Positions 1 through 34,918 of a DNA stretch of 34,918 nt are shown here, piece by piece; within the stretch, counting starts at the first letter, position 1; each line of letters starts with the position of its first letter. The DNA lies in contig JAQVCB010000021.1 of NCBI GenBank assembly GCA_028689995.1, forward strand, positions 1 to 34,918. Reading direction: 5' to 3'. Origin of the DNA: Candidatus Gastranaerophilales bacterium. Lineage in GTDB: Bacteria > Cyanobacteriota > Vampirovibrionia > Gastranaerophilales > UBA9579. The notes under the pieces were generated by a model that saw nothing but the letters and a program-made list of their open reading frames with translations, was not told the origin of the DNA and ran no database searches. The position numbers were made by a program, and so were the translations under genes.

Positions 1-2
1 CC

Positions 3-1310
3 AAAGGTGAAGAAATTATTAACTCAAATATAAAAGCACTTAATGGAGGCTATGAATACACAGATAACCAACTCATTCGAATAGATACCCTTGATACTCT
101 TAATATGGAGACATCAGAAAGAAAATTAATTATGAGCGGAAACGAAGCAATCGCTTTCGGAGCACTGGTTGCAGGATGCAGATTTTACTCAGGATATCCA
201 ATTACACCGGCTACTGAAATAATGGAATGGCTGGCAAGAGAAATGCCAAAATTGGGCGGAAATGTTATTCAATGCGAAGACGAAATTGCTGCAATTATGT
301 CTGCAATCGGAGCATCGTATTCGGGAGTTAAATCTATGACAGCAACAAGTGGGCCTGGTTTATCGCTTATGTCAGAAGCAATAGGTCTTGCATCAATGGC
401 CGAAGTCCCACTGGTTATTGTAGATGTACAAAGAGGCGGCCCAAGCACAGGCATGCCAACAAAGACAGAACAATCTGATCTTAACATGGCAATTTACGGT
501 ACACATGGTGATACCCCCAAAATTGTCATATCACCAATGAATGTGGCTGACTGTTTTTATCAAACATTAAACGCCTTTAATTTTGCTGAAAAATATCAGG
601 TACCCGTAATTTTATTATCAGATGCAGTTCTTGGACAGAAAAGAGAATGTGTAAACCTGATTGACTTGGATAATATAGAAATAATAAACAGACTTAAATA
701 TAATAATAAAGAAAATACTCCTTATTCCAGATATACAATAACATTGAATGGCGTATCTCCTATATCATCTCCAGGAGATATGGGCGGAGCATATATAGCA
801 ACAGGATTAGAACATAATGAATTTGCTGCACCATCTTATTCACCGGAAGTTCATGCTGCTATGACTAAAAAAAGATTTAAAAAACTCGAAACAGCAACAA
901 AAGAATTTAAACCTGCCAAGAAATACGGACCTGATGATGCCAAAATAGGTATATTAAGTTGGGGAAGTACATCTGGTGCCGTACTTGAAGCAATTGATAT
1001 GGCAAAAGAAAACGGATTTATAATACAGGCTCTTTATCCCAGAACTGTTTATCCTTTTCCTGATCAGTGGATTAATGACTTTATCAAAGGCAAGGAAATT
1101 TTACTTATTGTAGAATGCAATTACAGCGCACAATTTGCAAATACTCTGGTATACAGATGTACCTGCATGTCAAAAGACTTAAAAATATACAATTTCATGA
1201 AATATGATGGTGAACCATTTACATCAAATGAAATATTTAAGAAGATAGAAGAAATAATTCAACGTCAATCACTTAAATTCACCAGACAGAATGGTGGAAT
1301 ATCAATTTAG
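3..1310 (+). CDS. korA: 2-oxoacid:acceptor oxidoreductase alpha subunit, 5'-truncated by the window edge
   Basis: Together with KorB this enzyme oxidatively decarboxylates a 2-oxoacid (probably 2-oxoglutarate) to the acyl-CoA and passes electrons to ferredoxin. The protein shows the PORN-type pyrimidine-binding region with the GYPITPATEIMEWLA motif and a C-terminal domain around SWGSTSGAVLEA. The ORF track starts at ATG 105, but the frame is open back to base 3. It reads KGEEIINSNIKALNGGYEY, which resembles the end of the gamma domain that many bacterial KorA proteins carry fused at the N-terminus, and ATG 105 has no Shine-Dalgarno sequence. I therefore read this as a gamma-alpha fusion whose start lies outside the window; 435 residues are visible. 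korB follows after 32 bases in the same operon. Substrate specificity cannot be set from sequence alone. Confidence 0.9.
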   Translation, partial: KGEEIINSNIKALNGGYEYTDNQLIRIDTLDTLNMETSERKLIMSGNEAIAFGALVAGCRFYSGYPITPATEIMEWLAREMPKLGGNVIQCEDEIAAIMSAIGASYSGVKSMTATSGPGLSLMSEAIGLASMAEVPLVIVDVQRGGPSTGMPTKTEQSDLNMAIYGTHGDTPKIVISPMNVADCFYQTLNAFNFAEKYQVPVILLSDAVLGQKRECVNLIDLDNIEIINRLKYNNKENTPYSRYTITLNGVSPISSPGDMGGAYIATGLEHNEFAAPSYSPEVHAAMTKKRFKKLETATKEFKPAKKYGPDDAKIGILSWGSTSGAVLEAIDMAKENGFIIQALYPRTVYPFPDQWINDFIKGKEILLIVECNYSAQFANTLVYRCTCMSKDLKIYNFMKYDGEPFTSNEIFKKIEEIIQRQSLKFTRQNGGISI

Positions 1311-1342
1311 GTTAATAATTAATAAATAGAAGAGGTATAAAA

Positions 1343-2191
1343 TTGAATCCGGGTGAATATAAAAGTAATGTAAAACCGACATGGTGTCCTGGTTGTGGAA
1401 ATTATGCAGTACTTAATGCATTATTAAGCTCATTTTCAGATCTGAACATAGAACCTGACAATACAGTTATTGTATCTGGGATTGGTTGTTCCAGCAGGTT
1501 GCCTTTCTTTACTAATGTATATGGTTTCCATTCAATACATGGTCGAGCGTTACCCTTGTCTACAGGGCTTAAGATAGCTAATCCTGGAAGGAATGTTATA
1601 ACCGTAGGCGGAGATGGAGACGGATTTAGTATCGGAGGCAATCACTTCATACATACGTCAAGAAAAAATCCCGATATAACTTACATAGTAATGGATAATG
1701 AGATATATGGACTGACTAAAGGTCAGAATTCACCGACATCTCATGATGATTTAATTACAAAAGTTAATCCATATGAAGCAATAGAAGAGAGAATCAATCC
1801 CGTACTGATGGCTTTATCCTTTGATACATCATATATCGCAAGAGGTTTCTCCGGTGATCCAAATCAGTTAAAAGATTTAATAACTAAAGGGATTCAGCAT
1901 AAGGGATTTTCTTTTATTCATGTATTGTCGCCTTGCGTTCAATATAACCATAAGGTAACTTATGAAAGCTTAAAACAAAGAATCAAAAAACTGCCGGAAG
2001 ATCACGATACAAAAGAAAGAATTGAAGGAATGAAGCTGGCTTTCACGAACGAAAATTTATATACAGGCTTATTCTATGATATTGATAAGCCGACATTTAA
2101 AGAAAAGCTTGACGAAGTTAATAAACTGGCATTATCAAAATGTAATTCTGGAAAATGCACGTTGAAGGACATAATGACTCAATTTGAATAA
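1343..2191 (+). CDS. korB: 2-oxoacid:acceptor oxidoreductase beta subunit (thiamine diphosphate binding)
   Basis: This is the beta subunit that binds thiamine diphosphate and a 4Fe-4S cluster. Visible cluster ligands are C15 and C18 in WCPGCG, C49 in GIGCSSR and C198 in SPCVQYN, the four-cysteine pattern of this family. The TPP/Mg motif is GGDGDGFSIGGNH at about residues 89-101, followed by MDNEIYGLTKGQ. The length of 282 residues is normal for a stand-alone KorB. Translation starts at TTG 1343, preceded by AGAGGT. The gene lies directly downstream of korA and is followed by a strong hairpin terminator, so korAB forms the end of one transcript. 2-oxoglutarate is the likeliest substrate, but pyruvate or another 2-oxoacid is possible. 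Confidence 0.92.
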   Translation: MNPGEYKSNVKPTWCPGCGNYAVLNALLSSFSDLNIEPDNTVIVSGIGCSSRLPFFTNVYGFHSIHGRALPLSTGLKIANPGRNVITVGGDGDGFSIGGNHFIHTSRKNPDITYIVMDNEIYGLTKGQNSPTSHDDLITKVNPYEAIEERINPVLMALSFDTSYIARGFSGDPNQLKDLITKGIQHKGFSFIHVLSPCVQYNHKVTYESLKQRIKKLPEDHDTKERIEGMKLAFTNENLYTGLFYDIDKPTFKEKLDEVNKLALSKCNSGKCTLKDIMTQFE

Positions 2192-2247
2192 ATTTTTATA
2201 CATATATTATAATCGACTGTAACCTGAAAAATTATATTAATTATGTT

Positions 2248-2278
2248 AAATATGCCTCCTATGGAGGCATATTTTATG
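2248..2278 (+). terminator. Hairpin terminator after korB that also buries the Shine-Dalgarno sequence of the next gene
   Basis: A perfect 12-bp inverted repeat, AAATATGCCTCC / GGAGGCATATTT with loop TAT, lies 56 bases after the korB stop and runs into a short T-rich tail. The 3' arm contains GGAGG, placed 8 bases before ATG 2276. The hairpin can therefore both end korAB transcription and hide the ribosome site of the HAD gene on any read-through RNA. Confidence 0.75.
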
Positions 2279-3190
2279 GACAATAACTGCAATATTAAAA
2301 ATTATTCTGATTTACTGAAACCGTTTAAAATAGTTATTTTTGATTGGGATGGAACTGCGGTGAAAAATAGAAAAACTGATGCATCACAAATAACATCTAA
2401 ATTAGATGAACTTTTAAAACTTGGAATATATATTATAGTAATTACAGGCACAAATTTTGACAATATTAACCGGCAATTTTCATCATTTATAAAAGGCCCA
2501 CATAAACATAATCTATATATATGCACAAATAGGGGTTCTGAAGTGTTTGGATTTGATGAAAATTCGGATAAAGTTTTATTATACAGGCGAATTGCAACAG
2601 ATCAGGAAAATCTGTTACTCAACAAAACAGTCGAAAAAACAAAATCAGCCATAGAAAATACCTCAAAAGCTACAATAAATATCATCTATAACAGATTAAA
2701 CAGGAGAAAAATTGATCTTATTCCTGAATGGACAAATCCACCCAAAAACGAAATAGATAAATTACTGCTCGAGACAGAAAAACGACTTGAAAAAAATGGT
2801 TTTGCAGGAGGAATTAAAAAAGCATATAAACTGTTAACTGATATAGCAAAAACATCGAAATTTGGAAATGCAAAGATAACCAGCGATGTAAAACATCTTG
2901 AAATTGGACTGACTGATAAATCAGATTCTATAATATGGATTCTTCAAAATATTGCTAAAAAGTATAATATAAATGATAACGAAATAATAATCGGAGGAGA
3001 TGAATTTGGATCTATCGCGGGTTTTGAAGGCAGTGACAGTAAAATGATAACTAAAAATAGAAATGATATTATATATTTTAGTGTAGGAATTGAACCAAAC
3101 GGAGTTCCAGAAAAAGTAATTCATTTTATAGGCGGTCCTGCAAGTTTTGAAAAATTTATAGAGGAACAAATTAACATTCAAAAAACATAA
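2276..3190 (+). CDS. HAD-superfamily phosphatase (Cof/IIB-like)
   Basis: This is a predicted Mg-dependent phosphohydrolase. Motif I is DWDGT with the nucleophile Asp near residue 25. Motif II is the ITGT threonine, and the C-terminal acidic motif is GGDEFGSIAGFEGSD, where the late GD and GSD are typical of the sugar-phosphatase-like IIB subgroup. The ORF track begins at 2243, but those first codons lie inside the hairpin; ATG 2276 has GGAGG 8 bases upstream and is the better start, giving 304 residues. The gene stands after the korAB terminator and before the VKOR-DsbA gene. The substrate cannot be told from sequence; a sugar phosphate or phosphomannose-type compound is the broad family expectation. 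Confidence 0.75.
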   Translation: MDNNCNIKNYSDLLKPFKIVIFDWDGTAVKNRKTDASQITSKLDELLKLGIYIIVITGTNFDNINRQFSSFIKGPHKHNLYICTNRGSEVFGFDENSDKVLLYRRIATDQENLLLNKTVEKTKSAIENTSKATINIIYNRLNRRKIDLIPEWTNPPKNEIDKLLLETEKRLEKNGFAGGIKKAYKLLTDIAKTSKFGNAKITSDVKHLEIGLTDKSDSIIWILQNIAKKYNINDNEIIIGGDEFGSIAGFEGSDSKMITKNRNDIIYFSVGIEPNGVPEKVIHFIGGPASFEKFIEEQINIQKT

Positions 3191-3264
3191 TAAAATACCG
3201 AAATTAGTAAGGATTTCTATGATAATATTAAATAAAAGATCAAATTAAAATAGAGGATCAAAAT

Positions 3265-4461
3265 ATGCAGGAAATCAGCAATCAGGAATTGGAGTTAAAT
3301 AGTTCTATGATAAATAAAATTAAACCTTATATTTTACCTGCACTTGCAGTAATTGGAATACTATTATCAATAGAATTAACCATTGTATATTTCAATGCAA
3401 ATTTTATTTCAGGAGCTAAACCAAGCTTTTGCGCAATAAGCGAAGCTATTGACTGCGATGCTGTCGCACGTACTCAATTTTCACATTTTCTGGGGGTCCC
3501 TCTTTCCTTATGGGGACTCAGTTTATATTCATTTATACTGTTTTTAAATTTTCTGCCTTCTTTAAACAATGCAATATTAAAGGATTTAAAAAATTCAAAA
3601 AGCTATATATTCACTATTGCTTCAATTTCATTAATTATTTCATTAATTTTAGCAAAAATTTCATCAACAGAAATTCATAAAGTGTGTTTATTATGCGTAA
3701 TTAGTTATTTCCTGAATTTTTGTATTCTTATTGCAAGTAAAAATGACGAATCAGTAATAACTCATTACAAAAACACTTTAAAAGACGCCTATCTTTTCGT
3801 GTCCAGTCGAACCAATTCTTTATTTTTATTTATTTTAGTAGCTATAACCTCGATCACACTGTATTACTTTAATACATCAGGTATATTTGTCAATAAAAAT
3901 CCTTTCTCGGATTTCACAAAACATTCTTCCAAATACACCACCAACGGAAATATTCTAGGGGCAAAAAAACCTAAATTAACAATTCATGAATATACAGATT
4001 TTCAATGTTCATACTGCGCCATATCTAATGCAATGATGGAGAGACTTGTTCAGGAAATTAAAAGTGTGCAGGTTGTTCACCACGATTTCCCATTGAATAA
4101 AAAATGTAATCCTGTTATAAAAAAATCCATCCATGAAAATTCCTGTACTGCAGCACTGTACAGCAGAGCAGCAAAGGAACAGGGAAAATACTGGGAACTA
4201 AACAGTAAATTATTTGATAATCAACAAAATTTATCTGAAACAAAAATACTTCAGCTGGCAAAAAATCTTGGTTTAAATACTGATAAATTGAAAAAAGATG
4301 CAAATAATCCTGAAGCAAAAAATCAACTCATAAGTGATACAAAAAAAGCAAATAACATGGGAATTACAGCAACACCCACATTATTTATCGGAATGAAAAA
4401 ATATGAAGGACTTATGCCTTATCCTGAATTAAAAAAAATTGTACTTAATAATATGAAATAA
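3265..4461 (+). CDS. VKOR-DsbA fusion, membrane disulfide-forming oxidoreductase
   Basis: This protein makes disulfide bonds in exported proteins and re-oxidises itself through quinone. Residues ~21-205 form the VKOR membrane domain, with several hydrophobic helices, the loop cysteine pair C56/C64 (SFCAISEAIDCDAV) and the quinone-side CLLC centre C141/C144. Residues ~230-398 form a thioredoxin-fold DsbA domain with the active site CSYC (C248/C251), a further pair C281/C294, and the cis-proline loop TATPT. Fusions of this kind are known in cyanobacteria and a few other phyla and replace DsbB plus DsbA. ATG 3265 has GAGG 8 bases upstream. queH follows 2 bases after the stop, so the two genes are co-transcribed although no functional link is obvious. 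Confidence 0.92.
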   Translation: MQEISNQELELNSSMINKIKPYILPALAVIGILLSIELTIVYFNANFISGAKPSFCAISEAIDCDAVARTQFSHFLGVPLSLWGLSLYSFILFLNFLPSLNNAILKDLKNSKSYIFTIASISLIISLILAKISSTEIHKVCLLCVISYFLNFCILIASKNDESVITHYKNTLKDAYLFVSSRTNSLFLFILVAITSITLYYFNTSGIFVNKNPFSDFTKHSSKYTTNGNILGAKKPKLTIHEYTDFQCSYCAISNAMMERLVQEIKSVQVVHHDFPLNKKCNPVIKKSIHENSCTAALYSRAAKEQGKYWELNSKLFDNQQNLSETKILQLAKNLGLNTDKLKKDANNPEAKNQLISDTKKANNMGITATPTLFIGMKKYEGLMPYPELKKIVLNNMK

Positions 4462-4463
4462 CC

Positions 4464-5000
4464 ATGAATCAAAAAATTCTAATTCATAGTTGTTGCGCAC
4501 CTTGTTCTTCAAGTGTTTTTGAAAATCTGCTAAACAAATACTCTAATATAGCAGGATTCTTTTATAATCCCAATATTCATCCTGAAGCTGAATACAAAAG
4601 AAGACTGGAAGAATATGTAAGATTTGCAGAACTAATGAATTATAAAATTTTTATACAGGAAGATCCTTTTGAAATATGGAATGATGCTGTCAAAGGATAT
4701 GAAAATGAACCCGAAAGAGGAAAAAGATGCGAAATATGCTTCAGATTAAGACTTGAAAAAACGGCACAGTTCGCTCTAAAGAATGATTATAATCTATTTA
4801 CAACTGTTTTAAGCGTCAGCCCGCATAAAAACTCAAATTTAATAAATAAAATAGGTAAAGAAACAGCAAAAAAATACGGCATAGATTTTTTAGAAGCTGA
4901 TTTTAAAAAACAGGACGGTTACAAAAGAGGCCTGAAATTATCTAAAAAATATGGTTTATACCGACAGTCATACTGCGGATGTAAATACAGCACTAAATAA
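4464..5000 (+). CDS. queH: Epoxyqueuosine reductase QueH
   Basis: QueH reduces epoxyqueuosine to queuosine in tRNA, the last step of the pathway, and is the non-cobalamin alternative to QueG. The family cysteines are present: C10, C11 and C14 in HSCCAPC, C89 and C92 in KRCEIC, and C171/C173 in SYCGC, which together bind iron-sulfur and a second iron site. At 178 residues it is the usual size. The start lies 2 bases after the VKOR-DsbA stop and has no clear Shine-Dalgarno of its own, so translation is probably coupled. The gene converges on lpdA, and a palindromic repeat lies between the two. Confidence 0.9.
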   Translation: MNQKILIHSCCAPCSSSVFENLLNKYSNIAGFFYNPNIHPEAEYKRRLEEYVRFAELMNYKIFIQEDPFEIWNDAVKGYENEPERGKRCEICFRLRLEKTAQFALKNDYNLFTTVLSVSPHKNSNLINKIGKETAKKYGIDFLEADFKKQDGYKRGLKLSKKYGLYRQSYCGCKYSTK

Positions 5001-5034
5001 TTTTCAAATGTTTATTAAAAAACTATTTTCTTGC

Positions 5035-5096
5035 GTCATGCTGAACTTGTTTCAGCATCTATTGGGTCAGAGATCCTGAAATAAATTCAGGATGAC
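5035..5096. repeat. Two-hairpin palindromic repeat between queH and lpdA
   Basis: The unit opens with GTCAT and closes with ATGAC. Inside are two perfect 8-bp hairpins, ATGCTGAA/TTCAGCAT and ATCCTGAA/TTCAGGAT, giving a cloverleaf-like fold. It sits between convergent genes and may act as a two-way terminator. Its right end supplies the last two serine codons and the TGA stop of lpdA, which suggests it inserted at the 3' end of that gene. Confidence 0.8.
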
Positions 5097-6460
5097 ATTA
5101 TTGGAAGATGGATTGGAGAACCATCTATACCAAGAAAGCTTTCATAAAGCGCTTCTGAATACGTCGGGTGTGCGAATATCGTATCTTTTAGATCATCCGG
5201 CGAAAGATTACAGTTAATAGCTATTGCAGCCTGTTGAATCATAGCAGCTGCTTGATTTGCAATAATATGGACTCCTAGAATTCTGTTTTTATCAGCTAAA
5301 ACTTTTACAAACCCTTCTATTTGATCTTCAATGAGAGATTTTCCTATCGCACTCATTGGAAATTCGCTTGATTCGTATGAAATATTCTGTGCAATAAGTT
5401 CTTCTTCCGAATAACCAACAGAGGCGATTTCGGGATTTCCATAAATTATTTTTGGAACTGCCAGATAATTTATCGGAGAAGTTTTGTTTAATAATATATT
5501 TTCAACGGCTTTCATTCCCTGATGAGAAGCAACATGCGCGAGAGGTAAGATTCCTGTTATATCGCCTATTGCATAAATATTGTCAATATTGGTTCGCAAA
5601 TTGTCATCAACTTCTATTCCCTTTTTGGAAGTTTTGATGCCGAGTTTCTCAAGCCCATTTATCTCTATATTAGGCGCTCTTCCTGCTGCAAGGAAAATTA
5701 TATCAGGACTGAATTCTTTACCGTTATCTAATGTTACCTTTGTTGCTTCAATTTTGCTTATGCGGGTGCCTGTAAAAAATTCTATTCTCTGACGTTTAAA
5801 TATTCTCTCAATTCTTTCCGATATGCTTACATCGAACATCGGAGCAAGTCTTGGAGCCATTTCAGTTAAAATAACTTTTTTACCAAAACTGTTAAATATT
5901 CTGCTCCATTCAATACCACTTGCACCGCTTCCTACAAGTAAGATACTTTCAGGTAAAGATTCCAATGATAAAATATCGTTAGTATCGAGAATAAATTTGT
6001 GATCAATAGTAAGTCCGGGGAGTGAGACCGGTCTTGATCCTGTAGCAATAATTAAATACTTATATTCTATATCAATAACAGATCCTACCTGAGTAATTTT
6101 TAACAGATTTACCGACTCAATTGCAGCTTCACCCGATATAATATCTATTTTATAACTTTTAATAAGTCCAGTCAGATTTTTTCTGATTTTATCAACGACA
6201 GACCACTTTCTCTCAGAGATTTTTTCATAGTCATAACTTAAATTTTCTAAATTAATACCATATTTGGAAAATTTTTGAGCTTCGTTATATTTATCCATAG
6301 AAGTAATAACGGCTTTTGTAGGTATACATCCCCAATTAAGACAAACCCCGCCTACATTTTCTCTTTCTATAAGTGCAACTTTAACGCCAAGCTGGGCCGC
6401 TCTGATAGCCGCAACATAACCGCCAGGTCCTGCCCCAATTATTGCAATATCATACTGCAT
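5087..6460 (-). CDS. lpdA: Dihydrolipoyl dehydrogenase (E3)
   Basis: This flavoprotein re-oxidises dihydrolipoamide with NAD+ for 2-oxoacid dehydrogenase or glycine cleavage complexes. It shows the N-terminal FAD motif IIGAGPGGYVAA, the redox disulfide C40/C45 in GGVCLNWGCIPTK, an NAD motif around LVGSGASGIEW, the second FAD motif NIYAIGDITG, and the C-terminal AHPTYSE with the catalytic His-Glu pair. The ORF track adds 13 residues upstream, but ATG 6460 has AGGGG 7 bases before it and starts exactly at the flavin fold, giving 457 residues. The C-terminal SS and stop codon come from the 5035-5096 repeat. No partner E1/E2 or glycine-cleavage gene is in the window, so the complex it serves is unknown. 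Confidence 0.93.
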   Translation of the reverse strand: MQYDIAIIGAGPGGYVAAIRAAQLGVKVALIERENVGGVCLNWGCIPTKAVITSMDKYNEAQKFSKYGINLENLSYDYEKISERKWSVVDKIRKNLTGLIKSYKIDIISGEAAIESVNLLKITQVGSVIDIEYKYLIIATGSRPVSLPGLTIDHKFILDTNDILSLESLPESILLVGSGASGIEWSRIFNSFGKKVILTEMAPRLAPMFDVSISERIERIFKRQRIEFFTGTRISKIEATKVTLDNGKEFSPDIIFLAAGRAPNIEINGLEKLGIKTSKKGIEVDDNLRTNIDNIYAIGDITGILPLAHVASHQGMKAVENILLNKTSPINYLAVPKIIYGNPEIASVGYSEEELIAQNISYESSEFPMSAIGKSLIEDQIEGFVKVLADKNRILGVHIIANQAAAMIQQAAIAINCNLSPDDLKDTIFAHPTYSEALYESFLGIDGSPIHLPIMSS

Positions 6461-6582
6461 AACTTTTCCCCTATTTCTTCTACAGGAATATTTAATCATA
6501 AAATTGATTCTAGTTATTAATCATAGTAGAATGCAAATTTATGTAAAACAATCCACAATTATATATACAATATATTAAGTAC

Positions 6583-6644
6583 TGTCATTGCGAGCCAAAT
6601 AACCTGAACATTTAACTACAATCGAACACGCGAAGCAATCTAAC
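6583..6644 (+). repeat. Left copy of the 62-bp inverted repeat
   Basis: The copy is 14 conserved bases (TGTCATTGCGAGCC), 33 variable bases, then 15 conserved bases (GCGAAGCAATCTAAC). Within the unit, ATTGC near the start can pair with GCAAT near the end, so each copy is itself an imperfect palindrome. It lies downstream of the GIY-YIG stop codon. Confidence 0.8.
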
Positions 6645-6681
6645 TAATTTGGCATAATAGTTTTAAATTGACGCATAGATA

Positions 6682-6963
6682 TCATTTATCTAAATCTTCC
6701 CATTCTGGATTTAATCTTTTGATTAAATCAATCTTCTTTTGTTTTGAACCGCCTTTTATTTGTTTTTCCCTTTTTATTGCCAGTTTAATATCATCAAATA
6801 TTTCATAATAAACCAATTTATTGAGATTATATTCTTGAGAGAAGCCTTTTAGTAATTTATTTTTATGTTCGTAAATTCTTTTTTTTAAATTACTTGTCAC
6901 CCCTGTATATAGTACAGATTCTTTATAATTAGTGAGAATATAAATATAATATTGCTTATCCAA
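6682..6963 (-). CDS. Small GIY-YIG domain nuclease (UPF0213/YhbQ type)
   Basis: This 93-residue single-domain protein has the family signature YYIYILTN at residues 5-12, YTGVTSNLKKRIYEHKN with the catalytic-type Tyr and Arg, then YEIF and REKQIKGGSKQKKIDLI. Proteins of this size are very common and often have no known role; the domain cuts DNA in homing enzymes and UvrC. The start is TTG 6963, with AAGGAA upstream at a slightly long spacing. Inverted repeats flank the gene on both sides, suggesting it travels with them. Nothing is fused to the domain. Confidence 0.85.
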   Translation of the reverse strand: MDKQYYIYILTNYKESVLYTGVTSNLKKRIYEHKNKLLKGFSQEYNLNKLVYYEIFDDIKLAIKREKQIKGGSKQKKIDLIKRLNPEWEDLDK

Positions 6964-6986
6964 TTATTTTTGTTCCTTGTTTGCTG

Positions 6987-7048
6987 GTTAGATTGCTTCG
7001 CCAGATAAATAGCAGTTTACATTATATGCTAACCGGCTCGCAATGACA
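6987..7048 (-). repeat. Right copy of the 62-bp inverted repeat
   Basis: This is the inverted partner of 6583-6644. It begins GTTAGATTGCTTCGC and ends GGCTCGCAATGACA, exact reverse complements of the left copy's terminal blocks, with an unrelated 33-base centre. It lies just upstream of the GIY-YIG start. Confidence 0.8.
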
Positions 7049-7127
7049 TAACGAATAAATTTTCCACAACAAATATTAGCAAATTTAATGCTTGATAATT
7101 TATATTCTGATTAAATATCTTAAACTA

Positions 7128-8108
7128 TTATACAAGCCCCAGCAACAAAGATTCCAAAACAATTTGGGGGGTTATGTAATGATTTAGCTGAGTTTTAGCA
7201 TTTTCAATTTTTTTTATATAATCCATAAATCTTAACGAAAACACACGATTATTAGCATTACTCTCAAGCAGCGTTTTAAAATATTCCTGCAAAAAATCTA
7301 AAATATCTTCTGTGCTTAAATATTCCTGCTTTGAAATTTCAATCAGCTTTTCAGAAATAAAGAAAGCCTGTGAATAATCTCTAGGAGGAAAAAACTCAGA
7401 AATTTGATTAAATACGTCAAAATTTATATTGGATTGTTTTATTGATTTTACTGGTAATATCTGGCATCTTGAAACAATAGTTTCAATGATATCTTCTTTA
7501 TCTTTTGTCAGAAAAAAGAAAAGCACTCTTTCTTCAGGTTCTTCTATTGTTTTAAGTAATGAATTTAACGTTGCTGGATTAAATGTTTCTTGTTTTATCG
7601 GCATAGGAAGCCAAAATGGTCGTTCATTATCTGAACTATTTTCTGTTGATACAGGAGGAACCAACAAATTTTCATATTCTTTTCTAAATCGTTCTGCTTT
7701 CTTTTCGTATGATTTATCTTCAACTGCATCTGTAAAAATAATTACTCTGTAATATTGAGAAGAAGTTGATAAAGCTTCTTTTAAATATCTGGCCTGATTG
7801 ACAGATATTACTGTGGATGATTTGGAATCTTTATTACCGTACGTATAATCAATCGGCGAAATTGTTATAACAGCAGGATGACTGTTTCTGTTTATCCAGA
7901 GACAATTTGTACATGTGCAATTTCCAGTATGAGAAATACCATTTTGGCAGTTTAAGATTTTTGCAATCTGCATTGCTGCAAAGTACTGCGCCATCTCATC
8001 CGAGCCTGTAAACATATATGAATGATGCATTTTTGAAGTACCGCTGAGAGCTGCTTCAAAAAATTGTGTCAAAATTGGCTGAGTTAATCTAAATTTCTCA
8101 CTGAACAT
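7128..8108 (-). CDS. holB: DNA polymerase III delta' subunit-like protein
   Basis: Delta' is the stator of the clamp loader that places the sliding clamp on DNA. The protein has an AAA+-like N-terminus, a zinc-binding cysteine group (C54, C64, C66, C69 around NCTCTNCLW), and the region NSLLKTIEEPEERVLFFF...IVSRCQ with the SRC motif of clamp-loader subunits. The P-loop is degenerate (FTGSDEMAQ, no GKT), as expected for delta', which does not hydrolyse ATP. The stretch between about residues 110 and 165 (AVEDKSYEKKAERFRKEYEN) looks like a charged insertion. The start ATG 8108 is 9 bases downstream of the holA stop, so the two clamp-loader genes form one unit. Confidence 0.82.
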   Translation of the reverse strand: MFSEKFRLTQPILTQFFEAALSGTSKMHHSYMFTGSDEMAQYFAAMQIAKILNCQNGISHTGNCTCTNCLWINRNSHPAVITISPIDYTYGNKDSKSSTVISVNQARYLKEALSTSSQYYRVIIFTDAVEDKSYEKKAERFRKEYENLLVPPVSTENSSDNERPFWLPMPIKQETFNPATLNSLLKTIEEPEERVLFFFLTKDKEDIIETIVSRCQILPVKSIKQSNINFDVFNQISEFFPPRDYSQAFFISEKLIEISKQEYLSTEDILDFLQEYFKTLLESNANNRVFSLRFMDYIKKIENAKTQLNHYITPQIVLESLLLGLV

Positions 8109-8117
8109 ATTATTCCT

Positions 8118-9092
8118 CTATGATGAAATTACAAGATCAAGAGCCATTTCTGCCTCCAGTTTTCCTGCTTTAATACTAAATTCCGCATTTGAAAGTTTTT
8201 TTTTGAACTCTACGAGCATCTCAATTGAGGTTGACTGCAATTTTTCCATATCTTTTTCTACAACAAATTTATGTAAATTAACAATTCTGGAAATTTCATA
8301 AGAATTTTTTGTTTGAGATTCAATCTTGATCTTCATCCACCTTCTCAACAATGTCTGCAGTGTTGCAATAATTTTAAGAGGATGATCCTTCTCATATAGT
8401 TTATGTAATTCAATAACAGCTCTGGATTTCTTATTCTGAAGCCAATACTCAGCCAGAACAAAAATATTTTCATATGTAGAACAAAGAGAAATTACCGCTT
8501 CTTTAGTGATAGTTGTTTTAGGCGCTGCATTTAATTTTAATTTTTCAAGCTCTGTATCAAGTTTTCTCAGTTCAGGGCCGGTGTTTTGAAGCAAAACCAA
8601 AGCAGGCTCTTTATTTATTTTTATACCTTTTGATTCCGCACATTTACTGATCCATTCAATGAGATCCTTTTCCTGATAAGATTTAAAAGCTTCAAAGGCT
8701 TTAATCTCACCGATTTTTTGAATTAGTTTAGTTATTTTCAGAGAAGAATCAACTTTCTTACCGCTTTCTCTTTGAATCCGACTAATAAATAATACGTGAA
8801 TATTGGAATTAAGAGTTTCCACTAGACTCATTAACTTGTCATACTGGCTGTCTGTTGCAAAACTTTTTTTTCCGCCTCTGGAAAACAAACTTGATGTTCT
8901 AATTTCTATTAAAAGATTCCCGAAAACCATAGGTATACTCTGAAGAGATTCAATTAATTCTTTTATATCAGGTTCATCCAAAATTTTATGATTGAGCAAT
9001 ACCCATTCAGGATCAAGAATTTGATCCTTTAAATGTTTTACAGCTTTTTCCAGAGTAAAATCTTCTTCACCCCAATATAAATATGCCGGCAT
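8118..9092 (-). CDS. holA: DNA polymerase III delta subunit
   Basis: Delta is the clamp-opening wrench of the clamp loader. The N-terminus PAYLYWGEEDFTLEKAVKHLKDQIL matches the usual opening of HolA, in which a degenerate GxD/E-F region replaces the P-loop. The middle contains FISRIQRESGKKVDSSLKITKLI and the C-terminal collar helices include LIATLQ-type sequence (KIIATLQTLLRRWMKIK). At 324 residues it has the normal length. It is first in a two-gene operon with holB, an arrangement that keeps both non-ATPase clamp-loader subunits together. Confidence 0.85.
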   Translation of the reverse strand: MPAYLYWGEEDFTLEKAVKHLKDQILDPEWVLLNHKILDEPDIKELIESLQSIPMVFGNLLIEIRTSSLFSRGGKKSFATDSQYDKLMSLVETLNSNIHVLFISRIQRESGKKVDSSLKITKLIQKIGEIKAFEAFKSYQEKDLIEWISKCAESKGIKINKEPALVLLQNTGPELRKLDTELEKLKLNAAPKTTITKEAVISLCSTYENIFVLAEYWLQNKKSRAVIELHKLYEKDHPLKIIATLQTLLRRWMKIKIESQTKNSYEISRIVNLHKFVVEKDMEKLQSTSIEMLVEFKKKLSNAEFSIKAGKLEAEMALDLVISS

Positions 9093-9299
9093 TTATTCTC
9101 GCTTATGAATTATTTTAATAGATAAATTCGTTATGATTACAATTATAAGATCCTTATAAAATATAATCCAGAATAAATTTTGCAGAATCATTTGTAAACT
9201 TTTGTTAAATATTTTACTATTTTGTGAATTTTTGTCCAATATATATCCTTTATATATATATGAGAACAATGTATATAATTCGTATATAAGGAAAATAAG

Positions 9300-9506
9300 A
9301 TGGCAGTTGGAGCAAGAGATAATATAGATAGAAGATTAGTTCAAATGTACTCAAAAGTACAAACAAATAATTTTGAACTCGCTTCAGCAATTGATCCTTC
9401 TAAAATGATGAATTCAATGGAATTAATGGCATTAAATAATAAATCATATTTTGAAATAAAAAATAACATAGGACAGAGAAAGAGCGATTTGAGAGATATA
9501 GCTTAA
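9300..9506 (+). CDS. Small conserved-looking protein of unknown function
   Basis: I do not recognise this 68-residue protein. It is hydrophilic and probably helical, with a methionine-rich centre (DPSKMMNSMELMALNNKSY) and no signal peptide or membrane segment. It looks real: AAGG lies about 8 bases before ATG 9300, TATAAT lies at 9274-9279, and a good intrinsic terminator follows the stop, so it is a single-gene transcript. The centre vaguely recalls the small helical rod/needle proteins of flagellar and type III secretion systems, but that is only an impression. Confidence 0.6.
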   Translation: MAVGARDNIDRRLVQMYSKVQTNNFELASAIDPSKMMNSMELMALNNKSYFEIKNNIGQRKSDLRDIA

Positions 9507-9520
9507 AAGCAAAAATCAAA

Positions 9521-9549
9521 AAACTGCCTGTCAAAGGCAGCTTTTTTTT
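9521..9549 (+). terminator. Intrinsic terminator after the 68-residue ORF
   Basis: The stem CTGCCT/AGGCAG with loop GTCAA is followed by C and eight T residues. It stands 15 bases after the stop at 9506, in the right orientation for that gene. Confidence 0.85.
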
Positions 9550-9571
9550 GGATATAAATAAGAACGAGTTT

Positions 9572-9660
9572 AGTAAAAGCCTCCAACGTCTTGCCAATCA
9601 AACCGTTTCGGCTTTAGTCAGCACTCCCGCTTCGCACGAGCCTTTTAATTGGATTTTACT
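9572..9660. repeat. Nested inverted-repeat element with the CACTCCCGCT core
   Basis: The outer arms AGTAAAA/TTTTACT enclose inner arms CCAATcAAA/TTTtAATTGG, and these enclose GTTTCGGCTTT...CACTCCCGCTTCGC. The centre is clearly richer in G+C than its surroundings. The core recurs at 32274-32304 and, inverted, near 21693-21715 and 34695-34722. Confidence 0.6.
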
Positions 9661-9694
9661 GTTTATAACAAGAAAGGCTCTAAAATAAACTTAT

Positions 9695-10096
9695 TTAACT
9701 ATTTTTAGCGTGTTCAAGCGCTATTTTTGCAATTTTAGGTTCACATAATCCTGCATTAAACAAACACACCAACACTTTTTTTAGTTCAGCCCTGTTTGAT
9801 TTTTTCAAAAAATTAAATCTTTTAATGTGCCTTAAGGATTTAAAAAAGGATGAATGACATTTAATCTTAAGCCCGGATACTTTAACCATATCATTAACCC
9901 ATTTTGCAAACATAATGGGATTTTTTTCAGCTGTCGGCAAAAGATAGCGATTAAATATATCCTGAGATACATGCCAATTCCCATTTAAATTTGCCGCATA
10001 ATGAAATATATCATCCCATAAAGAAAGAGGATCATTTCTGACTACTTTGGAATTTAATTGATTTTCTGATTCATCGCCCAAATACGCCATATCCAT
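9695..10096 (-). CDS. Hypothetical protein
   Basis: I do not recognise this 133-residue protein. It is soluble, with a basic second half (HIKRFNFLKKSNRAELKKVL) and probably mostly helical; there is no signal peptide or cofactor motif. The start ATG 10096 has AGGGG at a good distance. The coding sequence is well formed and the gene stands alone between an inverted-repeat element and a long AT-rich spacer. The N-terminal half (LSLWDDIFHYAANLNGNWHVS) is aromatic-rich, which suggests a folded domain rather than a spurious frame. Confidence 0.6.
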   Translation of the reverse strand: MDMAYLGDESENQLNSKVVRNDPLSLWDDIFHYAANLNGNWHVSQDIFNRYLLPTAEKNPIMFAKWVNDMVKVSGLKIKCHSSFFKSLRHIKRFNFLKKSNRAELKKVLVCLFNAGLCEPKIAKIALEHAKNS

Positions 10097-10371
10097 AAAA
10101 TACCCCTACTTAAAACTAACCTGACAATTTCTAAATACACCTGCTTAATACGTCGGTAATTAGCTAAAAAAGTTTAGTAAATTCCAGAAAAAATTTAATA
10201 AACTTCTAAAAAATTATGATTTCTTAATAAATTCTATAAAAAAATTGTTAATCCCCATTCATCAGTATCAATCATGTATACACTAACTGTATATAAAATA
10301 CAATAGGTCAAAGAGAAATTGCTTCATAACTAAAAACGAAATAAATAAGAAGTGAAAGTGAAATAAAACTA
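10097..10371. other. AT-rich intergenic spacer with three degenerate tandem motifs
   Basis: No ORF or RNA gene is evident. Three loosely tandem copies of a motif close to TTARTAAAYTYYARAAAAAATT lie at 10174-10195, 10195-10215 and 10224-10246. Further right, TGTATACA and GTATATAAAATAC give a promoter-like AT region that could serve the 133-residue gene on the minus strand. Confidence 0.5.
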
Positions 10372-10400
10372 AACAGGCAGGTTTAATAAACCTGCCTGTT
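10372..10400 (-). terminator. Terminator hairpin closing the fatty-acid operon
   Basis: The perfect 12-bp stem AACAGGCAGGTT/AACCTGCCTGTT with loop TAATA lies 18 bases beyond the fabF stop. On the minus strand it is followed by a T-rich tail (TAGTTTTATTT), consistent with an intrinsic terminator for the fab transcript. Confidence 0.8.
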
Positions 10401-10417
10401 ATAAATGAAATATAGAA

Positions 10418-11674
10418 TTACGGCTTGTATTTTTTAAATATCAATGAAGCATTATGTCCGCCAAATCCGAATGAATTTGACATTACAGCATTGATATTAT
10501 CAACTTTTCTTGCCTTATTAGCCACATAATCAAGATCACATTTTTCATCCTGATCAATCAGATTAATAGTTGGCGTTACAATGCCGGTTTCAATGGTTTT
10601 AATACAAGCTGCTGCTTCTACGCCGCCTGCTGCTCCGAGTAGATGGCCAACCATGCTCTTAGTCGAACTGACAAGTAATCCATTTTTTGCATAATTACCA
10701 TATACACGTTTAATAGCAATAGTTTCGGCAATATCACCAAGCGAAGTACTTGTACCATGAGCATTAATATACTGTACATCTGTAGGCTTGAGTTCTGCAT
10801 CATCCAGTGCAAGCTGCATAGCTCTTGCAGCACCTTCACCTTCCGGATGTGGAGCAACTATATCATAAGCATCAGCTGAAGCACCATAACCTGCAAATTC
10901 TGCATAAATTCTGGCACCTCTGGCAAGTGCATGATCAAGTGATTCCATAACTAGCATTCCTGCACCTTCAGACATAACAAAACCGTCACGACCCATGTCA
11001 AATGGTCTGCTGGCTAGTTCAGGTTCATCATTTCTGGTAGATAATGTTCTTGCACTAGCAAATCCCGCCATAGATAATGGTGTTATAGCTGCTTCAGTTC
11101 CACCTGCTATCATAACATCTGCATCGCCATAAGCTATTGTTCTAAATGCATCACCAAGTGAATGTGTAGCTGTAGCACAAGCTGTTATTACACATTTATT
11201 TGGACCTTTAGCATTTAACATTATGGAAATCCTGCCCGCAGCAATATTGCTAATCATCATAGGTACAGTAAAAGGACTGCACTTTGTTGGTCCTTTTTCC
11301 ATAATTACACGACAATTATTTTCAATAGTACCAATACCGCCAGCTGCACTTCCAACAATAACACCGATTCGTGTAGGATCTTCCAGTTCCATATCCAACT
11401 TGGCATCTTCCGCCGCATGTTTTGCAGCTACCATGCCAAACTGACAATATCTATCCATACGCCTTGCTTCTTTTTTGTCTAGATAGATTGATGGATCGAA
11501 ATCACTAACTTCACCGGCAATTTTAACATTATGCTCACTCGCATCCATTATTGTAATTGGCTTAATTCCACTCTTACCCAGAACTATATTATCCCAGAAT
11601 AAGTCAAGTCCAACACCGAAAGGACTTATTACTCCCATTCCGGTTATTACAACTCTTCTGGATTTATTACTCAT
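10418..11674 (-). CDS. fabF: Beta-ketoacyl-ACP synthase II
   Basis: FabF condenses malonyl-ACP with growing acyl-ACP in fatty-acid elongation. The Cys-His-His catalytic set is visible: C166 in ACATATHS, H306 in NAHGTST and H344 in SMVGHLLGAAGG. The C-terminal FGFGGHN motif is present and the length of 418 residues is typical. The gene is the last of the minus-strand lipid operon, 20 bases after acpP and directly before a terminator hairpin. Nothing is abnormal in the sequence. Confidence 0.97.
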   Translation of the reverse strand: MSNKSRRVVITGMGVISPFGVGLDLFWDNIVLGKSGIKPITIMDASEHNVKIAGEVSDFDPSIYLDKKEARRMDRYCQFGMVAAKHAAEDAKLDMELEDPTRIGVIVGSAAGGIGTIENNCRVIMEKGPTKCSPFTVPMMISNIAAGRISIMLNAKGPNKCVITACATATHSLGDAFRTIAYGDADVMIAGGTEAAITPLSMAGFASARTLSTRNDEPELASRPFDMGRDGFVMSEGAGMLVMESLDHALARGARIYAEFAGYGASADAYDIVAPHPEGEGAARAMQLALDDAELKPTDVQYINAHGTSTSLGDIAETIAIKRVYGNYAKNGLLVSSTKSMVGHLLGAAGGVEAAACIKTIETGIVTPTINLIDQDEKCDLDYVANKARKVDNINAVMSNSFGFGGHNASLIFKKYKP

Positions 11675-11694
11675 TTTAATATCCTATCTATTTA

Positions 11695-11934
11695 TTACGC
11701 TGAATGACTTTTAATATATGCTACTGCATCTTTAACTGTTGTAATTTTTTCAGCATCTTCATCAGGTATTTCACAACCGAATTCTTCTTCAAAAGCCATT
11801 ACTAATTCAACTGTATCGAGAGAATCAGCACCTAAGTCACCGGTAAAACTTGCATCTTCTGTTACTTCAGCATCATCTACGCTTAATTGTTCGATAACTA
11901 CTTTTCTTACTCTTTCTAATATTGCATTATCCAT
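11695..11934 (-). CDS. acpP: Acyl carrier protein
   Basis: ACP carries acyl chains on a phosphopantetheine arm. The attachment serine is S38 in the classic [18 protein letters not shown] motif, and the protein is very acidic and 79 residues long, as usual. The ribosome site AAAAGGAG stands right before the ATG. A 153-base gap with a good promoter separates it from fabG, so acpP-fabF can be expressed independently of, and probably more strongly than, the upstream genes. Confidence 0.97.
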
Positions 11935-11978
11935 TTTTTTCTCCTTTTAATGCTAGTTAACTAATACTAATGAGCTAA

Positions 11979-12006
11979 ATTATACTTGATTATAAAAATT
12001 TGTCAT
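11979..12006 (-). promoter_or_regulatory. Sigma-70-type promoter for acpP-fabF
   Basis: Read on the minus strand, ATGACA (12006-12001) and TATAAT (11984-11979) are separated by 16 bases, with the acpP start 45 bases downstream. Just upstream lies the inverted repeat TTGTAA-N7-TTACAA at 12055-12073, which could be an operator or a weak hairpin after fabG. Confidence 0.6.
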
Positions 12007-12087
12007 TACTAATTATGTTTTATAGATAATAACGTGTCTACATGCGAGGATATATTGTAACATAATATTACAAACCAGGTAATTCTA

Positions 12088-12819
12088 CTAGATTACTAAG
12101 CCTCCATCTACACCTATCACTTGACCTGTTATATATGATCCACTTGTTACAAGGAATTTAACTGTTTGTGCTATATCTTCAGGTTTCCCCAGCCTACCTA
12201 AAGGAATATTTGCGACAATTTTTTCTGTTTCCAGTCCTGATGTCATATCTGTTTCAATAAATCCTGGAGCTATAGCATTTACAGTAATATTTCTTGCAGC
12301 TATTTCCTTAGCAAGAGATTTTGTAAAACCTATTATACCAGCTTTAGCAGAAGAATAATTTGCTTGACCTGCATTTCCATAAACACCACAAATACTTGAG
12401 ATATTGATGATAGTACCTATTCTTTGTTTCATCATTATCTTAACTACAGGTTTTGTTACATAAAATACGCTGTTTAAATTTGTATTGATTACTTTTAACC
12501 AGTCCTCGTCTGACATTCTTATGAACAAACCATCTTTTGTTATACCGGCATTATTAACCAATACATCTATTCTTTTAAATTCATTCATTACTGTATCTAT
12601 CATGCATTTGACAGATACACTATCACTGACATCACATTTTATAGCTTTAGCCTGTCCACCATTGTCAGTTATACTTTTAACAACTGCATTAGCCGCATCA
12701 TCATTACTTGCATAATTAATGATAACTGTATAACCAGTTTTTGCAAGCTCAATAGCACATGCCTTTCCAATACCTCTTGAGGCTCCTGTAACTATTGCAA
12801 CTTTACTTTCTTGGTTCAT
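12088..12819 (-). CDS. fabG: 3-oxoacyl-ACP reductase
   Basis: FabG reduces beta-ketoacyl-ACP with NADPH. It is a classical short-chain dehydrogenase: cofactor motif TGASRGIG at 11-18, NNAG at 89-92, and the catalytic S142, Y155 and K159 in YSSAK. The C-terminal GQVIGVDGGLVI is typical, as are the 243 residues. It follows fabD by 11 bases in the operon. Confidence 0.96.
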   Translation of the reverse strand: MNQESKVAIVTGASRGIGKACAIELAKTGYTVIINYASNDDAANAVVKSITDNGGQAKAIKCDVSDSVSVKCMIDTVMNEFKRIDVLVNNAGITKDGLFIRMSDEDWLKVINTNLNSVFYVTKPVVKIMMKQRIGTIINISSICGVYGNAGQANYSSAKAGIIGFTKSLAKEIAARNITVNAIAPGFIETDMTSGLETEKIVANIPLGRLGKPEDIAQTVKFLVTSGSYITGQVIGVDGGLVI

Positions 12820-12830
12820 TTCCCAAATCC

Positions 12831-13772
12831 TTATATTAACACCTTACTACATATAGAATTTACAACTGTATCGAGTGATTGATTATCACTTACATTATAC
12901 ACACTCGAAGGTCTGGAAATTTTCTTAACCATTCCTGATAAAACTTTTCCAGGACCGATTTCTATAAAGTTTTCAACTCCATTTTCTATCATATAGGTAA
13001 TACTCTGCTTCCAAAAAACCGATGAATAAATTTGATCAGACATTTTTTTAGAAAATTCCGATGCATTAACAGTTTCTTTTGCGTCAACATTTGTAATAAC
13101 TGGAATATTAGCATCAGTTATATTATATAAGCTTAAATTTTTAGCAAATTTATCAGATGCAGCTTTCATAAGAGGAGAATGGAATGCACCGCTAACTGCA
13201 AGTAATAATGCCCGTTTTGCACCTGTTTCCAAAGCCAGTTTATTAGCTTCTTCGATGGCTTTAGATTCACCTGTTATAACAGTTTGATCAGGAGTATTGT
13301 AATTTGCAACACTAATTTGACCGAATTTTGAAGCACCATTAAGAACAATTTTTAATTTATCATCATCAAGCCCGATAATTGCACTCATTGCTCCTGATTG
13401 TGCCTCTGACATGAGATTTGCTCTAATTTGCACAAGTTTAATCACATTATCCAGACTTAGTACACCTGCTGCATAAAGAGCTGCATACTCACCCAGACTG
13501 TGTCCTGCAAGATAATCAGGTTCTACATTACATTTTTCTTTTAAAGTCTCATAGGCAGCAATTGAAACTGCCAAGATTGCAGGCTGAGTATTAATTGTCT
13601 GCTTTAAATCATCATCAGGTCCTTCAAAACATAATTTACAAAGATCTTTACCTAGAACTTCATTAAACCTGTCAAAGATATTTTTTGCTGTTGATGAAGA
13701 TTCATAAAATTCTTTCCCCATCCCTACAAATTGTGATCCCTGTCCGGGAAATATAAAAGCTGTTTTGGTCAT
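12831..13772 (-). CDS. fabD: Malonyl-CoA:ACP transacylase
   Basis: FabD loads malonyl groups onto ACP. The N-terminal FPGQGSQ oxyanion motif, the nucleophile S92 in GHSLGEYAAL and the catalytic H198 in GAFHSPLM are all present in 313 residues. It lies 27 bases downstream of fabH and 11 bases upstream of fabG in the operon. Confidence 0.96.
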   Translation of the reverse strand: MTKTAFIFPGQGSQFVGMGKEFYESSSTAKNIFDRFNEVLGKDLCKLCFEGPDDDLKQTINTQPAILAVSIAAYETLKEKCNVEPDYLAGHSLGEYAALYAAGVLSLDNVIKLVQIRANLMSEAQSGAMSAIIGLDDDKLKIVLNGASKFGQISVANYNTPDQTVITGESKAIEEANKLALETGAKRALLLAVSGAFHSPLMKAASDKFAKNLSLYNITDANIPVITNVDAKETVNASEFSKKMSDQIYSSVFWKQSITYMIENGVENFIEIGPGKVLSGMVKKISRPSSVYNVSDNQSLDTVVNSICSKVLI

Positions 13773-13799
13773 AGTTCACACCCACTAATTAATAATTAC

Positions 13800-14819
13800 T
13801 TAAAGTTTTCTTTGATCTTTTGCTCGCCATCTGATTACAGCAGTTCCCCATGTAAGTCCTGCTCCAAAACCACATAATGCCAATAACGAGGAATCAGGTA
13901 TTCTATTATTATCAAGCGCATCTAATAACGCTATAGGAATTGAAGCAGTAGATGTATTACCATACTTTTCAAGATTAGAAATGACCTGATCAGTATTTAA
14001 TTTTAATCTGTCTTTTATTGCTGAAATTATTCTCATATTTGCCTGATGAGGCACAAGAAAATCAAGATCATCAATCGTCAATTCAGCTAGAGATAAAGAA
14101 TTTAAGATGGATTCAGGCACATAGCTTACCGCAAACTTATATATTTCTTTCCCATTCATATTAACAATCTGTTTTTTCTCGTCATTGGGTTCAACAAGTG
14201 GACAATTTTTACCATATAAAGGTATTTTTAGTTCTTTACCTTTTGTACCATCAGCATGTATATCTACAGAAAGAAAATCATTAATACCATCATCAGACTT
14301 TTTAACGACAAAAGCTCCTGCACCGTCTCCAAATAGAACACAAGTTGTTCTATCAGTCCAGTCAAGAAATCTTGAATGCACATCGACACCAACTACAAGG
14401 ACTGTTTCATATGTACCAGACATTATGAAATTTTTTGCAACAAATAAGCCATAAATTAAGCCGCTACAAGCTGCTGAAATATCAAATGCAGCTGCATTTT
14501 GTGCTCCAATAGCTGCTTGTATTTCACATGCTGATGACGGATACAAATTATCAGGCATAGATGTAGCACAAATTACTAAATCAATCTGCTCAGAACTTAT
14601 TCCAGCATAAGCAAGTGCATCTTTTGCCGCATTCACTCCTAGGGAAACAGCTGTTTCATTGCCACTAACGACTCTTCTTTCCTGAATACCAGTTCTAGAT
14701 GAAATCCAATCATCATTTGTATCAACTATTTTTGCTATATCTTCATTTTTTATTACTGTTTCAGGAACATACATTCCTATGCCAGCAATTGTTACCGGAA
14801 CTAAATTTTCATTTATCAT
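13800..14819 (-). CDS. fabH: Beta-ketoacyl-ACP synthase III
   Basis: FabH starts fatty-acid synthesis by condensing an acyl-CoA (usually acetyl-CoA) with malonyl-ACP. The catalytic triad is C118 in SAACSG, H258 in VPHQANMR and N288 in YGNTSTASIP. The DDWISSRTGIQERR region near the N-terminus is characteristic. The start codon overlaps the plsX stop by 4 bases (ATGA), indicating coupled translation. Confidence 0.97.
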   Translation of the reverse strand: MINENLVPVTIAGIGMYVPETVIKNEDIAKIVDTNDDWISSRTGIQERRVVSGNETAVSLGVNAAKDALAYAGISSEQIDLVICATSMPDNLYPSSACEIQAAIGAQNAAAFDISAACSGLIYGLFVAKNFIMSGTYETVLVVGVDVHSRFLDWTDRTTCVLFGDGAGAFVVKKSDDGINDFLSVDIHADGTKGKELKIPLYGKNCPLVEPNDEKKQIVNMNGKEIYKFAVSYVPESILNSLSLAELTIDDLDFLVPHQANMRIISAIKDRLKLNTDQVISNLEKYGNTSTASIPIALLDALDNNRIPDSSLLALCGFGAGLTWGTAVIRWRAKDQRKL

Positions 14820-15826
14820 AATATTCTGCTTAACTCATACATTTCCGAGATTTTACCGTTAATATCTCTTTCTATTGACTCTTTTGCCACTCTTATCGCA
14901 TTTTTAATAGCGTATGCTTTACTCCCGCCATGCGCAATTACACATACACCTTTAATCCCTAATAATAAAGCACCACCATATTCTTCATAATTCGATTTTT
15001 TCTTTAATCTCATTAAAGCAGATTTTGCGATAAAAGCTCCCAACTTAACCCATACTGATTTTGTAAGTTCATCTTTTAACATTTTAAAAATCATATTAGC
15101 AACGCCTTCGGTAACTTTTAATGTAACGTTTCCGACAAAACCATCACATACGACTACATCGCTGTAACCCATAAATAGTTCCCTGCCTTCAACATTACCT
15201 ATAAAATTTATATGATCCTGGCTTTGCGCTAATAGTTTATATGCATTTTGAACAAGAGTATTTCCTTTACCGGATTCTCCACCTATATTAAGGATTCCTA
15301 CTCTTGGATTTTTTACACCTAAAATACAATTAGAGAAAATACTTCCCATAATAGCAAATTGATGCAGCATATTTGGCTCACAAGTAGCATTTGCACCGGC
15401 ATCTAACATAACAACATATTTTTTCATTGTTGGTAATACAACTGCTATAGCAGGTCTGTCAATTCCAGGCAATCTGCCAAGTCCAAATAAACTTGCTGCC
15501 ATTGCCGCTCCAGTACTACCTGCCGCAACAATAGCTTGCGATTCACCTTTTGCCACTGAATCAACAGCTACAACAATTGACGAATTTTTTTTTCTTCTAA
15601 TAGCACTACCCGGAGCTTCATTCATTTCAATAACTTCATCGGCTCTGGTTATTATTATATCCAAATCTTTTGTATTATATTTAGCAAGTTCATTCTCTAT
15701 CTTATCTACTTGCCCTACCAATTGTAATTTAACCTTATACTCACGTGCAGCTTCAATTGCTCCTTTTATAGTTTCAACAGGAGCATAATCACCACCCATG
15801 GCATCTACCGCAATTCTAATTGACAT
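14816..15826 (-). CDS. plsX: Phosphate acyltransferase PlsX
   Basis: PlsX converts acyl-ACP to acyl-phosphate, the donor used by PlsY in phospholipid synthesis. The N-terminus IAVDAMGGDYAP is the family hallmark, followed by AAGSTGAAMAAS and the GFVGNVTLKVTEG region. At 336 residues it is full length. It lies between rpmF and fabH in the order rpmF-plsX-fabH that is widespread in bacteria. Confidence 0.97.
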   Translation of the reverse strand: MSIRIAVDAMGGDYAPVETIKGAIEAAREYKVKLQLVGQVDKIENELAKYNTKDLDIIITRADEVIEMNEAPGSAIRRKKNSSIVVAVDSVAKGESQAIVAAGSTGAAMAASLFGLGRLPGIDRPAIAVVLPTMKKYVVMLDAGANATCEPNMLHQFAIMGSIFSNCILGVKNPRVGILNIGGESGKGNTLVQNAYKLLAQSQDHINFIGNVEGRELFMGYSDVVVCDGFVGNVTLKVTEGVANMIFKMLKDELTKSVWVKLGAFIAKSALMRLKKKSNYEEYGGALLLGIKGVCVIAHGGSKAYAIKNAIRVAKESIERDINGKISEMYELSRIL

Positions 15827-15835
15827 ATTTCTGTA

Positions 15836-16018
15836 TTATTCTTCCAACTTCTTACTTGCAGGTTTATCAGCATAATAACCGCAGGCACTACATACTGTAT
15901 GAGCTAATTTCTTTTCATTACAGTTTTTACATTCTACCAATGTTGGAACTGTTGCTTTCCAATGTGATCTTCTGTGTCCTTGTGCTGAGCTTCCTGTTCG
16001 TTTCTTTGGTACAGCCAT
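15836..16018 (-). CDS. rpmF: Ribosomal protein bL32
   Basis: This large-subunit ribosomal protein begins with the characteristic MAVPKKRTGSSAQGHRRSHW. It is the zinc-binding form, with C30/C33 and C43/C46 in CKNC and CSAC. Its 60 residues are normal. It stands 9 bases upstream of plsX and downstream of the yceD-like gene, the standard neighbourhood. Confidence 0.97.
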   Translation of the reverse strand: MAVPKKRTGSSAQGHRRSHWKATVPTLVECKNCNEKKLAHTVCSACGYYADKPASKKLEE

Positions 16019-16071
16019 ATTTACACCTTACTTTCTTTATTGTTTATTATTTTTACTTACTTATATATACA

Positions 16072-16566
16072 TTAATCATTATTTTTTTCAAAGAATTTTT
16101 TAAAAACTTGCATCCTTGGATCTAAAGATTTTTCAGATTTAACTTTTTGTAATTCTTCACTTCCTATGCATTTTTTATCACATAGTTTTTTTCCGGGTAT
16201 ATTGAGAATTATATCTTGGTAAATTATATCTGTCACGTCTATTTCTTTTCTACCTTTTAATTCTTCAACGAAATTACCTCTGGTTATTTCATATTCCTTT
16301 GTTTCCGAGTCTACAATACTCTCTCTGATTAATTCTTCATTTAAATCAATTTTTAAATGATACGGATATGCTTTCATACATCTGTCACATTCAAAAGTCA
16401 TATTCGTTTCTACCGAACCTGTAACTTCCACACCATAAGGAGTTAACATTACTGTCACAATTCCGATTACCGGTTCATCATTTTCAAGCTCATTTATTAC
16501 TTCTTTAAACTCCAAAGTAACTTTGTTTTCCAGATTATTTACAAGATCTTCAAGATTGATTTTCAA
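16072..16566 (-). CDS. YceD/DUF177 family protein
   Basis: DUF177 proteins are typically encoded directly before rpmF, as here, and influence 23S rRNA accumulation. The core CDRCMKAYPYHLKIDLNEE carries the usual CxxC, and a second cysteine pair (LCDKKCIG) follows near the C-terminus. At 164 residues it is normal in size. It is the first gene of the lipid operon. The identification rests on the motif plus position; the precise molecular role is not settled for the family. Confidence 0.85.
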   Translation of the reverse strand: MKINLEDLVNNLENKVTLEFKEVINELENDEPVIGIVTVMLTPYGVEVTGSVETNMTFECDRCMKAYPYHLKIDLNEELIRESIVDSETKEYEITRGNFVEELKGRKEIDVTDIIYQDIILNIPGKKLCDKKCIGSEELQKVKSEKSLDPRMQVFKKFFEKNND

Positions 16567-16759
16567 TTTACTAATCTCACATAATAACTAATGCTGATTG
16601 AACCGAATTTTAAAATATCAATAAATTATTGACTATATCATTTTATTTGCAAGAAAGATTTTGTCAACTTCACTTTAGAATGTTAACAGGAGAAAGTTAC
16701 TTATGTATCAACATTTTAAGGATTGTAAAAAAATCCGGACTACTAATTACAACTCGCTA

Positions 16760-17197
16760 TTAAATTTTTTTAAGTCTATTTATTCGCTGTCTTGCATCCG
16801 AAAATTTCTCTGCACCCGGTACTTCATCTAAAAACTTATCATATGCCTGAATTGCTTCCTGATTCCTGCCTTGCATTTCAAGTATTAATCCAAGATTATA
16901 ATATGCCTGATAATATGAAGGTTTTAACTTGATAGCCATTCTGGTTGCTTTGTAAGCATCATCATATCTGCCTAACTCTTTATAAGCCATACCTAAACCT
17001 AAATAAGCATCAGCTGAATTGGGATTTCTTTGAATTACATGATTATAATACTCTGCTGCTTTTTCAAAATTACCTGCAACTAACATTGAGTTTGCTTTGT
17101 TATAAGAATCACTCATATTTTGTGATAATACAGGTTTTAATAATAATAACAACATCAAAACCAGTAAAATAGTTAAGAAAAAGTATCTTTTTTTCAT
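16760..17197 (-). CDS. Exported or membrane-anchored TPR protein
   Basis: Residues ~1-25 (KKRYFFLTILLVLMLLLLLKPVLS) form a signal anchor or uncleaved signal peptide. Three tetratricopeptide repeats follow: YNKANSMLVAGNFEKAAEYY, AYLGLGMAYKELGRYDDAY and AYYNLGLILEMQGRNQEAIQAY. The protein is probably a periplasmic scaffold. The ORF track starts 7 codons earlier, but ATG 17197 has AAGGA 5 bases upstream and gives a cleaner signal sequence of 145 residues in all. It is followed by a gap before the lipid operon and preceded by a winged-helix gene. The partner is unknown. Confidence 0.8.
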   Translation of the reverse strand: MKKRYFFLTILLVLMLLLLLKPVLSQNMSDSYNKANSMLVAGNFEKAAEYYNHVIQRNPNSADAYLGLGMAYKELGRYDDAYKATRMAIKLKPSYYQAYYNLGLILEMQGRNQEAIQAYDKFLDEVPGAEKFSDARQRINRLKKI

Positions 17198-17258
17198 AGA
17201 AATCCTTTTTTTACTCAAGACCTCAAAAATTCAAGATCCTGGTTTTAAATTATAAAAG

Positions 17259-17459
17259 TTACTTAATTAATTGAATTTTTACTGAAGTACCGCTTTTTTG
17301 CATTTCTACCTTACCTTCTCTGGCAAGCCAACCTAATGACATTGTAACCTGTTCCGGTTTTAATTCCAAATTTTTTTTAATGGAAGCAAGACTGCTTTCT
17401 CCATTGATATCTAAATATTCCCAAATTTTGCCTGCTGCGTCACCAATTGTACTAATCAT
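17259..17459 (-). CDS. Small winged-helix protein (DUF2582-like)
   Basis: This 66-residue protein is a single winged helix: helix 1 AAGKIWEYLD, helix 2 SLASIKKNLE, recognition helix KPEQVTMSLGWLAREGKV and a short beta wing. It resembles the DUF2582 family of small helix-turn-helix proteins found beside metabolic genes; whether these bind DNA is uncertain. AGGAGAG stands 8 bases before ATG 17459. It is divergent from leuD, so it could sense or regulate that promoter, but nothing in the sequence proves it. Confidence 0.75.
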   Translation of the reverse strand: MISTIGDAAGKIWEYLDINGESSLASIKKNLELKPEQVTMSLGWLAREGKVEMQKSGTSVKIQLIK

Positions 17460-17652
17460 ACTGAAATCTCTCCTATTTAATTATTAAACTTACTCCTTAA
17501 GAAAAATATCATTTCTTTACTTAAACAAGCTTGTTTATCCTATAATTTAATAATAATATACCTTTAAAGTGTAAAACTTACAACAATTTATTAAAAATTT
17601 TAAAAACTTCTTAAAATATGTTAAAAAATATATTTGTAATCAGGAGAACTAA

Positions 17653-18156
17653 ATGGAAAACAATATTAGAGGAAAAATATGGAAATATGGTGACAATATA
17701 GATACAGATGTCATTATACCAGCTAGATACTTAACTATGACCGATCCGAATGATCTGGCAAAACATTGTATGGAGGATATAGATAAAAATTTTGCAGCTA
17801 ATGTATCTAAAAATGATATTATTGTTGCAGGTGAAAATTTCGGCTGCGGCAGTTCGAGAGAACATGCACCTATTGCAATTAAAGAATGCGGAATATCAGC
17901 AGTTATAGCAAAAAGCTTTGCACGAATTTTTTACAGAAATGCAATTAATATTGGGCTTCCGATACTTGAAAATATCGATGCAGCAAATGATGCAGAATGC
18001 GGAGATATAATAGAAATCGATCTTTCAAAAGGTGAAATAAAAAATATTACAAAGAATAAATCATATCAAACAACACCATTTCCAGAATCAATCCAAAAGA
18101 TCATCAAATCCGGCGGTTTAATTGAATATACGAAAGCCAGAATATCACATAAATAA
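17653..18156 (+). CDS. leuD: 3-isopropylmalate dehydratase small subunit
   Basis: LeuD with LeuC isomerises 2- to 3-isopropylmalate in leucine synthesis. The swivelling-domain signatures are present: [15 protein letters not shown] and [18 protein letters not shown]. At 167 residues it is the short form seen in archaea and many anaerobes rather than the ~200-residue enterobacterial form. CAGGAG lies 7 bases before the ATG. leuB follows after 18 bases; leuC is not in the window. Confidence 0.92.
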
Positions 18157-18174
18157 AAAGGTTAATGATTTACT

Positions 18175-19257
18175 ATGAAAACAAATTTTAATATAGCTGT
18201 ACTGCCTGGCGACGGCATAGGTCCCGAAGTCATAGATCAGGGGATTAAAGTTCTAAAAGCAGTATCAAAAAAATATGGATTAACTTTTAATTTTATACAT
18301 GGACTTATTGGAGGAGCTGAACTGGAAAATTCAGGTATACCAATAACAGACGAAACAATCAGAATATGTAAAAGTGCTGATGCAGTTTATCTGGGAGCAG
18401 TTGGCGATTTTAAATACGATAAACTGGAACCACATTTAAGACCGGAACAGGCTCTGCTAAAAATTAGAAAAGAACTCAATCTTTTTGCCAATCTTAGACC
18501 GGCTGTTGTTTATGATGATCTACTTAACTCCTCAACTCTAAAAGAAGAAATAATCAAAGGCGTTGATATAATGATTGTAAGAGAACTTACAGGCGGTTTA
18601 TACTTCGGCCAGCCAAGAGGTATTGAATCAAACACCGAAAAAAAAGCATTCAATACAATGACCTACACAGAATCCGAAATAGAAAGAATAGCAAAAGTTG
18701 CTTTTGAAGTAGCAATGAAAAGAAATAAAAGACTTTGCTCTGTTGATAAAGCCAATGTACTGGAAGTTTCCAGACTTTGGAGAGAAGTAGTTGAAAGGGT
18801 TGCTAAGAATTATCCTGATGTAGAATTATCTCACATGTATGTAGACAATGCGGCAATGCAGCTCATTAGAAACCCGAGAGATTTTGATGTAATGCTCACA
18901 GAAAATATGTTTGGCGACATTCTTTCTGATGAGGCTTCTATGCTTACAGGCTCTCTCGGCATGCTAGCCAGTGCAAGCCTTTCTCAAAAGGGTCCATCTA
19001 TGTATGAACCTTCTCATGGAAGTGCTCCACAGTTTAAAGGACTTGATAAACTTAATCCAATTGCAACTATCCTGTCTGCAGGCATGATGTTAAAATACAG
19101 TTTTATGTTTGAAGAAGCAGCAACAGCGATAGAAACTTCAGTTAAACAGGTATTAAGAGAAGGATACAGAACAGAAGACATATTTAACGAGGGTAATAAA
19201 TTAGTTGGTACATCCAATATGGGTAGTTTAATAGCTGAAGCACTTTTGAATTCATAG
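18175..19257 (+). CDS. leuB: 3-isopropylmalate dehydrogenase
   Basis: LeuB oxidatively decarboxylates 3-isopropylmalate with NAD+. The opening [13 protein letters not shown], the substrate segment [14 protein letters not shown] and the metal/NAD signature [26 protein letters not shown] are all present, and the length of 360 residues is standard. The Leu-type reading over isocitrate or tartrate dehydrogenase is supported by [18 protein letters not shown] and by the leuD neighbour. It ends the two-gene leuDB unit; a structured RNA-like region follows. Confidence 0.95.
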
Positions 19258-19387
19258 TTATGCAGTATATATATTTTTGTAAAGCTCTCAAATGGCTATA
19301 AGAAGTAATTCTGAAGGCTAATATTATTCTGCCATGTATTAATCGTTCAGGGCGTGAATTTTTACGAATAATTTACTATTATAAATT

Positions 19388-19490
19388 AGTAAGCTGATAG
19401 AACAATCAAACAACTAGTTCGGGGTGACGAATAGAGTGTAGCTCGATGTGAGCATTTGGTTTGATATGTTTTCTATCAGCTTATATTTTT
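19388..19490 (+). ncRNA. Candidate structured RNA downstream of leuB
   Basis: A 13-bp closing stem (TAAGCTGATAGAA with TTCTATCAGCTTA) is continued by a second stem ATCAAAC/GTTTGAT across a small internal loop. Inside are two hairpins: CTAgTTCG/CGAATAG with loop GGGTGA, and GCTC/GAGC with loop GATGT. This makes a three-way junction. A run TATATTTTT follows the closing stem on the plus strand only, which favours that strand. TATAAA at about 19382 could be the -10 of its own promoter. I could not match it to a known riboswitch, ribozyme, SRP RNA or tRNA. Confidence 0.5.
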
Positions 19491-19535
19491 GAGAATATTA
19501 TTAAGACTAGGCATAATACTTGATTGATTAATTAA

Positions 19536-19940
19536 TTATTCTTTTTGATATAAAGTAATCAATTTGGGCAATATAAATTCATGCCAGCAATTTTCACCTT
19601 CAATCCAAATTTGCGTTACACTGCCGGATTTAGAAATGTTATCTATCTCTTCTTTTGTCATAACAGCATAATTCATATCAAAAAAATCTAGTTTTTCTTT
19701 CTTTTCAATATAAAATTCAGGAGACCCGCATTTTGAACAATGTTTATCAGTTGGTACAAGGGTATTTAAATAAAGCATTGATCCTCTTTTACTTGCACAC
19801 GAATTACACCTTAAAATAAACCATTTTATTGAAATTTCTTTCCCGCAATCCGGACAATAATTCCAAATACTTTGAGGAGTTATTTTTTCATGCCGGCATT
19901 TTTGCCTTTTTGTAAAAAAAGATAAAAATTTTAAAATCAA
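19536..19940 (-). CDS. Zinc-ribbon protein of unknown function
   Basis: This 134-residue protein contains several probable metal sites: a Cys/His start (KCRHEK), CPDCG near residue 29, CNSC near 45 and CSKCG near 68, followed by an acidic C-terminal part without cysteine pairs. This suggests two zinc ribbons; the role (nucleic-acid or protein contact) is unknown. The start is TTG 19940 with GAGGA 6 bases upstream; an ATG just ahead is out of frame and stops at once. It is monocistronic as far as visible. Confidence 0.65.
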   Translation of the reverse strand: MILKFLSFFTKRQKCRHEKITPQSIWNYCPDCGKEISIKWFILRCNSCASKRGSMLYLNTLVPTDKHCSKCGSPEFYIEKKEKLDFFDMNYAVMTKEEIDNISKSGSVTQIWIEGENCWHEFILPKLITLYQKE

Positions 19941-20043
19941 ATCATTTCCTCAATATAAAAAGTAAGGATTTATTTTTAATTTTAAAAATTTGTAAGATAA
20001 AATCAATTTTTTTACAGAATATATAAAGAAGCATTTACAAAAA

Positions 20044-20060
20044 AACCCCTACTGGGGTAT
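20044..20060. terminator. Short bidirectional terminator overlapping a stop codon
   Basis: The stem ACCCC/GGGGT with loop TACT has A/T runs on both sides, giving a T tract on either strand. The TAG stop of the 101-residue minus-strand gene lies in the stem-loop itself. Confidence 0.75.
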
Positions 20061-20354
20061 TTTTGTTTCTTCATTTTCTTCGGGAATTTCTTTTTTTATA
20101 CCTAAAAAGACTAAAACATAATTATACATATACAAAATAGATTCTTTGAAAAGTGTAATCAGGCTTTTATTCATAAGTTCCTGATTTATTTCATTTTCCA
20201 ACTCTTCCGACAAAGAAAACTTATCTTCGGTTTTCTTTTTAAACTTACTTTTAAAAGATCTTGCACTGCCGCCACCTAATCCTCCTCCATTACTATTTGT
20301 ATGATAAGCCGCTTTTACTTGATTAGTAATCGGCTTACTAGGATCCATTGACAT
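20049..20354 (-). CDS. Hypothetical protein with Gly-rich linker
   Basis: I do not recognise this 101-residue protein. Visible parts are a polar N-terminus, a glycine-rich stretch (NGGGLGGGSARSF), a basic patch (KSKFKKKTEDK), and a hydrophobic helix near residues 65-86 (LITLFKESILYMYNYVLVFLGI) that may touch the membrane, then an acidic tail. AAGGAG precedes ATG 20354 at a normal distance, so it is likely translated. It is divergent from the FliK-like gene and the shared spacer is full of palindromes, which hints at shared regulation. Confidence 0.6.
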   Translation of the reverse strand: MSMDPSKPITNQVKAAYHTNSNGGGLGGGSARSFKSKFKKKTEDKFSLSEELENEINQELMNKSLITLFKESILYMYNYVLVFLGIKKEIPEENEETKIPQ

Positions 20355-20444
20355 AACAGGCTCCTTTTATTTGAATTTGTAAATAAATTTTTTTAATTTA
20401 AAAACATATATATATTATAGTTTATTTGAAATTAAATTTGAATG

Positions 20445-20517
20445 GTTACAAAAATATATGTTAATTTTTGTAACGGAAAAAATTAAAAATAGAATTATTC
20501 CGAATAATTCTTATAAT
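20445..20517. promoter_or_regulatory. Divergent promoter region with two perfect palindromes
   Basis: GTTACAAAAAT-N8-ATTTTTGTAAC (20445-20474) and GAATTATT-CCG-AATAATTC (20492-20510) are perfect inverted repeats. The second ends two bases before TATAAT (20512-20517), so it occupies the place of a promoter spacer, where a repressor could bind. A further imperfect ATAATGATTAT follows. Confidence 0.5.
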
Positions 20518-20556
20518 CGATAATGATTATGTAATTAACCTGTGATTAGGAAAAAT

Positions 20557-21531
20557 ATGGAAATTAATTTCAGAAATATAAATCTGAATAACGCAAGTAT
20601 AAAGAATGTGACTAACAAATCAGATTCTAACCTTGAAAGTTTTAATTCTAAAGATCATCCTGCTATTGCCAATGGAAACATTCCCACTCCTAAACATTCA
20701 ACAATCAATGTGCAATTTAACAGCCTTACAAGAATTGAGCAATCAGTTTTAATAAGGGAATTATTAAATCTTCCTAAAGAAATAAAAGAGTTACTAGAAC
20801 TGCTGACTAACAATAATGGCAATAATAAAACCTTGACTAAACTGATCAATGATATAAACCAGTTAGTTATGTTTTCTGATATCCAAAAAGTTCTGAACAC
20901 TAATGCAAAAGACCTAATAAATAAACTCTTAAAACTAATTCAGCCAACACCCGGTAATATTCAAAATATAGACCAGCTAAAGGAAATTATCGGTATTATA
21001 CAAACAATGATTCCATCTGCTAATATGCCCAATAATGAAATACTCAAGAACATTATCCTGCTATATTTACCATGGTTACCGTTAATACAACCTCAGGAAA
21101 TATCAATTGAGTACGAAAAGAAAAAAAATTCAGAAGAAAAAGACGAAGATATTTCCTTGATAATCTACATAACAACAGAAAATATAGGAAGATTAAAAGG
21201 ATTTATCAGTTTAAATTCAGATAATAAACTAAATATTCAAATCGAAAGCTTAAACTACGATGAAAGTATTAAAGAATATCTTGAAATTATTCATAAAAGA
21301 GTAGAAGAAGAAATTAATTCAAATAAAATTCCTGCAAAGACTGAAATTATTAGTTATAAATCAAAAGAATTAAAAAAATCAGAAAGGAGAGAAATAGCAT
21401 TACAACCAGTTTCTGGTATTTCACCAAAAATATTGATGGCAGCTTACTTAGTTACAAGAGTGGTATTTGAGTTAGATGAAAACATTTCCCTTAATAAGAA
21501 ACGGGAAAAGATGATTCAGGAAAAAAGCTAA
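20557..21531 (+). CDS. FliK-like hook-length-control type protein (tentative)
   Basis: The protein has a low-complexity Asn/Ser-rich N-terminal half, a helical middle (EIKELLELLTNNNGNNKTL) and a C-terminal region (SLIIYITTENIGRLKGFISLNSDNKLNIQIESLN) with the alternating strand pattern of the FliK C-terminal domain. This pattern and the position just before rod genes suggest a flagellar secreted regulator, but similarity is weak. The track starts at GTG 20542; ATG 20557 with AGGA 5 bases upstream is the better start (324 residues). A second, clearer FliK-like gene lies at 32950, so the window would hold two such proteins with different roles. Confidence 0.5.
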   Translation: MEINFRNINLNNASIKNVTNKSDSNLESFNSKDHPAIANGNIPTPKHSTINVQFNSLTRIEQSVLIRELLNLPKEIKELLELLTNNNGNNKTLTKLINDINQLVMFSDIQKVLNTNAKDLINKLLKLIQPTPGNIQNIDQLKEIIGIIQTMIPSANMPNNEILKNIILLYLPWLPLIQPQEISIEYEKKKNSEEKDEDISLIIYITTENIGRLKGFISLNSDNKLNIQIESLNYDESIKEYLEIIHKRVEEEINSNKIPAKTEIISYKSKELKKSERREIALQPVSGISPKILMAAYLVTRVVFELDENISLNKKREKMIQEKS

Positions 21532-21556
21532 AAACTAAACTAAAACAATAAAAGAA

Positions 21557-21798
21557 CAAACGAAGATGCGGAAAAATTGCATTTTCCCTGCATCTTCCGA
21601 GATCCAGTGTCAAGGTACCAGTGCCGGCTCTTCGCCGCCACAACTACTTTTTACCTTTCCAAGATCGGGCTTGAAAAATTTGATTTTCCCATGCGACAGC
21701 GGGAGTGGAGCAAACTCGAAGGCAGGCTTTGCCTGCATGGAGGGTTTGCATAACTCATTCCCGGAAAATCAGAATTTTTCCGCACCCTCAAACGAAGA
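21557..21798. mobile_element. MITE-like element with inverted ends and 10-bp direct repeats
   Basis: Inverted ends TGCGGAAAAATT..ATTTTCC (21567-21587) and GGAAAAT..AATTTTTCCGCA (21763-21784) enclose about 175 bases of higher G+C content with small hairpins (GCAGGC-ttt-GCCTGC, CGGC-tcttc-GCCG). A third internal GAAAAATTTGATTTTCCC repeats the end motif. The exact 10-mer CAAACGAAGA occurs at 21557-21566 and 21789-21798, as a target-site duplication would. It carries no transposase; the 82-codon ORF inside it looks spurious. Confidence 0.6.
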
Positions 21799-21870
21799 AA
21801 ATATTTTTTCGTAATTTTGATATGCGAAAAAAAATCTCTCATACTTTTGAATGATTTTGTTAAGAAATGT

Positions 21871-21898
21871 TAAATTTTTCACATTAAATTGCCGACGA
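21871..21898 (+). promoter_or_regulatory. Sigma-28-like promoter before the rod genes
   Basis: TAAATTTT and GCCGACGA are separated by 12 bases, close to the flagellar sigma-28 consensus TAAAGTTT-N11-GCCGATAA (one base longer, two mismatches in the -10). The first rod gene starts about 58 bases downstream. Confidence 0.4.
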
Positions 21899-21955
21899 CA
21901 ATATTAATAAGAAGTGGATTTCTATTCATAAAGAGAGTGTCAGGAGAAGATAAAA

Positions 21956-22654
21956 ATGAAGATTTTTGGTGGCTTATACTATTCTGAAGATGGATTGAGT
22001 TCCTCACTAAGAGGTATGAACCTTCAAGCAGGGGTTATGAATAGCATAGGTAATAACATAAACGGCTTTAACAAAGTAGGTTATCAAAGAAAAGTACCTG
22101 TAGTCTCCTCCTTTTCAGAATTAATTGGAATACATGCATTATCAGAAGTTGCTGATACTAAAGCAGGGAGAATATCAAGATCAGACAAACCACTTGATTT
22201 CGCTCTTGTAAAAGAAGGTTATTTCCAATACCAGACTCCAGAGGGTATTAAACTAACCAGAGACGGTCGATTCAAAATGGATAAAGCTGGTAACCTCTTA
22301 ACTTTGGAAAACCAAAAAGTACTATCAATAAACGGACAGCCAATAAAATTCAAAACAATTCCTGAAAGTATGGATCAAATTAAAGTCGACAAAGAAGGAA
22401 AAATGTCTGTTTACAACAGTAAAACAAATAAACTTGAATATATGAATCAGCTTTCAGTTGTATCAAATAAAGGTAAATATTTATCAGATATTTACGTGCG
22501 GCAGGGATATGTTGAGAACTCAAATGTTAGCCTGCATTCAGAGTTTATGAGCATGCTCCCCGTCAGAAGGAACTTTGAAGCTAACAGACAGATGTACATA
22601 ATCCAAAACGACGAATTAAGCAGGGTTATTCAAGAATTAGGTCGCTCAACATAA
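21956..22654 (+). CDS. Flagellar rod protein, FlgF/FlgG family
   Basis: This is an axial rod subunit exported through the flagellar type III apparatus. The N-terminal region SLRGMNLQAGVMNSIGNNINGFNKVGYQRK is the flagellar basal-body rod signature, the middle DFALVKEGYFQYQTPEGIKLTRDGRFKMDKAGNLLT is the FlgF/G/E domain, and the end (GYVENSNVSLHSEFMSMLPVRRNFEANRQM) is the C-terminal helix that packs in the axial core. At 232 residues it is nearer to FlgF than FlgG. AGGAG precedes ATG 21956. It opens the rod operon and is followed 18 bases later by a paralogue. Which is proximal and which distal rod cannot be fixed here. Confidence 0.85.
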   Translation: MKIFGGLYYSEDGLSSSLRGMNLQAGVMNSIGNNINGFNKVGYQRKVPVVSSFSELIGIHALSEVADTKAGRISRSDKPLDFALVKEGYFQYQTPEGIKLTRDGRFKMDKAGNLLTLENQKVLSINGQPIKFKTIPESMDQIKVDKEGKMSVYNSKTNKLEYMNQLSVVSNKGKYLSDIYVRQGYVENSNVSLHSEFMSMLPVRRNFEANRQMYIIQNDELSRVIQELGRST

Positions 22655-22672
22655 TAATAAGGAAAATAATTT

Positions 22673-23383
22673 ATGAATCCACAGGGACTAATTTCAAAAT
22701 CGGTAAATAACGTAAATACAATGTTTGATTCACTTGGATACATTACGACTAATGTTTCAAACTACAACACTGCCGGCTATAAAGCACAAAGATTCGAATG
22801 TTACATGAAAGAATTCGGGCTTCTTGAAGGAACAGTCAGGACAAATTATTCACAGGGAGATTTATTAAATACTGATAATCAGTTTGATATTGGTATTCAG
22901 GGTGTCGGTTTTATCCCTGTAACTAAAAAAGACGGGTCAACAGCATACACAAGAGATGGATCTTTCGGTGTAAATAAAGACGGGTACCTTGTAACAAAAG
23001 ATGGATCTCTCGTAGGTGACGGTATAAAAATACCTGCAAATTATGAAAAAATTAAAATTTCAACTGACGGAACAGTAAACATTATTTCAAGCACGTCTTC
23101 TGAACCGGAGAAAGTCGGAAAGATTCCTTTGGTTACATTTAATAATCCTGAAGAATTAAAATCTGTAGAAGGAGATTGCATGGTTCCGACTGAGAAAACC
23201 GGTAAACCGTTGTTACTTTCTGATCACAGTAGTATTAAACAAGGTTGTATAGAAAGATCCAACGTAAATATGTATGACACAGTCAATGAAGTCTTAAGAC
23301 TCAATGGAAGCTTAATTTCCAGCACAAGGCTTATAAAAGCAGTAGATGAAATGTACAGGCAATCAATAAATTTACGTCAATAA
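22673..23383 (+). CDS. Flagellar rod protein, FlgF/FlgG family (second copy)
   Basis: This paralogue of the preceding gene has the rod N-terminus (VNTMFDSLGYITTNVSNYNTAGYKAQRF), the central FlgG-type domain (GIQGVGFIPVTKKDGSTAYTRDGSFGVNKDGYLVTKDG) and the C-terminal helix (ERSNVNMYDTVNEVLRLNGSLISSTRLIKAVDEM). The 236 residues are slightly short for FlgG (~260). Tandem rod genes are usual. Paired with the gene upstream it should build the flagellar rod; the assignment between FlgF and FlgG remains open. Confidence 0.85.
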   Translation: MNPQGLISKSVNNVNTMFDSLGYITTNVSNYNTAGYKAQRFECYMKEFGLLEGTVRTNYSQGDLLNTDNQFDIGIQGVGFIPVTKKDGSTAYTRDGSFGVNKDGYLVTKDGSLVGDGIKIPANYEKIKISTDGTVNIISSTSSEPEKVGKIPLVTFNNPEELKSVEGDCMVPTEKTGKPLLLSDHSSIKQGCIERSNVNMYDTVNEVLRLNGSLISSTRLIKAVDEMYRQSINLRQ

Positions 23384-23411
23384 TAACTATATAAAGACAG
23401 GGTGAAAAATT

Positions 23412-23759
23412 ATGAGTTTCAATTCACACAATTCAATAGATAAAACAAAATTAATACTGGATGTCATTACCAAAAGGCAGGAAGCTATCGGTGCAAATAT
23501 AACCAACGTAAACACACCGGGATACGTCAGGCAGGATGTAAATTTTGAACAATACATTGGTAGTCTTAATTCACCATTAGAAACAACTTTGTCCAAAAAA
23601 ATAGGACCGTCACCAATGATGAAAACTGAAGGCGGCGAAGTTAATCCCGCACAGGAATTGATTTTGATGCAAAAAAACGCATTATTTTATACTTTGGCAA
23701 CTAGAAGAATAACGGCCGCAATACAAGAATTAAAAACAATCGCACAGTTAGGAAGGTAA
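23412..23759 (+). CDS. flgB: Flagellar basal-body rod protein FlgB
   Basis: FlgB is a proximal rod subunit joining the MS ring to the rod. The protein shows RQEAIGANITNVNTPGYVRQDVNFEQYI, the standard rod signature, and a C-terminal helix (LILMQKNALFYTLATRRITAAIQELKTI) typical of FlgB, where L/MxxNxxxY is conserved. The 115 residues are normal. GGTG stands just before the ATG. flgC follows after 4 bases, the usual flgB-flgC order. Confidence 0.93.
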   Translation: MSFNSHNSIDKTKLILDVITKRQEAIGANITNVNTPGYVRQDVNFEQYIGSLNSPLETTLSKKIGPSPMMKTEGGEVNPAQELILMQKNALFYTLATRRITAAIQELKTIAQLGR

Positions 23760-23763
23760 GTTT

Positions 23764-24207
23764 ATGGGATTATTAGACGCTATTAACGTAGGTTCATCAG
23801 GATTATTTGCACATGGCAAGAGATTGGAAATTCACGCCAGGAATATAGCAAATACTGATACCCCTAATTATCAGAGAAAAATACCTGTACTGATGGCTAC
23901 AGAAGACATCTCCTTTCATGGGGTACTGACAAACATGAAGGATAATGTATTTGCTTCAGGCACACTTCCTCATAAGACAGGCGGAGTCAATTTCACAGGA
24001 ATAATTGTCGACTCTACTCCCGGTGATCTTGTATATTCTCCTGGTCATCCTGATGCAGACAGAAATGGTTATATTAGAAGATCAAATGTTAACCCTATGA
24101 TAGATATAGCAGATGCTACAATGACATCCAGAGCATATGAAGCAAGTTTAGCATTAGTGGGTGTTACAAAAGCAATGGCGCAAAGGGCAGCAGAAATAGG
24201 TAAATAA
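23764..24207 (+). CDS. flgC: Flagellar basal-body rod protein FlgC
   Basis: FlgC is a proximal rod protein. It has the N-terminal rod signature (SGLFAHGKRLEIHARNIANTDTPNYQRK), the PGHPDADRNGYIRRSNVNPMIDIADATMTSRAYEASL stretch that is diagnostic for FlgC, and a C-terminal amphipathic helix. At 147 residues it is full length. It is placed between flgB and the lytic transglycosylase gene. Confidence 0.95.
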   Translation: MGLLDAINVGSSGLFAHGKRLEIHARNIANTDTPNYQRKIPVLMATEDISFHGVLTNMKDNVFASGTLPHKTGGVNFTGIIVDSTPGDLVYSPGHPDADRNGYIRRSNVNPMIDIADATMTSRAYEASLALVGVTKAMAQRAAEIGK

Positions 24208-24239
24208 TAAATAAATCTTAGGAAGAGGTTATCAGAGTA

Positions 24240-24860
24240 ATGTTCAGTGATTCAATACAAAGCTTAATAAACGGAAGTAATGCTAAATCGGCTACGGAAA
24301 GAGCATCGCAAATAGAAAGTATGATGGCAAAATATGGCAATAATACTGCTACCATTAACCAAATACCTTCAAACACTGCAAAATTACCCACTGTTAATAT
24401 TCCATCTCAATTTTCCGAATATTTAAAAGTCAAACCATCATCAAATGCTAAATTCAACGTACTACCACCGCTTGAAGTATCAAAAGGTTTCATAGAAAAT
24501 GCAGTTAAAAAAATGGCTGCAAAATATAAAGTTGATGAAAAATTAGTAATGGCAGTAATTAAACAGGAATCAAACTTTAATCCTAATGCAATATCATCAG
24601 CAGGGGCTCAGGGATTAATGCAATTAATGCCTGCCACTGCAAAAGGACTGGGAGTTTTAAACCCATTTGACCCTGAACAAAATATTGAAGGCGGAGTAAA
24701 ACATTTAAAGGGACTGATGAACAAGTATCGAGGAAACCTCGTACTTGCTCTTGCTGCTTACAACGCAGGCGGAGGAAATGTTGATAAATTCGGGGGAGTT
24801 CCTCCATTCGGTGAAACGCAAAATTATGTAAAACATATACTTTCCAATTATCTAAGTTAG
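24240..24860 (+). CDS. Flagellar lytic transglycosylase (SLT family)
   Basis: This peptidoglycan-cleaving enzyme probably opens the wall for the growing rod, the role FlgJ's muramidase domain plays elsewhere. The first ~80 residues are polar and carry no signal peptide, as expected for a protein exported through the flagellar system. The SLT domain starts near residue 84 with catalytic E110 in IKQESNFNP, then AQGLMQLMPATA and the LALAAYNAGGGNVDKFGG motif. Its place between flgC and fliE supports the flagellar role. Whether it also caps the rod as FlgJ does cannot be told. Confidence 0.85.
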   Translation: MFSDSIQSLINGSNAKSATERASQIESMMAKYGNNTATINQIPSNTAKLPTVNIPSQFSEYLKVKPSSNAKFNVLPPLEVSKGFIENAVKKMAAKYKVDEKLVMAVIKQESNFNPNAISSAGAQGLMQLMPATAKGLGVLNPFDPEQNIEGGVKHLKGLMNKYRGNLVLALAAYNAGGGNVDKFGGVPPFGETQNYVKHILSNYLS

Positions 24861-24874
24861 AACAGGAGGACAAT

Positions 24875-25207
24875 ATGCAACAAGGGTTTACACCACGAAT
24901 TCAATTAAATGCAGGTATTTCAGATACAAAGCTTAACATATTCGATCAACCAATGAGAATGGATAGCATAAAAGAAGTTAATGCGACTCCTGGATTTAAC
25001 GATGTAATGACAGGTCTTATAAAGAATCTTGATACAACAGTTAAAGCTCCTGATCAGGTACTACAGAATGCAATGGTAGGAAATAATGCCGATGTTCATG
25101 ATGTAATGATAGCTATATCAAAAGCGGAAATAGGAATAAACCTTGCTACTCAAGTCACTACAAAAGTAGTCCAGGCGTATGAGAAAGTTATGTCAATTCA
25201 GGTATAA
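24875..25207 (+). CDS. fliE: Flagellar hook-basal body protein FliE
   Basis: FliE joins the MS ring to the rod and is among the first exported substrates. The C-terminal half, HDVMIAISKAEIGINLATQVTTKVVQAYEKVMSIQV, matches the highly conserved FliE end. At 110 residues it is normal. AGGAGG lies just before the ATG and the gene follows the transglycosylase after 14 bases. Downstream is a 145-base gap to fliF, which holds an odd reading frame (see findings). Confidence 0.93.
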   Translation: MQQGFTPRIQLNAGISDTKLNIFDQPMRMDSIKEVNATPGFNDVMTGLIKNLDTTVKAPDQVLQNAMVGNNADVHDVMIAISKAEIGINLATQVTTKVVQAYEKVMSIQV

Positions 25208-25352
25208 AATATGTTTATGCTTAACATAAATTGATTTTAGTTATACAAAACGGGGGAGAAAAGTTTATAATTTAAGTATTCCTCAAAATATTAATTCAAA
25301 TTCAATTAAAGAAAGTTATAAATCTTACAAAATGAAAGAAGTGATTGAATAA

Positions 25353-26963
25353 ATGAATTTTAGTCAGCTTTCACAAAACAAACCATTATTATTCGGATTA
25401 ATCGGCGGAGCTATATTAATTATAGTTCTAATAGTAGTTCTATCATTTTCAGGAAAAAAAGAAGCAACTCCCGGAAGTCAAATAATTAAAGATAATGTAG
25501 ACCTACTTACAACTGATAATATTGGTAAAGCACTTGAAATTCAATCATTACTTGCAAGAGAAGGAATTGAAGTTGACAGAATTGCAGATGGTTCAAAAAA
25601 TAAATTAATTCTAAAAAAAGAAAACCGTATAACAATGAATGAGCGAGACAGATCTCTACTTATCGTAGTTAAAAGCGGAATCATGGACAAAAATATAGGT
25701 CTCGAAATCTTCGACAAAGGTGATTTTACATCGTCAAAAGAAGATAAAAGAATCAGACTCGCAAGAGCCATCAACGGTGAATTATCCAGATTAATCAGAA
25801 AGATCCCTCCAATTGAAGATGCTTCTGTATTTGTTTCTATACCGGAACAAACAATTTTTACCGCAATGAAAAAACCGACAACTGCTACTGTTCAGGTTAC
25901 CATACCAAGCGGCGACAAACTCGAAAGGGATAAAGTAAGAACAATTTCAAATCTGCTTCTTGGAAGTGTTCAGAGTCTGGAAGCTACAAATATTTCAATT
26001 ACTGATACAAATGGAAATGTATATAACAGTATTATGAAAGTTCAAGACGATACAATGAATGCTCTTCAGGAAAACGACCAGTATATGAAAAATAAAGTCA
26101 TGGTTCAGTTAGACAGACTGCTTGGCAAAGGCAATTATGTTGTCACTGTAAGCACATACCTAAGAGAAACTCCTCAGGAGATTAATAAATTAATATATAA
26201 CCCAAAAACTAGTGCTATAGTTAGCAAACAGAATTTTACAGAATCACTTGGCGATCAATCAAGAGATAAAAGTAAATTATCATCAGCAGTTAGCTCATAT
26301 TTGCCGGCGGGAGTTTCACAGGGGCCGGATTCTTCATCAAACAGAAACTACTCGCGAAATGCAGAAGAATATCAGTATGGTGTCGGAAAAACTCAAATTT
26401 TAGAAGAAAAACGCCCGGGCATGATTGAAGAAATTTCTATTGCTGTCACACTCGATCGTGGAGCAATGCCTTCCAGTACAGATTTACAACAATTAAAAAA
26501 TTTAATAGCCGGAGCCGCAAGTCCAAAAGCATCTGCAAATAACGTAGAGATTGCTTTTGCTGACATGACAAATCCTTATTTATCTTCAGAAAGACCCGAG
26601 CAATTACCAAAACCTGAAGAAAGCGGAAACCCATGGTGGACAGTGCTTGTATTGTTTGGAATTCTTCTTATTGCAGGTCTTGCATTTATAGCAAATAAGA
26701 CAAAAGAAACTTCAAGTAAACAGCAGATAGAAATAGAAGAACTAATGCAAAGAACAAAAATGCAGCAAAATCAAATTAAAGATACACAGGAACAAGCTTC
26801 ATTGCTGCAAAATCAACTTCATAATTCTATAACAGCCGATAAAGCACAACAGGCAATACCTACATTACATCAAACTATTGATGACATAAGAAAAAATATA
26901 GAAGATGATGTAAATGAAGAAGAAATTTCTACTCAACTTAAAAATTGGATAGAAAGCAATTAA
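25353..26963 (+). CDS. fliF: Flagellar M-ring protein FliF
   Basis: FliF forms the MS ring in the inner membrane. Transmembrane segments lie at about residues 12-32 (LLFGLIGGAILIIVLIVVLSF) and 428-447 (WWTVLVLFGILLIAGLAFIA). Between them are two ring-building domains, with RLARAINGELSRLIRKIPPIEDASVFVSIPE typical of FliF. After the second segment comes a Q/E-rich coiled coil and an acidic C-terminus (NIEDDVNEEEISTQLKNWIE) of the kind that binds FliG. At 536 residues it is complete. The ATG comes directly after the TAA of a short upstream frame. Confidence 0.95.
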   Translation: MNFSQLSQNKPLLFGLIGGAILIIVLIVVLSFSGKKEATPGSQIIKDNVDLLTTDNIGKALEIQSLLAREGIEVDRIADGSKNKLILKKENRITMNERDRSLLIVVKSGIMDKNIGLEIFDKGDFTSSKEDKRIRLARAINGELSRLIRKIPPIEDASVFVSIPEQTIFTAMKKPTTATVQVTIPSGDKLERDKVRTISNLLLGSVQSLEATNISITDTNGNVYNSIMKVQDDTMNALQENDQYMKNKVMVQLDRLLGKGNYVVTVSTYLRETPQEINKLIYNPKTSAIVSKQNFTESLGDQSRDKSKLSSAVSSYLPAGVSQGPDSSSNRNYSRNAEEYQYGVGKTQILEEKRPGMIEEISIAVTLDRGAMPSSTDLQQLKNLIAGAASPKASANNVEIAFADMTNPYLSSERPEQLPKPEESGNPWWTVLVLFGILLIAGLAFIANKTKETSSKQQIEIEELMQRTKMQQNQIKDTQEQASLLQNQLHNSITADKAQQAIPTLHQTIDDIRKNIEDDVNEEEISTQLKNWIESN

Positions 26964-26978
26964 CGCTAAGAGAATATT

Positions 26979-27923
26979 ATGACTATACCTGATTTTAAAC
27001 CAGAAGATTTTTCGCAAGATCTCGCAAGACAAGCTCAACAGCTTGTCCCTTCTGATTTAACTGAATATCAAAAAAAATATGTTGTAAACAAGCTTTATCA
27101 ATTCTGCATTTTAGCCGGTAATGCTTTAAATCAAGATACTAATCTTGTATTTACTAACAATGAAGCACAAGCGATTGTTCAATTAATTGGCGAATGGACA
27201 TTTCATAAAAATGTCGACCTGATCAGAGCTAAAATAGCTGAAGATTGTTGGGATCCAGTTTTACAACAAGTTGCATTTGCAGTTTTTGAAACAGCAAAAC
27301 AAGTCGAATCGAAAAAAGTAGAGACCAATCAGGCTATAAAAATGATTGAGGATGTTGTTAAGGAATCATACAACAAATCATTAATGGAACTGGCAAGGAA
27401 CGGGAAAATTAATGAAAATGAAATACCGGAAATATTGTCTTATTCAAATATTGATTCAATGGCAACTGAATCACAACAAGAAATAACGCCGGATATAGAA
27501 AATAAATTATTAAAATGTGCTTCATTAGCGCTAGTTTTAAAGTCTATGCCCCAAAATAAAGTAAATCGAATTCTTGCTGGATTTGATAAACAAACAGCAT
27601 TACAAATATCACATTTAATTCAAACTCCTGACCTGGAGAATCAAATAGATTTGAATTCTGCAAATAACATTTTATTTGGATTCAAACAAACATTTTCCGC
27701 TCAAGATATTTCACAGCAATCAAGTTCAGTTGATAAAATATCTACACTGAGAGATTTATACGATGAACATTCGATTATTAAACATGTACAGTATGAACGT
27801 CCACTTATTCAACAGTATGTTCAAAATAACATAACCCAAAAAACAGCAAAAATAGAAATAAATATGTCATCTTACATAGAAAATATAGTGTATAACTATT
27901 TAGTTTCAAAATTAACAGCATAA
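26979..27923 (+). CDS. FliG-position protein with a FliG-N-like segment
   Basis: This gene sits exactly where fliG is expected, between fliF and fliH, but is not a normal FliG. Residues ~174-235 (LLKCASLALVLKSMPQNKVNRILAGFDKQTALQISHLIQ...NILFGFK) look like the FliG N-terminal domain that binds FliF. The FliG hallmarks EHPQ and the charged torque helix of FliG-C are not seen. The first ~170 residues (QYQKKYVVNKLYQFCILAGNAL...) are helical and unfamiliar. It may be a highly divergent switch protein, or an accessory FliF-binding factor while a true FliG is encoded elsewhere. The coding sequence is intact at 314 residues. Confidence 0.6.
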   Translation: MTIPDFKPEDFSQDLARQAQQLVPSDLTEYQKKYVVNKLYQFCILAGNALNQDTNLVFTNNEAQAIVQLIGEWTFHKNVDLIRAKIAEDCWDPVLQQVAFAVFETAKQVESKKVETNQAIKMIEDVVKESYNKSLMELARNGKINENEIPEILSYSNIDSMATESQQEITPDIENKLLKCASLALVLKSMPQNKVNRILAGFDKQTALQISHLIQTPDLENQIDLNSANNILFGFKQTFSAQDISQQSSSVDKISTLRDLYDEHSIIKHVQYERPLIQQYVQNNITQKTAKIEINMSSYIENIVYNYLVSKLTA

Positions 27924-27938
27924 TAGCAGTGATTTAAT

Positions 27939-28637
27939 ATGATAATAAAGAAAAACTCAATAAAAATAAATATTCCAAATGAAAATCTATTGGGAAATCC
28001 TAAAAAAACAGTAGAACAAGAGGCCGTTAATCCTAATCCGATAGATGCAGAAATGCTTCTTATTAAGGAGAGAGAGGAAAGAAGAAGGGGAGACAGAAGA
28101 AGAGGATACAGGCGCACAGACGACAGAAACCTGATCTCCAGAGCCCATGAAGAAGCTAATGCAATAAAAGAAAGAGCATCAAGAGAAGGTTTTGAATATG
28201 GACTTACTCAGGCAAAAGAAGAACTAAAAAATTTAGGATATGCTATTGCTGATTTTCTTGATGCAAAAGAACAGACAATGCAATCATCATCAACAGATAT
28301 TGCATTTCTTGCAATCAAGGTAGCTGAAAAAATTATTAAGACAGAAATTTCCTGCAATGAAACAATTGTATTAAGTATTGTTTCTGACGTTTTAAATGAA
28401 ATTGGAAAAGATGAAACAAACATTATAATTAAAACAAATCCGACTGATACCGAACTTGTAAAAGAAAATTTGCCAAATATCTTCCCTTATGGAAGATCAA
28501 ACGCTAAAATAGTAGTAATTAATGATGAAAGTGTAGAATGTGGTAGTTGCATAGTTGAAACAAATAATGGAATGATAGATGCTCGATTTTCTACACAACT
28601 CAAAATTTTAAGGAAAGCTCTTGAAGCTGGACTGTAA
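27939..28637 (+). CDS. fliH: Flagellar assembly protein FliH
   Basis: FliH binds the export ATPase FliI and tethers it to the C-ring. The C-terminal part (VAEKIIKTEISCNETIVLSIVSDVL... VECGSCIVETNNGMIDARFSTQLKILRKAL) is the diagnostic FliH/YscL domain, and a long helical stretch precedes it. Around residues 46-66 is an unusually arginine-rich stretch (EREERRRGDRRRGYRRTDDR) not typical of FliH. flhA follows after 66 bases. Confidence 0.88.
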   Translation: MIIKKNSIKINIPNENLLGNPKKTVEQEAVNPNPIDAEMLLIKEREERRRGDRRRGYRRTDDRNLISRAHEEANAIKERASREGFEYGLTQAKEELKNLGYAIADFLDAKEQTMQSSSTDIAFLAIKVAEKIIKTEISCNETIVLSIVSDVLNEIGKDETNIIIKTNPTDTELVKENLPNIFPYGRSNAKIVVINDESVECGSCIVETNNGMIDARFSTQLKILRKALEAGL

Positions 28638-28703
28638 CAAAAAAAGAATGAGCTAATCAAAGAAATAATTTTAAACAACTCATTCTGACAAGGAGGATTA
28701 GAT

Positions 28704-30812
28704 TTGGCCAGAGGTCAGGCTGCATTACCACCAATGAGTGAAGTAGTTCTTGGCATATTTGTTTTAGGACTCATCACTATCCTTATTGTTGAACTTCCTG
28801 CGTTTATTATTGACTTTTGCATAAGCTTAAATATCACCATAGGGATAGTTTTGCTTATGATTTCACTATATGTACAAAGACCACTGGAGCTTGCCGTTTT
28901 TCCTTCAATAATTCTCGTTGGAACTTTGTTCCGACTCTGTTTGAGTATTTCAGCTACAAGGCTTATTCTGGCTAAAGGAGAAGGTGGAGATGTAATTGAT
29001 GCATTTGGAAACTTCGTAACGGGCGGCAACCTGGTAGTTGGATGTGTAATATTTTTGATTATTACTATTGTGCAATTTCTGGTTATTACAAAGGGTGCAG
29101 AACGTATTGCTGAAGTTGCTGCAAGATTTGCCCTCGATGCTATGCCCGGAAAACAAATGACCATAGATGCCGATTTTAACGCAGGTCTGATTTCGCCTGA
29201 AGAAGCAATAAAAAAACGTGAAGACCTTCAAAGAGAATCCAGCCTGTTTGGTTCTATGGATGGTGCGATGAAATTTGTAAAAGGGGACACAATTGCAGGT
29301 ATAATTATTGTTATTATTAATATATTAGGCGGTTTAGCTATTGGAATGCTGCAAATGGGTCTTCCTTTCCCGGATGCTGTTAATATATTTACAAAATTAA
29401 CAATTGGTGAAGGATTAACTGCACAGCTACCTTCACTTTTAATGGCTATTTCCAGCGGTATTATTATGACAAGATCCACATCCTCAAGCTCCAGCCTTGC
29501 AAAAGATCTTTCAGCTCAGATAATGAGTAAACCCTACAGTCTTATATTTGCAGCTGCATTTCTGCTATTAATAACCTTCACATGTTTTATAACAGGTTTA
29601 CCCTGGTACTATTTTTTAGCTTTTACAATTATTTTATCCATCACAGCATTTACCGTATTTGTTTCAAGCGATGTCCAACAACAGTTAGGACAACTGGAAA
29701 ATGTAAAACAAAATATGCAGGATCTCGTTAATCCTAATAGAATGTATGAAAGACTGGGTGTCGACATTTTGGGTTTACAAGTGGGAACAAATCTGTTAGT
29801 AATTGCCGATCCTGAACAAGAAGGTCAACTTCTAGCCAAAGTAGCAGCACTTCGCCAAAGAATGACAGATGAACTTGGATATATTATTCCAAACATAAGA
29901 ATCATGGACAGTACAGCACTTGAACCTTTTGAATATTTAATTTCTATACGTAATAACTCTGTAGCAAAAGGGACTGTTTATCCAGATAGGCTCATGATAA
30001 TTGCAGATCAATGGGATTCAGCAGGATTAACCGTACCGAATGATGTAATTGTCGGAATTGATCCTACTTATTCAACACAAGCTTACTGGATAAAACCGGA
30101 TCAATTGAATAAAAACGCAAAAATAACGGCTGTTGATGCAACAGACGTTGTAGTAACACATTTACAGGAATGTGTACGCAAATATGTTGATGAAGTATTA
30201 ACTAAAACCGACGTACTAAAACTCATGGAACTTGTCAAAAGCCAGGATCCCACTCTTGTTAACGACCTTGTACCGGCAATTATCTCTACCAGTGACCTTC
30301 GCAAAATATTCGTAAATTTGATCAGAGAAAAAGTTTCAATAAAAGATATAATATTTATATTTGAAAGATTATGTGATTATGCAAGATTTTCTAAAGAGCC
30401 TGATATACTGTCAGAGAGACTACGTGCCTCATTAGGAAGACAAATTTGCATTAGTAATGCAACAGAAGACAAAATTTTATATGCTATCACTCTTTCTTCC
30501 ACTTGGGAAAAAACTCTTGATGATTCCTGTCAGAGAACTGAGCTTGGCACAATGTTCCTGCTTAATCCGCTTCAGGTGCAGGAACTTATTGAATCATCTG
30601 CATCAACATTAATGCGTGCACATCAGGCAATAGGTAATCAGCCGGTTATTTTATGTTCTCCAAGAATAAGACTTCCTCTTTACCAATTACTTGAAAGACA
30701 TATTCCAACAGTTGTTGTTGTTTCCTATAGCGAACTTATAACAGACATAAAAGTAGAAGCAATTGACACTATCGGTGATAATGAATTTTCTGATGATTAT
30801 GCCTTTAGCTAA
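28704..30812 (+). CDS. flhA: Flagellar export gate protein FlhA
   Basis: FlhA is the large export-gate membrane protein. The first ~330 residues hold eight probable membrane helices, with the FHIPEP-family stretch RFALDAMPGKQMTIDADFNAGLISPEEAIKKREDLQRESSLFGSMDGAMKFVKGD at about residues 142-195. The cytosolic part continues to residue 702, with the DRLMIIADQW and CVRKYVDEVLT regions. The length is typical. Translation starts at TTG 28704, with a perfect AAGGAGG 7 bases upstream. fliI follows after 33-45 bases. Confidence 0.96.
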   Translation: MARGQAALPPMSEVVLGIFVLGLITILIVELPAFIIDFCISLNITIGIVLLMISLYVQRPLELAVFPSIILVGTLFRLCLSISATRLILAKGEGGDVIDAFGNFVTGGNLVVGCVIFLIITIVQFLVITKGAERIAEVAARFALDAMPGKQMTIDADFNAGLISPEEAIKKREDLQRESSLFGSMDGAMKFVKGDTIAGIIIVIINILGGLAIGMLQMGLPFPDAVNIFTKLTIGEGLTAQLPSLLMAISSGIIMTRSTSSSSSLAKDLSAQIMSKPYSLIFAAAFLLLITFTCFITGLPWYYFLAFTIILSITAFTVFVSSDVQQQLGQLENVKQNMQDLVNPNRMYERLGVDILGLQVGTNLLVIADPEQEGQLLAKVAALRQRMTDELGYIIPNIRIMDSTALEPFEYLISIRNNSVAKGTVYPDRLMIIADQWDSAGLTVPNDVIVGIDPTYSTQAYWIKPDQLNKNAKITAVDATDVVVTHLQECVRKYVDEVLTKTDVLKLMELVKSQDPTLVNDLVPAIISTSDLRKIFVNLIREKVSIKDIIFIFERLCDYARFSKEPDILSERLRASLGRQICISNATEDKILYAITLSSTWEKTLDDSCQRTELGTMFLLNPLQVQELIESSASTLMRAHQAIGNQPVILCSPRIRLPLYQLLERHIPTVVVVSYSELITDIKVEAIDTIGDNEFSDDYAFS

Positions 30813-30857
30813 TCTCAAGAAAATTAAACCTGAATTAGAATAAATTTGGAACTGGAT

Positions 30858-32207
30858 ATGATTGATCAAAATAAAGATAAATCAATAGAATACGTTAAAA
30901 ACAAAACCCTTGAAATTTTAAATAATACAGAAATTTACAAATATAAAGGGACAGTATCAAAGCTGCTCGGATTAACAGTGGAAGCAAAATTACCCGGACT
31001 TAAAATTGGTGATTTATGTTTTATTGAGACTCAAAAAGGAGAACCGAAAGCCGCTGAAGTAGTTGCATTCAAAGGTAATGTCGCCCAGATGCTTTTATTA
31101 TATGATGGTGCAGGTATTGGTCAAGGAAGCTGGGTAACCTCAACAGGATCCGCAATCACAGTACCTGTTGGAGATTTTCTTCTGGGTCGATTAATAAGTC
31201 CCTTGGGAGAACCACTTGATGGACAGCCTCTTGATACTTCTAATGCAAAATTTATCTCAGTTGAAGGCAATCCCCCAGATGCATTTACAAGACCAATTAT
31301 TAAAGACAAGTTTTCTACCGGAGTAAGGGCTATTGATTCACTTCTTACGTTCGGAGCAGGACAGCGTATGGGACTTTTTGCAGGCAGTGGTGTCGGAAAA
31401 AGCACAATGCTCGGAATGATAGCAAGAAATAGTGACGCTGATGTCAATGTAATGGCTCTAATAGGAGAACGTGGACGAGAAGTTAAAGAATTTATTGAAA
31501 ACAGTCTTGGTCCTATCGGTATGGCAAAATCAGTCCTTGTATGTTCTACAGGTGACCAACCTCCGCTTATCAGAATGAAAGCTCTCCAAACAGCAACCGC
31601 TATTTGTGAATATTTCAGAAATCAGGGCAAAAAAGTATTCCTGATGACAGATACTGTAACAAGATGTGCTATGGCAGGAAGAGAAGTTGGTCTTTCCATC
31701 GGAGAACCACCTACAATGAAAGGTTACCCTCCATCCATATTCTCATGGTTACAAAGAGTGCTTGAACGAACAGGAACTAGCCCCAAAGGCTCTATAACAG
31801 CTCTCTATACTGTGCTTATGGAAGGTGAAGACGTTAATGACCCAGTAGTAGATACTGTAAGAGGTATTGTTGACGGGCACGTGTTCTTATCCCGTAAAGT
31901 TGCAGAAATGAACCATTACCCTGCTATCGACGTATTGGGTAGCATAAGCAGGCTGTTTCCAGAAGTTACAGATCAGGAACATCAGTCTTCAGCCGCTAAG
32001 ATGCGAACAATCCTAGCTATATACAGAGAAAACAAGGATTTAATTGACGTTGGAATGTACCAAAAGGGTTCTAATCAAAAGTTAGATTTGGCAATTGATT
32101 TAATGCCCGATATAAACAAATTTTTAAGACAATCAATCAAAGATAGTGTCAATATGCATCACACCATTGATACTTTAAAAAGCATGATGGCAAATGTGGA
32201 TATTTAA
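30858..32207 (+). CDS. fliI: Flagellar export ATPase FliI
   Basis: FliI powers and organises substrate delivery to the flagellar export gate; it is related to F1 ATPase beta. The Walker A motif is GLFAGSGVGKST, Walker B is VFLMTDTVTRCAMAGREVGL, and the export-ATPase signature GEPPTMKGYPPSIFSWLQRVLERTG is complete. The ORF track starts at TTG 30846; ATG 30858, with GGA 7 bases upstream, gives 449 residues and is my preferred start, though the TTG cannot be excluded. A promoter and repeat region follow before fliJ. Confidence 0.94.
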   Translation: MIDQNKDKSIEYVKNKTLEILNNTEIYKYKGTVSKLLGLTVEAKLPGLKIGDLCFIETQKGEPKAAEVVAFKGNVAQMLLLYDGAGIGQGSWVTSTGSAITVPVGDFLLGRLISPLGEPLDGQPLDTSNAKFISVEGNPPDAFTRPIIKDKFSTGVRAIDSLLTFGAGQRMGLFAGSGVGKSTMLGMIARNSDADVNVMALIGERGREVKEFIENSLGPIGMAKSVLVCSTGDQPPLIRMKALQTATAICEYFRNQGKKVFLMTDTVTRCAMAGREVGLSIGEPPTMKGYPPSIFSWLQRVLERTGTSPKGSITALYTVLMEGEDVNDPVVDTVRGIVDGHVFLSRKVAEMNHYPAIDVLGSISRLFPEVTDQEHQSSAAKMRTILAIYRENKDLIDVGMYQKGSNQKLDLAIDLMPDINKFLRQSIKDSVNMHHTIDTLKSMMANVDI

Positions 32208-32260
32208 ATAAATATAATTAAAATAATTTATAAAGACTTAAGGCTTATTTTACTAACGAA

Positions 32261-32304
32261 AACTGATCGTTTTCGTTTCAGCTTTTCTCCACTCCCGCTC
32301 CGCG
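32261..32304. repeat. Intergenic repeat copy with CACTCCCGCT core between fliI and fliJ
   Basis: The hairpin arms CGAAAAC/GTTTTCG lie just left of, and overlap, a stretch CGTTTCAGCTTTTCTCCACTCCCGCTCCGCG (32274-32304) that matches the core of the element at 9604-9635. It is G+C-rich in an otherwise AT-rich spacer. No flanking direct repeat could be found here. Confidence 0.6.
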
Positions 32305-32406
32305 AATCATATTAATAGAGGTTAAAATTTTCCTAAAATTTAATCAAAATATCATTAGGAAGATAAGAGACTAATACTCAATTAAAATTGGTTTTCGGTT
32401 TTCAGG

Positions 32407-32436
32407 TTGACAGTGTTTAATAAAGGTCGATATACA
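32407..32436 (+). promoter_or_regulatory. Sigma-70-type promoter for fliJ-fliK
   Basis: A consensus TTGACA (32407-32412) is followed after 18 bases by TATACA (32431-32436), 45 bases before the fliJ start. The flanking bases AAAATTGG / CCAATTTC and GGTTTTC / GAAAAC can pair around it, so the region may also fold. It suggests that fliJ and the genes after it are transcribed separately. Confidence 0.65.
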
Positions 32437-32480
32437 CCCGAAAACACTATTCCAATTTCAATTTGTTACAGGAATAAAAA

Positions 32481-32960
32481 ATGCCTTTTGTTTATAGATT
32501 ACAAAAGATATTAAATTTCAGAATTCAGAAAAAAGACGAACAAATTGAATTTGTAAAAAGAGCTGAAAGAGAAGTACAGAGAATACAGAATGATATCAAT
32601 AATAATAAAAACACAGTTTCAGTTTTGAGAAAAAGTATGCATTCAGCTCCTCACATAATGATGGAAAATTATGATCAATTCATTAAACATTTGTACGACA
32701 TCATAGACAAACTGGAAGAAGAGAAACTGGAAGCAATAGAAAAATTAAACGAAGAAAAAGCAAAATTAGTCGAACTGGAAAAAGCAGTTAAAGTACTGGA
32801 AAAACACAAAGAAAAAGCCTCCGCTGAGTATAAAGACGAAGAAAACAAAATAGAAATGAAAAGACTGGATGAAGTAGCAGGACTCAAACATTATGCAAAG
32901 ACACAGGAATCAATACTTGAAGAAATTGAAGCTGAAGGACTTAACCTGAATGAATATTGA
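32481..32960 (+). CDS. fliJ: Flagellar export protein FliJ
   Basis: FliJ is the coiled-coil stalk of the export ATPase, similar to the gamma subunit of F1. The N-terminus FVYRLQKILNFRIQKKDEQ matches the family, and almost the whole protein is a charged two-helix coiled coil (ELEKAVKVLEKHKEKASAEYKDEENKIEMKRLDE). At 159 residues it is the expected size. It stands after fliI, behind its own promoter, and overlaps the next gene by 11 bases. Confidence 0.88.
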   Translation: MPFVYRLQKILNFRIQKKDEQIEFVKRAEREVQRIQNDINNNKNTVSVLRKSMHSAPHIMMENYDQFIKHLYDIIDKLEEEKLEAIEKLNEEKAKLVELEKAVKVLEKHKEKASAEYKDEENKIEMKRLDEVAGLKHYAKTQESILEEIEAEGLNLNEY

Positions 32961-33792
32961 ACAAATACAGATAACGGACAAACAAACTACTGATGGAAAT
33001 ACTGCTAATAATGAAGCGATTACTAATAATGCTAATATTGCGCCTAAAAGTGCTCAATCATTAGCATTTAAGTTGGAAATGCCTAACAATAAATCATTTA
33101 TAGATTTTTTAAGTTTGGGATTAGAAGATTTACAGGATGTTGAACAATTAGGTAATCCTGAACAATCAATTTCATTAGGCAAAATAAATAAATTAAATCC
33201 AACTTTAATCAAAAATCTTCAGGCTTTTGCTATGAAAAATAATATACCTCTAAGAATAAAGGATATTAATGATGCCAGATTGCTGGTATATTCTCAAAAT
33301 CTGTTTAATAACGGCAAAGAACCCGGCATAAAAATTAATGATATTGAAAAAAGTGATATTGATTTCTTAAAAAAATGTGCAGACAATCCAAATATTTTCA
33401 TAAATTCGATAAATCCTCAAAATATGTCGGTAAATTATACACTGAACAACAATAACAATATTGAAGGGCAACTCAAATCAGAAGAAGTGTCTTACAAAAG
33501 TCTTAATATTTCAAAAAGCCTTGTAAATCTCATAGATTATGCTTCTAAGACACAAAAACCTGTAAGACTTGATTTTGAAGGAAACTCGACAGTAATTCTA
33601 AAAGTTGATAAAGAAGGAAAACTGACAGCAGAGTTTATTTCCAGTGATAGGGCAATGGAAAGTCTCCTTAAGAATAGTATTCCACAACTTAGGAATAAAA
33701 TGGACAACGAAGGAATCCCTTACAAGAATATTTCCTATAAAGAACAATCTCAAAAAAATAATTCACAACAGGAGGAAAAATCCTATGAATGA
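32950..33792 (+). CDS. fliK: Flagellar hook-length control protein FliK (probable)
   Basis: FliK measures hook length and switches export specificity. The first ~190 residues are polar and Asn-rich, as is common. The C-terminal part (TQKPVRLDFEGNSTVILKVDKEGKLTAEFISSDRAMESLLKNSIPQLRNKMDNEGI) has the form of the conserved FliK C-terminal domain, and the Gln-rich tail fits too. The gene begins inside the last codons of fliJ and its end overlaps the next gene by 8 bases. Position after fliJ is standard for fliK. Confidence 0.75.
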   Translation: MNIEQIQITDKQTTDGNTANNEAITNNANIAPKSAQSLAFKLEMPNNKSFIDFLSLGLEDLQDVEQLGNPEQSISLGKINKLNPTLIKNLQAFAMKNNIPLRIKDINDARLLVYSQNLFNNGKEPGIKINDIEKSDIDFLKKCADNPNIFINSINPQNMSVNYTLNNNNNIEGQLKSEEVSYKSLNISKSLVNLIDYASKTQKPVRLDFEGNSTVILKVDKEGKLTAEFISSDRAMESLLKNSIPQLRNKMDNEGIPYKNISYKEQSQKNNSQQEEKSYE

Positions 33793-34618
33793 TTCATTTA
33801 TAACAGCAACAAACAGCCAAAAAACCACTCTGGACTACATATCAATGTTAATACAAAATTCAACAAACCTTTATACTCCTGGATATAAGGAAGTAAAGGG
33901 TAATTTTAAAACCTGCCTTGACGGAATCAGCCTGGATGAAATGGATGTAAATATGGGACAGGGTAAATCAACACCAGGATTAGCTCCAGAGAATTTATTT
34001 ATTGAAGGAAAAGGTTTTTTTACACTAAAAAGACCTGATGGCAAAATAGTTTATGCAAGACTAGGTGATTTTAAGTTTGATGGAGAAGGCAATTACAAAA
34101 CAAAGTCAGGATGCGCTGTACAGGGATACATCCTGAACGATAACGGCGAAATAATGTCAAATCCTGCAACACAAAAGGCTGATCCACATTCTGCCACAAA
34201 CGCTGAAGGCGGACCAGCGATGATGGCAACAACAGATATAAAATTGTGGGTTGATCCATCTAATGGAAAATATCTTGGTAAATATGACGAATTTGAATTT
34301 AAAAATAACGGAATTTTATATGGAAAAGCAGATAAAGGAAAAACTGTAGTTCCTTTATATAAAGTGGCATTAACAGCTTTTACAAATCCTGCAGGGTTGA
34401 TGCAGATAGCTGATGGAAATTACATTGAAAATGCCGCTTCCGGCAAACCTGTAATGGCAAAAGCAGAAATAAGAAGCGGGCTGCTTGAGTCATCAAATGT
34501 TAGCTTTAAAACTACAGTAAACTATTTACAACAAGCCAAACTTCAACTTGATGTAATAAACAAATTAATCCAAACAAATAAACAACTTCTTGATGAAGCA
34601 ACAAAATTGATGCAGTAA
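33785..34618 (+). CDS. Flagellar hook/rod family protein (FlgE/F/G type)
   Basis: This is an axial flagellar component. The N-terminus (TTLDYISMLIQNSTNLYTPGYKEVKGNF) is a rod-type helix with the TPGY motif. The centre (LFIEGKGFFTLKRPDGKIVYARLGDFKFDGEGNYKTKSG) is the FlgE/F/G domain. The C-terminus (GLLESSNVSFKTTVNYLQQAKLQLDVINKLIQTNKQLLDEATKLMQ) is the axial helix. The ORF track starts at 33644, but ATG 33785 has GGAGG 9 bases before it and lies at the true rod N-terminus, giving 277 residues. It overlaps fliK by 8 bases. Whether it is hook or a third rod protein is open; it is short for a FlgE hook. Confidence 0.8.
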   Translation: MNDSFITATNSQKTTLDYISMLIQNSTNLYTPGYKEVKGNFKTCLDGISLDEMDVNMGQGKSTPGLAPENLFIEGKGFFTLKRPDGKIVYARLGDFKFDGEGNYKTKSGCAVQGYILNDNGEIMSNPATQKADPHSATNAEGGPAMMATTDIKLWVDPSNGKYLGKYDEFEFKNNGILYGKADKGKTVVPLYKVALTAFTNPAGLMQIADGNYIENAASGKPVMAKAEIRSGLLESSNVSFKTTVNYLQQAKLQLDVINKLIQTNKQLLDEATKLMQ

Positions 34619-34659
34619 GACTTATATAAAATTCACAGAGAGAGGTAAATGTCTTTAAG

Positions 34660-34803
34660 AAGACCACTGTAAAAGCGAAAGCCGTGCAGAGCAAGCGAAG
34701 CGGGAGCGTTAAAAGTGAAACGATGAGTTTTACTTTTAAAAACTCATTCGGGCTTTACCCGATCGTAGCGGCTGTAGGCTCCCATATAAAAAAAAGACCA
34801 CTG
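34660..34803. repeat. Hairpin-rich intergenic element flanked by 10-bp direct repeats
   Basis: The exact 10-mer AAGACCACTG occurs at 34660-34669 and 34794-34803. Between the copies lie the inverted CTCCCGCTTCGC core (34695-34722), a strong hairpin ATGAGTTTT/AAAACTCAT (34723-34747) and CGGG-ctttA-CCCG (34749-34761). It follows the last flagellar gene and may also terminate its transcript. Confidence 0.6.
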
Positions 34804-34815
34804 CACATGGTTTTA

Positions 34816-34824
34816 TGGTATAAT
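34816..34824 (+). promoter_or_regulatory. Extended -10 promoter of the last gene
   Basis: TGGTATAAT is a perfect TATAAT with the extended TG; no good -35 is visible. It lies about 30 bases before ATG 34854. Confidence 0.6.
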
Positions 34825-34853
34825 GCAGTCATAGATTAGATTTAGAGGTGGAT

Positions 34854-34918
34854 ATGACTACATTTTTTATGATAGGTGTTGCTGATAAAATTAAAAATAA
34901 TAAAATAGTTGCAGTTGG
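34854..34918 (+). CDS. Start of an unidentified gene, cut by the window end
   Basis: Only about 21 codons are visible (MTTFFMIGVADKIKNNKIVAVG). AGAGGTG lies 4 bases before the ATG and a TATAAT promoter lies further upstream, so it begins a new transcript after the flagellar operon. The N-terminus does not let me name it. Confidence 0.6.
   Translation, partial: MTTFFMIGVADKIKNNKIVAV

Follow-up and report, generated by a model that had tools for sequence, protein, structure and literature searches.

Genes in the window

The window, i.e., the whole stretch of DNA analysed here (34,918 nucleotides; contig JAQVCB010000021.1 of assembly GCA_028689995.1, Candidatus Gastranaerophilales bacterium), contains a series of flagellar-type genes in the order rod genes, SLT, fliE, fliF2, X, fliH2, flhA2, fliI2, fliJ2, fliK2 and flgE2. 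X is the central open reading frame of this analysis and is flanked upstream by fliF2 and downstream by fliH2, which is a FliG-type gene slot. These genes are referred to below as part of system 2 and are listed here, with the basis of each assignment in parentheses.

21956-22654, + strand: flgF-like rod protein (domain scan and related loci)
22673-23383, + strand: flgG-like rod protein (domain scan and related loci)
23412-23759, + strand: flgB2, rod (domain scan and related loci)
23764-24207, + strand: flgC2, rod (domain scan and related loci)
24240-24860, + strand: lytic transglycosylase, SLT (domain scan and synteny)
24875-25207, + strand: fliE2 (domain scans and synteny)
25353-26963, + strand: fliF2, MS-ring protein of system 2 (domain scans)
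26979-27923, + strand: X, putative adaptor protein in the FliG slot, 314 residues
27939-28637, + strand: fliH2 (domain scan and synteny)
28704-30812, + strand: flhA2, gate protein of the export apparatus, with about 75% identity throughout the order (domain scans, synteny and tree)
30846-32207, + strand: fliI2, export ATPase (model scores)
32481-32960, + strand: fliJ2 (domain scans)
32950-33792, + strand: fliK2-like (Pfam score just below cut-off)
33644-34618, + strand: flgE/F/G-like hook or rod protein, possibly flgE2 (domain scans)

The true start of the flgE2-like gene is probably downstream of 33644, given that its homologues align from residue 48. Upstream of flgF2, here and in related loci, lies a gene for a 329-residue protein with no Pfam match (20542-21531), possibly a second FliK-like hook-length protein. 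Also upstream of system 2 are an aconitase C-terminal-domain gene and an isocitrate/isopropylmalate dehydrogenase gene (17653-19257); genes of these two types are likewise found upstream of system 2 in two genomes of family f7 (L052 and L053).

Conservation of X

As a single query, X gave no Pfam match over the cut-off and none in NCBIfam or among PDB sequences, and PADLOC returned no match. The initial annotation, made from the sequence alone, held that the fliG slot is filled by a non-standard protein, and this is borne out by the position of X between fliF and fliH and by the lack of a confident family match. X has a match in 94 of the 97 genomes of the order Gastranaerophilales that were sampled, and its position is syntenic; thus, it is no chance open reading frame. 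The reading frames are unbroken in nearly all of these genomes. One genome counted among the 94 (G044) carries only a paralogue of the N-terminal domain, and FliF2 is also absent from it. Across 80 named loci, X is accompanied by fliF2 and/or fliH2 in nearly all cases, the two commonest gene orders being SLT-fliE-fliF2-X-fliH2-flhA2 (35/80) and the same order without SLT (20/80).

Homologues of X occupy the same slot in other families of Vampirovibrionia, where the front half is different and mainly the C-terminal half is conserved. The shortest of these (L164:1486-1878; 130 residues) comprises the FliG-like half alone, with its E-R-P motif. Because the front half varies outside the order and is missing from this homologue, the FliG_N/M-like half is taken to be the core of X.

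FliG likeness of the C-terminal half

The AlphaFold model of X is all-helical (mean pLDDT 88), with breaks near residues 170 and 245. The following segments are distinguished.

26979-27488, + strand: X-N, residues 1-170, new all-helical N-terminal domain, also found in separate paralogues and in fusions with FlhA cytosolic domains
27492-27713, + strand: FliG_N-like segment, residues 172-245, candidate binder of the FliF2 tail (structure and profile comparison)
27726-27920, + strand: shortened FliG_M-like segment, residues 250-314, candidate contact with a SPOA protein (structure and profile comparison)
27795-27803, + strand: E-R-P, residues 273-275, at the alignment position of the EHPQ-type motif in FliG_M, with E and R invariant among family members

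A FliG_N-like segment had been placed at residues 174-235; structure and profile comparisons back it and put its boundaries at about 172-245. FliG_C is absent, as had been noted: X stops at residue 314 after the FliG_M-like part, a domain scan of X found no such domain, and the genome's only PF01706 match lies in another gene, on contig C149. The EHPQ motif had also been described as missing. This holds for EHPQ as such, but an invariant E-R (usually E-R-P) at residues 273-275 aligns with ENPQ, the EHPQ-type motif in this genome's own FliG.

A Foldseek search of the PDB with the full model returned designed and unrelated helical bundles only, which is uninformative since the N-terminal bundle dominates; the C-terminal half was therefore folded apart. 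Residues 172-314 modelled alone (pLDDT 84) gave 23 PDB matches, of which ranks 1-8 are all FliG and ten are FliG in all, with E-values of 0.5-9 each. They include 4qrm, the FliG middle domain with FliM, and a match to 5wuj_B, the FliG N domain with FliF, was obtained at E 9.3. FliG accounts for about 16 of 177,635 distinct PDB sequences, so this enrichment is not due to chance. Furthermore, comparing the profile of the C-terminal half with that of the order's own FliG gave a score of 27.5, which exceeds all of 100 column-shuffled decoys (maximum 20.0) as well as the controls with reversed FliG (12.4) and with the N-terminal domain of X (16.6). The hhalign comparison of X with FliG gave P of about 0.002 and a probability of 13%. 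Among 38 members of the X family scanned against Pfam, FliG_M was matched in eight (best E 2.8e-4, below the Pfam cut-off) and FliG_N in six (best E 0.0035), while MgtE_N was the most frequent match (19/38). A profile search with the C-terminal half against PDB sequences returned weak matches to MgtE and PrgK only (E 0.1-0.4).

The resemblance of residues 172-314 to FliG, seen at the level of sequence profiles and of predicted structure, is well supported overall, with each single test statistically modest and none significant by itself. The likeness could also be one of fold alone, whereby a generic helical-repeat adaptor (SctK-like or MgtE_N-like) was recruited to FliF2 without descent from FliG. 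The weak individual scores and the prominence of MgtE_N, which is helical and has a similar repeat, are in keeping with such convergence. However, both FliG_N and FliG_M appear among the PDB and Pfam matches, X occupies the slot of fliG, and the tail of FliF2 is still of the FliG-binding type; convergence is on these grounds considered unlikely.

The N-terminal domain and its relatives

The first half of X had been described as new. It is new relative to FliG, with no signal when X-N and FliG were compared, yet X is not its only carrier: there are several paralogues per genome, and most genomes of family f2 contain additional copies. In several genomes X-N is joined through transmembrane segments to an FlhA cytosolic domain that has no membrane part of FlhA's own (L168:3222-5306, L169:1893-3977, L170:2400-4172, L171:2042-3823). 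The FlhA parts of these fusions derive from FlhA2 and not from FlhA1 (tree, 100/100), which ties X-N to the export side of system 2. The occurrence of this module on membrane-anchored FlhA cytosolic domains beside two-component systems may point to a coupled sensing or regulatory branch.

One such locus (L172:841-5588) encodes, in a row, an FlhA-cytosolic-domain protein that begins with its own diverged X-N-like region, a separate X-N protein, a PAS histidine kinase and a LuxR-type response regulator; the fusions at L170 and L171 have similar neighbours (PAS histidine kinase, LuxR-type regulator). Two family f7 genomes carry a tandem truncated X-N copy of 187 residues between fliF2 and X (L052:9843-10406, L053:9492-10055). 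Elsewhere, an X-N paralogue with C-terminal membrane helices (L058:5621-6607) adjoins two genes encoding delta-type subunits of DNA polymerase III, and the window has homologues of both at 7128-9092.

A second flagellar gene set in the same genome

A whole-genome search with PF01706 located the sole FliG_C of the assembly in a 340-residue FliG on contig C149 (E 1.7e-44). This FliG is complete (TIGR00207, 384.9 bits against a cut-off of 226.7); its gene directly follows a further fliF and precedes a further fliH and fliI. Contig C169 encodes FliM and a protein of the FliY/FliN type. A third SPOA protein, of 407 residues, is encoded on contig C94 directly upstream of fliO, fliP, fliQ and fliR (fliO2P2Q2R2), and FliP occurs twice in the genome (C52 and C94). 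The duplication of fliF and FliP, together with the separate FliG, indicates that two flagellar-type gene sets are present in the genome. Completeness of the assembly is 89% and contamination 6%; a mix-up in the assembly was considered and rejected, as both systems are also seen in relatives assembled into 3-8 contigs at 99% completeness.

The initial annotation had offered, as one of two options, a split or rebuilt rotor with FliG_C supplied by another gene, and the absence of FliG_C from X would suit a motor in which the two proteins work together. The genome search that it had proposed for FliG-C, FliM and FliN found all of them, with FliG at full length, which is in part what it had named as speaking against its reading. 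Given that an ordinary full-length FliG lies next to its own fliF, with FliM and FliY/FliN elsewhere, the rotor is neither split nor rebuilt. A split rotor is refuted for this genome, where the only FliG_C is inside a complete protein adjoining another fliF, and more widely it has almost no credibility, as FliG_C is missing from 65 of the 97 genomes, nearly all of which have X.

Distribution across Gastranaerophilales

FliG is present in 32 of the 97 genomes and FliF1, the strong FliF class, in exactly the same 32; flagellin is found in 34, i.e., the FliG-positive genomes plus two. FliF2, the weak FliF class, is nearly universal, and X and FliF2 persist in about 63 genomes that have neither FliG nor flagellin. 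FlhB and FliP are each present in 96 of the 97 genomes, usually as one copy where FliG is absent and two copies where it is present. The FliG-less genomes keep fliE2-fliF2-X-fliH2-flhA2, SPOA2-fliO2P2Q2R2, flgF2-flgG2-flgB2-flgC2 and fliJ2-fliK2-flgE2 with flhB2 nearby; in three of them that were examined, fliI2 is not beside fliJ2. Flagellated relatives carry both systems. The expectation that FliG, a FliF1-type ring and flagellin occur wherever system 2 does fails, because system 2 is found in nearly all 97 genomes.

These counts bear on the idea that X serves the normal flagellum as an accessory component (e.g., in a second FliF-FliX ring, or as an assembly factor), with the two gene sets building one hybrid machine. 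The coexistence of both sets in flagellated genomes and the presence of hook- or rod-like genes in both would agree with this. Nevertheless, system 2 remains intact in genomes from which FliG, FliF1 and flagellin are all missing, and a hybrid machine is accordingly regarded as improbable.

Ancestry of the export apparatus

In a maximum-likelihood tree of FlhA, FlhA2 from Gastranaerophilales groups with FlhA2 from three genomes of other Vampirovibrionia families in one clade (100/100), and the flagellar FlhA (FlhA1) of the same order and the SctV references are each separate (100/100). All FlhA sequences group together opposite SctV, which places FlhA2 on the flagellar side and outside the SctV clade; some reference branches are long, so that no branching order within the flagellar side is claimed. 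The mean identity of FlhA2 to the window's protein is 75% over the 80 named loci. The flagellar models of NCBIfam outscore the injectisome models for each of FlhA2, FliI2, FliP2, FliQ2 and FliR2, and only FliP2 passes the flagellar cut-off. FliE, FlgB and FlgC, which have been used as flagellum-specific markers (Abby and Rocha, 2012; PMC3459982), are present in system 2.

A different reading of system 2 is that of a decaying flagellar relic in non-motile gut lineages, with X as a degenerate FliG; partial gene sets in Gastranaerophilales have indeed been taken as evidence of flagellum loss (Soo et al., 2014; PMC4040986). Decay is very hard to reconcile with the presence of both systems in flagellated relatives, the separation of FlhA2 and FlhA1 into clades with 100/100 support, and reading frames that are intact in nearly all genomes. 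Furthermore, the roughly 75% identity of FlhA2 across the order and a gene order kept in dozens of genomes argue against relaxation. Since flagellated relatives carry system 2 in addition to a full flagellum, the flagellar-remnant reading (PMC4040986) should be revisited.

Candidate partners and proposed role of X

In ordinary flagella, the C-terminal helix of FliF is what FliG_N binds (5wuj). The C-terminal region of FliF2 is variable across 26 distinct sequences except for its last few residues, which contain the following motif.

26937-26954, + strand: LKNWIE motif in the C-terminal tail of FliF2 ([LIV]K[SNT]WIE in 26 of 26 distinct FliF2 tails)

This [LIV]KxWIE end resembles the FliG-binding tail of FliF. 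The FliF1 of this genome ends in SDPAEAARLLLSYVKD, unlike FliF2, and the differing ends suggest a separate partner for each FliF. For X, the probable target is the tail of the adjacent FliF2; of the two options first put forward, an extra FliF-binding partner is therefore closer than a split rotor. On the other side of X, the SPOA protein encoded on C94 has one confident SPOA domain matching FliN/FliY (P 2e-7), and the stretch upstream of it aligns weakly with the FliM middle and first SPOA region (P 0.0045). It is a plausible counterpart of FliM and FliN combined, or of SctQ. By analogy with the FliG_M-FliM contact, the FliG_M-like end of X may contact this protein.

It is likely that X is a FliG-derived adaptor without a torque domain, working in a second flagellar-type export apparatus, one without a motor, which dates back to the ancestor of Vampirovibrionia and operates in parallel with the normal flagellum. 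In the proposed arrangement, FliF2 would form the inner-membrane ring, with its conserved C-terminal helix (..LKNWIE..) docked in the FliG_N-like domain of X. At its FliG_M-like end, with E-R-P in place of EHPQ, X would hold the two-SPOA protein of C94, which would act in the FliM/FliN or SctQ part and carry FliH2-FliI2 to the FlhA2/FlhB2/FliPQR2 gate. X-N may replace FliG_C in bulk and serve the export side near FlhA. X would thus join the FliF2 ring to the sorting platform, performing the job of FliG or SctK without torque in a machine that would not rotate. More broadly, the evidence leans slightly towards a flagellar-type secretion machine that has no motor and has so far gone unrecognised. 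It would be ancestral and nearly universal in Gastranaerophilales, would occur in other Vampirovibrionia as well, and would have a C-ring built on a torque-less FliG with a new N-terminal module, the same module being reused on FlhA cytosolic domains beside two-component systems.

How the rotary motor and the protein injector arose from a common ancestor is an old question, and X would offer a natural case of a FliG-type adaptor without the torque part, apparently retaining the parts that bind the ring and the platform. This export system is kept, without FliG or flagellin, in roughly two thirds of the genomes sampled from an order of gut bacteria. This challenges the view of "flagellar debris" in non-motile Gastranaerophilales and implies that they secrete or build something at their surface.

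Comparison with known systems

X and FliG are alike in their slot between fliF and fliH, in the order of a FliG_N-like and then a FliG_M-like part, in the E-R-P found at the EHPQ position and in a probable partner FliF with a conserved C-terminal helix. Unlike FliG, X has no FliG_C and hence no torque site, its FliG_M-like part is shortened, it has an extra N-terminal domain of 170 residues, and it occurs in genomes without FliG or flagellin. SctK is the sorting-platform adaptor of injectisomes, where it is paired with SctD and SctQ. The role proposed for X is similar, in that it would link an inner-membrane ring to a SPOA protein carrying SctL/FliH and the ATPase, whereas its ring partner would be FliF and not SctD. 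No Pfam, NCBIfam or PDB match (sequence or fold) linked X to SctK, a weak negative given that SctK is poorly conserved. Injectisomes also differ from system 2 in having neither FliE nor rod proteins, both of which system 2 has.

Earlier reports of incomplete flagellar gene sets in Gastranaerophilales interpreted them as what is left of a flagellum since lost (Soo et al., 2014, PMC4040986; Utami et al., 2018, PMC5877343). Searches of the open-access literature found no description of a second export system in this order. The genes of system 2 are very probably those reported in these incomplete sets; in contrast to the earlier reading, they appear here as a second system that has a separate ancestry and a distinct fliG-slot protein. 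A further related system is the 'Myxo' type III secretion system, a conserved system without motility parts that is vertically inherited in one order and was earlier taken for a relic (PMC3459982). System 2 shares all of these features, but it lies on the flagellar side by its FlhA and keeps FliE, FlgB, FlgC, FlgF/G-like and FliK-like genes.
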